Source of the DNA: Algibacter lectus
Lineage (GTDB): Bacteria; Bacteroidota; Bacteroidia; Flavobacteriales; Flavobacteriaceae
Direction of reading: 5' to 3'
NCBI RefSeq assembly: GCF_900112395.1
Contig: NZ_FOLN01000005.1
Coordinates: 62,001 to 126,000 of the forward strand
Length of the DNA stretch: 64,000 nucleotides
How positions within the stretch are numbered: the stretch's first letter is position 1; the number at the start of each line of letters is the position of its first letter. The notes under the pieces were generated by a model. It saw only the letters and a list, made by a program, of their open reading frames with translations, ran no database searches and had not been told where the DNA came from. The position numbers and the translations under genes were made by a program. Shown here piece by piece: positions 1-64,000 of the stretch.

Positions 1-455
1 ACACCTGCTACATAACTTTTACCGTGCCTAATAAGCCAACCTTCCATTTTAGCTGGATTGTTTTCTGCTGCAAAATGCATATGCTCTCCTAACATTTGAC
101 TCGGCAATAAAAAGATATCCATTAACATATATCGGTCATCTTCATTATTCACAAACATAACAGAAGCTAAACCTAAGTTAGCATAATCGCCTTTGTTATA
201 ATCGGTAAGCCAAATTTTTTCGCGAAGTCCATCAAACACTGGGTAATTATGATATTCTAACATTTCGATTAAAGCATCTTTAGCCTTTTCTTCTAAAAAC
301 TTACCATCCTTATCGTAAAATTGGTCGTTAGTAAACTTTAATTCCGTTTTAACAACCTCCTTAGTGTTTACCATTGGCTTTTTTTCTACTTTATTATTAC
401 AACTTGTAAATAATACAAACATTAATAAAGCGTTTATAAGAATTCTTTTTTTCAT
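1..455 (-). CDS. cupin-like lipoprotein, N-terminal part (cut by window edge)
   Basis: The gene runs off the left edge; 151 codons are visible from an ATG whose complement is at 453-455. The product starts with a lipoprotein signal (MKKRILINALLMFVLFTSC, lipobox FTSC), so it should be anchored in the outer or inner membrane. The visible part ends with LLPSQMLGEHMHFAAENN, then a KMEGWLIRHGKSYVAG motif. The HMH pair after a beta-rich stretch looks like the metal-binding motif of cupin-type proteins; I recall similar motifs in D-lyxose isomerase-like sugar isomerases, but this is memory-based inference. It lies 31 bp downstream of the symporter gene on the same strand and may be co-transcribed with it. 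Function is not established. Confidence 0.6.
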   Translation of the reverse strand, partial: MKKRILINALLMFVLFTSCNNKVEKKPMVNTKEVVKTELKFTNDQFYDKDGKFLEEKAKDALIEMLEYHNYPVFDGLREKIWLTDYNKGDYANLGLASVMFVNNEDDRYMLMDIFLLPSQMLGEHMHFAAENNPAKMEGWLIRHGKSYVAG

Positions 456-486
456 AAAATGTGTTTTATTTAAATTTTTATGTTTT

Positions 487-1812
487 TTATTTTACCTCCG
501 CATAATTATCATCCCATTCTTGAGGTTTTGGATCGTGTAGCTTTCCTAAAGATTTCGCCACAATCATAGCCACAGTAGCATCTCCTGTTACATTAACAAC
601 GGTTCTACACATATCTAAAGGTCTATCTACAGCAAAAATTAAAGCTAAACCAATAGGCAATAATTCAGCAGGAAACCCAATAGATTCTAGCACAATTACA
701 AGCATTACAATACCGGCACTTGGTACAGCTGCACTACCAATAGAAGCTAGCAACGCCGTACCGATAATTACTAATTGATTGGTAAATGTTAAACCTTCTG
801 GCCAAACTACTTGCATGATAAATACGGCTGCAATACCTTGATATAAACTGGTTCCATCCATATTTACTGTAGCTCCAACGGGCAGTACAAATCCGGCAAC
901 TTCACCGTCTACTCCCAAATGTTCTTCTACACGTTCCATAGTTACAGGTAATGTTGCTGCACTACTACTTGTTGAAAATGCTAATAATTGTGCTGGGCTA
1001 ATTTGTTGTAAAAACCACATTGGTGATTTTTTAGTGTACACCGCAACTAGAATTAAATAAACACCTATCATTAAAACAAGGCCTACAACTACACATAAAG
1101 CGTATAATAGTAATTTTAAGAGTATCTCAGTATCATCGAAAGCTATAATTACATTCGCCATTAATGCAAACACGGCATAAGGAGCAGAAAGCATAATTAA
1201 GTCGACCATTTTCATGACCACATCATTTAAAGAATTAAAAAAACCTGTTAATGGTTTGGCTTTTTCTTCTCCAATTAGTAATAAACATATACCAACAAAA
1301 AGTGCGAAAAATATAATTTGAAGCATTGAAGCCTCTGTGAAAGATTGAAAAATATTACTCGGAAAAATATCTACCAAAGCTTGTAATGGTCCTGCATTTG
1401 TTCGTGCAGATGCTTCGCTAATTTTATCGGCTATACCAGTGTCATTAGCATAACGTAATTTAATTTTCTCAATAGTTTCTTCTGGCATTCCAACTCCTGG
1501 CTTTACTGTATTTACCAAAGCCAAACCTATAGCAATAGCTATTACGGTAGTTCCCATGTAGATTCCCAGGGTGCGTAAACCCATGTTTTTTATTTTAGAG
1601 ATATCTTTTAAATCGGTAATTCCTTTTATTAAAGATGCTAATATTAAAGGTACTGCAATAAGTTTTAAAAGATTAATGAATATCTTTCCGAAAGGTGCAA
1701 CCCAGTCGCCTACAAAGCCTCTTCCACCGTCTACATTATTCATAATAAAACCAAAAATGATTCCGAGAATCATTCCTATAATAATCTTCCAGTGCATTGC
1801 AAGTTTTTTCAT
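487..1812 (-). CDS. dicarboxylate/amino acid:cation symporter (GltP/DAACS family)
   Basis: Inner-membrane secondary transporter that couples uptake of acidic amino acids or C4-dicarboxylates to Na+ or H+. The protein of about 441 aa is hydrophobic throughout. It carries the serine-rich hairpin FSTSSSAATLPVTM, the NMDGTSLY motif of TM7 and the TM8 motif DRPLDMCRTVVNVTGD. In the latter, D400, R403, N407 and D411 match substrate- and sodium-binding positions of GltPh; the arginine favours glutamate/aspartate over neutral amino acids. An open frame extends to a GTG at 1851, but the ATG at 1812 (MKKLAMHWK) is preferred because it directly precedes the first membrane segment. The truncated lipoprotein gene follows 31 bp downstream. 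Confidence 0.92.
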   Translation of the reverse strand: MKKLAMHWKIIIGMILGIIFGFIMNNVDGGRGFVGDWVAPFGKIFINLLKLIAVPLILASLIKGITDLKDISKIKNMGLRTLGIYMGTTVIAIAIGLALVNTVKPGVGMPEETIEKIKLRYANDTGIADKISEASARTNAGPLQALVDIFPSNIFQSFTEASMLQIIFFALFVGICLLLIGEEKAKPLTGFFNSLNDVVMKMVDLIMLSAPYAVFALMANVIIAFDDTEILLKLLLYALCVVVGLVLMIGVYLILVAVYTKKSPMWFLQQISPAQLLAFSTSSSAATLPVTMERVEEHLGVDGEVAGFVLPVGATVNMDGTSLYQGIAAVFIMQVVWPEGLTFTNQLVIIGTALLASIGSAAVPSAGIVMLVIVLESIGFPAELLPIGLALIFAVDRPLDMCRTVVNVTGDATVAMIVAKSLGKLHDPKPQEWDDNYAEVK

Positions 1813-1851
1813 ATGTTTTAGGATACTTTTTACGTCTTTAAAATTTGACAC

Positions 1852-2220
1852 AATATAAGTATTTTTGGTATGAAAAAAAGCAGATTCGCTATGAGTTTAC
1901 TGCAAAAAATTGAAGATAAATTAGATTTTTAATTACAAATACGAATATTTGCACACAATAAATGAATGAAAAGTGTCTTAAATTGATTTTTTAATAATTA
2001 AATACACGTGTTTTTTAAGCAAAAAAAGACACTACCAAAAGCTATAATTTGGCAGACAGGTTTAGCCCCGATAGCAGCGACATCCTTCTTATATGCTTAA
2101 TATTTAAGTTATTAAACAGAAAAACAATAACTGGTTAAGCTATATTTTTTTAAACACAAATGACGTTTCTGCACATAAAAAGATATAGCGGAAAGCGGGA
2201 AATAGCTTCTAAAAAATATT
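1852..2220. repeat. intergenic region with a dispersed-repeat-like element
   Basis: This 369-bp gap contains, at about 2061-2215, a GC-richer block that starts with AGCCCCGATAGCAGCGACATCC and ends with ATAGCGGAAAGCGGGAAATA, with an AT-rich middle. From memory, such blocks recur between genes in Flavobacteriaceae genomes; there is no second copy in this window. A 20-codon ORF at 1870-1932 (+) begins 2 bp after a TATTTTTG box, which looks fortuitous. No gene is supported here. Confidence 0.4.
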
Positions 2221-3282
2221 TTAGTTATAAAGCTTATTAATTAATTGAAAATCGGCTATTACAAGTGCTGCCATAGCTTCTACAATAGGTACGGCGCGTG
2301 GTACAACACATGGGTCGTGACGTCCTTTACCTTGCATTTCTACAAAATTACCATCTTTATCTATGGTTTCGTATTTTTGAATTAGCGTAGCCACGGGTTT
2401 AAATGCAACACTAAAATAGATATCCATACCGTTGCTTATTCCGCCTTGAATACCGCCAGAATAATTTGTTTTTGTAGTACCATCACTATTAAAAGCATCG
2501 TTATGATCGCTTCCATACATGGTGCTTCCATGGAATCCGCTACCATACTCAAAACCTTTTACAGCATTGATAGATAACATGGCTTTACCTAGTTCCGCAT
2601 GTAATTTATCGAAAACCGGCTCACCTAAACCAACTGGTACATTTTTAATTACACAGCTCACTATACCACCAACGGTATCACCTTTTCCGCGAACTTCCTT
2701 GATGTAAGTTTCCATTTTTGCTGCCATATCTTGGTCTGGACAACGTACGATGTTAGATTCTACTAAATTTAGGTCTAGCTCGTTGTACGGTTTATCTAAT
2801 TTCATGGTGCCAACTCCAGAAACGTAGGCTATTATTTCGATACCTTTTAGCATTTGTTTTGCAATGGCTCCGGCCACTACGCGACATGCCGTTTCGCGCG
2901 CCGAGCTACGACCACCACCACGATAATCGCGTACACCATATTTTTTATCATAGGTATAATCGGCGTGACTTGGACGGTAACTATCTTTTATATGACTGTA
3001 ATCGTGAGATTTTTGATTGGTGTTTTCGATAACAAAACCAATAGATGTTCCTGTGGTTACGCCCTCGAAAATGCCTGAATGAAATTTTACTGTATCAGGT
3101 TCTTTACGTTGTGTAACGATAGCAGATTGGCCTGGTTTTCTTCGGTTTAATTCGTTTTGAATTTCGTCTAAATCTAACTTAATTCCTGATGGACAACCAT
3201 CTATAACACCGCCCAATGCTGGGCCGTGAGATTCGCCATAAGTTGATAAAGTAAATAGTTTTCCGAAGGTGTTACCTGCCAT
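2221..3282 (-). CDS. aroC: chorismate synthase
   Basis: Catalyses the last step of the shikimate pathway, 5-enolpyruvylshikimate-3-phosphate to chorismate, using reduced FMN in the cytoplasm. The 353-aa length is normal. Family signatures are visible: [18 protein letters not shown] near the N-terminus, [21 protein letters not shown] in the middle and [15 protein letters not shown] later, followed by [17 protein letters not shown] near the C-terminus. The ATG start gives [20 protein letters not shown], the usual beginning. It stands alone, with an AT-rich gap on either side; another shikimate-pathway gene, aroK, lies 34 kb away in the window. Confidence 0.97.
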
Positions 3283-3614
3283 GATTTCAATTTTTGGCTA
3301 AAATAAACTATAGTCGTGAATTTGACGAATTTAGTTGAATAAAAATGTTGGTTAAAAATATGTTTTATTGTCCTTTTCTTTAATTATTATGCCTTTGGTT
3401 TAGGCTTTTATTTTATAAAAAAATCTTTAAATAAAGATATCTCGTATCTGTAACAATCTACCTAATTATCAAAAATTTAATGTTTTAACAAAGCTAAAAC
3501 ACACGTAACACTTAGTTAACAATTACCTCATAATTAGTTAATTATATAGTAAACATTAAGTAATACAAATCTCACCTAATTATTAGAAATTTACAATGAA
3601 CAACACCTCAGCTT
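3283..3614. other. AT-rich intergenic region between divergent aroC and the phosphoesterase gene
   Basis: This 332-bp spacer separates two divergent genes and must hold both promoters. It is very AT-rich with several GTTAA/TTAAC words (for example around 3516 and 3537). I see no convincing TTG-N19-TAnnTTTG pair, no hairpin and no gene. An ATG at 3596 opens an 11-codon frame that overlaps the next gene out of frame. Confidence 0.4.
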
Positions 3615-4466
3615 TTGAAAATAAAACGTAAAATAGAAATTGCCGTAATATCGGATGTGCACCTTGGAACCTATGGTTGTCACGCCAAACACCTACTTAC
3701 ATACCTAAATAGTATAGAGCCTAAAAAACTTATTTTAAATGGTGATATTATTGATATTTGGCAATTTAGTAAGCGTTATTTTCCGAAATCGCATTTAAAG
3801 GTTATAAAAAAAATAATGACCATGGCTTCTAATGGTGTGGAGGTGATTTACATTACTGGTAACCATGATGAAATGCTTCGGAAATTTAGTAACACTACTA
3901 TTGGCAACATTTCTATTGTGGATAAAATAGTTTTAGACTTAGACGGATTGAAAGCTTGGTTTTTTCATGGTGATGTTTTTGATGTTTCCATACAAAACGC
4001 CAAATGGCTAGCGAAACTCGGCGGTTATGGTTACGATATGCTTACACTAATTAACCGCGGTGTAAACTGGTACTTAGATAAACGTGGAAAGGAACGTTAC
4101 TCACTTTCTAAAAAAGTTAAAAACGGAGTTAAAGGTGCCGTAAAATACATAAACGATTATGAAAAAGTAATATCGGAACTTGCTATAGAAAACGGCTACG
4201 ACTACGTGGTTTGCGGACATATACACCAACCTAAAATGGAATATATTGAAAACAAACACGGTAGAACCATGTACTTAAACTCTGGTGATTGGGTAGAAAA
4301 CTTTACTGCCTTAGAGTATCAGTTTAAACGTTGGAAGATTTATAACTTTAGTAAAGATAAACTAGCGCCTTTTATAGTTGACGAGGATTTTGAGGAAATG
4401 AAAATTAACGATTTAATTGCCGCCATTACTATTGTAGATCGGGCAGAAAAGAAATCGAAAATTTAA
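3615..4466 (+). CDS. LpxH-like metallophosphoesterase (UDP-2,3-diacylglucosamine diphosphatase)
   Basis: A calcineurin-like phosphoesterase of 283 aa. All metal-binding motifs are present: SDVHLG (D14, H16), NGDIIDIW (D44), GNHDE (N83, H84), FFHGDVF (H118) and GHIHQP (H202, H204). In Gram-negative bacteria the closest family cleaves UDP-2,3-diacylglucosamine to lipid X in lipid A synthesis; assignment to LpxH rather than a related phosphoesterase is by family resemblance. The only start in frame before the first motif is TTG at 3615, since an in-frame TGA lies at 3597. An ATG at 3596 is out of frame (see findings). A DUF2141 gene follows after 116 bp. Confidence 0.85.
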   Translation: MKIKRKIEIAVISDVHLGTYGCHAKHLLTYLNSIEPKKLILNGDIIDIWQFSKRYFPKSHLKVIKKIMTMASNGVEVIYITGNHDEMLRKFSNTTIGNISIVDKIVLDLDGLKAWFFHGDVFDVSIQNAKWLAKLGGYGYDMLTLINRGVNWYLDKRGKERYSLSKKVKNGVKGAVKYINDYEKVISELAIENGYDYVVCGHIHQPKMEYIENKHGRTMYLNSGDWVENFTALEYQFKRWKIYNFSKDKLAPFIVDEDFEEMKINDLIAAITIVDRAEKKSKI

Positions 4467-4582
4467 GCCAAACTAGCTATTCTACAGTTGAGTAGCAAAA
4501 ATCTACATTTCGGTAAACTGTTTTATAATAACCTGTATTTAAGTGAGATCTTTGAAGTGTTAAACAATTAAAACACAACATT

Positions 4583-5014
4583 ATGAAAACTTTATCTCTT
4601 ATTTTCGCTTTATTATTTTCAATAACTTTTACTACCGCTCAAACCTCCGAAGGCAAAAACAACACTAGCAGTATTCATGTTAAAATAAACAAACTACCTT
4701 CTAGTAACGGCCATGTTATTTTAACTCTGCATAGCGAGGAAACCTTTATGAAATCTGCTGGTATAAGAACCATTAAAGCTGAAATTACTGATGGCAAAAT
4801 TGATGTGAATTTTGAAGACATTACACCTGGAACTTACGCCATTTTAGTTATACATGATACTAATGACAACAATAAAATGGATTTTCAACCAAATGGCATG
4901 CCAAAGGAAGCTTACGGCGCATCGAACAATAATATGAGTTTTGGTCCTCCTCAATTTTCTAATGCTAAATTTGAGGTTAATGATGAAGATTTAGAAATGA
5001 AAATTATTCTGTAG
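4583..5014 (+). CDS. DUF2141 domain-containing secreted protein
   Basis: A 143-aa protein with a clear Sec signal peptide (MKTLSLIFALLFSITFTTAQ) and one small beta-sandwich domain typical of DUF2141: VKINKLPSSNGHVILTLH, then GTYAILVIHDTNDNNKMDF and NGMPKEAYGASNN. Such proteins are periplasmic or outer-membrane associated; no biochemical role is established for the family to my knowledge. It is the last gene of a plus-strand pair and ends just before a shared bidirectional terminator. Confidence 0.85.
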   Translation: MKTLSLIFALLFSITFTTAQTSEGKNNTSSIHVKINKLPSSNGHVILTLHSEETFMKSAGIRTIKAEITDGKIDVNFEDITPGTYAILVIHDTNDNNKMDFQPNGMPKEAYGASNNNMSFGPPQFSNAKFEVNDEDLEMKIIL

Positions 5015-5043
5015 TAAATAATATCTTTTAAACTTTAATATTG

Positions 5044-5090
5044 AAAAAAACCTAAAGCAAGTTTTAAGTTAAACTTGCTTTAGGTTTTTT
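5044..5090. terminator. bidirectional Rho-independent terminator
   Basis: Stem CCTAAAGCAAGTTT (from 5051) pairs with AAACTTGCTTTAGG (to 5084), flanked by an A-run on the left and a T-run on the right, so it can act on both converging genes. The stop codon of the PepSY gene (5064-5066) lies inside the hairpin. Confidence 0.88.
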
Positions 5091-6203
5091 ATTTTTATTT
5101 TTTCTTCGGCCCCACCAAATTAAAAACCCGGTGACAGATAATGATGTTGCAATAACACCTGTGAGAAAGGTTATTAACTTACCTATTTGGCCCCACCACT
5201 GTCCCATATGTAATTGCCAAACAATATTTTCTGTTTTAGTCTTAATAATTAAAGGTTTTTGCATTTCTATTTTTTCTCCGGTGTATTTATTGTAAACGGT
5301 TACATCTAAATTTTCAATACTTTTAAGTCCAGGTTTACCAGAATTAAACGTATAACTACCTGCTTTATCCAAATTAAAAACCCACGAATTCACAGCTTCT
5401 TTTTCGGGGTATTCATTCTCTAAAGTTTTATAAGCCAGAGATACTAAATCTTTCGCTACAAGTGTACTATCAGCTTTTGGTAAAAAGGTTTCTAATTTTT
5501 CGGTATCACCACCAGAGAGCTTTACAGTAAAATCCATTAAAGGATGAAAGAATATAATTAACCCTGTTATACTTAAAATAATACTGCTAGGCAAAGCATA
5601 AAAGCCAAGCACATTATGCAAATCGTAATTTAAACGTTTAAATCTAGCTCTCCATTTTATTTTAAAACTAGCTTGCCTCGTTGCTTTTGTCCATTTTTTA
5701 GGCCACCATAACACCAAACCTGTAATACAACCTATTAAGAAAATAATTGTAGAAATTATTACAATCCATCCGCCAATAGGCCCTGCCAACAATTCGGCAT
5801 GTAAATGTGCCACTACAAAGAAAAAATAAACAGTACTATCAATTTTTAAAACAGAGCCCGTATAAGGATTCATATAAATCATAACCAAGCTTTTTTCTTT
5901 TATATCGAACACACGAAGTCTAATACTACGAGCTGGGTCTTTAAAAAACACCAGTTCTGAAATACGGTAATTGGGGTTTAAACCTTCTATGTTATTAAAA
6001 ATTTCATCGTGAGTAATTCTATTTTCTTGTGGAGTAACGTATAGCGAACTACCTGCTGATAAATCCATGATTTCATCACTATAAACAATAATTGTACCTG
6101 TAAGACAGACAAACAAAACTATAATTCCTGACACTAAACTTGGCCAAAGATGAAGCCAAGCTACTACTTTTTGAAACTTACTTTTATTTTTCTTTTTAGC
6201 CAT
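5064..6203 (-). CDS. PepSY-associated transmembrane protein
   Basis: A 379-aa inner-membrane protein of the PepSY-TM family, often encoded beside siderophore receptors and thought to reduce or process ferric siderophores in the periplasm. Membrane segments are visible near residues 14-38, 138-166, 195-222 and 335-362. Characteristic features are WLHLWPSLVSGIIVLFVCLT at the N-terminus, a GLVLWWPKKW turn, a periplasmic domain, and LHMGQWWGQIGKLITFLTG before the final helix and basic tail. Histidines H133, H135 and those in DLHN and LHMG could bind haem, as proposed for related iron reductases. It lies downstream of the TonB receptor on the same strand, behind a hairpin at 6290-6322. Confidence 0.85.
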   Translation of the reverse strand: MAKKKNKSKFQKVVAWLHLWPSLVSGIIVLFVCLTGTIIVYSDEIMDLSAGSSLYVTPQENRITHDEIFNNIEGLNPNYRISELVFFKDPARSIRLRVFDIKEKSLVMIYMNPYTGSVLKIDSTVYFFFVVAHLHAELLAGPIGGWIVIISTIIFLIGCITGLVLWWPKKWTKATRQASFKIKWRARFKRLNYDLHNVLGFYALPSSIILSITGLIIFFHPLMDFTVKLSGGDTEKLETFLPKADSTLVAKDLVSLAYKTLENEYPEKEAVNSWVFNLDKAGSYTFNSGKPGLKSIENLDVTVYNKYTGEKIEMQKPLIIKTKTENIVWQLHMGQWWGQIGKLITFLTGVIATSLSVTGFLIWWGRRKNKNKKPKASLT

Positions 6204-6288
6204 TTTTTTAACCTTAAAAAAGGACAGTAAAAATCACCGTCCCTTAGATAATATTCAATTAACACATTTTGAATTTATACGAAAATCA

Positions 6289-6323
6289 AAAAGAGAACGC
6301 CTTACTAACTAGCGTTCTCTTTA
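6289..6323 (-). terminator. terminator-like hairpin after TonB receptor gene
   Basis: An 11-bp perfect stem (AAAGAGAACGC / GCGTTCTCTTT, 6290-6300 with 6312-6322) is followed on the minus strand by TTTTTGATTTTC. It sits between the receptor and the PepSY gene, so it may terminate or attenuate transcription into PepSY. Confidence 0.75.
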
Positions 6324-6336
6324 GCTTTTACTTTAT

Positions 6337-8703
6337 TTAAAAAACACTATAAAATAAACCTACTCTAAAATTGAAAGGTTTTTGCGGAATTCCATATCCG
6401 TTATAATATTCTTTATCCAAAAGATTATCTACTTTTAAACTTACTTTATACTTGCCTTTTTTGTAAAATGCTGTTGCATCTACGGTTGTATAAGCATCGG
6501 AACCAAAATTGTTTGTTGTGCTGTTGTAAATCTCACTCATATGGTTGGCTCCTACTCCAAAACCTAAACCTTTTACTTTACCTTTTAAGGCCTGGTAACT
6601 CAACCAAAAATCCCAAACAGTTTCTGGTGTATAACTTAAACTATTTCCAATAAGATCTTCACTTCCTGAACTCACTTTTTCTAAAGTTGCATTATTTTTA
6701 CTGAAACCAGCCACAATATTTAAACCTGGTAATGGGTTTGCTATAAGGTCTATTTCAAAACCTTTACTTAATGTTTCTCCTGTTTGCGAGCTAATACCAT
6801 TTTCATCAACAATAATATCATTATCAATTCTAATATTATAATAACTAATGGTACTTAATAATTTACCATTAAAGAAATTTAATTTACTTCCTACTTCAAA
6901 TTGCTTAGCTCTTTCAGCATCCCAAGTAATAATTTCACCATTTCCATTATCTGATGGTGCATTGTTACTAAGTCCATCCATATAATTCACAAATAATGAT
7001 GCTTTATCATCAAATGGATTATAGGCTAAACCTAATTTAGTACTAAGTGCATTTTGGTTATATCCATTACTTCCTTCTGCTCCATTTGATATGGTATTGT
7101 CAGACATAAAACGATCGAAACGTAAACCTCCAGTAAAAGTTAATTCTTTATTTAAAGTTATGGCATCGAAAACATAAAAGCCTAAAGTTTGAAACTTAGT
7201 AATTGTTTTATTCTTTGTTTCATCGGCTATATTGGCTTCAAACTGCTCGTTTGTTAGACCTGTTATTACCGGGTTTGTAATATCTACGGCATCTATAGCA
7301 TTCCAAACTCCCGTGCGCTGTGTATCATCTAAATTATTTAAATAACTTAAACCTGCTACAAATTTATTATCAATTTTTTCGCCTTCAATTACATTTAAAA
7401 AATCTTGTTGAATATGTGTATTATCTGTTTCTCTAGGGTCTAATTGAAGATAATATCTGCCAACGTTAGTTTCATCGAGCATAACAACTCTTAGGTAATT
7501 AGCATCGGTAAATGAATTCGCTTTAGTAAATGTTGTTTTGGCTGTCCAGCTATGTGTAAGTTTATAATCTATTTTTATTTGACTTACTACAGATGAAAAA
7601 TAACCTGCCATTTCATTAGTACCATAATTTGTATCAAAATCCCAGTTTAAATCATCCCAAGAGTTGACACTATCAGAAATAAGATTAGAAGATAAACCTC
7701 TAGCAAAATTTAAATTACGTTTACTCTGGTTGTATTCTAAGTTTCCTTGAATTGTTAATCTATCTGATAATTTTAAAGTTAACGAGGGAGCAAGCATAAA
7801 CTCTCTTTTAATGCCCTGATCCTGAAAACTATTTTCGGTGTTATAAGCTCCATTAAATCTAAAATACACTTGGTCTTCTTTATCTAATACTGTATTATAA
7901 TCAATGGTTGCTCTATTTTGGTCCCAACGGCCAGTGATATAACCAATATCTAGTTTTTTTCCGCTATAAGCTTGCTTAGTAACCTTATTTACAATACCAC
8001 CAAAATTCGCTACATTGTTAACATTAGCACCATAAAATAAAGATGCCGGACCTTTAACAAGTTCTATTCTTTCAATATTTTGAGGATCAATTGGAGCCTT
8101 AATCCAAGCTATCCCACCGTTTCTTAAATGAACATCAGACCTAAACCCTCTTAAATATACACTTACGTTACCATCGTTAGATTCTACATAACCACCACCT
8201 GTAATACTTTTAAAAGAAGAAGGTAAATCTGTATTTATTTGTTCCTTTAATAAAGCATTAGTTACCACAGAATAAGATTGTGGATTGTTAATATTTTTTA
8301 ATGGTACGCGAGCAACATATTCCGATTCTTTATGAGCAAATTGATTTAAACGCTCAGCAATAACGATTACCTCGCTTAATTGTTCTTGGTTTTCATTTAA
8401 AATAATATCGTTGATTTTAACTTCAGGTTCATTTACCTCTATGTCAACTGTTTTTGTTTCCATTCCCATTAAGGAAAACTTTAATGTATAATTTCCATAA
8501 GAAATGTTTTTAATAGAATACTCCCCGTTTTCATCGGTCATAGTTCCTATTTTAGTAGATTTAATGAGAACATTAATAAAAGCTGCTGGACTATTATCCG
8601 ATGTTAAAACTTTTCCGGCTATACGACCTTTATTCTCCTGAGCATAAGTGGTTGCTAGCATAAGCAAAGCAAGAGTTGTGCTTAAAATTTTTGATACTTT
8701 CAT
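6337..8703 (-). CDS. TonB-dependent siderophore receptor
   Basis: An outer-membrane active transporter of 788 aa. A signal peptide (to about residue 21, ATTYAQ) is followed by a carboxypeptidase-regulatory-like domain (about 26-105, GRIAGKVLTSDNSPAAFINV), a plug domain (about 130-230, including SYSVVTNALLKEQ and RIELVKGPASLFYGA) and a 22-strand barrel ending in the aromatic FRVGLFYSVF. The VKGPASLFYGANVNN motif and overall length fit the FhuA/FpvA-like siderophore subgroup rather than SusC. It is divergent from an AraC-type regulator and precedes a PepSY protein, the classic layout for ferric siderophore uptake. A 13-bp palindrome upstream (8745-8757) may be an iron-responsive operator. The ligand is unknown. 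Confidence 0.93.
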   Translation of the reverse strand: MKVSKILSTTLALLMLATTYAQENKGRIAGKVLTSDNSPAAFINVLIKSTKIGTMTDENGEYSIKNISYGNYTLKFSLMGMETKTVDIEVNEPEVKINDIILNENQEQLSEVIVIAERLNQFAHKESEYVARVPLKNINNPQSYSVVTNALLKEQINTDLPSSFKSITGGGYVESNDGNVSVYLRGFRSDVHLRNGGIAWIKAPIDPQNIERIELVKGPASLFYGANVNNVANFGGIVNKVTKQAYSGKKLDIGYITGRWDQNRATIDYNTVLDKEDQVYFRFNGAYNTENSFQDQGIKREFMLAPSLTLKLSDRLTIQGNLEYNQSKRNLNFARGLSSNLISDSVNSWDDLNWDFDTNYGTNEMAGYFSSVVSQIKIDYKLTHSWTAKTTFTKANSFTDANYLRVVMLDETNVGRYYLQLDPRETDNTHIQQDFLNVIEGEKIDNKFVAGLSYLNNLDDTQRTGVWNAIDAVDITNPVITGLTNEQFEANIADETKNKTITKFQTLGFYVFDAITLNKELTFTGGLRFDRFMSDNTISNGAEGSNGYNQNALSTKLGLAYNPFDDKASLFVNYMDGLSNNAPSDNGNGEIITWDAERAKQFEVGSKLNFFNGKLLSTISYYNIRIDNDIIVDENGISSQTGETLSKGFEIDLIANPLPGLNIVAGFSKNNATLEKVSSGSEDLIGNSLSYTPETVWDFWLSYQALKGKVKGLGFGVGANHMSEIYNSTTNNFGSDAYTTVDATAFYKKGKYKVSLKVDNLLDKEYYNGYGIPQKPFNFRVGLFYSVF

Positions 8704-8744
8704 AAAATTAATTTGGTTTTATTAAAAAACAGGATTTTACTTTA

Positions 8745-8757
8745 ATTTAGACTAAAT
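8745..8757. promoter_or_regulatory. palindromic operator-like site
   Basis: ATTTAGACTAAAT is a perfect 13-bp palindrome (6-1-6), 42 bp upstream of the TonB receptor start, in the 146-bp gap shared with the AraC-type gene. Its place suggests a repressor site for an iron regulator (Fur or DtxR type) or a site for the AraC-type protein. A TATTTTTG -7-like box at 8772-8779 points toward the AraC gene. Confidence 0.4.
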
Positions 8758-8849
8758 ATAAATAATATTTATATTTTTGTGCAAATGTAGATAAGTGCGC
8801 CCTTTAGGCTATAACGCAAAGAGTTTTTTAACCAACGTAAAAAGAAGTA

Positions 8850-9830
8850 ATGAAAACCATACTAAAAAGTTCGATGTTTGAAAACAACGTTTTGGTTAAA
8901 CGTTTTGAAAAAGACTTTAAAACTTCGGGTTTTATTGAACAAAAGAAACAAATAGATTATGCTTTAGTAAAAGGTACATTGATTGAAATATCTATTAATG
9001 GTCTACGTATTTTAATAAGAAATGTTAAAACCGAAGATTACAGTGTTGATGTACAGCACGATTTTCCGTTTTTTAAATTACAATTTGAAATTGAAGGCTC
9101 TAGTTTTTATGAGCCTTTAGATAAATGCCAGCCTAAAGTTTATATCCCTAATGCGCATTACAATTTATTCTATTTACCAAAAGTTCAGGGGACACTAACC
9201 TATAAAAAAGGACATAGAAAAACCTTAGAAATTCTATTTACCGAAAATTACTTAAAAGATATAATAGGTGAAAATTTTAATGAGATACTACATCGATTTG
9301 GGACCGCCATATCAAGAAAAACACCTTTTTTTATGTGGGATAAAAGCCAACCAATAACTAATGATTTACAAAACCATATTAATGAAATTGTATTTTGTAA
9401 TTATCACAAAGATTTAAAAAAACCTTATTTAGAAGCCAAGATAAAGGAGTTACTTATTTTATTATTAGCACAAACCAATGATAACATTAATACGGATACA
9501 CCTTTCAATCTTCCTGAAACGGATTATAATGCCATACTAAAAGTAGAATGTTATATAAATACACATTTAAAAGACACCTTAACAATTCCTGAATTAGCCA
9601 TAATTGCAGGTATGAACACCACAAAATTAAAACAGGGCTTTAAATTAATATTTTCAACAACTATTTTTAAATACATATCTTGTTTAAGAATGGAACAGGC
9701 TAAAAAACAGATAGTAGAAAAAAAATGTACAGTAGCAGAAGCGGCATACCATGTTGGGTATAAGCATCCGCAACATTTTACTGTAGCTTTTAAAAAAATA
9801 TACGGTTATTTACCAAGCGATCTAACTTAG
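8850..9830 (+). CDS. AraC family transcriptional regulator
   Basis: A 326-aa regulator. The C-terminal 100 residues form the double helix-turn-helix of the AraC/XylS family: LTIPELAIIAGMNTTKLKQG for the first and AAYHVGYKHPQHFTVAFKKI with GYLPSDL for the second. The N-terminal 220 residues are a sensor region without recognisable small-molecule motif. Divergence from a siderophore receptor resembles PchR-type regulators, which activate receptor genes when the ferric siderophore is present; that role is inferred from position. AAGAAG 4 bases before the ATG could act as a weak ribosome-binding site. Confidence 0.88.
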   Translation: MKTILKSSMFENNVLVKRFEKDFKTSGFIEQKKQIDYALVKGTLIEISINGLRILIRNVKTEDYSVDVQHDFPFFKLQFEIEGSSFYEPLDKCQPKVYIPNAHYNLFYLPKVQGTLTYKKGHRKTLEILFTENYLKDIIGENFNEILHRFGTAISRKTPFFMWDKSQPITNDLQNHINEIVFCNYHKDLKKPYLEAKIKELLILLLAQTNDNINTDTPFNLPETDYNAILKVECYINTHLKDTLTIPELAIIAGMNTTKLKQGFKLIFSTTIFKYISCLRMEQAKKQIVEKKCTVAEAAYHVGYKHPQHFTVAFKKIYGYLPSDLT

Positions 9831-9860
9831 TGGCAAAACAGATATTTTTAAACATAAAAA

Positions 9861-9888
9861 AGGCGACCTAAGTAGATCGCCTTTTTTC
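9861..9888. terminator. terminator between AraC gene and dps
   Basis: Stem AGGCGA / TCGCCT with an A-run to the left and a T-run to the right; converging genes share it. Confidence 0.8.
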
Positions 9889-9910
9889 GCTATTAATCAA
9901 TTAATTTATT

Positions 9911-10390
9911 TTAAACTGTTTCGTTCAACCAAGCTTTCATCATCCAAACAGTTTTTTCTTGTTCGGTAATAAAATCGCTCATCATAGAACCTGTTCCTTC
10001 ATCGCTAGCATCGCCTGCTTTTTCTAATATTTCACGTTCAATTTTTAATAATTGAGCTAAAGAATCTACAATTAACCTAACAGCTAAATCATCTTGAGAA
10101 ATATTTTTACCAACAGGTACTTGTGCCTTCGCTGCATAATCTTCAAAAGTATGTAATGGTGTATCCCCTAAAGTTAAAATACGCTCTGCAATTTCGTCTA
10201 CCTTGGTATTAGCATCGGTATACAATTCTTCGAATTTAACGTGTAAATCAAAAAAACGTTTACCCTTAATATTCCAGTGAATACCTCTTAAATTTTGATA
10301 ATATATTTGAAAATTAGCTAAAAGATGATTCAAATCTGTTGCTATTTCTTGTGTTTTTATGGTATCTAAACCTATTGTATTTAAAGTCAT
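9911..10390 (-). CDS. dps: Dps family DNA-binding ferritin-like protein
   Basis: Forms a dodecameric shell that oxidises Fe2+ with H2O2 and protects DNA. The four ferroxidase ligands match E. coli Dps in spacing: H38 and H50 from one subunit, D65 and E69 from the other, in motifs IHWNIKG, FDLHVKFEELYTDA and KVDEIAERI. The open frame extends to 10447, but the ATG at 10390 (MTLNTIGLDTIK) gives 159 aa, the usual size; the 19 extra residues are unlike the family. It is divergent from oxyR, its expected peroxide-responsive activator, across a 104-bp spacer. Confidence 0.93.
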   Translation of the reverse strand: MTLNTIGLDTIKTQEIATDLNHLLANFQIYYQNLRGIHWNIKGKRFFDLHVKFEELYTDANTKVDEIAERILTLGDTPLHTFEDYAAKAQVPVGKNISQDDLAVRLIVDSLAQLLKIEREILEKAGDASDEGTGSMMSDFITEQEKTVWMMKAWLNETV

Positions 10391-10494
10391 TACGATGTGT
10401 TTTTTATGTTCATACAAATTTAAGTCATAAAAAAAGCTTTTTAGCATAAGTTTTATTGATAGTTTTTATATTTTTATAGTCAAAATTGATTCTT

Positions 10495-11433
10495 ATGACA
10501 ATTACCCAATTATCTTATGTTTTGGCTGTTGCCGAAAACCAGAACTTCACTAAAGCTGCCGAAAAGTGCTTTGTTACGCAGCCTACTTTAAGTATGCAAA
10601 TTCAGAAATTAGAAGATCAACTCGATATTTTAATTTTTGACAGAAGTAAAAAACCTATTGAACTTACCGATGTTGGGCGAAAAATTGTAACCCAAGCTAG
10701 AAATATTGTAAACGAATCTTACAGAATTCAAGATATTGTAGATCAACAAAAAGGATTTATTGGTGGTGAATTTAAATTAGGAATTATACCAACAGTAATG
10801 CCTACTCTACTGCCTATGTTTTTGAAAAACTTCATAAAGAAACACCCTAAGGTGAAACTTAAAATTGAAGAATTAACTACGGAAGAAATAATGGCACGTA
10901 TAAAAGATGGTCATTTAGATGCTGCCATTGCCGCAACACCTTTAGAAGATGAAAGCATAAAAGAGCGTGTACTCTATTTTGAGCCTTTTGTAAGCTATAT
11001 ACCAAAAAGCCACAGACTATATAAAAACAAAACAATTGATGTATCAGATTTAGATGTAGATGATATGCTACTTTTAGAAGATGGTCACTGTTTTAGAGAT
11101 GGTGTAATAAACCTGTGTAAAGCGTTTAAAAATCAAACCGATGAAACATTTCAATTAGAAAGTGGAAGCATTGAAACTTTAATTAGACTATCTAATGAAG
11201 GTTTAGGCATGACGCTTCTACCCTATTTACATACCCTAGAAATTAACGAAAAAGAAAAAGAGAATCTACGCTATTTCAACGAGCCATCTCCTGCTCGTGA
11301 AGTGAGTTTGATTTACCATAAAAGCGAGTTAAAAATGCAGATTATCGAAGCTTTACAAGATGTTATTTCCGGTGTGGTTCGTGGAGCGATTGCTTTCCAA
11401 AATGTAAAAATTATTAGCCCATTACCGAAATAG
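10495..11433 (+). CDS. oxyR: peroxide-sensing LysR-type regulator OxyR
   Basis: A 312-aa LysR-type activator. The N-terminal winged HTH is MTITQLSYVLAVAENQNFTK followed by QPTLSMQIQKLE; the C-terminal domain is the regulatory fold. It carries the redox cysteine pair in LLEDGHCFRDGVINLCK. With the ATG at 10495 as start these are C199 and C208, the same numbers and spacing as in E. coli OxyR, which supports this start over the TTG at 10486 and confirms the peroxide-sensor identity. Disulfide formation on H2O2 exposure would activate dps and other defence genes. No obvious four-ATAG OxyR box is visible in the spacer. Confidence 0.95.
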   Translation: MTITQLSYVLAVAENQNFTKAAEKCFVTQPTLSMQIQKLEDQLDILIFDRSKKPIELTDVGRKIVTQARNIVNESYRIQDIVDQQKGFIGGEFKLGIIPTVMPTLLPMFLKNFIKKHPKVKLKIEELTTEEIMARIKDGHLDAAIAATPLEDESIKERVLYFEPFVSYIPKSHRLYKNKTIDVSDLDVDDMLLLEDGHCFRDGVINLCKAFKNQTDETFQLESGSIETLIRLSNEGLGMTLLPYLHTLEINEKEKENLRYFNEPSPAREVSLIYHKSELKMQIIEALQDVISGVVRGAIAFQNVKIISPLPK

Positions 11434-11463
11434 AAACTATTCCAATAAGGTTTATATAAAATA

Positions 11464-11505
11464 AAAAGATTCACAGAAGTTTAATTTCTCTGTGAATCTT
11501 TTTTG
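11464..11505. terminator. bidirectional terminator after oxyR
   Basis: A 14-bp perfect stem, AAAAGATTCACAGA (11464-11477) with TCTGTGAATCTTTT (11489-11502), with T-rich flanks on both strands; it serves oxyR and the converging barrel gene. Confidence 0.88.
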
Positions 11506-11546
11506 TTGGCAAACACCTGGTTTACATATACTTTTAATAAAAGATA

Positions 11547-12551
11547 TTATAGCGCAAAGTTGACGTAAATAGAAAAACGGTTTTTAGATTTCACATTCCC
11601 GCCAAATAAATCTTGACTTAATGGCGCAGTGTAATTTGCTCCGAAAATAAATTTTTCAATAGCAAATTCAGAACCTATAGTACCACTTAATATCTTTCCA
11701 TCAGTATCTGCTAAAGTTTCGCCATATTGAGTGATTTTATCGTAGACATCACCAGAAACCCCAATAAATGGCATTATATTGTAAGTTTCCTTCGGAAAGG
11801 TTGTGAAAAAATTAGCTGAATAACTAAACTGATTTCCGAATTGATAATCGTTTTTATTTTCGCCTTTCAGGTAATAGGTCATAAGTGTATTTACTCCAAA
11901 TTTATTAGTTCCATAATTATAGCCAACAGCAAAAACACCATCTACACTACCGGTACCAACCTGAAAACCAGGATTAACATTATCTGCCAAAGCTTCTTCA
12001 AACTTACCCGTTGGAAGTTTTGCACCAACACCAAATTGTAGAGAGTGTCCCGACGCTATACGCTCGGTATTAAAGGTTAGGGAGTCGCTTTCTTTTTTAT
12101 AAAACTGTAATTTATACCAGCCCATAACACTACTGTCTCCCAAACCATTTAGGTTTTCATTATTCCCTTCGGAATACTCTCTATTTAGATCTTGATAAGG
12201 CACATTCACACTCACATAAAAGGCATCATTTATAGGCAATTGCGCCCATAATTGATACGTATTAAAGGTTTCTTTAGTTATCGGAGAGTTAGAAAAAATT
12301 CCATCTTTAGATTCGAAGTTTTGATAAATATAACGGATGCCAACAAAATTAGCATTGCTTAATGTACCAAAACCAAAACTACCTGAACTAGTAGAACAAC
12401 CACACAAATCGCACATAACGCTTAATGGTTCAAAAACATGTTCGTGAACACCAAATGGCGGATCTATCTCCCTTGCTTCCATCACCCCTATATTTAGCAC
12501 AAATGCAACCGCAAGAACGCTTATTTTTTTAATATTCTGAAAATCTATCAT
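11547..12551 (-). CDS. outer-membrane barrel protein with N-terminal His/Cys cluster
   Basis: A 334-aa protein with a signal peptide (cleavage near VMEA) and alternating beta-strands with amphipathic pattern and an aromatic-rich C-terminus (NRFSIYVNFAL), as in porin-like transporters. The mature N-terminus holds H36 and H38 (VHEHVF) and then C47, C50 and C52 in MCDLCGCSTSSG, a likely metal-binding segment. It overlaps the upstream dihaem peroxidase gene by 23 bp, so the two are translationally coupled, and it is the last gene of the MbnP/MbnH operon. I infer metal (copper) efflux, uptake or sensing at the outer membrane; the substrate is not shown by the sequence. Confidence 0.75.
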   Translation of the reverse strand: MIDFQNIKKISVLAVAFVLNIGVMEAREIDPPFGVHEHVFEPLSVMCDLCGCSTSSGSFGFGTLSNANFVGIRYIYQNFESKDGIFSNSPITKETFNTYQLWAQLPINDAFYVSVNVPYQDLNREYSEGNNENLNGLGDSSVMGWYKLQFYKKESDSLTFNTERIASGHSLQFGVGAKLPTGKFEEALADNVNPGFQVGTGSVDGVFAVGYNYGTNKFGVNTLMTYYLKGENKNDYQFGNQFSYSANFFTTFPKETYNIMPFIGVSGDVYDKITQYGETLADTDGKILSGTIGSEFAIEKFIFGANYTAPLSQDLFGGNVKSKNRFSIYVNFAL

Positions 12552-13575
12552 CGGTCAAAAACTCATTATCTGTTAATGTGTAAAGAAATGCTATTATGCT
12601 CTCTTTTTCGTAATCGGAAAGTGTGATACCCAAGCTCCCATCTTCTCTATTAAACGCCTGGTCTACGTTACCATTATCGGTCATGCCAGAATCATAAAAA
12701 TTTAAAACGGCTTCTAAGGTAGAAAAGCGTCCATCGTGCATGTATGGTAATGATAGCTCTACGTTACGCAAACTTGGCACCTTAAATTTATATAAATCGG
12801 CTGGGTCTTCAAAAATATCATATCGTCCTTTATCATCTAGCTTCGGATTTATTGACAAGCCATTGTTGCGGTAACTATGGTCCGTAAATAAATCGGTAGC
12901 ATGACAGGTTGCGCATTTATTTTGAAAAGTATTTAAACCGTCCAATTCAATTTCGGTTAGCACCACACCGTCTTCACTTCTTACGTATTTATCGTATTTT
13001 GAGTTTGACGACACCATCATAAGCATAAATTGTGAAAGCGCTTTTAGCATATTTTCGCTATTTATCTCGCCATCTTCAAAAGCTTTTGGAAACTGCTTTT
13101 GATAATAAGCATCTGCACTAAGTTTACTTAATACATTACTTAAAGTTTCTCCCATTTCAACCTCACTTGTTAATGGAATTATAGGTTGAAAATCTAGATG
13201 CGTAGCGGCACCATCCCACATAAACTCCGATTGATATGCTAAGTTTTGAATGGGTTGCGCATTACGCGTTCCAATACCACCATTTACACCATGACTAACG
13301 GTGTGTTCGTGGTGAGTGAAAGCAAAGGCTTGCTCATGGCAAAAAGCACATGGAATAGCATCGTTTGCCGATAGTTTACCATCGTAAAACAAGCTTTTCC
13401 CTAACTCGAAACCTGCTTCAGTTACTGGATTATTATCCAGATTATAACCCATTTCCGGAAAATTAGCTGGTTGCTCTACATTTAAATACACCGGAACATA
13501 AACCTCTGTATTGGATGATTTGGAACAAGATAGGACACTGACAACTGCCAAAGTAATAAGAACTATTTTTTTCAT
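12529..13575 (-). CDS. MbnH/MauG-like dihaem cytochrome c peroxidase, lipoprotein
   Basis: A 348-aa periplasmic dihaem protein with a lipoprotein signal (SVLSC). Two haem c sites are visible, CAFCH (76-80) and CATCH (221-225), with W120 in EFMWDGA between them, where MauG-type enzymes have a bridging tryptophan, and PYMHDGRFSTLEAVLNFY near 277-294. The CcpA/MauG superfamily includes H2O2 peroxidases and MbnH, which oxidises a tryptophan of its partner MbnP. Because an MbnP-type gene lies immediately upstream on the same strand, MbnH-like function is more likely than simple peroxidase. The Met in PYMHDG resembles CcpA peroxidases rather than the Tyr ligand of MauG, so the chemistry needs care. 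Gap to MbnP is 127 bp with a hairpin. Confidence 0.85.
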   Translation of the reverse strand: MKKIVLITLAVVSVLSCSKSSNTEVYVPVYLNVEQPANFPEMGYNLDNNPVTEAGFELGKSLFYDGKLSANDAIPCAFCHEQAFAFTHHEHTVSHGVNGGIGTRNAQPIQNLAYQSEFMWDGAATHLDFQPIIPLTSEVEMGETLSNVLSKLSADAYYQKQFPKAFEDGEINSENMLKALSQFMLMMVSSNSKYDKYVRSEDGVVLTEIELDGLNTFQNKCATCHATDLFTDHSYRNNGLSINPKLDDKGRYDIFEDPADLYKFKVPSLRNVELSLPYMHDGRFSTLEAVLNFYDSGMTDNGNVDQAFNREDGSLGITLSDYEKESIIAFLYTLTDNEFLTDDRFSEY

Positions 13576-13658
13576 TTTAATAAGTGTTAAACCAACGAAA
13601 TAAACGCTACCTCTTTGGTATTAATAAATACACTCCTTTGTTTGATAAAACAAATAAG

Positions 13659-13685
13659 TTTCCTCGGTAGGTTATACCGAGGAAA
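13659..13685. other. perfect intercistronic hairpin in the MbnP-MbnH gap
   Basis: TTTCCTCGGTA (13659-13669) pairs perfectly with TACCGAGGAAA (13675-13685) around a 5-base loop. On the transcribed minus strand it is followed by ACTTATTTG, not a T-run, so it looks more like an mRNA-processing or attenuation hairpin than a full terminator. Confidence 0.7.
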
Positions 13686-13702
13686 TTATTATCTAAAAAA
13701 AA

Positions 13703-14503
13703 TTAGTCGTTATGCACGTGGTGTACAGAAAATATGCCACTCATGTTTGTTGCAATTACACCTGTTGTAGTTTCATCGGTATGCACTTGTGCATAACCAT
13801 CATCGAAACTTACAGAAGTTACACCATCAAAAACCTGAGCAATATCTGCCTTAATATGTACCGATGGCTCATTACCTTCTCTTACTAATACTTCGTTTGG
13901 AAAAGTCAAGGTTGTTTCTTTGTAGTTATCTATAGCCGTACCAACGCTTCCCATGTGGATGTTTAATGCTGCATCAGTTTCCGTTTCAGAAGTATAAGTT
14001 CCATCGAATCTCATAAACCTATATCCAGTGGCCCAAGACCACATCATACCTTCATCTTGCGCTGTAGTAAGGAAATCTCCTTGACCATCTGCTCCAGAAG
14101 CATAACGCTCTTGATCGATACCAATTCCAAAAGTTACTTGAGTATAATTTGCTGCATCTACATCTTCTAAAGTAATATAGATTTCGCCTGCAGTATTTCC
14201 GTTTGCTTCACTTACAATAAAGATATTGTCTTCTGCTGGGTATGTGTAAACATTACCGTCGCTATCTGTTAAGCTTACATTTGATATTAAATATTTTAAT
14301 GTTTCTAATTGGTAAGTTTCACCGTTATCTTTAGTGTAAGTTGTTCCGAAAATAAAATCTTGATCGCCAACACCGTTATCGAATTTAAGGATTAAATCTC
14401 CTGTTTGTCCTGTTAAATCTTCTGTATTACCATCATCGTCTGATGAACATGAAGCGATAGTTATAGATAATAAAAGTGCGATTGTATATTTTAAAATTTT
14501 CAT
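13703..14503 (-). CDS. MbnP family copper-binding lipoprotein
   Basis: A 266-aa lipoprotein (signal TIASC, Cys19). It matches the MbnP pattern: DLILKFDNGVGDQDFIF, then ETLKYLISNVSL, NIFIVSE, GIGID and MMWSWATGYRFMRFDG. Known family members bind copper after the partner MbnH converts a tryptophan to kynurenine. This protein has only two tryptophans, W155 and W157, both in the conserved MMWSWATGY motif, making them the candidate targets. Possible copper ligands are H183 (LNIHMGS) and the C-terminal HHVHND. It sits between a small Cys/His membrane protein and the MbnH-like gene on the same strand. No methanobactin precursor or biosynthesis gene is visible. Confidence 0.85.
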   Translation of the reverse strand: MKILKYTIALLLSITIASCSSDDDGNTEDLTGQTGDLILKFDNGVGDQDFIFGTTYTKDNGETYQLETLKYLISNVSLTDSDGNVYTYPAEDNIFIVSEANGNTAGEIYITLEDVDAANYTQVTFGIGIDQERYASGADGQGDFLTTAQDEGMMWSWATGYRFMRFDGTYTSETETDAALNIHMGSVGTAIDNYKETTLTFPNEVLVREGNEPSVHIKADIAQVFDGVTSVSFDDGYAQVHTDETTTGVIATNMSGIFSVHHVHND

Positions 14504-14621
14504 TAGTAATGGTATAAGTATATAACAGCCTTATCGTCATTATTTGGACGGCTGCTAAATTATTGTAAAATTGATTTTAATAAGTATGTTTAAGGCTGGT
14601 TTGCCTTTTTAAGAAATCAAA

Positions 14622-14999
14622 TTACACCATTGGTGGACGAAAATGGTTATGCTCGTATAAATATGCATAACTACTATTACAGATTGTATTTACTATTTTA
14701 TTTAAAGGAATTTGAGTTTCCTTTAAATTGAAATTTTCGTTTTCTTGAAAGTATAGCGCGAATAAATACTCGGTTAATAATACTACTGTTTTACTATCGT
14801 CTTGAGGATTGGTATCGGTTTGTAATTGTTTTGCTAAATGACATTTACCGTTACAGGCGAGTTCTACTTTTTCTTTGTTGATACAGAAAACCTCGGTAAT
14901 ATAATCCACATTTATTTCGTAATAAGCCAAATAACTCAGGTTATAGAGTGGCTTTATTACAAAGGCAATGAGTAATATGAATACAAAAGTCTTTTTCAA
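14622..14999 (-). CDS. small membrane-anchored protein with CxxxCH motif
   Basis: A 125-aa protein starting at a TTG (MKKTFVFILLIAFV), with one N-terminal hydrophobic segment that may be a signal anchor. It contains C39, then ACNGKCHLAKQL (C49, C53, H54), and near the C-terminus a Cys and a His-rich tail (EHNHFRPPMV). The Cys/His pattern suggests periplasmic metal binding, and its place as first gene of the MbnP operon supports copper handling. No characterised family is recognised. No ATG is available in frame nearby. Confidence 0.65.
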   Translation of the reverse strand: MKKTFVFILLIAFVIKPLYNLSYLAYYEINVDYITEVFCINKEKVELACNGKCHLAKQLQTDTNPQDDSKTVVLLTEYLFALYFQENENFNLKETQIPLNKIVNTICNSSYAYLYEHNHFRPPMV

Positions 15000-15118
15000 C
15001 GGTAATTTTATAGTTTGGCAAATGTAAAAAAGTTTAGATTATTTTTATAAGAAAAACTTGCGTTAGTTTAAAACTTTAACGGTTTTTAATTTTAATAACT
15101 GCGCTTACCGATTGCCCT

Positions 15119-15225
15119 GCGTTAAGGATTGAACGGCCTGTTTAAGCTCCCCGACCAACGGAAGGGAGCGAGTAGTGAAAGCCTGCCCCATACTGTGCCC
15201 TTAAAGCACAGTATGGGGAACGCCC
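15119..15225 (+). repeat. structured intergenic repeat, copy 1
   Basis: Bounded by GCGTTAAGGATTG on the left and GGGGAACGCCC on the right. Inside are two stems: CTCCC...GGGAG around 15147-15169 and a 13-bp perfect stem CCCCATACTGTGC / GCACAGTATGGGG (15187-15219). It resembles copies at 22824-22941 and 44829-44933. GC content is well above the surroundings and no ORF is present. Confidence 0.65.
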
Positions 15226-15237
15226 TAATTTTATTCA

Positions 15238-15265
15238 AAAAAAAAAGCGACCGTTTGGCCGCTTT
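15238..15265 (-). terminator. terminator of the 65-aa protein gene
   Basis: AAAGCGACC / GGCCGCTTT stem with loop GTTT; a run of ten A's on the plus strand becomes the T-run on the minus strand. Confidence 0.85.
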
Positions 15266-15270
15266 ATAAC

Positions 15271-15468
15271 TTAATGGTCTAATAGTACCATACATTGATT
15301 TAATTCTGGGTTTTGCTGAACGAGCGATTGTATAAAGATTTTAAGTTCTTCTATCTCGTAAGGTAACAATCGGTTTAGGGCCTTTTTTACCTCTTTGCAA
15401 AACAACGATGTGTCGAAACTAACTTTATTAAGCACTGTTTTAGTGTACTCAAGCATTGCTCTTGCCAT
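15271..15468 (-). CDS. small conserved-looking protein, function unknown
   Basis: A 65-aa acidic/basic mixed protein (MARAMLEYTKTVLNKVSFDT) with one predicted pair of helices (FCKEVKKALNRLLPYEIEEL) and no signal or membrane segment. It has its own strong terminator, which supports expression. I have the impression that similar short proteins occur across Flavobacteria, but no function is known to me. The 298-bp upstream gap is AT-rich and must hold its promoter. Confidence 0.6.
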   Translation of the reverse strand: MARAMLEYTKTVLNKVSFDTSLFCKEVKKALNRLLPYEIEELKIFIQSLVQQNPELNQCMVLLDH

Positions 15469-15712
15469 AATATTGGGTTTGGTTTAGGTTTGTAATAAAA
15501 AGTAGATTTAATTTATAAGCTCGGGATTATTAGATTATAAATTTAGTAAAAAAAATATCAATACTTATAATTTTAGATAACATTAACACATATAAAACTA
15601 TTTGTTTATAATTATTTAACGCTGTAATTACGAGTATGAGAATTTATAAGCATTATTCTTAGAAATATGTAAAAAGCTGAACAAATGCTGTGAACTGCTT
15701 AGTTTAGGGCAT

Positions 15713-15746
15713 AAAAAAAGAGCCTCTTATGATAGAGGCTCTTTTT
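15713..15746 (-). terminator. terminator of the Asp-box T9SS gene
   Basis: Perfect 13-bp stem, AAAAAGAGCCTCT (15715-15727) with AGAGGCTCTTTTT (15734-15746), directly downstream of the minus-strand gene at 15767. Confidence 0.9.
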
Positions 15747-15766
15747 AGATTATGTAAACTAAAATT

Positions 15767-18451
15767 TTATTTTACTAAAACTTTTTGTGTGTACATTTTA
15801 TCTTGACTAATCATTCTTAAAATATAAGTTCCTGCTGCTTTATCTTTTAAAGATATTACAGAGTTTGAAACATCTAAAGTACCTTTAAGTACTTGTTCTC
15901 CAAGAAGATTATATAAATAGTACACATAATTACTATCTGTGTTTACTAATTTTACATTTAAAACACCGTTTGAAACTGGGTTAGGATATAAAACTGGAGC
16001 TTGAGAGCTTAAACCAGCTACTTCGTCTGTTCCTAAAGTTACTAACGGACCTGTGCTTAAATTTGCTTGCCAGCTACCTCTACCATAAGTTGCTGCTCTA
16101 ATTATTCCAGTAGATTCTGTCGGATAGAATATCTCTAAATCTTGAACGGCACATTTTGGCAAATCGGTTAAAAATGGAACTGCCGAGCTTACATTATTAT
16201 CGATAGCATAAACGCCTAAATCTGCTCCTATATAAACCTCATCGTAAAGACTATTTTTTCTGTAAACAACAGTATTCATTGGGATATTAGGTAATCCGTT
16301 TGATACGTTTACCCATGTTGCTCCTGCATCTGTAGTTTTGTATACTTTTTCACCATCTGAATATCCTGAAAACACAACCCAAACCTTAGATGCATCGGTA
16401 TTAGAGATGGTTAAATCTTTTAATTTAGCATTTGCAACTGGTAAACCTGCAGAAATATCTGTCCATGTAGACCCCGTATTTGTAGATTTTGAGATAATAT
16501 TCTCTTTTATCACATAGATTACATTGTTACTACTTGGTGCAATCTCAAAACTTAAAATATTTTTATCTGCTGGGCTTGGAGCAATAGCTCCTGTTTTGCT
16601 GTGTGTAAAATCACTATTACCCGAAAACATATCTGTACTTACATATAAGTGCGGACGACCACCAATGTAAACGTTGTCCACATTTCCTGGGTCTTGCTCT
16701 ATCGGGCTAAACCATTGACCTTTTGGTAAAGGTGTTGTCCAAGTTACATCTCTATAATCAGCACCACCATCTGTAGATAAAAAGAAATCTCCATTGGTTG
16801 TAGATGATACAATATAGTTATCGTTAGTTCTATCAATAAAACCATCTTCACCATCACCACCGGTTAATACAGACCAAGCTCCGTTTTTATGTAATAGCGA
16901 ACCAATATCTTGTAAGCCTGCGAAATAAAAATCTTCGGTTGTTTCAGATAATTCAATATTAGTTTGTTGACCTACAGCAATATTAGAAGTAATATCTGTC
17001 CATGATATACCATCGTCTGTACTTTTGTAAATACCACCATCGCAGGTTGCGAATAAGGTAGTTGTAGCCGTATCTCCAGGTAAATATTGAAGATATTGTA
17101 CATCTGCATGCATATAAGCCTCTGGTGCGTCACCTTCCCCTGGGTGGTTTGGGTCTGTACCTCTCCAATACGTAATACGCGTCCAGTTTAATCCACCATC
17201 GACAGATTGCCATTGGTTTACACCTCCAATTGTAATTTTATCTTCATTATTTGGAGACACTGTTATTGCTAAATCATGATTGGCTTGCCCTCCTTCTGAC
17301 GCTGCAGTTGGAGCCATATCTGAATGTAAAATATTTGGTGTAGATGCAGATGATTGTTTTGTAAATGTATCTCCACTATCTGTTGAACGGTAAAACCCTT
17401 CAAACCCTGAATCACTTTCTCTCCCTACGATAGCATATACATAATCACTATCAGCTTCTGTTACGGCTAATTCAATTCTAATAACATCGTTAGCATTTGG
17501 TAAGTTTGCTGAATCTATATAATCCCAATTATCTCCACCGTCTGATGTTTTATACATTTCATACCCGCCAGCATAAGCTACAGTTGAGCTGCCTGGCTTA
17601 TATTCGATATCGAAAAATGTAAAAGTAGGACTAGTTTCTGTACCACTTGGAGCAGTGTGTGTCGCCCAACCATCGGTAGTTTTAAAAATTCCTTTGTTTG
17701 TGGCGACCAACATGATGTTTGATTGGTTTGGGTCCATAACAATTTTATTGATTTTATATTCGTCTTGAGCTGTAAACACTAAACTTGTAGTATTCCAGTT
17801 TAAACCACCATCGGTAGATTTCATGACACCAATACTACTTCTATCGCTACCTCTATCTCCAGTAGCTAAATACATTATATCTGTATTATTTGGGTCGATA
17901 ACTAGACCAGAACAACCAATTATAGGTAAATAATCGGTATTAGTTGTCCAAGTAGTTCCACCATCTGTTGTTTTCCAAAGTCCACCATCTGGTGCTCCAA
18001 CAAACATAGTTGTTGTTGGATTATTTGGATCGAAAGTCACAAAATTTAAACGACCAGATCCAGAATCGTACCCTGAAGCAATCGCATTTTGATTTAAAGA
18101 TACCCATTGAGACGATGTTAATGTCGCCTTCATTTTACTGTTAGCATTTCTAGCTAATTTATTATTGTAACGTTGTTGCCACTCAATAAAATTTGGATAC
18201 GTATGAGATGGTAAAGACATATCTCCAGATGGGTAAATTTTATCTGCAATTTGATTTTCCCAACGTTTAAAAATTTTATACCCTTGTCCTTTTTCTGGAG
18301 CTTTATTCTCCCAGTACTGATTAAATTTTTCTTGAACACTGTAAAATGTTTCATTTTTACTAGATCCCATTTTTGCCCAACTTTTATCGTTTTGCCCAAA
18401 CGATAAAATTGAAAAAAATGCAGTTAATACAAATGCGTAGAGTTTTCTCAT
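15767..18451 (-). CDS. T9SS type A-sorted Asp-box (sortilin/BNR-like) propeller protein
   Basis: An 894-aa secreted protein. After a signal peptide (ending near LSFGQ) come about ten Asp-box motifs of the S/T-x-D-x-G-x-T-W type, for example KTTDGGTTWTT, KSTDGGLNWNT, KTSDGGDNWDY, QSVDGGLNWTR, KSTDDGISWTD and KTTDAGATWVN. They imply two beta-propellers, as in sortilin-like or GH74/sialidase-fold proteins. The last 75 residues are a type A sorting domain (VLYPNPVSNGVLNV ... GTYILRM ... QKVLVK), so it is exported by T9SS and fixed to the surface or released. No catalytic residues can be assigned. A 17-bp box at 18583 and a downstream box at 18545 form its likely promoter; the LuxR-type regulator gene lies upstream. 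Confidence 0.88.
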   Translation of the reverse strand: MRKLYAFVLTAFFSILSFGQNDKSWAKMGSSKNETFYSVQEKFNQYWENKAPEKGQGYKIFKRWENQIADKIYPSGDMSLPSHTYPNFIEWQQRYNNKLARNANSKMKATLTSSQWVSLNQNAIASGYDSGSGRLNFVTFDPNNPTTTMFVGAPDGGLWKTTDGGTTWTTNTDYLPIIGCSGLVIDPNNTDIMYLATGDRGSDRSSIGVMKSTDGGLNWNTTSLVFTAQDEYKINKIVMDPNQSNIMLVATNKGIFKTTDGWATHTAPSGTETSPTFTFFDIEYKPGSSTVAYAGGYEMYKTSDGGDNWDYIDSANLPNANDVIRIELAVTEADSDYVYAIVGRESDSGFEGFYRSTDSGDTFTKQSSASTPNILHSDMAPTAASEGGQANHDLAITVSPNNEDKITIGGVNQWQSVDGGLNWTRITYWRGTDPNHPGEGDAPEAYMHADVQYLQYLPGDTATTTLFATCDGGIYKSTDDGISWTDITSNIAVGQQTNIELSETTEDFYFAGLQDIGSLLHKNGAWSVLTGGDGEDGFIDRTNDNYIVSSTTNGDFFLSTDGGADYRDVTWTTPLPKGQWFSPIEQDPGNVDNVYIGGRPHLYVSTDMFSGNSDFTHSKTGAIAPSPADKNILSFEIAPSSNNVIYVIKENIISKSTNTGSTWTDISAGLPVANAKLKDLTISNTDASKVWVVFSGYSDGEKVYKTTDAGATWVNVSNGLPNIPMNTVVYRKNSLYDEVYIGADLGVYAIDNNVSSAVPFLTDLPKCAVQDLEIFYPTESTGIIRAATYGRGSWQANLSTGPLVTLGTDEVAGLSSQAPVLYPNPVSNGVLNVKLVNTDSNYVYYLYNLLGEQVLKGTLDVSNSVISLKDKAAGTYILRMISQDKMYTQKVLVK

Positions 18452-18544
18452 TTCTTGATGAATTAATTAAGTTTAAATAAATATGTTTTTTGTGTCGTTT
18501 AATTAAATTAACTAAGACTTAGTTTAGACCTAGATAATTACAAT

Positions 18545-18599
18545 ACAAATATCTACACACTACCTTTAAATAAATAATTTTGAACTACTCAGGTACTAC
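18545..18599 (-). promoter_or_regulatory. promoter unit upstream of the Asp-box T9SS gene
   Basis: On the minus strand it reads GTAGTACCTGAGTAGTT (18583-18599), a 27-bp spacer, then TAGATATTTGT (18545-18555), which resembles the Bacteroidota -7 box. The gene start is about 94 bp further on. A copy with a 28-bp spacer is at 18941-18996. Confidence 0.55.
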
Positions 18600-18721
18600 A
18601 CACTTCAGTAAATATGTACCATTACAATGATTATACTGATAACACAAAGCGCTTTAAACACACCTGTATTTTTAATAATAACCAAAGTAATTCCTCCATA
18701 TTAAACAGTCTTTTTGAAAAC

Positions 18722-18757
18722 AAAAAAAACGACTACCTAATGAAATAGGTAATCGCT
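18722..18757 (-). terminator. strong terminator in the gap below the regulator gene
   Basis: On the minus strand AAAGCGATTACCTA pairs with TAGGTAGTCGTTT (two G-U pairs) around TTTCAT, followed by eight T's. It lies about 285 bp below the regulator stop codon. Confidence 0.82.
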
Positions 18758-18940
18758 TTTAGCAATAAAACATATCTATTAAATTTTAGTAATAGCTAAC
18801 TCGTTTTTAATAGAACAAATTTTAATGTATTCTCAACCCTCTACTTTTTGCGCATTAAAAAATCTAATCCTTACCATTTTGTTAATCGATATGAAGTTTA
18901 TTCTCGAAATACAGCGCCTATTAGTTTTATTAATGCACCA

Positions 18941-18996
18941 ACAAATATCTAAAAGACTTTAATGATTACTTGTATTTTAAACTACTCAGGTACTAC
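18941..18996 (-). promoter_or_regulatory. second copy of the promoter unit, facing no gene
   Basis: GTAGTACCTGAGTAGTT (18980-18996), a 28-bp spacer and TAGATATTTGT (18941-18951). Both boxes are identical to those at 18545-18599 although the sequence between them is not, which argues for functional constraint. Confidence 0.5.
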
Positions 18997-19042
18997 TTAC
19001 ACTCGAAAAATTTTATTTTGAAGACTATTGATCACTTAAATT

Positions 19043-20641
19043 CTAACTTTCTACTTTTTTTAAACTCTTAAAAGAAGTATTGAGATACTCTACTAATGTA
19101 AAATCACTTTTTTGAAGATCCATTTTTTTTGCGATACGGTATCTTTTTCCTTCAACAGCTCTAGTAGAGCTATTTAAAAACACAGCGATTTCCTTGCTTT
19201 TAAAACCGACGAATAAATAATAACATATTATAACTTCAGAATCGCTTAACTGAGGATATTCATTTTTTATTTGGGTGAAGAAATCAATATTAAACTCATT
19301 TACTAATTCTAAATGGTTTTCTGTTTTATCTAATAACAACGACGAATCTAAATGAAGGTTTTTCAATAATTCCTTTATCTTTTTTCGCTGTGCATCTCCC
19401 GAATCCATAGACGAGATAGACTTAATCTCCTTTTTAACCTCAACAATATAATCTTCTAAACCATGAACCTTTACTTTGAGTTTTTCGTGAGTCGATTTTA
19501 AATAGGTAAACTCATCGTTACTTTTTTCAAAGTTGGTAATTACCTTTTTAGTTTTCTTTTTATTTAACGTATAGAGCACAAAAAGTAAAATTAAAAGCAC
19601 TGCCAAAGCTATAAGCCACTTAATAATGTGCCACTTTTTTTCTTGCTCAGCTTTTAGTTCTGTTTCTACGTCTAATAATGAATCTCCAATATTAATACTA
19701 GAATCCATTATTTCATTCAACATTTTATGTTCAAAAACTTTTAAAGAATCTATATATTGAGTTTTAGCTTCATGGTTCTCCTTTAAATCGTAATAATTAA
19801 TTTTTAGATTGAAGTAGTTTCTTAAATCATAATCGTTCATTGCGTGCTTTAGCAATTTAGATTCTGATATGTAATAAAAACTAGAGTCTACCTGCTTGTT
19901 TTCTAAATAAAAATCGGCTAGACCAGTCTGTATCGTTGCCAAATGCGATTGATATAATGATTTAGAAAGCGTTGCGTTTCCTTCTAAAGATTTTAGAATA
20001 TTGAAATATTTATGACTTTTACCAATATCTCCTAAATCAATATAATTGGAGCTTAACATAAAAAGCGCGTACATATAATAGTAAGCATCATCTTTTATGC
20101 TTTTGTAATTTTCTAATTGTTCTAAAATAAGTTTATTACTTTTTTTAAAATTCCCGCTAAAAAACTCCACATAAGCAGGCATTTGCATAACCTCTACTAA
20201 ACCATTTTTATTTCCGCTTAGCTCATAAAACTTTTTAGCGTTATCTAAATATTTATATGCGCTAGAATCTTTTTTGATTAAATAAGTATTATAAAAAAGC
20301 TCTAATGACGCGGCACCGGCAGCGTCGTAATTTTTCTCTAACTCCGCATATTTTAAAGCTAATGTAAAATTTTGGTAGCGTTTAGCCGTCTCATTAAATT
20401 TATCGTTAATTAAAGCCTTTAACTCGTAATAACAAGCCAAATGATTCTTTACATTTTTTTTAATAGGGTTGGGAATAGAATCTAAGTACTGTCGCGCTAT
20501 TTTAGGGTTCTCGGAGAATGAATCGCTTGCCAATTCTAAAAACCTTAAATATTTATCTTCATGATTGTGCTGAGAAAAGACACTAAAAACAACAAAGAAA
20601 GGGATTAATAATATAAACTTATTTAAGAATTTAAAATTCAA
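19043..20641 (-). CDS. membrane-anchored TPR/LuxR-type transcriptional regulator
   Basis: A 532-aa protein starting at TTG with an N-terminal signal or anchor (FILLIPFFVVFSVFSQ), a helical-repeat (TPR-like) region to about residue 330, one membrane helix (IIKWLIALAVLLILLFVLYT, about 340-360), a coiled-coil and a C-terminal LuxR-like HTH (SDSEVIICYYLFVGFKSKEI, then SSTRAVEGKRYRIAKKMDL). Such Bacteroidota regulators place the sensor in the periplasm and the DNA-binding domain in the cytoplasm; the ligand is unknown. It is upstream of the Asp-box T9SS gene on the same strand and is the obvious candidate to bind the duplicated 17-bp box. Confidence 0.82.
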   Translation of the reverse strand: MNFKFLNKFILLIPFFVVFSVFSQHNHEDKYLRFLELASDSFSENPKIARQYLDSIPNPIKKNVKNHLACYYELKALINDKFNETAKRYQNFTLALKYAELEKNYDAAGAASLELFYNTYLIKKDSSAYKYLDNAKKFYELSGNKNGLVEVMQMPAYVEFFSGNFKKSNKLILEQLENYKSIKDDAYYYMYALFMLSSNYIDLGDIGKSHKYFNILKSLEGNATLSKSLYQSHLATIQTGLADFYLENKQVDSSFYYISESKLLKHAMNDYDLRNYFNLKINYYDLKENHEAKTQYIDSLKVFEHKMLNEIMDSSINIGDSLLDVETELKAEQEKKWHIIKWLIALAVLLILLFVLYTLNKKKTKKVITNFEKSNDEFTYLKSTHEKLKVKVHGLEDYIVEVKKEIKSISSMDSGDAQRKKIKELLKNLHLDSSLLLDKTENHLELVNEFNIDFFTQIKNEYPQLSDSEVIICYYLFVGFKSKEIAVFLNSSTRAVEGKRYRIAKKMDLQKSDFTLVEYLNTSFKSLKKVES

Positions 20642-20699
20642 AATAATTAGAGGGGTTAATTAGTTTATGCGTTTGGTTAAACAAAAGTAGCTAATAAAC

Positions 20700-20733
20700 A
20701 AAAAAAAGCTGTGTTAAAACACAGCTTTTTTTA
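20700..20733 (-). terminator. terminator of the AIM24-family gene
   Basis: Stem AAAAAGCTGTGTT / AACACAGCTTTTT-type with a T-run on the minus strand, directly below the stop codon at 20755. Confidence 0.88.
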
Positions 20734-20754
20734 TACTCTTAAATCTATTAAAAA

Positions 20755-21555
20755 TTAAAATCTATTATCGCCATCTAGTATATTACCAATACCACCCAAT
20801 ATACTACCTTCTCCTTTTTGACTACCTCCGCTTTGTGGCGCCGATGCCAATACACGACCTGCTAATCTGCTGAATGGTAAAGACTGAACATAGACTGTCC
20901 CTGGACCTTGAAGTTTTGCAAAAAACAAACCTTCGCCTCCAAAAACCGTGTTTTTTATTCCTCCTATAAACTCGATGTCGTAATTTACAGTTTGATCGAA
21001 ACCAACAATACACCCCGTATCTACCCTAAGAATTTCTCCTGCTTTTAACTCTTTCTTCGCCATAGTTCCTCCGGCATGCACAAAAGCCATACCATCGCCT
21101 TCTAATTTTTGCATTATAAAACCTTCGCCTCCAAAAAGACCTCTTCCTAGTTTTTTAGAAAACTCGATACCTACGCTAACACCTTTAGCCGCACATAAAA
21201 ATGCATCTTTTTGGCAAATAAATTTACCTCCAAATTCCGATAAATCTATTGGTATTATTTTTCCTGGATATGGCGATGCAAATGATACATTACGTTTACC
21301 TACTAAATTATTGTAAAAGGCCGTCATGAATAAGCTTTCGCCTGTTAATATACGTTTACCTGCACCTAAAATTTTCCCTAGAAACCCTGAATCTTTTTGA
21401 GATCCATCGCCAAAAATAGTTTCCATTTTTATGCCATCGTCCATCATCATGAAACTACCGGCTTCGGCAATTACACCTTCTTCTGGATCGAGTTCTATTT
21501 CTACATATTGCATTTCTTCGCCGTAGATTCTATAGTCAATTTCGTGTGCTGTCAT
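20755..21555 (-). CDS. AIM24/TIGR00266 family protein
   Basis: A 266-aa protein of the AIM24 family, a three-sheet beta-prism fold. Typical motifs: [20 protein letters not shown] near the N-terminus, [51 protein letters not shown]-like [17 protein letters not shown], then [20 protein letters not shown]. No signal peptide or membrane segment, so it is cytoplasmic. Its role in bacteria is not established. It stands between a DUF4442 gene and the LuxR-type regulator and has its own terminator. Confidence 0.9.
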
Positions 21556-21731
21556 TTTTAAAAGGTTTTATTTGATTAAAAATTAATTCATTTACTTGTA
21601 TGTTGCAGTAATTGTGAATTTGTTACAGAGTTAAAAAAGTTTATTTGTGCAATTGCTTAATAGTTTTATTAAATCCCTTTCTAGAAAAAGTTTTATCTAC
21701 AAGAGTAAACACTGAATACAGCGACTAAAAA

Positions 21732-22187
21732 CTACCCCTTCACCTTTACACTCCACTGAAATTTAAAGGTAGATACCACAACACCATCTTGGTTTACACC
21801 TACAGATTCCATCCAAAGGGTTTGCCCCTCTCCTGTTGCTATTGTTTTCTCTAAGGCTTCGTCTATTAAATGTCCGTCATTACAAGTAAATGTAATACGC
21901 CCAGTAGCTTTTTTTGTAAAAGTTGCTGTTTGGGTAGTAACCAACATAGATATACGTTTTCCTGAATCTTGAATTTTAGAAATCATTAAAGCACCTGTAG
22001 AAAACTCGGCAGCCATACCTTGTACCGCCCAAAACATAGACTTAAATGGGTTCTGGTTTATCCATTTATGTTTAACAGTTACCAAGCACTTATCTTTATC
22101 TATATGTTTTGTTCTAACGCCACAGAAGAAGGCAGCAGGAAGCTTAAACATAGTGTAAGTATTTAGTTTTCTCGGTGTTAAAGTCAT
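21732..22187 (-). CDS. DUF4442 hotdog-fold (thioesterase-like) protein
   Basis: A 151-aa cytoplasmic protein of the PaaI-like hotdog superfamily, DUF4442 subgroup: KLPAAFFCGVRTKHIDKDKC, then NPFKSMFWAVQGMAAEFSTG and KATGRITFTCNDG. Related proteins hydrolyse acyl-CoA thioesters, but the substrate cannot be read from the sequence. It is followed by a 176-bp AT-rich gap to the AIM24-type gene. Confidence 0.82.
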   Translation of the reverse strand: MTLTPRKLNTYTMFKLPAAFFCGVRTKHIDKDKCLVTVKHKWINQNPFKSMFWAVQGMAAEFSTGALMISKIQDSGKRISMLVTTQTATFTKKATGRITFTCNDGHLIDEALEKTIATGEGQTLWMESVGVNQDGVVVSTFKFQWSVKVKG

Positions 22188-22297
22188 ATTTATTTATTTT
22201 AGTTTTCACGAAGTTATGAAAAATTTTGATGTCAATCATTTGTTAATTTTATGTTAAATTTCAGTACTATGCGTTACAAAGTACCTTCTTTTAGATA

Positions 22298-22305
22298 TAT
22301 ATTTG
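22298..22305 (+). promoter_or_regulatory. -7 promoter box of the DUF4870 gene
   Basis: TATATTTG matches the Bacteroidota TAnnTTTG consensus exactly, 30 bp before the ATG at 22335. No clear TTG box is seen 19 bp upstream. Confidence 0.5.
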
Positions 22306-22334
22306 CATAAGAAACTATTATATGTTTTAATATT

Positions 22335-22781
22335 ATGCTAGACAACCATCAAAAAAACATCGCAACTTTTATTCATTTATCGACATTTAGTAGGTTCTTT
22401 TTCCCTTTCGGAAATTTTATTGGGCCTATTATTTTATGGGCAGCTAATAAGGATAAATCGGATTTTATAGATCGCCATGGTAAGCAAGCGATTAATTTTC
22501 AGATTAGCATTTTGCTTTACGCTATAATCTTGGGTACGTTATCGGTTCCGTTTTTTATTTTCAAAATATTTAATGGTTTTAATTTTATAGATTTTAACGG
22601 ATTTCAAAATTTCCATATCACTATAGGCAAACCTTCTGCCCTACTTTACATAGGTGGCTTTTTAGGTGTTGTTGCTGTTATTGGTTTTATTATAGAACTC
22701 ATTTGTATTGTAAATGCGAGCCTAAAGGCGAGAGATGGAGAGTTTTATAATTACCCATTAACAATTGAATTTTTAAAATAA
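22335..22781 (+). CDS. DUF4870 domain-containing membrane protein
   Basis: A 148-aa small inner-membrane protein with three to four hydrophobic segments and the DUF4870 hallmarks: a first segment with FPFGNFIGPIILWAANK, then DFIDRHGKQAINFQISILLY and a last segment with VNASLKARDGEFYNYPLTIE. No function is established for the family. It is monocistronic; repeat copy 2 follows. Confidence 0.88.
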   Translation: MLDNHQKNIATFIHLSTFSRFFFPFGNFIGPIILWAANKDKSDFIDRHGKQAINFQISILLYAIILGTLSVPFFIFKIFNGFNFIDFNGFQNFHITIGKPSALLYIGGFLGVVAVIGFIIELICIVNASLKARDGEFYNYPLTIEFLK

Positions 22782-22823
22782 GATAGACCGGTGATGTTAA
22801 AACACAACCTAGCAAACATGCCC

Positions 22824-22941
22824 GCGTTAGGGATTGCAGTGAAAAGCCCACAGGGCTCCCGATGGTAATCGGGTGCACGAGGACTTGTAGCGGAAAGCCC
22901 GACCCTGTTCCTGAACTTTTTTCAGGATAATGGGTAACGCC
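22824..22941 (+). repeat. structured intergenic repeat, copy 2
   Basis: Bounded by GCGTTAGGGATTGCAGTG and GGGTAACGCC. Stems include CCCGATGGTAATCGGG (22858-22873) and CCTGAAC...TTTCAGG near 22910-22926. It aligns over nearly its full length with the reverse complement of 44829-44933 and more loosely with 15119-15225. Confidence 0.72.
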
Positions 22942-23028
22942 AAAATAAAAAATTAAATTTCATCAATAATCAATCATCAAAATCAATCAAAAAATGAACA
23001 GTTTCACAAAATTAAAATGCTTTAGAAT

Positions 23029-23370
23029 ATGAAGATAGAAAACACAAAAGCACAAATGCGTAAAGGGGTATTAGAATTCTGCATACTCTCGGTTTTAAAA
23101 GACGAGGATGCTTATGTTGCCGAAATTCTAAGCACCTTAAAAGATGCAAAGTTGCTGGTTGTGGAAGGTACCATTTATCCGTTGCTTACGCGACTTAAAA
23201 ATGCGGGACTTTTAAACTACAGATGGGAAGAATCGACCTCTGGACCACCACGGAAATATTATGGCTTAACCGAGACGGGAAAGCTATTTTTAAAAGAATT
23301 AGACACCACTTGGAGTGAATTACACCATGCAGTAACCATAGTAACTAGCCAAAAACCACCAAAAAAATGA
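23029..23370 (+). CDS. PadR family transcriptional regulator
   Basis: A 113-aa winged-helix repressor. The PadR domain fills the protein: MRKGVLEFCILSVLKDEDAY, then EGTIYPLLTRLKNAGLLNY and STSGPPRKYYGLTETGKLFL with a recognition helix and beta-wing. Such small PadR proteins often regulate their own operon. The stop codon overlaps the ATG of the PspC gene by 4 bases (ATGA), so the two are coupled; it probably senses envelope or membrane-drug stress and controls the PspC/GIN genes. A 12-codon ORF (22994-23032) overlaps its start. Confidence 0.9.
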   Translation: MKIENTKAQMRKGVLEFCILSVLKDEDAYVAEILSTLKDAKLLVVEGTIYPLLTRLKNAGLLNYRWEESTSGPPRKYYGLTETGKLFLKELDTTWSELHHAVTIVTSQKPPKK

Positions 23371-25166
23371 ATAAAACAGTAAATATAAATTTAGCAGGTA
23401 TATTTTTTCATATTGATGAAGATGCTTACTTAAAGCTGCAACGTTACCTGGAGGCTATTAAACGTTCGTTTACAGACTCGCAAGGGCGATCGGAGATTAT
23501 AGCTGATATTGAAGCACGAATTGCCGAACTTTTTAACGAACGTGTGCAAATGGACCGCCAAGTTATTAGAGTAAAAGAGGTGGATGAAGTGATCTCTATT
23601 ATGGGCCAACCGGAAGATTATTTGGTGGACGACGAGATTTTTGAAGATGAGCCGCAACCAACACCTAGAAGAAAAAAATCGAACGCTAGAAAATTATTTC
23701 GTGATACAAACAACTCATATATTGGTGGTGTATCTTCTGGGTTAGCACATTATTTAGGTATAGATGCTATTTGGATTCGTTTGGTTTGGGTTTTATTATT
23801 TTTTGGATTTGGAACAGGGATTCTACTTTATATTTTACTTTGGGTATTAGTACCTGAAGCTAAAACAACAGCTGAAAAAATAATGATGACCGGAGAACCG
23901 GTTAACATTAGTAACATTGAAAAAAAAATTAAAGACGGTTTTGAAAACGTATCGGAAACGGTGACGGATGTTGCTAAAAATGTTTCGGATTCGGTATCTA
24001 ACGCTACAAAAAACATCGATTTCGAAAAGCAAGGTAGTAGAATAAAATCGTCTTCTAGATCATTCTTTGAAGCTATTGGAGACATTATTATGTTCTTTTT
24101 TAAAGTGATTGCTAAATTTATTGGTGTGCTCCTTATTTTTATTGGTGCCGCTGCTTTAATTGCTTTAATTATTGGCCTATTCTCGGTTGGTGTTGCCAAC
24201 TTTGTGCACATACCTGGTTTAGATTTGGTAGATATTGTTAATGCTGGCGAAACTCCTATTTGGTTTGTTTCCCTACTTACGCTATTTGCTGTTGGTATTC
24301 CTTTCTTTTTCCTGTTCTATTTAGGCTTAAAAATTTTGGTAAACAACTTAAAATCTATTGGTAATGTTGCTAAATTCACTTTACTAGGCTTATGGATTAT
24401 ATCTGTAATTGGCTTAATTGTTATTGGTATTCGCCAAGCTAGCGAGCATGCTTTTGATGAAACGTATGTTGAAAAAACAGAACTCCCAATTACAGCTATA
24501 GATACTCTAAGTATTAAAATGGTTGGTAACGATAATTTAAGTTCAAGCTTTTACCGCGACCACAGTGATTTTAAATTAGCGCATGACGATGAAGGGAATA
24601 AAATAATTTATTCTTCTGATATTGATATTAGAGTAAAATCTACCACAGATAGCGTAATTACTGTTGCTATAGAAAAAAGTGCCGATGGACGCGATTACCA
24701 GAAAGCCAGAGCTCGTGCTAAAAATATTGATTACAACTTCGAGCTTAGAAATAATGTTTTATTGCTAGACTCTTATTTTACAACCGATCCAAAAAATAAG
24801 TTTAGTGATCAAGAAGTAGATGTTGTTCTCTACATTCCAGAAAACATGATTATTAACTTTAAGAAGAACACAGAGTCTTATATTTACTACAGAAACTATG
24901 ATGGTAACCTGATTAGAAGACAACATGTAAACTACAATCTTAAAATTCTTGATAATGACCTTGAATGCTTAGATTGCCCTATTGAGGAAAATGAAGACAT
25001 GGAAATTGAAATCAACATGCCTAACGTTAAGATAAACGAAAACGGTATTGAAGTTAGATCTGAAGAGAACCATTTAAAAATAGACGAAAGTGGTATTAAA
25101 GCAGAATCGGACGAAGTTAAACTGAACATTGATAAAAACGGAATCCATATTAACACCGAAGATTAA
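23367..25166 (+). CDS. PspC domain-containing membrane protein
   Basis: A 599-aa inner-membrane protein. Residues 1-75 are an N-terminal helical domain (AYLKLQRYLEAIKRSFTDSQ, then IIADIEARIAELF), residues 110-165 are the PspC domain (NNSYIGGVSSGLAHYLGIDA ending ILLYILLWVLVPE). Further membrane segments follow near 235-275, 298-322 and 335-360, and a soluble C-terminal domain of about 230 residues is rich in D, E, N and K, ending in repeated NENGIEVRSEEN-like blocks. PspC proteins respond to membrane stress; here the gene is coupled to padR and followed by GIN-domain genes, an arrangement common in Bacteroidota. Confidence 0.9.
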   Translation: MNKTVNINLAGIFFHIDEDAYLKLQRYLEAIKRSFTDSQGRSEIIADIEARIAELFNERVQMDRQVIRVKEVDEVISIMGQPEDYLVDDEIFEDEPQPTPRRKKSNARKLFRDTNNSYIGGVSSGLAHYLGIDAIWIRLVWVLLFFGFGTGILLYILLWVLVPEAKTTAEKIMMTGEPVNISNIEKKIKDGFENVSETVTDVAKNVSDSVSNATKNIDFEKQGSRIKSSSRSFFEAIGDIIMFFFKVIAKFIGVLLIFIGAAALIALIIGLFSVGVANFVHIPGLDLVDIVNAGETPIWFVSLLTLFAVGIPFFFLFYLGLKILVNNLKSIGNVAKFTLLGLWIISVIGLIVIGIRQASEHAFDETYVEKTELPITAIDTLSIKMVGNDNLSSSFYRDHSDFKLAHDDEGNKIIYSSDIDIRVKSTTDSVITVAIEKSADGRDYQKARARAKNIDYNFELRNNVLLLDSYFTTDPKNKFSDQEVDVVLYIPENMIINFKKNTESYIYYRNYDGNLIRRQHVNYNLKILDNDLECLDCPIEENEDMEIEINMPNVKINENGIEVRSEENHLKIDESGIKAESDEVKLNIDKNGIHINTED

Positions 25167-25325
25167 TAATTGAAATGTTTTATATCAAAAGATTGCTAAA
25201 CATCAATTCATCAACCTAAAACAACAATTCAGGTATTTAAAGTTTTCATCAGACGCTTTTTAAAAGATATTTGAATTATAAATAAAGTACAACACAAACT
25301 TTCATCAATCAAAAAACGAATAACT

Positions 25326-26054
25326 ATGGCAACTCTAACAAAAATTATAGTCACAACACTTTTAAGTTTATGCTTATTCTCTTGTAACTTCAACATCAAC
25401 ATGCATTCTGGCGTTAAAGGGAATGGCAATTTAAAAACTGAAACTCGAATGGTAACCGAACCGTTTTCAACCATTAAAGCTACCGAAGGCCTAGATGTTT
25501 ACCTTACACAAAGCGACAACGAAAGCATTATTGTTGAAACCGATGAGAACTTACAAGAGCTAATTATTACCGAAGTTATAGATGGTGTTTTAAAAATCCA
25601 TACTGCAGAAAGTATTGGTAAATCTGTTTCAAAAAAAGTAACGGTTAGTTTTAAAACCATTTCTAGTATTATTGCAACTAGCGGCAGTGATGTGGTATCG
25701 AGCAACACTATTACAGTAGAAGAACTAGATTTAAAAACAACAAGCGGTAGCGATATGTCTTTAAAACTAAACACCAAAATTTTGAACTGCGAGTCTACTA
25801 GCGGTAGCGATTTAAATTTATCGGGGATAACTGAGAAACTTAATGCAGAAGCGACTAGCGGAAGTGATATTGAAGCCAAAGAACTTATTGCTCAATACAG
25901 TAATGTAAAAGTTACTAGCGGGGCCGATATTAGTGTAAATACCAAAAAAATATTGGTTGCCAAGGCTACAAGCGGTGGCGATATTAAATATTATGGCAAT
26001 CCGGAAAAGGTTGATAAATCGAAAAACTCTTCAGGAAACATAACGAAGAAGTAA
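25326..26054 (+). CDS. GIN domain (DUF2807) lipoprotein
   Basis: A 242-aa lipoprotein (signal LCLFSC) with one GIN domain, a small right-handed beta-helix: FSTIKATEGLDVYLTQ begins it and the coil repeats are visible as ATSGSDV, TTSGSDM, STSGSDL, ATSGSDI, VTSGADI and ATSGGDI at regular spacing. The family is thought to be surface or periplasmic adhesin-like; no function is established. It follows the PspC gene after 159 bp and precedes a related gene. Confidence 0.9.
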   Translation: MATLTKIIVTTLLSLCLFSCNFNINMHSGVKGNGNLKTETRMVTEPFSTIKATEGLDVYLTQSDNESIIVETDENLQELIITEVIDGVLKIHTAESIGKSVSKKVTVSFKTISSIIATSGSDVVSSNTITVEELDLKTTSGSDMSLKLNTKILNCESTSGSDLNLSGITEKLNAEATSGSDIEAKELIAQYSNVKVTSGADISVNTKKILVAKATSGGDIKYYGNPEKVDKSKNSSGNITKK

Positions 26055-26082
26055 TTTAAAACCATTATTTCACCTTTAAAAG

Positions 26083-26124
26083 AAAGCCATTCCGGACTTA
26101 AATATAAGTTTGGGATGGTTTTTG
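26083..26124 (+). terminator. terminator-like hairpin between the two GIN genes
   Basis: AAAGCCATTCCGGACTTA pairs with TAAGTTTGGGATGGTTT (some mismatches), followed by T's. Confidence 0.6.
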
Positions 26125-26151
26125 TTTTATCTTTGTTCTAATATTTAATTA

Positions 26152-26997
26152 ATGTACAAAATGAAACAAAAATCCCTTACTCTACTATTAGCAATAAGTA
26201 TTTGTTTTTTGGGCCAAGCTCAAAGTGTAGAAAAAGTAAAAGGTAATAGAAATGTAACCATACAACAAACTCCTGTAAATTCTTTTAAAACCATTATTAT
26301 TGATGAGGGTTTTGAAATTGATTTAGTTTACTCAAAAGAACCATACGTTGAAATAGAGACTGATGAAAATATTCATGAGTTTTTTGTTCTTAATTTAAGA
26401 GATAGCGTACTTAATATCGATTTAACAAAACGCGTTACCTCTAAAAAAAGACTGAATATCAAGGTTGCTTATGACGATTTTTTAACAACTATTGAAACTC
26501 GTGACAATGCTGAAGTACATAGCTTATCTACAATTAATGCAGATAACATGACATTAATTACATCGGGTAATTCTGAAGCTGGACTGACAATAAAAACGGA
26601 AAACTTCAATTTTGAAGGATTAGATAAATCTGACACCAAATTGAATGTAACTGCTAATACGTCGAAAGTTATTTTAAACGGAAACAGTAAATTGGAGGCT
26701 TTAATTAATTCACCAATACTAAAAGCCGATTTATACCAAAGAGCAAATGCTGAAATTGAAGGCAGCTGTGATAACCTAACACTTAGAACAGACAATAACG
26801 CACAGTTTACAGGTAAAAATTTCACTATTAAAAATTGCGATTTAATTTCGGAAATTGCTAGTGAAGCAATTTTAGAAGTTACAGACACTATAGCTGTAGA
26901 AATTTCTGGAGCAAGTTCTCTATACCTTTACAATGAACCGCAAATTATAGTAAACAAACTAGCGAACACATCTAAAATTCAGAAAAAAGAAAAATAA
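26152..26997 (+). CDS. GIN domain (DUF2807) secreted protein
   Basis: A 281-aa protein with a signal peptide (KSLTLLLAISICFLGQAQ) and a GIN-type beta-helix: VNSFKTIIIDEGFEIDLVYS, YVEIETDENI, then regular coils with N/D/S turns. It has fewer of the TSGSD repeats than the gene upstream, so the two are diverged paralogues. A second ATG at 26161 (MKQKSL) would remove three residues and gives a more usual signal peptide. A TATCTTTG box at 26128-26135 suggests its own promoter, independent of the upstream terminator. Confidence 0.82.
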   Translation: MYKMKQKSLTLLLAISICFLGQAQSVEKVKGNRNVTIQQTPVNSFKTIIIDEGFEIDLVYSKEPYVEIETDENIHEFFVLNLRDSVLNIDLTKRVTSKKRLNIKVAYDDFLTTIETRDNAEVHSLSTINADNMTLITSGNSEAGLTIKTENFNFEGLDKSDTKLNVTANTSKVILNGNSKLEALINSPILKADLYQRANAEIEGSCDNLTLRTDNNAQFTGKNFTIKNCDLISEIASEAILEVTDTIAVEISGASSLYLYNEPQIIVNKLANTSKIQKKEK

Positions 26998-27015
26998 TTC
27001 TACACAGAATTAATT

Positions 27016-27049
27016 AAGGTAGCTTTCTAAGAAATGCTACCTTTTTTTT
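27016..27049 (+). terminator. terminator of the second GIN gene
   Basis: AAGGTAGC / GCTACCTT stem followed by eight T's, 20 bp below the stop codon. The rest of the 294-bp gap is AT-rich with no other feature seen. Confidence 0.85.
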
Positions 27050-27291
27050 GCTTTCACATTAACCGAAAACCAATTTAACCTACTAAAAATCAATTAAATA
27101 AAAAAAATAAATTTTTAAAAAACTCTAAGCTACTCAAAAACATAAAGTTACACAAATGGTTACTCTTTCATAAATTTCTCAAAATTGAAAATAAACCAAA
27201 CTATATTTTTTCAGTCTAATAATATTAAAGGTTATATTTAACCTTTCAAGACTCTTAATATAAAGATTAACATTAACTTCCGTAACTGTAG

Positions 27292-30200
27292 ATGAATAAA
27301 TTGGCGTTTTTAAAAAAAGTATCATTCTTAGTTATATTCCTTTTCTGTCTAGCTAGTTTTGCCCAACTTAGTAAAACACACTTTATACCACCTTTAACAT
27401 ACGCCGATTCTGACAATGCTGTACCTCAAGATCAGTATATATATTTATCCACACCTTCTGTAACCGATGTCGCTTACACTATTATTCCGGTCGGACAACC
27501 CACATCAACTTATATATCTGGAGTAGTTTCAAATTCATCTCCTGTAGTTATTTTTATAGGCAATGGGGATAGTCAGCTATTCATGCCACCTACACAAACA
27601 AGTACCGTTACCAATAATAGAGGTTATATTATAGAAGCTCAAAATAGTATTTATGCCTCAGTTAGAATGATTGCTGCAACTACTGGTGCACAAGCAGGAG
27701 CGCTAGTTAGCAAGGGTTTAGCTGCTCGTGGAGAAACTTTTAGAATTGGTAGTTACACCAATGAAAATCCTCAGGACAACTACCTCAACTTTGTTTCAGT
27801 AATGGCTACCGAAAATAATACAGAAGTAGCATTTAGCAATTTACCCGTGGGTTTAATTATTGAAAATTATTCAGGAACAACCCCAATAACGGTTAATCTA
27901 AACAAAGGAGAAAGCTATACTATTGCAACTAACAGCAATGAAAGCACTATAAACACTGATGGATTAATTGGCACTTTAGTTAACTCAGATAAACCCATTG
28001 TTGTAAACTGTGGATCTGCAAATGGTAGTTTTCATAACGGTAATGGTAGAGACTACGGTATCGATCAAATTGTGGGCCTAGATAAGGTAGGCACAGAATA
28101 TATTTTTGTAAAAGGTGACGGTTATGATGGTTGGGAAAACATTCTTATTGTGGCACATTACGATAATACTTCAGTTAGTATAAACGGAAATGCTGCAATT
28201 GCAACTATAAATGCAGGCGAATATTATTTAATTGAAGGCGATCAATATATTAATGGCAATATGTATGTAGAAACCTCTCAACCTGTTTTTGCATATCAAG
28301 GTATTGGAGCTACACCAAGCGAAGCTAACCAAGGTATGTATTTTGTACCTCCATTAAGTTGTGAAACACGTGGAAATCTAAATAATATCGCGAATATTCA
28401 ATCAATAGGAAGTATAGATTTTGAAGGAGGTGTTTCTATTGTTACTAAGGCTGGAGCAACAGTTACCGTAAATAATATAGCTTTAAGTAATTTTTTCACA
28501 ACAGGACCAACTGCAGTTACAGGAAAATCGGACTACGTCACTTATAAAATCGTAGACCTAACCGGAAACATTTCTGTACAAAGTACAGACGAGTTGTACT
28601 GTGCTTATTTCAATTTTAATGGAGCAGCAACCTCTGGTAGTTTTTATTCTGGTTTTCCAACACCGCCAGAAATTAATTTTAATGCCGTTTTTGAAAGTCT
28701 AGGAAATTGCATTCCAAATGTAACTTTAGAAGTTGCTAATATGGACAACTTTGATAGCGTTGAATGGTTTTTTGACAATGGCTCAGGTAGTGGCTTTGTA
28801 ACAACAGGCATTACAACATTTCAAATTACACCAACCGTTTCTGGAACCTACAAACTAGTTGGAGAATTACTCTGCTCAGGCTTAAAACTAGAATCTCTCG
28901 AAGTACCTGTAAGTATCTGTCCTGACGATAGAGATACCGACGGGATACCAGACAATATAGATATTGATAACGATAACGATGGAATCTTAAACTGTACAGA
29001 ATCTTATGGTAATCAAATTATCAATTTATCAAATATTAATAGTGGTAGCATACCTGTAGGAGCATATACTTTTTCAGGAACCACAACTGTAGCTAACAAT
29101 ACAGTTACTACACCAATTTTCGGAAATAGCGAAGGTATATTTACTAGTGAGGTATCTGTTAAAACTGGCGACCCAGAAAGCAGCACAACCTACCAATTAA
29201 ACTTTAACAAACCACTTAATTTATTGGTAAGCTATCCCGATACTACTTTTAGTGGAAGCGGCATACTCAACACCAATCAAGAGTTTATTATTCGAGTACC
29301 GAGTTCAAGAACGATTACCCTTTTAGATCCTGACGATCAACTTTTAATAGATAGCGATTTCGATGGTATTTACGAAACAGGAATCACGCAAATTTCAGCT
29401 TTCGAAATTCGATTTAAATCAAAAACATCATTAGCTTTTGGAGCTGCAACATTCAGCTTTTCGTCCCATGGCGTAAACCAAATAACTTATATTCATAAAA
29501 ATATTTCAGATACAAATGGCAACCAAGCTTCTTTCCAAATTGCGGCAACTTGCGTTGGAAAAGATAATGATTTAGACGGTGTTGACGATAGCTTAGACCT
29601 AGATAGTGATAACGATGGTATTCCAGATTTTATAGAAAACCAAGGAGAACTTATTACGCTATCAAATATAGATGCAGACTCTAACGGATTGGATGATGTT
29701 TATGATATTACGGCAACTCCAATAGACACTGACAACGATGGCGTACTTGATGTTTATGATTTAGATAGTGACAATGATGGTATTTATGATTTAGTTGAAA
29801 CTGGTGTATTAGGCACAAATTTATCCGATACAGATTTAAACGGTATTGACGATGGTCCTAACTTTGGAATAAACGGATGGACAGATAACGCAGAAACCTC
29901 AGCAGACAGTAACCAAATAGGATATACGCTAAGTGATTTTGACAATAACGCCGTATTTAGCTATATTGATTTAGACGCCGACGGAGACACATGTTTTGAT
30001 GTTATTGAGGCAGGGTTTTCTGACGCAAATATGGATAACTACCTTGGAGATACTGCAACAATTACAGTAGACATTAACGGACTAGTAACTAATGCTTCAG
30101 ACGGATACACGCTTCCTAATTCAAATTATTCAACCAGTGCTACATTATCAATAACTACGCAACCCGTTGATATTACTATTTGTGAATCTTACGAAGCTTC

Positions 30201-32448
30201 TATTGCAATAATTTCAGATGAGGCTGAAACATTTCAATGGGAAATAAGCACAGATGGCACCACTTGGAACACCGTTATTGATGATACCAACTACAACAAC
30301 TCACAAACAGCAACCCTAACTATTATAAATACACCTATAACTTTTAACAACAATCAATACCGTGTAAAGTTAGATAGAAGCGGAAATGGCTGTGGCTTAT
30401 ATTCAGAAAGCATGACGCTTACTGTAAATGCGCTTTCAAATGTTAATTCGCCTGTTATTTTAATTCAATGTGATGATGCTGATCCATCAACACTTGGTTA
30501 TAGTTATTTCAATTTAACCGAAGCTAATGATGAAATTTCATCAAATGCTATAAACGAAACATTCAGCTATTATTTAACTGAAGCTTCCGCGAAGTTAGGA
30601 GATGAGACGAGCCCTGATTTTATTGCAGACCCAACTACTTTTATAAATAGAACAATTAGTAACGATATAGTTTGGGCCAGGGTCGAAAATGCACTTAACT
30701 GCGGGAATATTGCAGAAATTCAACTTAATGTTTCAACTACAGTAATCCCTTCCAGCCTATCCATTACATTTAATCAATGTGATGATTTTCTTGATATTGA
30801 CGGAAATGATACAGCAAACAATAACCAAAGAGATGGCATTGCAACATTCGACTTTAGTAGTGTAAATACAACTTTATTAAGTTTAATTCCTGCTGGACAA
30901 AACCCGTTACCACCAAGATATTATAGAAATGAAGCAGATGCTTTAGCAGAAATAAATGAAATTACAGATATCTCGAATTACAGAAATATTGGGTATCCAA
31001 ATTCGCAAATAATTTACGTACGTGTAGATAGCTCTATATCTAATGATTGTTTAGGTTTAGGTGGCCATATTTTATTAACTGTAGAACCTTTACCACTTGC
31101 GAATCCTGTTACAATTACCAGAGCATGCGATGATGATTCTGATGGCGCCTACCCTTTCGATACTTCTAATTTAGAAAGCGATATTTTAGGAACACAAAAC
31201 CCCGCAGATTTTAATATTTCATATTTTGATACTGCTGGAGATCCTTTATTATATACTAACGGCACTCCCGTTGTTAGTCCAATTTCATCTACATTTTTAA
31301 CAAGCAATCAAACCATAACGATTCGAGTTACAAATGCAACATCTTCGGCTCCCGACGGACCTTGTTTCGATGAAACTACAGTAGAATTTATAGTAGACGA
31401 AAGCCCTATTGCTAATCCAACACCCTCAATTATTGTATGCGATGGTGAAACTGGAGACATTGATGATGATGGTATATTTCCTTTTAACACCAATAACTTT
31501 TCTAGTACAATTTTAGGAGCGCAAACCGGTATGGATATTAATTATACATATATAGATGAATCTGGAGTTACAGTCACAAATTCATCTTTACCAAACCCTT
31601 TAAATTCAGAATCTCAAAATATTTTAGTAGAAGTTACTAATCCGGCTAACACCACCTGCATAGCAACAACTACTATAGAATTAATTGTAAACCCACTTCC
31701 AGATTTCACTGTAGATTCACCCTTAATTGTTTGTACCTCAGACCCAAATTTCAGTGTAAACTTAGATCCTATTGAAGCTAATGTAATCGATAGTTTTACT
31801 TACGAGTGGTATTTTGAGGATGGTACATTTTTATCTAACCAGCCTACTCTAGACCATGTATCTGTTGCCGGAACATACACGGTAACACTTACAAAAACAG
31901 ATGGAACAGGATGCTCACGCACACGTGATATTATAGTTACAGCTTCGGAGTCTGCAAATATTACTCAAGACGATGTTACTATTGTAGATATCTCTAACAA
32001 CAACTCCGTCACTATAGATACTACAAATTTAGGTTCTGGAGATTATGAGTATGCCCTGCGCGAAGAGGGCTCAAACTTTATTACTTACCAAGCGGAACCC
32101 GTGTTTACAAATGTACGTCCAGGCTTTTACACCATTTATGTAAAGGATGATGTTTGCGGAACTACAGAATTAGATATTTCGGTGATTGGTTATGCTAAAT
32201 TCTTTACACCAAATGGCGATAGTTATAATGATTATTGGCAAGTAAAGGGCTTAAACGCTCAAACACAACCAAACTCGTTAATCTTTATTTACGATCGTTA
32301 TGGAAAACTACTTAAACAATTCTTAGCAGGTTCAACAGGTTGGGATGGTACATTTAATGGAAATCCTTTACCTTCTGATGATTATTGGTTTAATGTTCAG
32401 CTAGAAGATGGACGACATTTTAGCGGACATTTCACTTTAAAAAGATAA
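27292..32448 (+). CDS. giant T9SS type B-sorted protein with IgGFc-binding-like N-terminus
   Basis: A 1718-aa secreted protein. After a signal peptide (LVIFLFCLASFAQ) residues about 40-470 resemble the IgGFc-binding protein N-terminal domain (QDQYIYLSTPSVTDVAYTII, GYIIEAQNSIYASVRM). Asp-rich thrombospondin type 3-like Ca2+ loops follow (DTDGIPDNIDIDNDNDGILN; DNDLDGVDDSLDLDSDNDG; DTDNDGVLDVYDLDSDNDG), then several Ig/cadherin-like modules with paired cysteines (VCDGETGDIDDDGIFPF, SCSRTRDI-like segments). The last 85 residues are the gliding-motility-associated type B sorting domain (AKFFTPNGDSYNDYWQVKGL ... DYWFNVQLEDGRHFSGHFTL). It is likely a surface adhesin or matrix protein. uvrB follows after 27 bp. 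Confidence 0.88.
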   Translation: MNKLAFLKKVSFLVIFLFCLASFAQLSKTHFIPPLTYADSDNAVPQDQYIYLSTPSVTDVAYTIIPVGQPTSTYISGVVSNSSPVVIFIGNGDSQLFMPPTQTSTVTNNRGYIIEAQNSIYASVRMIAATTGAQAGALVSKGLAARGETFRIGSYTNENPQDNYLNFVSVMATENNTEVAFSNLPVGLIIENYSGTTPITVNLNKGESYTIATNSNESTINTDGLIGTLVNSDKPIVVNCGSANGSFHNGNGRDYGIDQIVGLDKVGTEYIFVKGDGYDGWENILIVAHYDNTSVSINGNAAIATINAGEYYLIEGDQYINGNMYVETSQPVFAYQGIGATPSEANQGMYFVPPLSCETRGNLNNIANIQSIGSIDFEGGVSIVTKAGATVTVNNIALSNFFTTGPTAVTGKSDYVTYKIVDLTGNISVQSTDELYCAYFNFNGAATSGSFYSGFPTPPEINFNAVFESLGNCIPNVTLEVANMDNFDSVEWFFDNGSGSGFVTTGITTFQITPTVSGTYKLVGELLCSGLKLESLEVPVSICPDDRDTDGIPDNIDIDNDNDGILNCTESYGNQIINLSNINSGSIPVGAYTFSGTTTVANNTVTTPIFGNSEGIFTSEVSVKTGDPESSTTYQLNFNKPLNLLVSYPDTTFSGSGILNTNQEFIIRVPSSRTITLLDPDDQLLIDSDFDGIYETGITQISAFEIRFKSKTSLAFGAATFSFSSHGVNQITYIHKNISDTNGNQASFQIAATCVGKDNDLDGVDDSLDLDSDNDGIPDFIENQGELITLSNIDADSNGLDDVYDITATPIDTDNDGVLDVYDLDSDNDGIYDLVETGVLGTNLSDTDLNGIDDGPNFGINGWTDNAETSADSNQIGYTLSDFDNNAVFSYIDLDADGDTCFDVIEAGFSDANMDNYLGDTATITVDINGLVTNASDGYTLPNSNYSTSATLSITTQPVDITICESYEASIAIISDEAETFQWEISTDGTTWNTVIDDTNYNNSQTATLTIINTPITFNNNQYRVKLDRSGNGCGLYSESMTLTVNALSNVNSPVILIQCDDADPSTLGYSYFNLTEANDEISSNAINETFSYYLTEASAKLGDETSPDFIADPTTFINRTISNDIVWARVENALNCGNIAEIQLNVSTTVIPSSLSITFNQCDDFLDIDGNDTANNNQRDGIATFDFSSVNTTLLSLIPAGQNPLPPRYYRNEADALAEINEITDISNYRNIGYPNSQIIYVRVDSSISNDCLGLGGHILLTVEPLPLANPVTITRACDDDSDGAYPFDTSNLESDILGTQNPADFNISYFDTAGDPLLYTNGTPVVSPISSTFLTSNQTITIRVTNATSSAPDGPCFDETTVEFIVDESPIANPTPSIIVCDGETGDIDDDGIFPFNTNNFSSTILGAQTGMDINYTYIDESGVTVTNSSLPNPLNSESQNILVEVTNPANTTCIATTTIELIVNPLPDFTVDSPLIVCTSDPNFSVNLDPIEANVIDSFTYEWYFEDGTFLSNQPTLDHVSVAGTYTVTLTKTDGTGCSRTRDIIVTASESANITQDDVTIVDISNNNSVTIDTTNLGSGDYEYALREEGSNFITYQAEPVFTNVRPGFYTIYVKDDVCGTTELDISVIGYAKFFTPNGDSYNDYWQVKGLNAQTQPNSLIFIYDRYGKLLKQFLAGSTGWDGTFNGNPLPSDDYWFNVQLEDGRHFSGHFTLKR

Positions 32449-32475
32449 CACATTTATTTTGCGTAATTTTGTAAA

Positions 32476-34479
32476 ATGAAGTTTAAAATTGAATCAGAAT
32501 TTAAGCCAACAGGCGATCAACCAAACGCAATTAAACAATTAGCGGCAGGTTTAAATGCCGATGAAAAATATCAAACTTTATTAGGGGTTACTGGGTCTGG
32601 TAAAACATTTACTATTGCAAATGTTATAGAAGAAGTACAACGCCCAACTCTAATTTTAGCGCATAATAAAACTTTGGCAGCGCAGTTATACTCGGAGTTT
32701 AAACAGTTTTTCCCGAATAATGCTGTTGAGTATTTTGTATCTTATTACGATTATTATCAACCGGAAGCTTACATTCCTGTTTCTGGAGTGTACATCGAAA
32801 AAGATTTATCTATAAATGAAGAAATAGAGAAAATGCGTTTAAGCGCAACCTCTTCCCTACTTTCTGGACGTCGTGATGTTATTGTTATTGCGTCGGTATC
32901 TTGTATTTACGGTATTGGAAACCCTGTAGAATTTCAGAAAAACGTAATTTCATTAAAGCAAGATCAAGAAATTTCACGAACTAAACTCCTTCATACCCTG
33001 GTACAAAGTTTATATTCTAGAACCGAAGCCGATTTTAGACATGGAAATTTCAGAATAAAAGGTGATACTGTCGATATTTTTCCGAGTTATGCGGATGATG
33101 CTTTTAGAATACACTTTTTTGGAGATGAGATTGAAGAAATCGAGTCTTTCAATATTCAAACTAATGAAATTGTTGAAAAATACGAACAAATAACAATTTA
33201 TCCTGCAAACATGTTTGTAACATCTCCCGATGTTTTACAAAATGCCATTTCGGAAATTCAGGATGATTTAGTTAAACAACACGATTATTTTAAAGAAATA
33301 GGCAAACACCTTGAAGCCAAACGCTTAAAAGAGCGTACGGAATTCGATTTAGAAATGATACGTGAATTAGGGTATTGTTCTGGTATTGAGAACTACTCGC
33401 GCTATTTAGACCGAAGGCAACCAGGAACAAGACCTTTCTGTTTACTCGATTATTTTCCAGACGATTATTTAATGGTTGTAGACGAAAGTCACGTTACCGT
33501 TTCTCAAGTTCACGCCATGTATGGTGGTGATAGAAGTCGAAAAGAAAATTTAGTAGAATACGGTTTTAGATTACCTGCCGCTATGGACAACAGACCTCTA
33601 AAATTTGAAGAGTTTGAAGCCATACAAAACCAAGTAATATACGTAAGTGCCACACCAGCCGATTACGAATTACAGAAAACTGATGGTGTTTATGTAGAGC
33701 AAGTTATTAGACCTACAGGACTTTTAGACCCTATTATTGAAATTAGACCAAGTTTAAATCAAATTGATGATTTAATTGAAGAAATACAAATACGCGTAGA
33801 AAAAGATGAGCGTACTTTGGTTACCACACTTACCAAACGTATGGCAGAGGAGTTAACCAAATATTTAGACCGTATTCAAATACGTTGTCGTTACATACAT
33901 AGTGATGTTGATACTTTGGAGCGTGTTGAAATTATGCAAGATTTACGTAAAGGCTTATTTGATGTTTTAGTTGGTGTAAACTTACTTCGTGAAGGTTTAG
34001 ATTTACCAGAAGTATCTCTAGTCGCTATTTTAGATGCCGATAAAGAAGGCTTCTTGCGTTCGGCAAGATCTTTAACGCAAACCGTTGGTCGTGCCGCTAG
34101 AAACCTTAACGGAAGAGCCATAATGTATGCTGATAAAATTACTAAAAGTATGCAGAAAACGATGGACGAAACCGATTACCGTCGTGAGAAACAAATTGCC
34201 TACAATACCAAATTTAACATCACACCAACAGCATTAAACAAGAGTTTAGATAATGTATTAACCAAAAACTCGGTAAGCACTTACAGTTATGAGCTAGAGG
34301 CTGCAAAAGCCGCTGAGCCAGAGAGCGAGTATTTAACCAAAGGTGAATTAGAAAAGAAAATTAGAGAGAAACGCAAACTTATGGAAGAAGCTGCAAAAGC
34401 ATTAGACTTTTTAGTTGCAGCTAAACTACGTGACGAAATTAAAGCATCTCAAGATAAACTAGAAAAGCTAAAGAATTAA
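32476..34479 (+). CDS. uvrB: excinuclease ABC subunit B
   Basis: A 667-aa helicase-like protein of nucleotide excision repair, loaded onto damaged DNA by UvrA. All motifs are present: P-loop GVTGSGKT (37-44), the beta-hairpin SYYDYYQPEAYIP, DESHVT (Walker B), IYVSATPADYE, LLREGLDLPEVSLVAILDAD, QTVGRAARN, and the C-terminal UVR motif that binds UvrC (ELEKKIREKRKLMEEAAKAL). It lies 27 bp below a T9SS protein gene and its stop codon is within a perfect hairpin. It is probably read from its own promoter or as part of a longer transcript; the only box seen, TAATTTTG at 32464, is too close to the start to be useful. Confidence 0.97.
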   Translation: MKFKIESEFKPTGDQPNAIKQLAAGLNADEKYQTLLGVTGSGKTFTIANVIEEVQRPTLILAHNKTLAAQLYSEFKQFFPNNAVEYFVSYYDYYQPEAYIPVSGVYIEKDLSINEEIEKMRLSATSSLLSGRRDVIVIASVSCIYGIGNPVEFQKNVISLKQDQEISRTKLLHTLVQSLYSRTEADFRHGNFRIKGDTVDIFPSYADDAFRIHFFGDEIEEIESFNIQTNEIVEKYEQITIYPANMFVTSPDVLQNAISEIQDDLVKQHDYFKEIGKHLEAKRLKERTEFDLEMIRELGYCSGIENYSRYLDRRQPGTRPFCLLDYFPDDYLMVVDESHVTVSQVHAMYGGDRSRKENLVEYGFRLPAAMDNRPLKFEEFEAIQNQVIYVSATPADYELQKTDGVYVEQVIRPTGLLDPIIEIRPSLNQIDDLIEEIQIRVEKDERTLVTTLTKRMAEELTKYLDRIQIRCRYIHSDVDTLERVEIMQDLRKGLFDVLVGVNLLREGLDLPEVSLVAILDADKEGFLRSARSLTQTVGRAARNLNGRAIMYADKITKSMQKTMDETDYRREKQIAYNTKFNITPTALNKSLDNVLTKNSVSTYSYELEAAKAAEPESEYLTKGELEKKIREKRKLMEEAAKALDFLVAAKLRDEIKASQDKLEKLKN

Positions 34480-34494
34480 ATCTTTAGCTTTTCT
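34461..34494 (+). terminator. perfect hairpin overlapping the uvrB stop
   Basis: AGAAAAGCTAAAGA (34461-34474) pairs with TCTTTAGCTTTTCT (34481-34494); the TAA stop is in the loop. The stem supplies its own T-rich 3' arm rather than a separate T-run. Confidence 0.65.
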
Positions 34495-34595
34495 ATAATC
34501 TTATACGTCTCAAGTAAAATTAACACTTAGCAGATTTTCCTTAAAAGAAATAGAATGAGTGATAAGATATTATTTTAGAATGTATAAATCCCTTT

Positions 34596-35009
34596 TTAAT
34601 TATACTGTGTTTTAAAAATATCAATTAAAACATCTGGTGGTACAATTTTATTAGGAAAACTTTCCATTAAATAAAGTACTTTAGTGATAGACTCGTGACT
34701 TAATCCCATACGTAAACCAAAATTGTACAATTTAATTACACCTTTAGAATTGTTTCCTCCGCCATGTTCTTGTTCTATATTCATTAAAAGTACTAGTCTA
34801 TGAAATTGTACAATACGTTCGCTATGCGATTTTAAATGTGTATAGTTTATTGGATTTTTAATTAAATATTCAAAATCCTCGCGTTCTATCTCTAATTGTT
34901 TGGCAACACCTAACAAAAAGTTATATTCTATGTTTTTTATATCCTTATCGTGCTTCGCAAAAGCAATCATTTCGGATAGGAGATGCAATTTCTGAGCTCT
35001 ATTAATCAT
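34596..35009 (-). CDS. TerB-like protein
   Basis: A 137-aa all-helical cytoplasmic protein. LLSEMIAFAKHDKDIKNIEY followed by FLLGVAKQLEIEREDFEYL matches the TerB-like (tellurite resistance B, EF-hand-like) pattern with an acidic D/E metal-binding region. The family's role in Bacteroidota is unclear; I recall that homologues are sometimes labelled after the neighbouring uvrB, which is not supported by sequence. It converges on uvrB and is followed upstream by a 526-bp gap. Confidence 0.72.
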   Translation of the reverse strand: MINRAQKLHLLSEMIAFAKHDKDIKNIEYNFLLGVAKQLEIEREDFEYLIKNPINYTHLKSHSERIVQFHRLVLLMNIEQEHGGGNNSKGVIKLYNFGLRMGLSHESITKVLYLMESFPNKIVPPDVLIDIFKTQYN

Positions 35010-35535
35010 TTTTAAACTAGTTTTTGAGGGTTATACTATAAATTTAAGCAGAAAGATTAAAAACTAATCGAAGATATAATGTAGCTTATCGAAAAAGCCA
35101 TGGTATTTTATCGTGTTTTTCTTTATTTCATCAATGTTTTAAAAAATTTCATCTAATAAAATTGCGTTTTATCTTTTATAGTCCTTATTAACAGAATATT
35201 AAGAACCTTTCAAACAGCCTAATAAATCAAGAGGTTCCAAAGGAATACTACACACAACTCTCCTCGTTTCAGGGTTTTACAGAATTAACTCACAGATAGA
35301 AAACAAAAACATCAGCTTGTACTATTTCAAAAGTAAAAATCGATGAAATGCACAGCATTGCTAAGTTCACCCTATAAAATGATTATTTTTTTTAATGAAG
35401 TAAGAAATACTAACTAAAATTCTATTTAAAATATTAAGTTAACTTAAATTTTAATATCTTAATTTTACATTTCTCGATAAAAGGACGATTTAAAACCTAA
35501 TTTAAACTGTAAAAACAGCAATTGCTATTCAAAAT
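35010..35535. other. 526-bp intergenic gap without recognisable gene
   Basis: Very AT-rich, no ORF of note on either strand, no terminator, tRNA or repeat seen. It lies between two diverging genes, so it must hold both promoters; I do not see a clear TTG-N19-TAnnTTTG pair. Confidence 0.45.
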
Positions 35536-35790
35536 ATGACAAATAATGATATTTTAAAAAAATTACGCGTGGCATTAAAACTGCGTGATGATGAAATTGT
35601 AAAGATTTTAGAACTGGTAGATTTCAGAATTTCTAAAAGTGAATTGGGTGCGTTCTTTAGACGCGACGATCACCCGAAGTATATGGAATGTGGAGATCAA
35701 GTTTTACGTAATTTCCTTAATGGCTTAGTTATTCATTTAAGAGGGCCAATGCCTAAAAAAGGAGAAAAGAAACCACAAAAAAAGGAGTAG
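35536..35790 (+). CDS. single-repeat DUF1456 protein
   Basis: An 84-aa protein with one DUF1456 unit: ILKKLRVALKLRDDEIVKIL, then ELGAFFRRDDHPKYMECGDQ and VLRNFLNGLVIHLRG. The E. coli YehS protein has two such units in about 156 aa; the sequence here looks like the second unit alone, followed by a basic tail (KKGEKKPQKKE). Function of the family is unknown; it may bind nucleic acid through the basic tail (inference). Its stop codon lies inside the following terminator stem. Confidence 0.85.
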   Translation: MTNNDILKKLRVALKLRDDEIVKILELVDFRISKSELGAFFRRDDHPKYMECGDQVLRNFLNGLVIHLRGPMPKKGEKKPQKKE

Positions 35791-35811
35791 CGATTAGCTA
35801 CTCCTTTTTTT
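35779..35811. terminator. bidirectional terminator after DUF1456 gene
   Basis: GGAGTAGC (35784-35791) / GCTACTCC (35797-35804) with A-run left and T-run right; the stop codon TAG (35788-35790) is part of the stem. It also serves the converging FKBP gene. Confidence 0.88.
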
Positions 35812-35828
35812 ATGGATTAAAAATATAA

Positions 35829-36806
35829 TTAATCTTGATTAGATTCTGTTTCTGTAATATCTAGATATTTTGCAATGCCATTAGCACCAATATCATTTCC
35901 TGGATTACCATCTTCGTCTATATCTTCATATATAGAGAAAACACCATCATTATCATCATCTGTATCAGCATAATCTGGTGTTCCATCACCATCAGTATCA
36001 TCGTCTGTAGTATCTTCTAAATCATCATAATTTACTGTAAATTCACCATCACCATTTAAATCTTCAAGATAAGATGGCACACCATCAAAATCATGATCGT
36101 TTACAGTAGTTTGTAATAAATCGAATTTAAAAATTAAAGGCGAGTAAGCTGAAATATCTGTTAAACTAGAAGAAAAATAACCAAGTCCTGAAGGAAGAAA
36201 CATAACGCCTGCTCCATGATTAGAATAAGCTATAGTTCCATCTGCAGCATCTGCAATAGTTTCAGCTGTATTAAAATCGGTTAAAACTTTTCTCCAAGCT
36301 GGTATTAAATCTATTAAATCTAAATTCACAGGATTAACAGCACTATCGAAAACAGTACCATCTAATCCAGATCCTTCATATCTCACTCTTACATCATCAC
36401 AAAAGTGTGGAGATTCATCGCCACCACCATCATTTAAATGTAATATGTATACAATGTAATCTGTTTCCGCATAAACCACTTCTTTCGCATCTAGTACAAA
36501 ATCTGCATCGGCATTATTCAATAAAGAACTTAACAAAATGCTACCTTCTGGTAAAGTCTCACCATCTAATAATTCTGTTAATTCTAAATCATCAATATTA
36601 GGATTTACATCTTCTCCTTGAAAATCACTTGCATTAAAGTAATGGCTTTCTAAATACGTAAGTAAAGCTTCATTATCTTCAACTTGCTGTTCTGTTCTAT
36701 CATTTTCTTCAACAATAACCACGTCATCAGCGTCGTCATCCTTCTTACAGGCCGAAAAAACTAAAACTAAACTTAATATTAAAAAACTTATTTTTCTTAA
36801 ACTCAT
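35829..36806 (-). CDS. FKBP-type peptidyl-prolyl isomerase lipoprotein with Asp-rich C-terminus
   Basis: A lipoprotein of about 325 aa starting at the ATG at 36806 (MSLRKISFLILSLVLVFSAC); the open frame extends to 36845 but the extra 13 residues precede the signal. The FKBP-like domain shows VRVRYEGSGLDGTVFDSAVN, LIPAWRKVLTDF and GAGVMFLPSGLGYFSSSL, about residues 140-235. The last 90 residues are Asp-rich, with DFDGVPSYLEDLNGDGEFTV and DDDTDGDGTPDYADTDDDND, a Ca2+-binding thrombospondin type 3-like tail. A periplasmic or surface folding helper is likely; some key FKBP active-site residues may be changed, so activity is uncertain. Confidence 0.82.
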   Translation of the reverse strand: MSLRKISFLILSLVLVFSACKKDDDADDVVIVEENDRTEQQVEDNEALLTYLESHYFNASDFQGEDVNPNIDDLELTELLDGETLPEGSILLSSLLNNADADFVLDAKEVVYAETDYIVYILHLNDGGGDESPHFCDDVRVRYEGSGLDGTVFDSAVNPVNLDLIDLIPAWRKVLTDFNTAETIADAADGTIAYSNHGAGVMFLPSGLGYFSSSLTDISAYSPLIFKFDLLQTTVNDHDFDGVPSYLEDLNGDGEFTVNYDDLEDTTDDDTDGDGTPDYADTDDDNDGVFSIYEDIDEDGNPGNDIGANGIAKYLDITETESNQD

Positions 36807-36895
36807 TATTGCGTATTTTTGACGCGCAAGATACACTTTATTCAAGAATATTTAATCTTGCACAACAACATTAACGAAGTTTTTACAATAATTGT

Positions 36896-37282
36896 ATGCG
36901 GATTGATAAGTATTTGTGGTGTATTAGATATTATAAAACGAGAACCTTGGCAACAACGGCTTGTAAAAAGGGCCAAGTTAGAATAAACAATGACCAGGTA
37001 AAACCAAGTAGGGAAGTTTATCCGCAGGATATTGTAGAACTTAGAAAGAACCAAATTAATTACCGTTTAAAGGTTAACGATATTCCGGAAAGCCGTGTTG
37101 GTGCAAAGCTTGTAGATCTTTATAGAACAGACACAACACCAAAGGAACAATTTGAAGCTCAAGAACTTTTAAAATACTCAAAAGATTACTATCGTAAAAA
37201 AGGTGTGGGACGCCCTACTAAAAAAGATCGAAGAGATATTGATGGCTATACTGAAGATCCTCTTTTTGACGAAGAGGAATAG
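36896..37282 (+). CDS. Hsp15-like RNA-binding S4 domain protein
   Basis: A 128-aa cytoplasmic protein with an N-terminal S4 RNA-binding domain (MRIDKYLWCIRYYKTRTLAT, KKGQVRINNDQVKPSREVYP) and a basic C-terminal tail (YYRKKGVGRPTKKDRRDI). Hsp15 rescues stalled 50S subunits carrying nascent chains. It precedes a phosphoribosyltransferase and a shikimate kinase gene, a grouping often seen in Flavobacteria. Confidence 0.9.
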   Translation: MRIDKYLWCIRYYKTRTLATTACKKGQVRINNDQVKPSREVYPQDIVELRKNQINYRLKVNDIPESRVGAKLVDLYRTDTTPKEQFEAQELLKYSKDYYRKKGVGRPTKKDRRDIDGYTEDPLFDEEE

Positions 37283-37351
37283 TTGTTTTTTAAAAACAAA
37301 GATTAAAACCCAATAAAAAAACTTAATTTTATACTTTAAAGTTAGCTTAAT

Positions 37352-37855
37352 ATGACTGCAACAAGTAACATTATTTTAAATCACACGGAAATTAACCACA
37401 AAATACGCCGTATTGCTTTTCAAATTTATGAAAGTAATATGGACGAAACAGAAGTGATTTTAGCGGGAATAGACAGTAATGGCTATGTTTTTGCAAAAAA
37501 ACTAAAATTAGCATTGCAAAAAATTTCTAAAATTAATGTTTCACTATGTAAAGTGATTATCGATAAAAAAAATCCGTGGCAAGATATTAAGACCTCTATG
37601 GATCCCGAAGATTACAAAAACAAATCTATTGTATTGGTAGATGATGTTTTAAACTCCGGAACCACACTAATTTATGGCGTTAAACACTTTTTAAATGTGC
37701 CTTTAAAACAATTTAAAACGGCTGTTTTAGTAAATAGAAACCATAAAAAATACCCTGTAAAGGCAGATTATAAAGGTATTTCGCTTTCTACCTCGTTGCA
37801 TGAACACGTTAATGTTATTTTAGAAGGTAAAAACTTTGAAGCTATTTTAGAATAA
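37352..37855 (+). CDS. PyrR-like phosphoribosyltransferase
   Basis: A 167-aa type I phosphoribosyltransferase with the PRPP-binding loop SIVLVDDVLNSGTT at residues 92-105. The C-terminal ADYKGISLSTSLHEHVNVIL resembles PyrR rather than hypoxanthine or orotate enzymes. Exact substrate is not established. Its 3' end overlaps the converging aroK by 9 bp (37847-37855). Confidence 0.85.
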   Translation: MTATSNIILNHTEINHKIRRIAFQIYESNMDETEVILAGIDSNGYVFAKKLKLALQKISKINVSLCKVIIDKKNPWQDIKTSMDPEDYKNKSIVLVDDVLNSGTTLIYGVKHFLNVPLKQFKTAVLVNRNHKKYPVKADYKGISLSTSLHEHVNVILEGKNFEAILE

Positions 37856-38368
37856 GCTATCAAAAACATCTTTTGTAACTTCCTTTTTAGATCTACCATC
37901 AATAGACACCTTAACATTGGCCTGATTGTAGTAATAAGCACGTTCAAACAAGTGTTTCCCTATAAATTCGCCCATAGCCTCCTCGGTTTCAATATGCGCT
38001 ATTAAAGGGCGTGTTGCCTTTTTCTTCATTAACTTTTCAATCAATGTCGGTATCGATGCCTTTAAATACACACTCTTTACATTCTCGGCGCCTAAAATAG
38101 CATCCATATTATTACTGTAGCAAGGTGTGCCTCCACCAACAGATAAAATAATATCTTCTTTAGATTGAAGTTGCTCACGCAAATAAAGTGCTTCTTGTTT
38201 TCTGAAATAGATTTCACCTTTAGATTTAAACACCTCGGAAACCGAAGCATTTTCTTTAGATTCAATTAAATCATCTAAATCAATAAAATTATAATTTAGT
38301 TTTTTTGCTAATCTCTTTCCAATTGTTGACTTTCCGGAAGCCATATACCCCATTAAAACTATTATCAT
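37847..38368 (-). CDS. aroK: shikimate kinase
   Basis: A 173-aa cytoplasmic kinase, ATP plus shikimate to shikimate-3-phosphate. P-loop GYMASGKST is at residues 7-15, the shikimate-binding FIDLDDLIE at 29-37, and SVGGGTPCYSNN and RPLI follow. Its 3' end overlaps the phosphoribosyltransferase gene on the other strand. Together with aroC it covers two steps of the pathway in this window. Confidence 0.95.
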   Translation of the reverse strand: MIIVLMGYMASGKSTIGKRLAKKLNYNFIDLDDLIESKENASVSEVFKSKGEIYFRKQEALYLREQLQSKEDIILSVGGGTPCYSNNMDAILGAENVKSVYLKASIPTLIEKLMKKKATRPLIAHIETEEAMGEFIGKHLFERAYYYNQANVKVSIDGRSKKEVTKDVFDSLF

Positions 38369-38443
38369 TTTTTCGTTAAGAATTGATTTTTAAAAACATA
38401 CGATTTACAGATGCAAAAAAACGAAATTTATTTAAAAAAAGTG

Positions 38444-38473
38444 TTGTTTTATTAAAGAAAGGTTTTATATTTG
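38444..38473 (+). promoter_or_regulatory. promoter of first tRNA-Lys gene
   Basis: TTG (38444-38446), 19-bp spacer, TATATTTG (38466-38473): an exact match to the Bacteroidota housekeeping promoter pattern. A leader hairpin (GCTAACA-GCAA-TGTTAAC) follows before the tRNA. Confidence 0.85.
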
Positions 38474-38510
38474 CACCCGCTAACAGCAATGTTAACAACT
38501 TTGAAATAAT

Positions 38511-38583
38511 GACCTGGTAGCTCAGTTGGTAGAGCATCTCCCTTTTAAGGAGAGGGTCCTGGGTTCGAGCCCCAGCCCGGTCA
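38511..38583 (+). tRNA. tRNA-Lys(UUU), copy 1
   Basis: A 73-nt cloverleaf: D-arm GCTC...GAGC, anticodon arm TCTCC-CTTTTAA-GGAGA with anticodon TTT, variable loop GGGTC, T-arm CTGGG-TTCGAGC-CCCAG and discriminator A. The acceptor stem has one mismatch (T5 with C68). CCA is not encoded. A terminator hairpin (AAAAAACCTA / TAGGTTTTTT) follows at once. Confidence 0.95.
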
Positions 38584-38621
38584 CAAAAAACCTATAGATT
38601 GAAAAATTTGTAGGTTTTTTT
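38584..38621 (+). terminator. terminator after tRNA-Lys copy 1
   Basis: Stem AAAAAACCTA (38585-38594) / TAGGTTTTTT (38611-38620) with T-run. Confidence 0.8.
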
Positions 38622-38665
38622 ATTAAAGTTTTTTAATAAAAACTTAAGTTTAATTACAAATTTAA

Positions 38666-38695
38666 TTGTTTTTCTAATTAAAGATGTTATATTTG
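38666..38695 (+). promoter_or_regulatory. promoter of second tRNA-Lys gene
   Basis: TTG (38666-38668), 19-bp spacer, TATATTTG (38688-38695), the same pattern as for copy 1. The leader again forms a hairpin, GCTAACA-ATTAC-TGTTAGC, with the loop changed but the stem kept. Confidence 0.85.
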
Positions 38696-38736
38696 CACCC
38701 GCTAACAATTACTGTTAGCATTTATTTTGAAATAAT

Positions 38737-38809
38737 GACCTGGTAGCTCAGTTGGTAGAGCATCTCCCTTTTAAGGAGAGGGTCCTGGGTTCGAGCCCCA
38801 GCCCGGTCA
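38737..38809 (+). tRNA. tRNA-Lys(UUU), copy 2
   Basis: Identical in all 73 positions to the copy at 38511-38583, including the T5/C68 mismatch. It has its own promoter, leader hairpin and terminator. Confidence 0.95.
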
Positions 38810-38810
38810 C

Positions 38811-38850
38811 AAAAAAAAACCTTTAAGTCTTTTGATTTAAAGGTTTTTTG
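38811..38850 (+). terminator. terminator after tRNA-Lys copy 2
   Basis: Stem AACCTTTAA / TTAAAGGTT with flanking A- and T-runs. Confidence 0.8.
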
Positions 38851-38979
38851 CTTTTTATAACTTTCTAATACGTCGTGCTAAGCGCTTTTCAATAAACTAG
38901 AAAGCTTCGAGACCTCAAACTATTTTAAGGCCCCAAAAAACATTCTAAAAGTATTCTATTAAAGATTTAAATGTGTTGC

Positions 38980-41900
38980 TTACATATTTCGGCGATACTG
39001 CCCTCCTACTTCAAACAGGGCATTTGTAATTTGCCCTAAAGAACACACTTTACAAACTTCCATTAAAGCTTCAAATATATTTTCGTTATTCACGGCTTTA
39101 TGTTGAAGCTCTTTTAATAAAGATTGAGTATCATTAGCGTTATGCAGGTTTTTCAATGTTTTAATTTGAAATTTCTTTTCTTCTTCAGTAGCACGAATTA
39201 CTTCTGCAGGTAAAACCGTTGGAGATCCCTGGCTACTTAAAAAGGTGTTTACTCCAATTATCGGGAAATCTCCATTATGCTTTAAAGTTTCGTAATACAG
39301 ACTTTCTTCTTGTATTTTACTACGTTGATACATAGTTTCCATAGCTCCTAAAACACCACCACGTTCTGTTATTCTATCAAACTCTAACAATACAGCTTCC
39401 TCGACCAAATCGGTTAATTCTTCAATAATAAACGAGCCTTGTATTGGGTTTTCATTTTTATTTAAACCTAACTCTTTATTAATAATAAGCTGAATAGCCA
39501 TAGCACGACGCACAGACTCCTCTGTTGGCGTTGTAATGGCTTCATCATAGGCATTTGTGTGTAGCGAGTTACAGTTGTCGTAGATAGCATATAAAGCCTG
39601 AAGTGTTGTACGGATATCATTAAAATCGATTTCTTGAGCATGTAAGCTTCTACCAGATGTTTGAATATGGTATTTAAGCATTTGTGCTCTAGCGTTTGCA
39701 CCATACTTATGTTTCATGGCTTTTGCCCAAATTTTACGAGCTACACGACCAATAACCGCATATTCCGGATCGATTCCGTTAGAAAAAAAGAAGGACAAGT
39801 TTGGTCCGAATTTATTAATATCCATGCCTCGGCTTAAATAATATTCCACGTAAGTGAAACCATTAGATAAAGTTAATGCCAATTGAGTAATGGGGTTTGC
39901 TCCTGCTTCGGCAATATGATATCCGGAAATAGACACCGAATAAAAATTACGCACATTATTATCTATAAAATATTCTTGCACATCGCCCATCAATCGCAAT
40001 GCAAATTCTGTTGAAAAAATACAGGTGTTTTGAGCTTGGTCTTCTTTCAAAATATCGGCCTGAACCGTACCACGAACTTGAGCTATGGTATTTGTTTTAA
40101 TTTCGGCATAAACATCCGCTGGTAACACCTGATCTCCAGTTACACCTAAAAGCATTAAACCTAAACCGTTATTACTTTCGGGTAAATCGCCATTGTATTT
40201 TGGGCGCTCTTTACCTTTATAAATTTCAGCTATTTTAGCTTCTACTTCAGCTTCTAAATTATTTTCTTTTATATAAATCTCACATTGTTGATCGATGGCT
40301 GCATTCATAAAAAAGCCAAGCAACATTGGAGCTGGCCCATTAATCGTCATACTCACAGAGGTCATTACGTGTGCCAAATCGAAACCAGAATATAGTTTCT
40401 TAGCATCGTCTAAACAACAAATAGAAACTCCTGCATTTCCAATTTTACCGTAAATATCTGGTCGTAAATCGGGATCGTTTCCGTAAAGTGTAACACTATC
40501 AAAAGCAGTAGACAAACGTTTTGCCGGCAATCCTGCACTTACATAATGAAACCTTTTATTGGTACGCTCTGGTCCGCCTTCGCCTGCAAACATTCTGGCC
40601 GGATCTTCCCCTGTTCTTTTAAATGGATACAAACCAGATGTGTATGGAAATTCTCCAGGTACATTTTCTTGTAAGCACCATTTTAGTAAATCGCCCCAAG
40701 CTTGGTATTTTGGTAAAGCTATTTTAGGAATCTGCAAATGCGATAACGACTCGGAATGTGTTTCAATATTAATGTCCTTATCTCTAACTTTAAAGCTATA
40801 TATTGGATTTTTATATTTTTTTACTTTCTCGTCCCAAGTGGTAATAATTTCCCAGTTGTAAGGATCGAGGTTTAATTTTACTCTGTCGAATTCTTTTATA
40901 AGTAGATGTAGTAAACTTCTTTGAGATTCCTCGTCAGTCGTTCCTCCTTCTTTCGGAATCGCAATTCCTTTATCATTCTGAGCTTGTTGAAGAATCTCAT
41001 CTTCATTTAATCCTAATTTTCCAATAAGCGACTTCTCAACTTCGTTCGATGACACATTCATTACAGAACAAATGGTTTTATAAATTCCGTAAAGCTTCTG
41101 TGCCACTTCAAACTGTTCCAAGCCTTTTTTATCGTAAACACGGTTGTTTTCAGCAATTTCAGATAAATAACGTGTTCTATTTGGTGGAATTACAAAAATC
41201 TTTTCACTCATTTCATTAGAAATGGTAAAGGTTGATTTTAAATCGGCGCTCGCTTTTTCAACCAAAGTATCCATAATAGCCTTGTAAAGCGTATTCATTC
41301 CGGGATCATTAAACTGAGAAGCGATGGTTCCGAATACGGGTAAATCGTCCTGATGGGTATCCCACAAATTATTATTACGCATGTATTGTTTTTTTACATC
41401 GCGTAAAGCATCTAGCGAACCCCGTTTATCAAATTTATTAATGGCTACCAAATCGGCAAAATCGAGCATATCAATCTTTTCTAGTTGGGTTGCTGCTCCA
41501 AATTCTGGTGTCATTACATATAAGGACACATCAGAATGTTCGATAATTTCCGTATCACTTTGCCCAATTCCTGAAGTTTCTAGTATAATAAGGTCGAATT
41601 CTGAGGCTTTTAGAACCTCAACCGCTTCGTTTACATATTTTGAAAGCGCTAAATTAGATTGTCTCGTTGCCAAACTTCTCATATAAACACGCGAGTTATT
41701 AATAGCATTCATACGAATTCTATCCCCAAGAAGTGCTCCACCTGTTTTTCTTTTTGAAGGATCTACAGAAACAATACCAACAGTTTTTTCTGGAAAATCT
41801 ATTAAAAACCTTCGAACAAGCTCGTCTACCAAACTCGATTTTCCTGCACCACCGGTTCCGGTAATACCCAAAACTGGTGTTTTTGAGTTTTTATTTTTAT

Positions 41901-42465
41901 TATGAATTTTATCTAAAACTACTTTTGAAATCTCCGGAAAATTCTCTGCAGAAGAAATAACTCTAGCTATAGTTTTATCATTTTTATTCTTTAAAGTATC
42001 AACATCTATATCGAGTTGATCGCCTATGGCGAAATCTGCTTGTTCTACCAAATCATTAATCATCCCTTGCAAACCCATTTCACGGCCATCATCGGGCGAA
42101 TAGATTCTGGAAATACCATAATCCATTAAATCTTTTATTTCCGAAGGTAAAATAACACCGCCACCGCCGCCAAAAATTTTGATATGCTCTGCTCCGCGTT
42201 CCTTCAACAAATCGAACATGTATTTAAAATACTCGTTATGCCCACCTTGGTACGATGTTAAACAAATGGCATTAACATCTTCTTGAATAGCTGTATTTAC
42301 AACTTCTTCCACACTTCTATCGTGGCCTAAATGAATCACTTCCACTCCAGTAGACTGAATAATTCGACGCATAATATTAATAGAAGCATCATGACCATCA
42401 AATAATGATGCAGCTGTAACTATTCGAACTTTATATTTTGGTTTGTAGGAAGGAATTTGTTTCAT
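38980..42465 (-). CDS. icmF: fused isobutyryl-CoA mutase (IcmF), B12-dependent
   Basis: A 1161-aa fusion. Residues 1-145 are a cobalamin-binding domain with base-off motif [10 protein letters not shown] (H25) and GGGGGVI; 195-415 are a MeaB-like chaperone GTPase (P-loop GTGGAGKS, 203-210; INKFDK); about 585-1161 are the mutase TIM barrel ([20 protein letters not shown]). Two positions that set substrate choice read F615 and Q812 (QNTCIFSTE), where methylmalonyl-CoA mutase has Tyr and Arg, so the isobutyryl/n-butyryl-CoA reaction is favoured. An insertion of about 60 residues lies between them (about 738-790). The B12 cofactor must be obtained elsewhere. It is monocistronic and divergent from purU. 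Confidence 0.92.
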
Positions 42466-42612
42466 TCTTAAAAAATCTTATGATTAGAACTGCGAATTTA
42501 CGGAATATTCAAAAATATCAACAATTTGCAACAGATAATCTAATTTTAAAATGCAAACTCCAATTTATCTAATTTTAACTTACATTTAACAAAAATTAAC
42601 AAGTACGTTTTA

Positions 42613-43467
42613 ATGAATAAAATCACCATACTCATTCACTGTAAAGATTTACCTGGCATCATTGCATCGGTTACCAACTTTATTACTGAAAAACAAGGTA
42701 ATGTTATTTACTTAGATCAGCATGTAGATCGAGAACAGAACATATTTTTCATGCGTTTAGAAAGTGAATTTCAAGACCCAAACTTTTCAACAGAAACTTT
42801 TAAAGATTGTTTTAAAAGTAATATTGCTGATGAGTTTAACATGAAATGGCGCATATATTCTTCTGAAAAGAAACCTAAAATGGCGCTTTTTGTTTCTAAA
42901 TACGACCATTGCCTTTACGATTTACTTGGCCGCTATAATTCTGGCGAACTTAATTTAGAAATTCCTTTTATAATAAGTAACCATAACGACTTAAAGCCTA
43001 TTGCCGATAGTTTTAAAATACCGTTTTATCATATTCCTGTTACCAAAGACACTAAAGCACAGGCCGAAGCCAAGCAATTAGAGTTGCTAGAAGCACATAA
43101 TATCGATTTTATTGTACTGGCTCGCTACATGCAAATAGTTTCTGGTACATTAATTAATAAATACCCAAATAAAATAATAAACATACATCACTCCTTTTTA
43201 CCTGCCTTTGTTGGCGCCAAACCTTATCACTCTGCTTACAAGCGTGGTGTTAAAATTATTGGAGCTACAAGTCACTACGTAACCGAGGAGCTAGATGCCG
43301 GACCAATTATTGAGCAAGATGTTGCACACGTATCTCATACATATACTATAGATGCACTTATTGCCAAAGGAAGAGATTTAGAAAAAATAGTGCTAGCTAA
43401 TGCGATAAAATCACATTCAAACAGAAAAGTTATGGTGTATAACAATAAAACCGTAATTTTTTCGTAA
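42613..43467 (+). CDS. purU: formyltetrahydrofolate deformylase
   Basis: A 284-aa cytoplasmic enzyme that hydrolyses 10-formyl-THF to THF and formate. Residues 1-80 form an ACT domain (ITILIHCKDLPGIIASVTNF), 85-275 the formyltransferase-type catalytic domain with IINIHHSFLPAFVGAKPYHS (Asn and His of the triad) and GATSHYVTEELDAGPII (Asp). The ATG at 42613 gives the normal start. The 147-bp gap to icmF holds both promoters and is too short for a cobalamin riboswitch. Confidence 0.95.
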   Translation: MNKITILIHCKDLPGIIASVTNFITEKQGNVIYLDQHVDREQNIFFMRLESEFQDPNFSTETFKDCFKSNIADEFNMKWRIYSSEKKPKMALFVSKYDHCLYDLLGRYNSGELNLEIPFIISNHNDLKPIADSFKIPFYHIPVTKDTKAQAEAKQLELLEAHNIDFIVLARYMQIVSGTLINKYPNKIINIHHSFLPAFVGAKPYHSAYKRGVKIIGATSHYVTEELDAGPIIEQDVAHVSHTYTIDALIAKGRDLEKIVLANAIKSHSNRKVMVYNNKTVIFS

Positions 43468-43631
43468 CTTTTTAATCCATTAACAATCAACACTTAGAAC
43501 CCTTAAAACCCCTCAAAAAAGTGCTCTTAACTAACACTTTTTAATTTTTTATCAATATAACTTGTGACTTATCAGTTTTTCCTGTGTCTTAATAATGTGG
43601 AAAAACAACCATTAACTAAATTTTAATTTTT

Positions 43632-44726
43632 ATGAAAACAAATTTATTTTTAAGCCTAGCTTTAATTTTCGGAATCGGGTTTACCCAAGCTCAAAACTTA
43701 CCAGCAAATCCTGATCCAGGGAAATGTTATGTAAAATGTATTACAAAAGATGAATTCAAAGACATCGAAGAAACTATCGAAGTATATCCAGCATATTCTG
43801 TTTTAGAAGTAGTTCCTGCAACATACAGAACTGTAGAAGATCGTGTATTAGTAAAAGAAGCTTCTAAGAAATTCGTTTACGTTCCTGCAACTTACGAAAC
43901 TGTTGAAGTACCTTACGTAAAGAAAGAAGGAAGAACAGATTTAAACATTAATCCTGCAACTTTCGGTTCTAGCTCTAGAACTTTCGAAACTTACCCAAAA
44001 ACTTCTGGATGGGAATACAAGGAAACTGCTTGTGATTCTCCTAACAAAGAAGATTGTGTTGTAGCATGTTTCGTTGAATATCCTGCTCAATCTAGAGATG
44101 TAAGCTTTACAACTTTAGCTACAGATGCTTCAACTAGCCAAGTACCAGTTACAGAAGTAAACACAGTATACAAAAAACGTGTTATCAAAACTCCAGCAAG
44201 AATGGACGAAATTGAAATTCCTGCAGAATACTCAACTATCAAACGTCAAGTTGTTAACACTCCAGCATCTACAAGAACTGTAACTGTACCTGCAAAAATG
44301 CAAACTGTTACAAGAACTGTATTAGCTAAAAAAGGTGGAATTACTACATGGGAAGAAGTTGATTGTGGGTTATTAAAATCTAACGTATTACCAATTTTTT
44401 ACGAAACAGGTAGCGCACGTATCACACCAGCATCTAAAAAAATTATTGACGAAACATTATTACCATTATTAAACAGTAAGCCTGTGAGCATCGAACTAAT
44501 GTCTCATACAGATGCTAGAGGAAATGATGATTTCAATATGTCTTTATCTCAACAACGTGCTAACTCAGTAGTAAACTACTTAGTATCTAAAGGAATCTCT
44601 AGAAACCGTTTAACTGCAAAAGGATACGGAGAAACAAGATTAGTAAACCGTTGTGCTAATGGTGTTGATTGTTCAGATAACGAACACCAAAAGAACAGAC
44701 GTACAGAATTTAGAGTTATACAATAA
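43632..44726 (+). CDS. OmpA family protein with PA-x-Y/M repeats
   Basis: A 364-aa outer-membrane or periplasmic protein with a signal peptide (ALIFGIGFTQAQ). The C-terminal 115 residues are an OmpA-like peptidoglycan-binding domain (FYETGSARITPASKKIIDET, then SHTDARGNDDFNMSLSQQRA and RTEFRV). The middle carries about seven short units of the form V/I-P-A-x-Y/M-x-T-V: VPATYRTVE, VPATYETVE, IPAEYSTIK, TPASTRTVT and VPAKMQTVT. Codon use appears more restricted than in neighbours, as in highly expressed envelope proteins (impression only). It is monocistronic with a terminator. Confidence 0.88.
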   Translation: MKTNLFLSLALIFGIGFTQAQNLPANPDPGKCYVKCITKDEFKDIEETIEVYPAYSVLEVVPATYRTVEDRVLVKEASKKFVYVPATYETVEVPYVKKEGRTDLNINPATFGSSSRTFETYPKTSGWEYKETACDSPNKEDCVVACFVEYPAQSRDVSFTTLATDASTSQVPVTEVNTVYKKRVIKTPARMDEIEIPAEYSTIKRQVVNTPASTRTVTVPAKMQTVTRTVLAKKGGITTWEEVDCGLLKSNVLPIFYETGSARITPASKKIIDETLLPLLNSKPVSIELMSHTDARGNDDFNMSLSQQRANSVVNYLVSKGISRNRLTAKGYGETRLVNRCANGVDCSDNEHQKNRRTEFRVIQ

Positions 44727-44782
44727 AAACATTGTAAATTCTATTACAATTTTAAACTGAGGGGTTAGTTTAATTATCGAAA

Positions 44783-44812
44783 AGGGCATCTTTTAATTAA
44801 GATGCCTTTTTT
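44783..44812 (+). terminator. terminator of the OmpA-like gene
   Basis: GGCATCTT / AAGATGCC stem, loop TTAATT, then a T-run. Confidence 0.87.
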
Positions 44813-44828
44813 ATTTTTCAATATTTTG

Positions 44829-44933
44829 GGCGTTACCACAAGGGTCGAGCTTTACGTTGCAAATCCTCGCGCCACCGATTACCATCGGCCACGCTGTGGG
44901 TTTTACACTGCAATCCCTAACGCAAGTATTTGC
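44829..44933 (-). repeat. structured intergenic repeat, copy 3 (inverted)
   Basis: The minus strand reads GCGTTAGGGATTGCAGTG ... GGTAACGCC, matching copy 2 along its length, with the inner CCGATGGTAATCGG stem preserved. It is in opposite orientation to copies 1 and 2. The remaining gap to 45135 is AT-rich with no feature seen. Confidence 0.72.
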
Positions 44934-45135
44934 CAACCATATTTCTTCTCAATGCAGTATTAACATTTAGCTAAACCAGTTCTCCATGATTACTAAAATA
45001 AAAATATACGAGCACTAATAGACCAACGGTAATGTTTTAATTAAAATAAGAAAAAACTTCAATTCTTATTTTTTAAACTAAGGTATATCTCTATATTTAA
45101 TCCTTAATTCAATTAAAACACTCAAATAAAACAAC

Positions 45136-45774
45136 ATGAAAAAAGTAATTTTTGCAGCAACATTAATGTTTCTAGCCATTATCAACACATCTTGCGATAG
45201 TAATGATGACAAAGATGACACCTCGGAAACTCAATACCCAATTACCCTTAAATTCTCTCACGTAGAAGAAAGCTTCTCTTACATTAAAGATGGAACAGAA
45301 ACCGAAGAAGTACCCGATGATGTTTTAGCCGCATATTACGAAAATAGCGGACTTGGGCGTAATAAAGCAGAAATAGAAGAGGAAAGTAAAGACTATTATT
45401 TTAAATTTATAAGTGACACAGAGGTGGTGGTTGCTCAATATGGCGAAATCTACAATGTAGATTACGTATTTGAAGACGGATTTCTTCACGTCTATTATGA
45501 AGACCAAGATGAGGATGGAGAGATCATTAAACTGTTACTTGGTAAAGGCGACCTTAATAAATTAGAATACCTATACTCTTCTATAGTGCATAAAGTAGAA
45601 AACGGAAGTAGTGGATCTGCCAGTGCTTACGAAGATGCCGGAGATATACCATATTTTCCAACAACTTTTGACAACTCTGTAAATTTCCATAATTACGAGA
45701 ATATTACAGATATACAAGGTGATGAAACTTATTTGTTAATACACAACTTAGCTGATGTATATATTAAAGAATAA
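45136..45774 (+). CDS. hypothetical lipoprotein
   Basis: A 212-aa lipoprotein (MKKVIFAATLMFLAI, lipobox NTSC) rich in D, E and Y, mainly beta-strand, with no recognised domain. It has an acidic linker after the lipid site (DSNDDKDDTSETQ) and the sequence YVFEDGFLHVYYEDQDEDGE. It has its own AT-rich promoter region and a terminator, so it is likely a real surface or periplasmic protein. Function unknown. Confidence 0.7.
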   Translation: MKKVIFAATLMFLAIINTSCDSNDDKDDTSETQYPITLKFSHVEESFSYIKDGTETEEVPDDVLAAYYENSGLGRNKAEIEEESKDYYFKFISDTEVVVAQYGEIYNVDYVFEDGFLHVYYEDQDEDGEIIKLLLGKGDLNKLEYLYSSIVHKVENGSSGSASAYEDAGDIPYFPTTFDNSVNFHNYENITDIQGDETYLLIHNLADVYIKE

Positions 45775-45792
45775 ATAATTTCCTTTTACAAA

Positions 45793-45829
45793 ATAAAAAA
45801 GCTCAGGATTTATATCCTGAGCTTTTTTA
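45793..45829. terminator. bidirectional terminator
   Basis: GCTCAGGAT (45801-45809) / ATCCTGAGC (45814-45822), A-run left, T-run right; shared by the lipoprotein gene and the converging thioredoxin-like gene. Confidence 0.88.
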
Positions 45830-45857
45830 TTTTAAAGTAATTAGTTCTCTAATAAAC

Positions 45858-46982
45858 CTAACGCTTATTGTAAACATACTCTAGGTATGTTGTAACTTTC
45901 TTTTCTACCTTTATTCCGTATTCTCCAAGATTAGAAGACATAAACTCAAAATATTTATAATGAATTTGCCAATCATGTAACTCTTCATTTTTAAACTTCT
46001 TATCAAAAATAATAGGAGTTTCTAATAAAAAAGATAGTTGATAAGCAATATCCGTTACAGAAGCATTATCTGCTTGTATATCGGAATCTCCGATTAAATA
46101 TTTAGGATTATTAATACCCCAATCTATTTGGTTAGTATCCCAAAACTTAGCATCATCAATATTTAAAACCAATACATCTCCCTCCTTTTCATACTCTTTA
46201 CGGCGTAACTTTAAAGCTCTACTAATGCTATTTTCTTTGTTTTCAAAGGCTTTAGAACCTTCTTCAAAATACATCTTGTAATACTTATTATCTTCTTTAG
46301 AAATTTTAATTTGCGCTTTATTACTGTGCAACGCATAAGCCATAATATCTTGTAAACGCCCTTCAATCTCTAAATATCCATTTCTATTTACAGCCTGAAT
46401 TCCAGAATTAAGACTATGATCTACTTCCATTTCTAGATAATCAAAATCTTTTCTTCGCTTTATAGGGTTTTCTATAGCGACTTCTTGTTTATATTCTTCA
46501 AGTTTAAAAAAATCGTCTACCGCAATAGTTTTTTGATTTCTAGCTAAAAATCCACCAATTTTATAAGCCTTTAAATCTGCTGCATGCCCTTCCCATAGTT
46601 TTTGTCCATCGGCATTAAATAAAATACCATAAGGTAAACTAGCAATGTTATTTAAAGCAAAAGTCTCACCTTCATAATCTGTGGCAACTGCCAAACCTGT
46701 ATTGTGTTTAACCATAAACTTATTTACTACTTCTGCACTTTCTTGAGTTAGAGATAGAATATAAAAGTTTTTAGGAAACTGCTGTTGTAAAGATTCTAAA
46801 TATTTAGAAACATGAATACACGGGCCACACCATGTTGCCCAAAAATCTACAAAATACAACGCGTTTTCATCCGTGGTTGCAATCGAAGATTTTTTAATGT
46901 TCTTTGATATATGTATTTGCCCAAAAAAAATCATTGGAGTTAAAACACATAACAAGCAAAGTACTAATTTTCTTATTTTCAT
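45858..46982 (-). CDS. secreted thioredoxin-like protein
   Basis: A 374-aa protein with a signal peptide (LLCVLTPMIFFGQ) and an N-terminal thioredoxin fold with active site WATWCGPC (C52 and C55), then NFYILSLTQESAEVV and the cis-Pro segment SLPYGILF. The C-terminal half is a separate domain without recognised family. It probably reduces or isomerises disulfides, or works with cytochrome maturation, in the periplasm. It is monocistronic. Confidence 0.85.
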   Translation of the reverse strand: MKIRKLVLCLLCVLTPMIFFGQIHISKNIKKSSIATTDENALYFVDFWATWCGPCIHVSKYLESLQQQFPKNFYILSLTQESAEVVNKFMVKHNTGLAVATDYEGETFALNNIASLPYGILFNADGQKLWEGHAADLKAYKIGGFLARNQKTIAVDDFFKLEEYKQEVAIENPIKRRKDFDYLEMEVDHSLNSGIQAVNRNGYLEIEGRLQDIMAYALHSNKAQIKISKEDNKYYKMYFEEGSKAFENKENSISRALKLRRKEYEKEGDVLVLNIDDAKFWDTNQIDWGINNPKYLIGDSDIQADNASVTDIAYQLSFLLETPIIFDKKFKNEELHDWQIHYKYFEFMSSNLGEYGIKVEKKVTTYLEYVYNKR

Positions 46983-47090
46983 TATAATACAGCTTAATAT
47001 AGAGTCAATTTAATAATATATTGTGATACATACAATAATTGTGCTAAAATAGTATTTAAAAAAAAGAGAATGGTTTTCATTTGTAAAATA

Positions 47091-47098
47091 TATCTTTG
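47091..47098 (+). promoter_or_regulatory. -7 promoter box of the DUF4197 gene
   Basis: TATCTTTG matches TAnnTTTG, 25 bp before the ATG at 47123. A TTG start codon at 47096 would fall inside this box, which is a reason to reject that longer frame. Confidence 0.55.
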
Positions 47099-47122
47099 TA
47101 TTTTAATATAAAACCCAATATC

Positions 47123-47830
47123 ATGATTCGTAAAGCACTCGTTTTCTTACTAATATTTAATCTTACGGCATGTGCCGAACTTCAACAAGTAGTTAGTCAA
47201 CTACCACAAGCAGGTGGCGCATTAGGCACTACCGAAATAGCATCAGGCTTACGTGAAGCTCTAGATTTAGGTATTGACAAGCAAGTAACAAAACTAACAC
47301 AAACCGATGGTTTTTTTAAAAACGACTTGGTTAAAATTTTATTACCAGAAGAATTACAAAAAGTTGACAAAGCCCTTAGAGATATAGGATTGAGCAGTCT
47401 TGCAGACGAAGGTTTAAAAGTACTTAATAGAGCGGCAGAAGATGCTGTAAAAGAAGCAACTCCTATTTTTGTAGACGCTGTAAAAGACATTACGTTTGCA
47501 GATGCTAAAAATATTTTACTCGGTAGCAACGATGCTGCAACGCAGTATTTAACATCTAAAACACAAACAGCTCTTTACGATAAATTTAATCCTGTAATTA
47601 AAAGCTCGTTTGGAAAAGTAGGTGCCGATCAAGTATGGAGTAATTTAATTACTAAATACAACGCATTACCATTTACTAGTGATGTTAATCCAGATTTAAC
47701 AGATTACGTAACAGGTGAAGCTTTAAAAGGTGTTTTTACAATGATTGCAGTTGAAGAAACTGAAATTAGAACTAAAGTATCTTCTAGATCTACAGATTTA
47801 TTAAAAAAGGTTTTTGCTTTGCAAGACTAG
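47123..47830 (+). CDS. DUF4197 domain-containing lipoprotein
   Basis: A 235-aa lipoprotein (MIRKALVFLLIFNLTACAEL) with the DUF4197 helical fold: LGTTEIASGLREALDLGIDK, then LTQTDGFFKNDLVKILLPEE and AAEDAVKEATPIFVDAVKDI. No function is established. The open frame extends to a TTG at 47096, but the ATG at 47123 places the lipoprotein signal at the N-terminus. It has a strong terminator. Confidence 0.86.
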   Translation: MIRKALVFLLIFNLTACAELQQVVSQLPQAGGALGTTEIASGLREALDLGIDKQVTKLTQTDGFFKNDLVKILLPEELQKVDKALRDIGLSSLADEGLKVLNRAAEDAVKEATPIFVDAVKDITFADAKNILLGSNDAATQYLTSKTQTALYDKFNPVIKSSFGKVGADQVWSNLITKYNALPFTSDVNPDLTDYVTGEALKGVFTMIAVEETEIRTKVSSRSTDLLKKVFALQD

Positions 47831-47842
47831 ATTTTTAAACAT

Positions 47843-47887
47843 AAAAAAAAGCCGCATACAGTTTTAAATTGTATGCGGCTTTTTTTT
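47843..47887 (+). terminator. terminator of the DUF4197 gene
   Basis: GCCGCATACA (47851-47860) / TGTATGCGGC (47870-47879), flanked by eight A's and eight T's. Confidence 0.9.
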
Positions 47888-48017
47888 ATGGAATAAATTA
47901 TTGCAAAAACACAACCGGCTTAAATAAAACGTATTCAACTGAAAATCAATTAAAAAGAATTAAATAATTAAACAAAAAAGTGTATATTTATGTTCTACTT
48001 AATTCCCTTTAATCGTT

Positions 48018-48212
48018 ATGAACCGAGTTGACAGTATTAAAACAGACCAACACAGACTAAGCCAACGCTACAAAGAACTTATAGAACAGGCTTATAATTT
48101 CCGACAAACAGATTCCGCTTTAAGTGATATTTCGGAATATCGAGCTATAAAGCTTCTCCATAAATTAAACCGATTAAAATATCTTATTAGAGATTCTAAT
48201 ATTTATGAATAG
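48018..48212 (+). CDS. small helical protein, possibly Lacal_2735-like
   Basis: A 64-aa protein predicted to be one coiled helix pair (RLSQRYKELIEQAYNFRQTD, then SEYRAIKLLHKLNRLK). The layout resembles a small Flavobacterial family named after Lacal_2735, but similarity is judged by eye only. No signal or membrane segment. It lies beside the end of the PUL on the opposite strand. Confidence 0.5.
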   Translation: MNRVDSIKTDQHRLSQRYKELIEQAYNFRQTDSALSDISEYRAIKLLHKLNRLKYLIRDSNIYE

Positions 48213-48267
48213 CATCTTTTCTTAAGACAACTAAAACTGATTCTAGAACAAAGCCAAAATCACATTT

Positions 48268-50238
48268 TTAATTATATAGAGGTGTATACTTCATAGTTAT
48301 GCTTCCGTTAGCTAAAGGCTCCTCAAAATCGATACCTATCCTAACAGCTCCTTTTCCTTCTCGTAAATATTCTACAGGAACATGTTCTGGGTTAATAATA
48401 ACTTTACCACCACTACTTTTTATTTCAACCTTCACTTTTTGATTTTTCCCTATTAGTATAATGGTGCTTTCATTGACAATTTCATATTTAGAAAACGTCA
48501 TAATTGCCGTTCCAAAAACTACGGGTTTTGTCGTTTTAAAATCGTCTTGAATGGTTATTGTTCCCGCGCCAGACTTATCATTCACCATTGTTCTAGATAA
48601 AGATTCTAGCACAGGCAACTCATAAGCATTACTAATATCCATAACCACTTTATCTTCTGCATCAGTGAATTTGGTTTCTGTTATTTTTCCTTCAAATTGA
48701 CGTCCATTAGATTGCAAAGTATCATCTATTCTAGGAACTGGGTGCCCCCAAGAACTTCGTGCTTTATTTTTTGGAGAAAAAGAACCGGCACGATATGATG
48801 GCGCACCGATATCTCCTGAAATTAAATCTTCCCCTAAAACTAAAATATATGTCCCAACATCACTATGATTGTGGTTTTCTTTATTGTGCCCAGCTTTAAC
48901 CGCTACAGAAAATGGTACATTTTGTTTTCCTCGCGAAATAACCATTCCAAAATCGTTAAAATAAGAATGATTTGGTACTTCAAACGTTCCTGAATTTGTT
49001 GTATTTCTTGTTGTATAATCTTCTGGGTTTTTCCAAACAATAAGTTGTTCTACAGCCTGATCTAAAATATTTTCAATAGGTTTTCTTGCCCCATATTGTT
49101 TTGCTGCCAATACATAAGCAAAATTTCCTTCGTTATTTTTAACGATAGAGCTACCATCGGCAAAAGGTGCAAATTTTTCATTTTGAATATGGAAATTCTC
49201 AGGAAAGTTGGCCACTTTATCAAGTTTATAAGGGTTATGACCTTCAAACAAATTAATTTTTCCATCGGTATAATCGAAAAGTATTTCGGCTAAATATAGG
49301 TAATGGCCAAAACCATAACGCCAATATCCAACACCTTCAGAGCAATAACCATCGGCACCAAAACCACTGATATAATGTTTCATGCTATTAATTGCAGAAC
49401 CTATAGCAGCAATACGCTCATCTCCATCTATTGCATTCGCTATAGACGTAAAAACGGCTCCACTAGTGCACACGGCATTCCAGTTACTTTTGCCATCAAT
49501 CCAATGGTTATTTTTATCGGGTATTTTACAACTTTGCAAATAGTTATCCGTGATTCTGTATTGAAGTTGTGCTTTAATTTTGTCTCTAAGTTCTGGTGAT
49601 AATTGATCTTCGAGAAGTATTTCAGCTACAGCTAAAACCGACCCGAAACGTCTTGCTCCCAAATCTATCGAAACTCGTTTTCCTTCTAGAACACTATTGT
49701 TTCTGTCGTCATGATTAGGGTGTAACCACGATTTCATATCCATAATAGCTCTTAAGTATGTTTTAATTTGAGGAACAAACCGTCCTTTATTTTCTAAGCA
49801 TTCAGCTAAAATAAAATGCTCTAAGCGTATCATGGTATTGTAATACCTTGGTTTATAAATGGTACGATTCCCTTCTTTATTAGCTCTTCGATAAATTTCA
49901 TCAGAAATTGGAACCTCTGGAGCTTCAGCTAAGTAAGACAAGGCTTTTTTAAAATATATTTTACCCGATTCGGTTTCCGCGACCTCATTCCAAAACACTC
50001 TATCGCTAATTTTTGGTGCGGGTTGAAAGACTTCATTTGGAATGACATTTTTAAGCATTTCAATTTGCTTTTCCGAAGGGTAAATAGTTTCTTCGTCAGC
50101 TTGTTCCAAATAAGCTTTAATATCTAAAACTTCCTGATTTTGAGCAAAACCATTAAATGAGAACACTCTAAAAACAAGCAAAAAAAATAAAACAAAAACA
50201 TATTTTTTTCTATTGAAGCTTTTCTTTTTAACCAACAT
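48268..50238 (-). CDS. heparinase II/III-like polysaccharide lyase (first of two)
   Basis: A 656-aa secreted enzyme (signal ending FNGFAQ). An alpha/alpha toroid domain is followed by the beta-sandwich of the heparinase II/III superfamily. Candidate catalytic elements are NNHWIDGKSNWNAV, GYCSEGVGYWRYGFGHY and NHNHSDVGTYILVLGEDLI with SGDIGAPSY; family members use an Asn or His, a Tyr and a His for beta-elimination of uronic-acid polymers. The subfamily (PL12, 15, 17, 21, 33 and others share this fold) cannot be told by eye. It is 8 bp below a second lyase gene of the same fold, so both are co-translated. Confidence 0.82.
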   Translation of the reverse strand: MLVKKKSFNRKKYVFVLFFLLVFRVFSFNGFAQNQEVLDIKAYLEQADEETIYPSEKQIEMLKNVIPNEVFQPAPKISDRVFWNEVAETESGKIYFKKALSYLAEAPEVPISDEIYRRANKEGNRTIYKPRYYNTMIRLEHFILAECLENKGRFVPQIKTYLRAIMDMKSWLHPNHDDRNNSVLEGKRVSIDLGARRFGSVLAVAEILLEDQLSPELRDKIKAQLQYRITDNYLQSCKIPDKNNHWIDGKSNWNAVCTSGAVFTSIANAIDGDERIAAIGSAINSMKHYISGFGADGYCSEGVGYWRYGFGHYLYLAEILFDYTDGKINLFEGHNPYKLDKVANFPENFHIQNEKFAPFADGSSIVKNNEGNFAYVLAAKQYGARKPIENILDQAVEQLIVWKNPEDYTTRNTTNSGTFEVPNHSYFNDFGMVISRGKQNVPFSVAVKAGHNKENHNHSDVGTYILVLGEDLISGDIGAPSYRAGSFSPKNKARSSWGHPVPRIDDTLQSNGRQFEGKITETKFTDAEDKVVMDISNAYELPVLESLSRTMVNDKSGAGTITIQDDFKTTKPVVFGTAIMTFSKYEIVNESTIILIGKNQKVKVEIKSSGGKVIINPEHVPVEYLREGKGAVRIGIDFEEPLANGSITMKYTPLYN

Positions 50239-50246
50239 ATTCAGCT

Positions 50247-52544
50247 TTACTTTAGAGTTACTTTCACTATTTTATTTGATACATCATAACTCGCTTTTTT
50301 AGAAACCCCATTCACTTTAAGTGCCGATGTCTTCTTAGAGCTATACAAACTCACCGTTGCATTTTCTTGACCTTGATAAACCACTTTCGGTGTTGCAGAA
50401 AAACCTTCTACTAAAGCCGTGTATTTCGATAATGAATGCATTAAAACTTGATTATCTCGACGTAAATAGCTGCCGTGCCCAATAAACATTTCATCAACAT
50501 TATTGATTTTTGTTTTATCAGCATCAGCTTTAAATTTTAAAACTGTTAAATAAGCATCGGTTTCCCAACCATTCATATTAATGACACTATTACGGTGTTT
50601 TAGTCTGCCATCGGCCAAAAGATTAAAATACACTTCTGTTGTTTCACCATTCTGTGTAATAGAAACTCCTAAAAAGTCTTTTCCTTCAAAACGTTTGATA
50701 ACTGGTAAGTTCTCTTTATTTTCTTCAGTTTTTAAAGTAATTGCAGAAATAAATTTGGTTCTAGCTGTTTCTTCAAAATGACTGATAGACCAATATTTCG
50801 ATCTATTTTCTGGATGATGATCTTCATATCCTAACTTTTCTTCCAAACGCATTTGCTCAGGAAAATCGTGAGGTAATCCTCCTTCAGGAAAGGTTTCTGG
50901 ATATAGCGAATTTACTATAACCTCAGCATCGCCATCTTTAATCGACAGGTCTAAATCTTTACGTTTAGATTCTCCATTGTAATGCAGCAGCCACTCAAAT
51001 TTACCTGGTTTATGAGCCAATAAATCGTCTATCACTAAAATAACATCACCCACCCAAATAAAATTACGATAATTACGTGCTAATGTTTGTGCATAAGGTC
51101 CTGTGGCATTGGCTAAAATGTATTTAAAATTGTCGCCTTCTATTAAATTATGAAGCGATCCGGGGTTTGCAACTCCGAAATAAGGGTCTTTTCTATTCTG
51201 ACCTTCACCATTAAACAGCACTACATTATGCGCTTCGCTTTGGCAATAATATTGCGTGTAAAGCGGATTTCCATAAGATGCATTTCCTGAATCGATAATT
51301 AAATTTTTTCCATTATGAAATAAAATATACGATCCCGCATCGGCATGCGTATGGTTCCAAGTAAAACCAGATTTTACGGCTAACATGGTAGCGTTTTTAT
51401 CCCAGGAATTACGCATGGTTGCCCACCCCATATCTTTAAACAAATGTGATGTTGCTAATTTAGGCGCATAATTACTTGCTATTTCTGGTAATTTAGGATG
51501 TAAAACAAGCCCGTTAGGTGTTTCTAGTTGCAAGCCTTCTTTATCATTTCCTGCTTTGGTTTGATTGATGTACCAAGCATAATCGCTTTTCTTATATCCC
51601 AATTGCCATAGCAATGTTAAGCATGCGTTTCCTGTTTTATTGATAAAACTATCTCCAAAGTTTACAGACATTGGTTTTCCTTCTTCAACGTAATAAGTGG
51701 TTTGAATAAAGAAATCGCCTATTTTATCTAAAATTGGTAAATCGACCTGTTTTGTATTTGGTAATGCCGATTGCAAAGCAAAACGAAACAATAAATATTG
51801 AGAAATACCGTAAGACGCATAGTTTATACTTTCGTAAAAGCCACCGTCCTGATCGAATGTTGGCGGTTTATTCTGTAATACACTACCCGAATAGTTAACA
51901 AACTCGGTAGCGGTTTGAGCAATATCATTCACCCAGTTTTTAGCGTCTGGAACTTCGTTTCTAATTGCTAAGGAGCTAAAACCAGCCATATAAACGCAAG
52001 CGCTCCACCAGTTATGCCCCATAGTATCAAACGTATGAAAGTTTGAATTTGGCAATAACCAATCGTCTAAAGCAGGTTGAATACCAACGCGCACTAAATT
52101 TTCAGCAATATCCTTTCGTTCTTTTTTAGTTAAGTAATTATAAATACAATCGAACCCTATAGAAACGAAAAAACTAGTATGCGATGTATTTAACCCTCCT
52201 TTCCAAGCTGGTGTTCTGTTTAATAAATTAGCGCCTTCCCAAGTATCTTTTGAAGTATAATCTATCAATATTTTTTTAATCGTTTTGGCATATTTCTCAT
52301 CGCCCGTCATACGATAGGCTAATCCTAACACTTGACAATTATCGGCTTTAAATCTATCTTTTAAAACTAATTCGTCTGCATGTTTTAATTGCTTTTCCCA
52401 GCTATTTTTTATGTCGTTATCAACTTTAATTTGCTGTTTTAAATTAGTAATATTACTATCGGTGTACAACAGATAATTTCTTTTTTGGGCTGTGACTATC
52501 ATCACAAAAAAGCAGCAAATAACAAATGAGATTCCTTTTTTCAT
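50247..52544 (-). CDS. heparinase II/III-like polysaccharide lyase (second of two)
   Basis: A 765-aa secreted enzyme; the ATG at 52544 (MKKGISFVICCFFVMIVTAQ) is preferred over 52562, which adds six residues before the signal. It has an N-terminal DUF4962-like region, an alpha/alpha toroid and the C-terminal heparinase II/III sandwich. Putative catalytic elements: TMGHNWWSACVYMAG, FYESINYASYG and TWNHTHADAGSYILFHNG with LIIDSGNASYGN. It differs widely from the downstream lyase, suggesting the two cleave different linkages or chain lengths. Like alginate and glycosaminoglycan lyases, it should act on uronate-containing chains. Confidence 0.83.
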   Translation of the reverse strand: MKKGISFVICCFFVMIVTAQKRNYLLYTDSNITNLKQQIKVDNDIKNSWEKQLKHADELVLKDRFKADNCQVLGLAYRMTGDEKYAKTIKKILIDYTSKDTWEGANLLNRTPAWKGGLNTSHTSFFVSIGFDCIYNYLTKKERKDIAENLVRVGIQPALDDWLLPNSNFHTFDTMGHNWWSACVYMAGFSSLAIRNEVPDAKNWVNDIAQTATEFVNYSGSVLQNKPPTFDQDGGFYESINYASYGISQYLLFRFALQSALPNTKQVDLPILDKIGDFFIQTTYYVEEGKPMSVNFGDSFINKTGNACLTLLWQLGYKKSDYAWYINQTKAGNDKEGLQLETPNGLVLHPKLPEIASNYAPKLATSHLFKDMGWATMRNSWDKNATMLAVKSGFTWNHTHADAGSYILFHNGKNLIIDSGNASYGNPLYTQYYCQSEAHNVVLFNGEGQNRKDPYFGVANPGSLHNLIEGDNFKYILANATGPYAQTLARNYRNFIWVGDVILVIDDLLAHKPGKFEWLLHYNGESKRKDLDLSIKDGDAEVIVNSLYPETFPEGGLPHDFPEQMRLEEKLGYEDHHPENRSKYWSISHFEETARTKFISAITLKTEENKENLPVIKRFEGKDFLGVSITQNGETTEVYFNLLADGRLKHRNSVINMNGWETDAYLTVLKFKADADKTKINNVDEMFIGHGSYLRRDNQVLMHSLSKYTALVEGFSATPKVVYQGQENATVSLYSSKKTSALKVNGVSKKASYDVSNKIVKVTLK

Positions 52545-52691
52545 AGTTCTAAAATGAAACATTAATGTTTAATATTTATATTCTATTCAATATTACTTAT
52601 TTATGCTTTAAATGAATATAAACCATTAACCATTGTCTGTAAATTATAGCTTTTATATATCGATTCTCATTTTTTCGAATCACAATAAGGC

Positions 52692-52740
52692 ATAAAAAAA
52701 GCCAAGACAAACTAAAATTACTTTTAGAGCATCTTGGCTT
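52692..52740 (-). terminator. terminator of the beta-helix gene
   Basis: On the minus strand AAGCCAAGA pairs with TCTTGGCTT, with an inner CTAAAA / TTTTAG stem, followed by T's. It separates the beta-helix gene from the lyase pair. Confidence 0.85.
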
Positions 52741-52797
52741 AAACGTTGGCATCTACAACGATTTCTAAACAAATTTAACCGTTGGACCATAACGTCA

Positions 52798-55700
52798 TTA
52801 TAGCTTAATTAGTTTTTTCACAGTTGTACCTTGATTACCTGTAAATTTCATAAAATAAACTCCTGTACTCAAGTTTTTCAATGAAACTTCCTTATTGTTT
52901 TCGGGTAGAAAAAATTTCGATTCTAAAACACCATTAATATTATATATTTCTAACAATAAATTAGATCCATTTACAACAGTAAGCACTTGGTTTGCTGGAT
53001 TCGGATATAGAATTATTTGAGGTAAGTTAAAATCACTAACGCTTAAAGTCGTTGTTCCATAAACCTCAACCTCTGCTAAAGACAATCCTCGATCTGATGT
53101 TTTTGATATTTTTATAATTCGCCCTGCTTTATTATCAACATCTATAGTTAATGGTCGCGAAGATGGATAGTTTTTATAAAATTGTGTAAACGTAACATCT
53201 CCATTATTGTTTAAAATTTCTACAGTAAAATTGTTCAAATCATTAACATAATTACTACCTGTTCTACCATAAATTACAATTTCCCAAATAACATTATTGG
53301 TGCCTAAATCTACTTGCCACCATTTAGATGTATTAGATCCATTGCTTCCATGTTCGGTATGTGTTACGGAACCACTTCCATAATTACCATTAGTATTTCC
53401 GTCGTTACCGCGAGTAGCATCCCCATCGTAATCCGTTGTAGATTGTGAAGCAATGCCTCCATTTGAAGCTAAAGCTAAGTTAATTAATTCAGGTGTTTCT
53501 TGATGAAACTCGAACCAATCTAAATTGAAAGCGCCATTTCCAAAATATAAATAAACCTCATGGGTACCCGTAACATTTTGAAGTAAAGATTCTGTAACCT
53601 GCTCCCAAACTTCCCATCCGCCTGTTTTTGGAACGGTAGTTTGAGCAATTAAAGTACCTTCTGTTGGGTGTCCTAGCATCACATTTATAAATCCATTTTC
53701 TACAGTTTCCTCGGTAGGATAACCTGCTACATTAAATGTAATTTGTGCAGGGGCTTCCGAAGTAAAATCGACGCTACCGTAACGAATCCATTCGTTATCA
53801 TTTATACCTCCAAGATACTCATTGTTTATTGGAACCACTCCAAACATGCCACAGTAATCTAATGCGTCTATCTGAGAAAATGCATTGTAATTTACACCGC
53901 TACATTCATCATTATTGAAAAAGAAGTTATCCATATTTAAAAAAGAAGATCCCGTCCCTTTAAAAACAAAGTATAAATCGTGTATTCCTGTTATTTCAGA
54001 AGCCGTATAGCTAGAAAATATTTCATAATTATCATTGCTTCCTGTATTTCCTACTACTACACTTGTTAATAATGCACCGTCTGCTGCGCCACTTCTAACT
54101 TCAATAGATCCTCCAGTTGTAGAAGATGCTAAAATTTCAATTTCATTGTAAACATCGTCATTTCCAAAATGGACATTACTAAATCTTAAATAATCTCCAT
54201 CATCAATATCTCCAATTGATTTATTAAAGATAGACAAATCGTATACTGTTATTCCTGATGAAGCACAGAAATCTTCTGCACTTATAGGTAAAAACGGGTT
54301 GTATGAAGCCTGAGAACAGGCATCTTTATTAAAAGATAGTTTATCTAAATTAAATAACCATCCTGTTTCGCTCACACTGGTGAATACAAAATAGATATTG
54401 GTTTCCCCGTTAACAACTTGATTTAAGTTTGCAGAAAACTCTAAATAATTAGATTCGCTACTGGTACTAGTTATGGGTATTGTAGCGAGTAAAGTTCCGG
54501 TATTAATGCCTGTTCTAACTTCTATAGACACATCATTATGGATACTAGACAAGATAGCTTCAACTGAAGTCATATCAGTTAAATCAATAGCATTAAAATT
54601 TATCCAATCTCCAGTATGTATCCCATAAACTTCTTTAGTATTTGGATCATCATTTATTTCTCTCGTTCCTACACCAGACATCGTATCATAGCATTCAGCC
54701 TGAAGGTTGTTAACTGTATTATTACAAGGCTTTGTTGTAATACAATCGGTTAACTGAGTAATTGTATTATTAGATCCATTATCTTCAACTGGTCCGCAAG
54801 AAAAAATATTACAATCTGTAGCACTCTCTAAAACCAAAGGATAAGGTGTATTGTTTGTAAATGTAATATTGTTAGCGTTTCTAGAAGGTATTGGCTCTAC
54901 AGAACCTGCTAAAAATCTATTTGCAGGTCTTGTACCTCCTAATACAATTTTAATATCTGGATTATAGTAAGTTGTACCATCGTGTATTGTAATATTATGA
55001 TTGGTTCCTCCTGCATAAAAATAAGGTGTATCTCCAATTTTAGGAATATAATTATCTAGGATAGTAACTTCATAAGAAGCGTTAGAACGAGAAATATCTT
55101 CTGATAGAATCGGCCCAACTGATGCATCTGCACGACAATTAATAACATCACCATCATTACCTAGCCAAAATCCGCCTTCGCAAGCAAGTGCTGTACAGTT
55201 CTCAATTCGTTTATTATCTCCACCTTCAGCTCCTGTATTTACACCTACACGCATTTTAACAATGGTACAATCTATAACTGTTGTATTTTCAGTACCTCTA
55301 CTTACACCTGTAGAATCTCCATTAGAATCGTGTATAACTCCGGTAGAATAAGCTCTAATACCTGCTTCTTGAAGACTGAAGGTATAATCACTTGTATGAT
55401 CTTTTAAATTAAAACCCCAAACGGTTTCAAAATCTACATTATCCGCAGGAGAATCTGTACCTTCTTCCTGCAGCATTTCTCCAACCGTACGTAATTCTCC
55501 CTCAACATAACAACCTTCTATTATTGCATTATGAGAACCTTGTACAAATATACCATGTCCATAAGCTCTCATAATAACACTACAATTTTTTATATGGTTT
55601 CTGTCTCCTCTAACCAAAATACCTGCATGTTTTTGATGTGCAATTACAGAACCTCCTCCTTTACCAAAAGTATCGCCATATCCATAAGGAAAAGAACCTC

Positions 55701-56145
55701 TTACGGTGGTTTTAAAACCTTCTATTAAATTATCTGCACCATCAAGATGTATTGAACCTGCTCCTTTAGAAGGAACCGTCATCCCGATATCTTCCATGGT
55801 TAAATTCAAGTATACATTATCATTTCCCGCTGCCCAAAACTCAATAATATCAGTGTTTCCGTATAATTTGAATATTTTAGTATCAATTTCAAATTTTACA
55901 TCGGTAAAGTCAAATTTACAGTCGTTTCCCGTAAACAGGAGTAATTTTGGATTTGAAAATAATTTATCTGGTCCGCAATTAGTTTCATTAAAGTAATACG
56001 TACCCGGAGTCATTACGAAATTACCATCATTATCACCTAAATGGTCCTTTAATTCGGCAAGGGAATTTATTTCGGTTTGGGCTTGTACATAACCTAGCCA
56101 TAAAAACAAGACTGGGAGAATTATTAATTGTATATATTTTTTCAT
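52798..56145 (-). CDS. beta-helix, 3x CBM6-like, F5/8C, T9SS type A multimodular protein
   Basis: About 1115 aa from the ATG at 56145 (MKKYIQLIILPVLFLW); the open frame extends to a TTG at 56181. Residues 25-475 form a right-handed beta-helix (IIEGCYVEGE, NTTVIDCTIVKMRVGVN, NKRIENCTALACEGGFWLG). Three CBM6-like modules follow at about 482-606 (LQAECYDTMSG ... GDWINF), 618-745 (DGDYLRF) and 753-880 (NEWIRY), then an F5/8 type C domain (887-1031, KWWQVDLGTN) and a type A sorting domain (1040-1115, ILYPNPANQ ... LKKLIKL-type end). Surface-attached polysaccharide-degrading or binding role is likely; the beta-helix family is not recognised, so PL6-type lyase activity is not claimed. Confidence 0.82.
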   Translation of the reverse strand: MKKYIQLIILPVLFLWLGYVQAQTEINSLAELKDHLGDNDGNFVMTPGTYYFNETNCGPDKLFSNPKLLLFTGNDCKFDFTDVKFEIDTKIFKLYGNTDIIEFWAAGNDNVYLNLTMEDIGMTVPSKGAGSIHLDGADNLIEGFKTTVRGSFPYGYGDTFGKGGGSVIAHQKHAGILVRGDRNHIKNCSVIMRAYGHGIFVQGSHNAIIEGCYVEGELRTVGEMLQEEGTDSPADNVDFETVWGFNLKDHTSDYTFSLQEAGIRAYSTGVIHDSNGDSTGVSRGTENTTVIDCTIVKMRVGVNTGAEGGDNKRIENCTALACEGGFWLGNDGDVINCRADASVGPILSEDISRSNASYEVTILDNYIPKIGDTPYFYAGGTNHNITIHDGTTYYNPDIKIVLGGTRPANRFLAGSVEPIPSRNANNITFTNNTPYPLVLESATDCNIFSCGPVEDNGSNNTITQLTDCITTKPCNNTVNNLQAECYDTMSGVGTREINDDPNTKEVYGIHTGDWINFNAIDLTDMTSVEAILSSIHNDVSIEVRTGINTGTLLATIPITSTSSESNYLEFSANLNQVVNGETNIYFVFTSVSETGWLFNLDKLSFNKDACSQASYNPFLPISAEDFCASSGITVYDLSIFNKSIGDIDDGDYLRFSNVHFGNDDVYNEIEILASSTTGGSIEVRSGAADGALLTSVVVGNTGSNDNYEIFSSYTASEITGIHDLYFVFKGTGSSFLNMDNFFFNNDECSGVNYNAFSQIDALDYCGMFGVVPINNEYLGGINDNEWIRYGSVDFTSEAPAQITFNVAGYPTEETVENGFINVMLGHPTEGTLIAQTTVPKTGGWEVWEQVTESLLQNVTGTHEVYLYFGNGAFNLDWFEFHQETPELINLALASNGGIASQSTTDYDGDATRGNDGNTNGNYGSGSVTHTEHGSNGSNTSKWWQVDLGTNNVIWEIVIYGRTGSNYVNDLNNFTVEILNNNGDVTFTQFYKNYPSSRPLTIDVDNKAGRIIKISKTSDRGLSLAEVEVYGTTTLSVSDFNLPQIILYPNPANQVLTVVNGSNLLLEIYNINGVLESKFFLPENNKEVSLKNLSTGVYFMKFTGNQGTTVKKLIKL

Positions 56146-56261
56146 TATTTGATGTTTTTTGTTAAAATTAAGGCATGACAATAAGTGTTCACTAAAAACA
56201 TAAACAACACAATATCAATGCCTTTAAAGTGACTTTATTTTAATAAACATTTAGATTAAAA

Positions 56262-56304
56262 ACAAAAAGCCTCCTTATTCAACATATTGCCTAAGGAGAC
56301 TTTA
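56262..56304 (-). terminator. terminator of the DUF4998 gene
   Basis: On the minus strand AAAGTCTCCTTA pairs with TAAGGAGGCTTT, followed by TTGTTTTT. It ends the SusC-SusD-DUF5000-DUF4998 transcript. Confidence 0.83.
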
Positions 56305-56326
56305 AGTTTTAATCAATTACTAATAC

Positions 56327-57100
56327 TTATATTTTTTCTGGGAAAACCCCTTCTATAGGGTTGCTTTCAAATAAGTAAGGTGAACCTACTACGGCTTTGT
56401 AAAATGTAGTATAAACATAAGTGCCTTCTGAAATAAAATCTGGGATAATTGTTTCATCCTCAGATTCATCGATAATTATAGTTTTTACAGAACCATCTAT
56501 ACTACTAGTATAAGTGAGTTCGGTTTTAATTAATAAATTATCAATAACCTCTCCATCAGTATCCGGAACTCTATTTGACACCCAAGTAATAATAGCTTCA
56601 GAATCAGAATAAGCGCTAGCTCCAAAATTTTGCCGAGCTTGTAGCGACTCCTTATATTCATCACCTAGAACTGTACCAAAAACATCATACTTTATCGATT
56701 TTCGGCCTTCTAGACCTTCTATATGAACAAAATACTCATTTCCTCCTTCTGGCAATTCCGCCTCCAGTTCATAAATTTCTGGTTCATAAACTGTTCTATT
56801 AATATCTAAAGTTGCAAGTATTTTTTCATCGTTATCTGTTGTGTCATCATCAAATAAAGCAACAACAATTTTCTTTATTTTTGGATCTGAGTTAACAAAC
56901 ACTCTAAATAACAACTTATTATGCCCACTAGATATTGTAGACACAGAATCTGGCATAGCCAAACTTACTACGTTTTCAGGAACGTACTGTTTATATGTTT
57001 CAACCAAATCTGTATCCTCACAAGAAAAACACAGTAATACAGCCGTAAACACACCAATTCCTATAAAATTGACGGTTTTATTCTTAAAATTATTAATCAT
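56327..57100 (-). CDS. DUF4998 domain lipoprotein
   Basis: A 257-aa lipoprotein (TAVLLCFSC) matching DUF4998: VVSLAMPDSVSTISSGHNKL, IKKIVVALFDDDTTDNDEK, EGGNEYFVHIEGLEGRKSIK and YDVFGTVLGDEYKESLQAR. It is a surface glycan-binding or spacer protein found in PULs beside DUF5000 lipoproteins. It follows the DUF5000-type gene by 31 bp. Confidence 0.83.
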   Translation of the reverse strand: MINNFKNKTVNFIGIGVFTAVLLCFSCEDTDLVETYKQYVPENVVSLAMPDSVSTISSGHNKLLFRVFVNSDPKIKKIVVALFDDDTTDNDEKILATLDINRTVYEPEIYELEAELPEGGNEYFVHIEGLEGRKSIKYDVFGTVLGDEYKESLQARQNFGASAYSDSEAIITWVSNRVPDTDGEVIDNLLIKTELTYTSSIDGSVKTIIIDESEDETIIPDFISEGTYVYTTFYKAVVGSPYLFESNPIEGVFPEKI

Positions 57101-57131
57101 AATTTTTATAATATTTTATTTTATTAAATTT

Positions 57132-58376
57132 TTATCGATTATCACCGTAGAACTCCATTTCACTAATATGAAATAGTGAATTAGTTCTGTTTTGCGCTAC
57201 TTTCTGAACAAATCTGATATAACGAACCTTCGGCATATCAGGTGAAATATCAAAATTAAAGCCCGCTTCTGCAGCTTCAATATCTTCAGCCGTATTGTCA
57301 TTATCCGGCTGTCCAGAAGGCTTAATAACCATGGCATCTTCTAATAACAGTGTCCAACCATCAAAACTTCCGTCTGCATTTAAATGATCGCTACCCCAAA
57401 GATCAAATAACCAAGGATTTCCATGACGATACATATAATTACCTAGTCTTGGCCAAAACTTAAATCTGTATACTTGAGATATTGAACCTATATCTAATGT
57501 AATCATTGCAGGTGTAATAGGAACTCCATTATAAGACCAGTCTATATATTCTGGTAAAACTCCATCTGGATCTTTCCAGTTTGGAGGTGAGTGATATCCA
57601 TTATCTCCTTTTGTTCCATCATAAACTCTCGGAAGTATCCAACCGTAATCTGAAGGTGTATCATGTATCTGATAAACAGCCTGATAGTTCACTCTATCAA
57701 ATAACTCTATATAAAGCGGTGTTATTGTAGCCTTGATTTGGCCACATCGATTATTAAACCTATCTCTAATTATAAATACAAAATCTGTTTCTACAGCCTC
57801 TAACCCTAAGACTAAACGTTCACCATTTTGTGCAGAAGAATATACAGCATCCTTAAATATCAGGCCTCCAAACTCATTTTCGGTGTAAATCTCTATAGTA
57901 ACATCTCCTTCCTCTGGATTTTCCCAAGTTAATCTAATACCACCATAATCTGGGGCATAGGTTAATGTTTCACAAACAGATTTGTAAGGAGGTTCTTCTG
58001 GGTTTATAACAACAGAAGCTCCTACAGATTTATTTCCTGATTGATCAACAGCATACAAAATCACGTTATATTCTGAAGCTTCAGAAAATCCTTCAACTGT
58101 TAAACTACTATTAAACACCGATGATTTCACGCTTGATATTTCTTCATTAGCTCCTCTTTGATATTCTGCAACTACATATAACAAATCTTCATCATCAGGA
58201 AGATTATATGTTATTTTTGATGCTCCCGCTAAGTTTTCAACGGAACTTACATCTACAACCACAGGGCCGGGAGCGATACCATCGTCAGTAATTAACGATG
58301 ATATCTTATCTTCTTCGCAACTAAATACAGTTGCTATGCACAGAAGCACTATAAATGACTTTAAATTTTTCATCAT
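57132..58376 (-). CDS. DUF5000/DUF4959-type surface lipoprotein
   Basis: A 414-aa lipoprotein (FIVLLCIATVFSC). Fibronectin-like and DUF4959-type repeats occupy about 30-230, and the C-terminal DUF5000 domain, a discoidin-like sugar-binding fold, ends with FLHISEMEFYGDNR-type residues (SLFHISEMEFYG). Such proteins are SusE/F-like surface glycan-binding partners of SusC/SusD. It lies 31 bp below susD-type gene and just above the DUF4998 gene. Confidence 0.83.
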   Translation of the reverse strand: MMKNLKSFIVLLCIATVFSCEEDKISSLITDDGIAPGPVVVDVSSVENLAGASKITYNLPDDEDLLYVVAEYQRGANEEISSVKSSVFNSSLTVEGFSEASEYNVILYAVDQSGNKSVGASVVINPEEPPYKSVCETLTYAPDYGGIRLTWENPEEGDVTIEIYTENEFGGLIFKDAVYSSAQNGERLVLGLEAVETDFVFIIRDRFNNRCGQIKATITPLYIELFDRVNYQAVYQIHDTPSDYGWILPRVYDGTKGDNGYHSPPNWKDPDGVLPEYIDWSYNGVPITPAMITLDIGSISQVYRFKFWPRLGNYMYRHGNPWLFDLWGSDHLNADGSFDGWTLLLEDAMVIKPSGQPDNDNTAEDIEAAEAGFNFDISPDMPKVRYIRFVQKVAQNRTNSLFHISEMEFYGDNR

Positions 58377-58407
58377 AATATTATTTAATTGTTCATACTA
58401 ATTTTAA

Positions 58408-60291
58408 TTACCAACCAAAAGCCTGATCTAAATTTGGGTTTGCTAGTATATCATCTTCGGCTATAGGCCAAAAATAATCTCTTATTGAAAATTCTGTAAC
58501 ACCATATTCTACTTGGTTATAAAAAGTTTCTGCCGTTGCTTTTTCATAACTCCATCCTCTCATTGAAGTACTATTCAATAAAACATGAGCTTTAAACCAT
58601 CTTCTTAAGTCCCAAAAACGGTGTCCTTCAAAGGCTAGTTCTATTGAACGTTCTTGATGGATTATTTCTCTTAAACCTTCTTTTGTACTTGGCTTTGTTG
58701 GATTATTTGAAGACGCGGTCCAAGAAGCTTGAACTCCGTCTAATCCAGATCTTTCTCTTACATCATCAACATATTGAAAAACCTCTGCAACCGGCCCTGA
58801 TACCTCATTTAAGCATTCTGCATACAATAAATATAAATCTGCTAATCTATATACTGGCCATGAATAATTTTCAGCAGTAAAACTATTATTTCCTATTGCT
58901 GATTTATAGTGCACTAATTTTTTTGGCCAATATCCTGTTTGGTTAAATTGTCTTTCATTAAGGTAACCTGCCATACCACCATTCTTGGCATCTACAACAA
59001 ATAAACTAGTGTCATCTGCTTCATTATTTACATCATAAGATAGAATACCATCTCCCGCTAAAGAGGCATAAAACCTAGATTCTCTATCTAAATGTAAACC
59101 AATTGTTTCATACCCTTGTTTTACGTAAAACTTATTAGCTTCATCTCCGGTTTTTAAGTCGAATCTACTACTATAATCATAAGAATTATCTTCTTCTATA
59201 GGCACTCCATTTTTAGAATAAAATATTTCTGCCATATGCAATGGTATAGAATAATAAGAGTTGACCTGCCCTGAACTTGAACCTGAAAATTCATCGTCAA
59301 TCCTTGCAAAACTATTATTTTGAATTGTATTTGTGGTTGGGTTAGCTTGCCCCCAAATAATCTCATTATTCCATCTATCTGTGATGGCGCCTCTAAGATT
59401 CATTTTTGTTATCGTCTCCTCTGATAAATTGTATGCTGTTGAAAACTTATATAAATTGTTACCTGCTTCGTGTGCTAAGTCTATTGCTTCTCTGCAAGCA
59501 TCTGCAGCTAAAGTCCATTTATTAGCATCATACGTTTGATTTATATATGGTGTTCCTGCATTATTAGTCCAAGATGAGTATACTGAATTACCATTTACTA
59601 AAGGGCTCGCACTAAAAGCTAAAACTTTTGCTTTTAACATCGCAGCAATTGGCTTAGTTGCTCTACCTAGCTCTTCACCTTCCAAAGTTATGCGTGGTGG
59701 TAAATTTTCTATTGCCTCATCTAAAACAGATACAATATAATCTACAACATCATCGACCCCATCCCTTTCTATACGTACAGAAATAACATCTTCACTTACC
59801 TCAATATTTTCATCGATAATAGGAATAGGACCATACATTTTTAATAAATAAAAATGATAATAAGCCTTTAAAAATTTAACTTCCGCAATCCATCTTGTTT
59901 TTTCATCTTCGGTCATATCCCTAACATCGCTAATTCTATTTAGGAAAATATTACAATCTCTCAATGCTACATGCGGCTCTAAACGACCTCCGTTTCCCCA
60001 TAGATTATATATTGGATTTGCTTTTGATTGTTCTCCGATAGAAAGTCGCATTCCATCCCAAGTTTGATGTGTCCAAACCTCATCTCCGCCTACTAATCCA
60101 ATATTACTATTTACATCAGAAAAATGTGGTAAATAACCATATAATGTATAAAAGAATTTCTTAGCATTCGCTCTATTATTAAAAACCAAATCGAAAGTAG
60201 CTACGTTATCTGGTACTATATCAATATAAGAATCACATGACATTATACATATGAATATTATAGAATATATAATTTTATTCGTTTTCTTCAT
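58408..60291 (-). CDS. SusD/RagB family nutrient-binding lipoprotein
   Basis: A 627-aa outer-membrane lipoprotein (IIFICIMSC) that binds oligosaccharides and lids the SusC barrel. TPR helices and SusD signatures are visible: EVKFLKAYYHFYLLKMYGPI, ADLYLLYAECLNEV, IHQERSIELAFEGHRFWDLR and the terminal DDILANPNLDQAFGW. It starts 11 bp below the susC-type gene and is clearly co-transcribed. Confidence 0.95.
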   Translation of the reverse strand: MKKTNKIIYSIIFICIMSCDSYIDIVPDNVATFDLVFNNRANAKKFFYTLYGYLPHFSDVNSNIGLVGGDEVWTHQTWDGMRLSIGEQSKANPIYNLWGNGGRLEPHVALRDCNIFLNRISDVRDMTEDEKTRWIAEVKFLKAYYHFYLLKMYGPIPIIDENIEVSEDVISVRIERDGVDDVVDYIVSVLDEAIENLPPRITLEGEELGRATKPIAAMLKAKVLAFSASPLVNGNSVYSSWTNNAGTPYINQTYDANKWTLAADACREAIDLAHEAGNNLYKFSTAYNLSEETITKMNLRGAITDRWNNEIIWGQANPTTNTIQNNSFARIDDEFSGSSSGQVNSYYSIPLHMAEIFYSKNGVPIEEDNSYDYSSRFDLKTGDEANKFYVKQGYETIGLHLDRESRFYASLAGDGILSYDVNNEADDTSLFVVDAKNGGMAGYLNERQFNQTGYWPKKLVHYKSAIGNNSFTAENYSWPVYRLADLYLLYAECLNEVSGPVAEVFQYVDDVRERSGLDGVQASWTASSNNPTKPSTKEGLREIIHQERSIELAFEGHRFWDLRRWFKAHVLLNSTSMRGWSYEKATAETFYNQVEYGVTEFSIRDYFWPIAEDDILANPNLDQAFGW

Positions 60292-60302
60292 TTTCTTTTT
60301 TT

Positions 60303-63300
60303 TTATAAATTAACTCTAGCTCCAATGTTCACCGTTTTCTGTAAAGGATAATTTAATCCATTCCCTCTTAATTCTGGGTCCCAAAGTTTGAATTTACTCC
60401 AATGCACTAAATTTGTTCCACTGAGATATAGACGCACACTTGCCTGTCCGAATACAGCTCCATTTTCTGGTTTAAAATTATACCCGATTTCTAAGGATTT
60501 TAATCTCATAAATGCTCCATCTCTCATCCACCAACTACTTGTTTGGTTATTGTTCTGTACAGCATAAGTAGATAAGCGTGGCCATAAAGCATAAAGATCT
60601 TGGTTCTCTTCAGACCAGTGACTATCAGCAAAAGCTTGTAAAATTTGATTTTCAGAAATAGCATCTGGTAAATAATCTCCATTAGCATCAGTATCCGCAA
60701 ATGGTGTTATTCCTGCTGAATCAATAAAAAAGGATACATTATCTAAACCTGCAAAAAATGCCGATATATCAAGGTTCTTGTATCCTACGGAAAATCCGAA
60801 ACCATAACTTACTTCAGCTTGAGTAGGCTCTCCAATTGGAACTATATCTAAATTAGACACAATACCATCACCATTGATATCAGTATACTTTATATCTCCT
60901 GGCATAACTTCCCCAAATTGTTGTTCTGGTGAATTAGCTACATCGGCGTCATCAATAAACAAACGCTCTGCGACTAAACCATAAGCCTGGTTGAAAGGGT
61001 TTCCTAATTTAGACAACCAAGGTGTTGCAGATAAATCAGACTCCTCATATACAGTATATTCACTACTAGTTTTTACAAAATTTGCAGTTGCCTGTAACCA
61101 CCAGTCTTTATTGAAATTGTGATTTACCAATAGTGTAAACTCAAAACCATTGGATTTTCCTTCACCTAAATTTGCAACCGGAGATGCTTGTAAACCTAAA
61201 AAGGAAGGTATATCCGAACGAGTTTGTAAAATATCAGTTGTTGTTTGTTTAAAATACTCGGCTTGCAATTGAATAGCATCTTTAAGAAGGTTTATTTCTA
61301 AACCATAGTTTTGCTTATAGGCTCTTTCCCAGGAAATATGTGGGTTTTCATATCTACTGATACTAACACCTGCACTAGATTCTTGACCAAACGTTCCAAA
61401 TTGGGCTCCTGCCCCTGAATCGTTTAAATTAACATTAGATAAATAGAAAAACCTATCATTACGATTTCCAATATTAGCATTACCAACTACGCCATAAGAC
61501 CCTCTTAATTTAAGCCTACTTATTAAATCTACATTATCAAAAAAGTTCTCATTAGATATTACCCATGCCGCTCCAACAGACGGAAAGAAACCATACCTGT
61601 TTTTTTCAGCAAAACGTTCTGATCCATTATAACCAAAATTCCCTTCTATAAAATACCTTCTATCAAAGCTATAAGTAAAACGGCCAGATAAACCGACGTT
61701 TCTACTAGGAAGTGATGCCTGCAAATCATCCGCATTTCCATCAACAGATTCTCTTAAAATACCAACTAGCAAGCCGCTAACAGCATGTTTATCATTAAAA
61801 GTTCTATCATAGTTTAATGCAGACTCAAAATAGATATTTCTATTAACAACTCTAGAGTCTTCATTCTCTGTAAAATTTAAATACTCTGTTCCCGAATCTG
61901 GGTTAAGACTCGTTAATGTGTATGTATTATTCGCTCTATTATAATCAGTATCTCCAATAGCATAATAATAAGGCTCATATTCCCTTGTAATATTATAAGA
62001 AGACGTACTTGTAATATTCCCCAAAGCTCTCCATTTAAGCCCCTCAACAATACCTCCTAAGTCTTGCTTAACTTGTAAACTTAAAACATTTACAGATCTA
62101 CTATAGTCACGATACCCCCTTACTAATTCGGCATAAGGATTTAAATAGCCGGCTAACTCTCCATCTCCAGTATCCACATTACCAAACAAAAGATGCTCTG
62201 TAAATTGGTTAGCCTCATCAGCTTCGTAATAAGCTGGGTACCTTACTGGATTAGTTCTATTAATCATGTTATATACTTGGTTTCCTGTTGGCACAGGACC
62301 TCTATAATCATCAACAGTAGCATTTAAATTCACTATCAATTCTGTGCTAGAAGTTAAATCTATATTAACATTAGATCTTAAATTATAAACTTTATTATCA
62401 ATGTTATTGTTATAATTTGCTTGATTATCAACTTTTAGTATCCCATTATCTTGAGCAACAGAACCAGACACATAATACCTAGCTACTTTTCCTCCTCCAG
62501 AAACACTAAAATTTAATCTTTGATTCTTAGTAAAATCTTGCAACAACTCATCTTGCCAATTTGTAACAGGATAAACAAAAGGATTAATGTTACCAGCAAG
62601 AGTATTGTCTATCTTGTTTTGTAAATACGGTAGCCTATCATTTCTATTTGGCGACACATTTCTAGTATTAACAGCGTCCATATGTAATCTTAAATATTCA
62701 AGTGGGTCTGCTATTTCTAAATTCTGAGTAGCCTGAGAATAAGTAGTTTCATACCTAACAGATACTCTTGGCTTTCCTAATTCGCCTGTTTTCGTTTTAA
62801 CAGCTATAACACCATTGGCCCCTCTAGCTCCATAAATAGCAGTTGCTGTCGCATCTTTAAATACAGAAAAACTTTCAATATCATCTGGTGATATTCTAGC
62901 TAAATCGTCTGCTGTTAATTCTATATTATCTATTAATATTAACGGAGAAGAATAAGCTCCAAAAGTAGTTGCACCCCTAATAAAAAACTCTGCATTATCA
63001 GATCCGCCCCCAGGTTCACCAGAACTTTGAAAAGCAATAACTCCTGGAACCCGACCAGCAAAAGAGGCCGTTAAATTACTCGATGGTATTTTTAAATCTT
63101 CAGGTTTAACAGTAGATACAGCTCCCACCAAAGCTTCTTTCGTTTGCGTACCAAACCCAACTACAACAACTTCATCTAACCCAGTAAGGTCTTCTATCAT
63201 TGTAATGTTTAAACTTGTAAAATTTCCTATTTTAATTTCTTGAGTTTTAAAGCCTATTGAAGAAACAACCAGAACTTCTCCTTTTTTTGCAATTAATTTA

Positions 63301-63602
63301 AAATTGCCATCAAAATCTGTTTGTGTACCTCTGTTTGTACCTTGAACGAGTATATTAACACCGGGTATTGGTATCCCTTTTTCGTCAAGAACGATTCCTG
63401 ACACTTCAATTTGTTGATAATCTTTAAGATCTATTTTATCTTCTTTTTCGGTTAGCTCTGTCATAGTGGTTAGAAATGGAGTTTTTGCGTTAGCATAACC
63501 ACTGACAATAAAGGAAGTACATATTAATATTGATTTAATCATCTTAATTCCCCTGTGTTTAAAAGGACGAAATAGATGAATTAAAGAATAAATTTTATTC
63601 AT
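60303..63602 (-). CDS. SusC/RagA family TonB-linked outer-membrane protein
   Basis: A 1099-aa TonB-dependent oligosaccharide importer. A carboxypeptidase-regulatory-like domain (IEVSGIVLDEKGIPIPGVNI), a TonB box/plug region (VVVGFGTQTKEALVGAVSTV, then FFIRGATTFGAYSSPLILID and YGARGANGVIAVKTK) and the large barrel follow. The ATG at 63602 gives an N-terminal extension with a second Met at 63542 (MIKSILICTSFIVSGYANA), which alone would form a good signal peptide; both starts are possible. It begins the PUL; its upstream region carries a 30-bp tandem repeat. Confidence 0.95.
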   Translation of the reverse strand: MNKIYSLIHLFRPFKHRGIKMIKSILICTSFIVSGYANAKTPFLTTMTELTEKEDKIDLKDYQQIEVSGIVLDEKGIPIPGVNILVQGTNRGTQTDFDGNFKLIAKKGEVLVVSSIGFKTQEIKIGNFTSLNITMIEDLTGLDEVVVVGFGTQTKEALVGAVSTVKPEDLKIPSSNLTASFAGRVPGVIAFQSSGEPGGGSDNAEFFIRGATTFGAYSSPLILIDNIELTADDLARISPDDIESFSVFKDATATAIYGARGANGVIAVKTKTGELGKPRVSVRYETTYSQATQNLEIADPLEYLRLHMDAVNTRNVSPNRNDRLPYLQNKIDNTLAGNINPFVYPVTNWQDELLQDFTKNQRLNFSVSGGGKVARYYVSGSVAQDNGILKVDNQANYNNNIDNKVYNLRSNVNIDLTSSTELIVNLNATVDDYRGPVPTGNQVYNMINRTNPVRYPAYYEADEANQFTEHLLFGNVDTGDGELAGYLNPYAELVRGYRDYSRSVNVLSLQVKQDLGGIVEGLKWRALGNITSTSSYNITREYEPYYYAIGDTDYNRANNTYTLTSLNPDSGTEYLNFTENEDSRVVNRNIYFESALNYDRTFNDKHAVSGLLVGILRESVDGNADDLQASLPSRNVGLSGRFTYSFDRRYFIEGNFGYNGSERFAEKNRYGFFPSVGAAWVISNENFFDNVDLISRLKLRGSYGVVGNANIGNRNDRFFYLSNVNLNDSGAGAQFGTFGQESSAGVSISRYENPHISWERAYKQNYGLEINLLKDAIQLQAEYFKQTTTDILQTRSDIPSFLGLQASPVANLGEGKSNGFEFTLLVNHNFNKDWWLQATANFVKTSSEYTVYEESDLSATPWLSKLGNPFNQAYGLVAERLFIDDADVANSPEQQFGEVMPGDIKYTDINGDGIVSNLDIVPIGEPTQAEVSYGFGFSVGYKNLDISAFFAGLDNVSFFIDSAGITPFADTDANGDYLPDAISENQILQAFADSHWSEENQDLYALWPRLSTYAVQNNNQTSSWWMRDGAFMRLKSLEIGYNFKPENGAVFGQASVRLYLSGTNLVHWSKFKLWDPELRGNGLNYPLQKTVNIGARVNL

Positions 63603-64000
63603 ATTGTTTTGTTTAATAAAGTTAGTTGAATACTTTTTTGGTTTTGTATTAGTTGGTTAGTTTTTAGTTGTTCTTTCTCATATCTTATATTTTATTGATT
63701 AGTAATTAATTAACCTAAATAAAGGACGATCCTACACTTATAGTTAAAATAAAGGTTAAACCTACACTTATTGTAGATACGCAAGTATTAATTATAACTT
63801 TTTCAATATAAATTATAACCGTTTTACTTAGATAACCCCCTATATATTAGATAAATGCTATTTTTTATCTAAAAAAAAATAAAGAATATGATATTTATGT
63901 TTAAGATTACGAATAGATATTAATTAATATAAAATTCGTACTTTAAACAGTAAGTAATTTTATACACTGTGTGTTTTGAAATTTTCATTGCTTTTTAAGC
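63603..64000. other. upstream region of the PUL
   Basis: AT-rich with no ORF. It holds a tandem repeat at 63717-63771 and an inverted repeat TTAGATAA ... TTATCTAA near 63848-63872. The regulator of the PUL is not inside the window. Confidence 0.55.
63717..63771. promoter_or_regulatory. 30-bp tandem operator-like repeat upstream of susC
   Basis: Two units, AAATAAAGG-N5-CCTACACTTAT, start at 63717 and 63747, exactly 30 bp apart; the flanks are identical and only the five central bases differ (ACGAT and TTAAA). They lie 115-170 bp upstream of the susC start. Direct repeats of this spacing suit a dimeric or AraC-type response regulator. Confidence 0.6.

Follow-up and report, generated by a model that had tools for sequence, protein, structure and literature searches.

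A putative copper-sensing leader, an MbnP/MbnH pair and a cysteine-tailed outer-membrane channel in a conserved four-gene operon of flavobacteria

Introduction

The window analysed here, a stretch of 64,000 nt of Algibacter lectus DNA (GCF_900112395.1, contig NZ_FOLN01000005.1, positions 62,001-126,000, forward strand), encodes MbnP and MbnH between two proteins that match no Pfam or NCBIfam model at an E value of 0.1, nor any anti-phage family. Which tryptophan of MbnP does MbnH modify, for what purpose, and what do the flanking proteins contribute? A sequence-only reading had taken the pair to occur without methanobactin, and this is borne out: both proteins match the respective families, and PF05114 (the MbnB family) has no matches in the window's genome, which is rated 100% complete. 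As an explanation of the whole, we consider it probable that this is a copper-handling operon, composed of a copper-sensing leader, an MbnP modified by MbnH, and a channel with a cysteine-bearing tail.

The operon and its conservation

The four genes lie on the minus strand, as the earlier reading had it, and the motifs CNGKCHL, CDLCGC and MMWSWATGY that it had picked out are all found as given. The order is leader, MbnP, MbnH, channel, the last two genes overlapping by 23 bases:

15019-15026, minus: TACATTTG, putative -7 element upstream of the leader ORF (by sequence fit)
14622-14999, minus: leader ORF ('CNGKC' protein, 125 aa, TTG start), hydrophobic at the N-terminus, with C39/C49/G51/C53 invariant and Pro122-Pro123 at the C-terminal end; not in Pfam
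13703-14503, minus: MbnP gene, 266 aa (PF20243, 158 bits; predicted fold matches 7l6g MbnP)
13659-13685, minus: hairpin with an 11-bp stem in the mbnP-mbnH spacer (z -3.54 for 13570-13710)
12529-13575, minus: MbnH gene, 348 aa, di-haem MauG-family enzyme with two CxxCH
11547-12551, minus: channel gene, 334 aa, 12-stranded outer-membrane protein of FapF/COG4313-like fold (by fold comparison)

The element TACATTTG fits TAnnTTTG, which we take to be the -7 consensus of Bacteroidota, and recurs at loci L038, L039 and L198. In the window, genes for a LysR regulator, on the other strand, and for a Dps-type protein adjoin the operon.

Among the best 80 of 408 loci from a genome scan, 72 contain the complete operon with the same order and strand (in one of these, L228, MbnP and MbnH are each split over two ORFs), a recurrence far above chance. 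Because the operon is complete in so many of the best relatives, the leader and the channel, which had been set down as extras outside the described pair, are regular members rather than local additions, and the survey of their co-occurrence with MbnP, which the earlier reading had proposed, finds both kept beside MbnP/MbnH at these loci. In 395 sampled Bacteroidota genomes, all 31 strong matches to the barrel fall in genomes with MbnP and the leader, 29 of them within 6 kb of an MbnP. Given that MbnP is present in 97 and the leader family in at least 149 of the 395, the system is not rare; it is a fixed four-gene copper operon common to marine and soil flavobacteria.

The leader ORF

The CNGKC protein starts with a hydrophobic stretch, visible by eye in the sequence, and DUF2946 (PF11162) matches none of 21 members of its family in Pfam. 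Of 171 distinct leader ORFs, 163 are shorter than 150 aa, 167 possess the Cys pattern, and 169 place a Pro-Pro (PP) within the last 15 aa. The family ends in Phe-(His/Arg/Lys)-Pro-Pro, with PP 1-12 residues from the C-terminus, and the spacing from the cysteines to PP is held at 63-72 residues (68 in the window protein). The rules for CutF-like proteins, as worded in the available part of PMC9973294, are a length below 150 aa, PP in the last 15 aa, and a next gene on the same strand at most 1 kb away; the window leader, with 125 aa, PP at 122-123 and a spacer of 118 nt before mbnP, agrees with all of them. These features make a copper-sensing leader ORF of the CutF/CruR type the best reading of the CNGKC protein, and its gene most likely encodes a leader peptide that would exert translational control over the downstream gene.

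Away from MbnP, a TonB-receptor-like gene lies directly downstream of the leader in 24 of 35 loci, picked non-randomly from the leader matches listed, and the best match of three of the four receptors tested is TIGR01778 ('TonB-copper'), all below its cut-off. In the window's own genome, matches to TIGR01778 are weak and partial, the best scoring 60 bits where the cut-off is 472. Genes for SCO1, NosD, YtkA or YHS proteins occur near leader genes at some loci, and P-type ATPase genes adjoin them at a few, the one tested (L193) being of the heavy-metal type with a cadmium family as its best specific model.

The ATPase genes would suit a copper-resistance or efflux system, induced by copper, in which MbnP scavenges copper outside the cell and the channel exports it. 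We find this doubtful, since leader genes of this family lie, too, ahead of receptors of the TonB-copper type, which are known as importers. From the literature, as far as the available text goes, CutF raises expression of a copper oxidase in the presence of copper (PMC9973294), which would agree with efflux, but CruR leads a copper-repressed operon that holds a TonB transporter (PMC9426467).

Predicted pairing of the leader end with the mbnP start

Folding of 14495-14660 (minimum free energy -30.8 kcal/mol, z -3.98) predicts that the end of the leader ORF pairs with the start of mbnP, with the Pro-Pro codons unpaired between two predicted helices:

14637-14644, minus: His-Phe-Arg codons at the end of the leader ORF, with the start codon region of mbnP as predicted partner
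14496-14503, minus: mbnP start codon and next codons, predicted partner of 14637-14644
14622-14631, minus: last leader codons and stop, predicted to pair with 14508-14517
14508-14517, minus: mbnP translation-initiation region (-14 to -5), predicted partner of 14622-14631
14504-14621, minus: leader-mbnP spacer, 118 nt, with internal hairpins in the predicted fold

Of 117 leader-mbnP junctions, five with spacers under 50 nt were left out, and 104 of the rest are distinct. The pairing (at least 4 expected pairs) is predicted in 86 of these 104 and is weak or absent in 18, with a mean of 8.69 expected pairs versus 1.80 in shuffled junctions that kept block composition but not dinucleotides. It is predicted, too, in 18 of 28 junctions where the leader precedes other genes, and in 14 of 90 control junctions, taken at random from 237 between same-strand neighbours 50-230 nt apart, with leader genes and MbnP>MbnH pairs excluded. 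Because the spacers are too divergent to be aligned for covariation, energies of swapped pairs were used: own pairs beat swapped pairs both across the 104 loci (0 of 2000 permutations as good) and across 34 divergent loci (0 of 5000), and at the level of the individual locus the own pair is in the best 5% of distant swaps for only 30 of 58 (or 34 of 58). Pairing and covariation of this kind would fit copper-dependent control of translation.

The CNGKC protein could, alternatively, be a periplasmic copper chaperone or thiol partner (with an SCO-like CxxxC) for MbnP or the channel, in which case the RNA pairing would amount to ordinary translational coupling. Such a role, in keeping with the invariance of the Cys motif and with the SCO1 genes near some leader genes, appears unlikely to us: it leaves unexplained the placement of PP so close to the C-terminus, the fixed distance between the cysteines and PP through variable sequence, the first position of the gene before different outer-membrane proteins, and the covarying pairing with the downstream start.

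MbnP and its tryptophans

MbnP matches PF20243 with 158.4 bits (cut-off 27) and the equivalog TIGR04052 ('MbnP_like_WxW') with 56 bits, below the cut-off of 140; its predicted fold is that of 7l6g MbnP (Z 15.6). By eye, it appears to be a lipoprotein, Cys19, followed by SSDDD, being the lipoprotein cysteine and the only cysteine present, so that the four-Cys feature named for 7l6g is absent. Three residues concern the modification:

14039-14041, minus: W155 codon, proposed MbnH substrate (kept in 101/101 with MbnH, lost in 5/6 without)
14033-14035, minus: W157 codon (kept in 101/101 with MbnH, 6/6 without)
13955-13957, minus: H183 codon, proposed copper ligand (kept in 101/101 with MbnH, 2/6 without)

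The two tryptophans, both in MMWSWATGY, are the only ones in the protein, and the sequence-only reading had on that ground called the target unusually clear. This did not hold up. W-x-W is a family motif (TIGR04052), shared by 107 of the 136 MbnPs that were aligned and have MbnH nearby; we rejected it as evidence of the target on its own, and its presence cannot choose between W155 and W157.

Natural losses of the modifying enzyme, in contrast, point to the tryptophan acted on. All three residues are kept in each of 101 leader-linked MbnPs with MbnH; in six relatives without it, W155 is kept in one (Fisher test, p=5.6e-8) and H183 in two (p=2.9e-6), p-values that overstate independence because the MbnH-less loci require only three label changes on a quick MbnP tree, two of them forced by supported branches. 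A seventh operon, L266, where 8 bases separate the MbnP gene from the barrel gene, was left out of the test by the rule of at least 1500 nt downstream; with it included by hand, W155 is lost in 6/7, H183 in 5/7, and W157 is kept in 7/7 (absence of MbnH in L249, L260 and L266 was judged at the locus). In a survey of 169 Flavobacterium genomes, 49 of 122 MbnP places had no MbnH within 4 kb among the matches listed; 40 of the 49 were fetched, and 35 proved to have an MbnH ORF, leaving L283, L296, L297, L310 and L321. L297 and L256 denote one place, counted once; L283 is not leader-linked and has a partial MbnH match at a contig end. Two individual cases belong here: in genome G570, W155 is lost in one MbnP although MbnH stands beside another, and L090, an MbnP with MbnH outside the leader-linked group, has Phe at the expected W.

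Since the MbnH-less relatives lose W155 and keep W157, W155 is the likely substrate of MbnH. That W155 and H183 depend on MbnH is evident from the natural losses; the oxidation chemistry we infer. Were W157 the oxidised residue, W155 would serve only in electron transfer or in binding of MbnH. The invariance of both tryptophans wherever MbnH is present is compatible with this, but W157 survives in all six tested MbnH-less operons and in L266, and 15 of the 136 MbnPs accompanied by MbnH align at the first W and have no W at the second position, in a region where the alignment is uncertain; we hold this assignment to be quite improbable.

MbnH

MbnH matches PF03150 with 176 bits and has two CxxCH motifs. 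Among NCBIfam models, TIGR04039 ('MbnH family di-heme enzyme') fits it best, with 226 bits, below the cut-off of 363, which was reached in none of 169 Flavobacterium genomes among the matches listed; the nearest solved structure is 6e1c. The profile search that had been proposed for the pair thus favours its identification, with the proviso of this cut-off. The alignment places Y294 opposite a Tyr of 6e1c and the Met of the solved peroxidase 4aal. We rejected this axial Tyr as a MauG/MbnH marker: it does not discriminate, because it recurs in the genome's three other PF03150 proteins.

In a tree of MbnP-linked enzymes and unlinked PF03150 paralogs, the window enzyme falls, apart from those three proteins, in a clade (support 100/99) whose 20 rows are 19 MbnP-linked enzymes and L323, and another set of MbnP-linked enzymes groups with the three paralogs (92/88, midpoint root). 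On this tree, then, MbnP-linked enzymes and other PF03150 proteins are not fully resolved into separate groups. On the earlier concern that the enzyme might group with plain CcpA, this comparison, whose rows include no reference CcpA, bears in part: the clade sets the window enzyme among MbnP-linked ones, and the second set does not conform. An ordinary cytochrome c peroxidase for peroxide detoxification, next to MbnP by chance, would account for the PF03150 domain and for the adjoining LysR and Dps-type genes, but the LysR gene is on the opposite strand, the nearest enzymes on the tree are MbnP-linked, and W155 and H183 of the neighbouring MbnP decay once MbnH is lost, so that we give this explanation very little credence.

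The outer-membrane channel

By its predicted structure, the last gene encodes a FapF/COG4313-like 12-stranded outer-membrane channel (Z 24.3 over 244 residues, 2.3 A). Phenol_MetA_deg (PF13557) matches 4 of 14 family members, the window protein not among them. The flexible N-terminal tail of the channel (pLDDT under 50 for residues 24-61) holds one further feature:

12396-12413, minus: CDLCGC motif, residues 47-52, with invariant C/D/C/C

Of the N-terminal H-x-H...C-x2-C-x-C noted earlier, the cysteine part stands, C47, D48, C50 and C52 of CDxCxC being invariant in 46 sequences. H-x-H was rejected as a metal motif; it is not conserved and is absent, for example, from L037 and L040.

Proposed mechanism and its implications

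In the copper-handling operon as we envisage it, the first gene would yield a short exported leader protein whose CxxxC encounters copper beyond the inner membrane before its Phe-(His/Arg/Lys)-Pro-Pro end has left the ribosome. Around the leader Pro codons, the mRNA would be base-paired to the mbnP start region, and because a ribosome pausing at Pro-Pro would open that start, copper could tune MbnP output. MbnP would sit in the outer membrane as a lipoprotein, probably exposed at the surface; the di-haem oxidase MbnH, of MauG type, would oxidise W155 of W-x-W, most likely to kynurenine, which together with H183 would complete a copper site. The channel, with its flexible Cys tail, would probably pass copper between MbnP and the periplasm, in the place held by a TonB copper-type receptor in related operons.

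We are inclined to go further, with slightly less assurance, and to see here a separate Bacteroidota class of copper-sensing arrest-peptide leaders, defined by a Cys motif at a fixed distance of about 68 residues upstream of a Phe-(His/Arg/Lys)-Pro-Pro end, in which the stall-site codons double as an antisense lock on the next start codon, used throughout the phylum for copper-related outer-membrane genes (MbnPH with the Cys-tailed channel; TonB-copper-type receptors). The parts of the proposed peptide-plus-RNA switch are separately mutable, and the question of which tryptophan MbnH modifies, and why, can be put to the test at a single residue in flavobacteria that can be cultured; the window's genome itself has no MbnB-family gene.

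Comparison with known systems

The closest parallel to the leader is CutF of Rhodobacter capsulatus, in the available account (PMC9973294) likewise a short exported protein with CxxxC and PP near the C-terminus, encoded first before copper genes, with an RNA structure that shields the next start; its authors count Bacteroidota in their list D of CutF-like proteins. CutF is reported there to be DUF2946-like, whereas the leader family is not DUF2946 by Pfam; the downstream gene here is mbnP, the predicted shield is the leader ORF end itself pairing with the next start, and the Cys-PP spacing is 68 in the window leader against 45 in CutF and CruR. CruR of Bordetella pertussis is similarly a copper-sensing leader ORF before outer-membrane transport genes, but with CXXC and RAPP motifs; copper represses through Rho termination, and its homologs are mostly in Proteobacteria, according to the portion of PMC9426467 at hand, which also mentions MbnPH-like genes among those of operons with DUF2946. 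According to the available part of PMC12992588, Bacteroidota yielded no RAPP/RGPP leaders for copper-related genes, a gap that the present leader family may fill.

The MbnP/MbnH pair shares gene pairing, the W-x-W motif and fold with that of methanotroph methanobactin operons (PMC3621798, in part; 6e1c, 7l6g), and differs in the added leader and channel, the missing MbnB-family gene, the missing four-Cys feature of 7l6g MbnP, and scores below the TIGR04039 and TIGR04052 cut-offs. CorA/CorB and MopE offer a further likeness, a copper protein at the surface that has kynurenine and two histidines and is encoded next to a gene of the di-haem peroxidase family, with the motif Kyn62-x-His64 in place of W-x-W and a distant His (PMC3912023, as far as available). 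MbnP is described as having no marked sequence similarity to MopE or CorA in the accessible text of PMC3621798, and neither is among the structure-comparison matches listed for MbnP. Finally, the channel has the 12-stranded barrel fold of FapF/COG4313 channels (5o65, 4rl8), from which it is set apart by the lack of a Pfam match for the window protein, by its copper-operon setting, and by the invariant CDxCxC tail.

The operon and its surroundings

The sequence-only reading had described a copper operon of the MbnP/MbnH type, lacking methanobactin, in four minus-strand genes at 11547-14999; the genes are real, and their open reading frames and motifs are confirmed. They are:

14622-14999, minus strand: leader (CNGKC protein), 125 aa, motif CNGKCHL, TTG start; first in transcription order
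13703-14503, minus strand: MbnP, PF20243, 158 bits (cut-off 27); second gene
12529-13575, minus strand: di-haem MauG-family enzyme (MbnH), PF03150, 176 bits; third gene
11547-12551, minus strand: barrel protein, 334 aa, 23-base overlap with the enzyme gene; last gene

With these Pfam scores, the MbnP/MbnH pair was rightly named; the best NCBIfam models, TIGR04052 'MbnP_like_WxW' for MbnP (56 bits, under the cut-off of 140) and TIGR04039 'MbnH family di-heme enzyme' for the enzyme (226 bits, under the cut-off of 363), carry the same names, and, among solved structures, 6e1c, 'Di-heme enzyme', is closest in sequence to the enzyme. The absence of methanobactin agrees with the lack of any match to the MbnB family, PF05114, in the A. 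lectus genome.

An 11-bp perfect hairpin at 13659-13685, between mbnP and mbnH, may cause the two proteins to be made in different amounts. Immediately upstream of the operon (15110-15235) lies a palindromic, REP-like repeat element with 34 matches in its own genome, itself included, and directly downstream (9911-11433) are a LysR regulator, OxyR-like by its setting, and a Dps-type ferritin, relatives of which occur at 11 and 10, respectively, of the 68 MbnP loci introduced below.

Conservation of the four-gene module

MbnP is present in 52 of 99 related genomes, own genome counted, and among 68 loci (the window and 67 stretches, mostly of 15 kb, around the MbnP places of other genomes) 14 hold the complete set in the order of the window. 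Of 395 sampled Bacteroidota genomes, at least 149 have the leader family, 101 the barrel and 97 MbnP. All 31 strong barrel matches in this sample (E <= 9e-44) come from genomes in which both MbnP and the leader occur as well, and 29 of the 31 lie within 6 kb of MbnP. Leaders and barrels within 6 kb of MbnP are all on its strand, and the barrel follows MbnP in 39 of 41 cases; neither a barrel nor one of the best 150 leader matches was listed near 66 of the 121 MbnP places. A scan of named genomes recovered 408 barrel relatives, the closest in Algibacter pectinivorans (85% identity). Among the best 80 of these 408, leader, MbnP, MbnH and barrel follow in that order on one strand at 72 loci, including L228, where the MbnP and MbnH frames are broken; four (L249, L256, L260, L266) are without MbnH, and four (L220, L234, L246, L270) run into contig ends. 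The four genes are one module. The two flanking proteins, which the sequence-only reading had placed outside the described pair, reach no family in Pfam or NCBIfam; both are regular module members, and the setting is more organised than that reading had it.

Variant arrangements were also observed. L048, L051 and L054 represent a sister operon type, with leader, lipoprotein, outer-membrane receptor, MbnP and MbnH; the MbnH of L048 and L051 lacks the PYMHDG motif and the Tyr, although MbnP is retained. At L041, L045 and L046, the leader is present in two copies upstream of MbnP, and between or beside the two leaders of L046 are, by eye, P-type ATPase, YHS-like, SCO1-like and superoxide-dismutase-like genes. 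L050, L058, L072, L074 and L080 have one MbnP followed by two tandem MbnH genes. At L084:3831-5971, MbnP-MbnH is followed by heavy-metal-associated-like and redoxin-like proteins (by eye) and then by a distant barrel relative without the usual motif.

The leader and its predicted RNA pairing with mbnP

The CNGKC family was compared over 171 distinct members; of these, 169 have Pro-Pro in the last 15 residues, 167 the pattern C-x(8-14)-CxGxC and 163 a length under 150 aa. Where both are present, the Cys motif and Pro-Pro are separated by 63-72 residues (median 68) of poorly conserved sequence, and in 129 of the 169 leaders the pair before PP is FH, FR or FK. C39, C49, G51, C53, P122 and P123 are invariant across 21 diverse leaders, and all five relatives examined share the TTG start of the window gene.

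In the predicted fold, the end of the leader frame (codons H-F-R, P-P and M-V-stop) forms two helices with the mbnP start region, AUUUUCGU with AUGAAAAU and AAUGGUGUAA with UUAUACCAUU, the last strand at -14 to -5 of mbnP, with the proline codons predicted unpaired between them; the fold of 14495-14660 beats 200 of 200 dinucleotide shuffles (z -3.98). Across 104 distinct leader-mbnP junctions, the final 24 nt of the leader are expected to form on average 8.69 pairs with the mbnP start region, vs 1.80 in block shuffles, with at least four in 86 junctions and fewer in 18 (including L031, L034, L035, L199, L212, L213, L216 and L225). Leaders preceding other genes reach four in 18 of 28 junctions and ordinary gene junctions in 14 of 90, the latter with no excess (mean 2.13 vs 2.35 shuffled). 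Pairing is weaker when downstream strands are exchanged among loci (-8.56 for own pairs vs -5.14 kcal/mol for distant swaps); none of 2000 permutations, nor of 5000 restricted to 34 divergent loci, was as good. Considered one by one, 30 of 58 loci have their own pair within the top 5% of distant swaps (34 of 58 when judged from the other side). Compensatory changes are seen between sister genomes, e.g. AAUGG/CCAUU in the window vs UAUGG/CCAUA in Algibacter pectinivorans. The predicted pairing and its covariation, which stand out in these comparisons, point to a leader that would set MbnP translation; the rival view of the leader as a chaperone fits less well.

Away from MbnP, one receptor-like family is directly downstream of the leader in 24 of 35 chosen loci and within the next two genes in 30. 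Four such receptors were tested. TIGR01778 'TonB-copper' is the best match for three, though at 256, 137 and 73 bits each stays below its cut-off (472); the fourth, from L162, is matched best by siderophore-receptor models. SCO1, NosD, YtkA and YHS proteins were confirmed adjoining the leader, each at single loci. At L158, L160, L171 and L193, leaders away from MbnP adjoin SCO1, NosD or metal-ATPase-like genes, which suggests a wider copper regulon under the leader family.

The tryptophan that depends on MbnH

The target had been considered clear given that W155 and W157 are the sole tryptophans of MbnP; this argument fails, because W-x-W is a family motif and therefore cannot choose between the two. 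The sequences of relatives show W155, along with H183, to depend on MbnH. No MbnH gene separates MbnP from the barrel at L249, L256, L260 and L266, and a search of 169 Flavobacterium genomes added the MbnH-less operons L296, L310 and L321. The test set comprised 107 distinct leader-linked MbnPs. W155, W157 and H183 are all kept in the 101 with MbnH; among the six without it, W155 is kept in one (Fisher p = 5.6e-8), H183 in two (p = 2.9e-6) and W157 in all (p = 1). L266, left out of this count by a length rule, likewise lacks W155 and H183 but retains W157. On a quick tree, the six rows imply three changes, and supported branches force two of these, so that the losses were few but more than one. 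The sole W155 keeper, L256, belongs to a genome (G511) with an MbnH-like gene elsewhere (L323) that falls in the group of the window enzyme, and the genome of L296 (G496) holds just a 599-aa MbnH relative. In the genome of L321 (G570), W155 is lost although MbnH adjoins its other MbnP, a counter-example. H216, H262 and H264, kept in all six MbnPs without MbnH and in 91 or 92 of the 101 with it, could make up a site of their own. L310:3841-4122, at the position otherwise taken by MbnH, encodes a 93-aa product that by eye resembles a lipoprotein whose Cys region is YHS-like.

Beyond this group, the pattern is less strict: 136 aligned MbnPs with MbnH nearby comprise 107 with W-x-W, 15 with the first W alone and 14 with no W in that column; 11 of these 14 have W a few columns away, and L082 and L087 are second copies adjoining another MbnP. 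The MbnP of L090:7155-7925, with MbnH nearby, has Phe where relatives carry the first Trp, a counter-example outside the leader-linked group.

The MbnP model (pLDDT 86.7) matches 7l6g, Methylosinus trichosporium MbnP (Z 15.6, 3.5 A, 215 residues), and W-x-W and H183 align with this protein in a weak profile match (E 0.032). A location on the cell surface is probable for MbnP, because SSDDD, directly after its lipoprotein Cys, resembles the surface-export signals SDDFE/SDDDD described in F. johnsoniae and B. fragilis (PMC5080379).

The grouping of MbnH relative to plain CcpA enzymes bears on the rival reading of it as a plain peroxidase. On the MbnH tree, which contains no reference CcpA, the window enzyme falls in a 20-row clade (100/99) of MbnP-linked enzymes and L323. 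That much stands; however, the three other PF03150 proteins of the genome, outside this clade, side with a second set of MbnP-linked enzymes (92/88; midpoint rooting, long branches). The tree, although not a clean split of MbnP-linked from other PF03150 proteins, is supportive, and a plain peroxidase fits less well than an MbnP-modifying enzyme.

The barrel protein

The AlphaFold2 model of the barrel has twelve long strands (mean pLDDT 81), with very low confidence for segment 24-61, which holds CDLCGC; C47, D48, C50 and C52 are invariant in 46 sequences. The predicted fold is closest to those of FapF (5o65, Z 24.3) and the COG4313 channel (4rl8, Z 24.0), and PF13557 is matched by 4 of 14 members, the window protein being unmatched. 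With an even strand number, both chain ends should face the periplasm, which would put the Cys tail at the periplasmic mouth of the pore. Of the seven MbnH-less operons, six retain the barrel, L321 carrying an outer-membrane receptor in its place; the barrel is thus independent of MbnH.

Proposed mechanism and relation to known systems

Operon, motifs, spacing, predicted folds, the predicted RNA pairing with its covariation and the dependence of W155 and H183 on MbnH can be read directly from sequence. In described systems, as the sequence-only reading stated, MbnH makes kynurenine in MbnP. Under the explanation we favor, the leader would sense copper during export, putatively by stalling with copper as the signal, and set MbnP translation; MbnH would oxidise W155, the likely substrate in the leader-linked group, presumably to kynurenine; oxidised W155 and H183, a candidate ligand, would complete a copper site; and the Cys-tailed channel may move copper across the outer membrane, transport and direction both being conjectural. 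A role of the operon in copper efflux fits less well than this scheme. We consider the scheme as a whole probable, with confidence slightly lowered by the counter-examples L090 and G570 and the MbnH tree that is not clean.

Among the literature searched, no report of the MbnP reaction turned up; kynurenine has been shown for CorA and MopE (PMC3912023, PMC3621798). The leader matches the collection rules reported for CutF-like proteins, namely a short exported product with a metal motif and PP at its end, and a gene directly downstream; CutF is described as giving copper-responsive control of translation of the next gene (PMC9973294). CruR, reported as another such leader, lies ahead of a TonB transporter, and MbnPH-like genes likewise occur in operons of CruR relatives (PMC9426467). 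RAPP/RGPP leaders of copper-related genes are reported absent from Bacteroidota (PMC12992588); the CNGKC family, which has no DUF2946 match by Pfam, ends instead in F[HRK]PP. The operon consists of MbnPH and what is probably a copper-sensing leader, two known kinds, and is new in joining them with an uncharacterised channel family.
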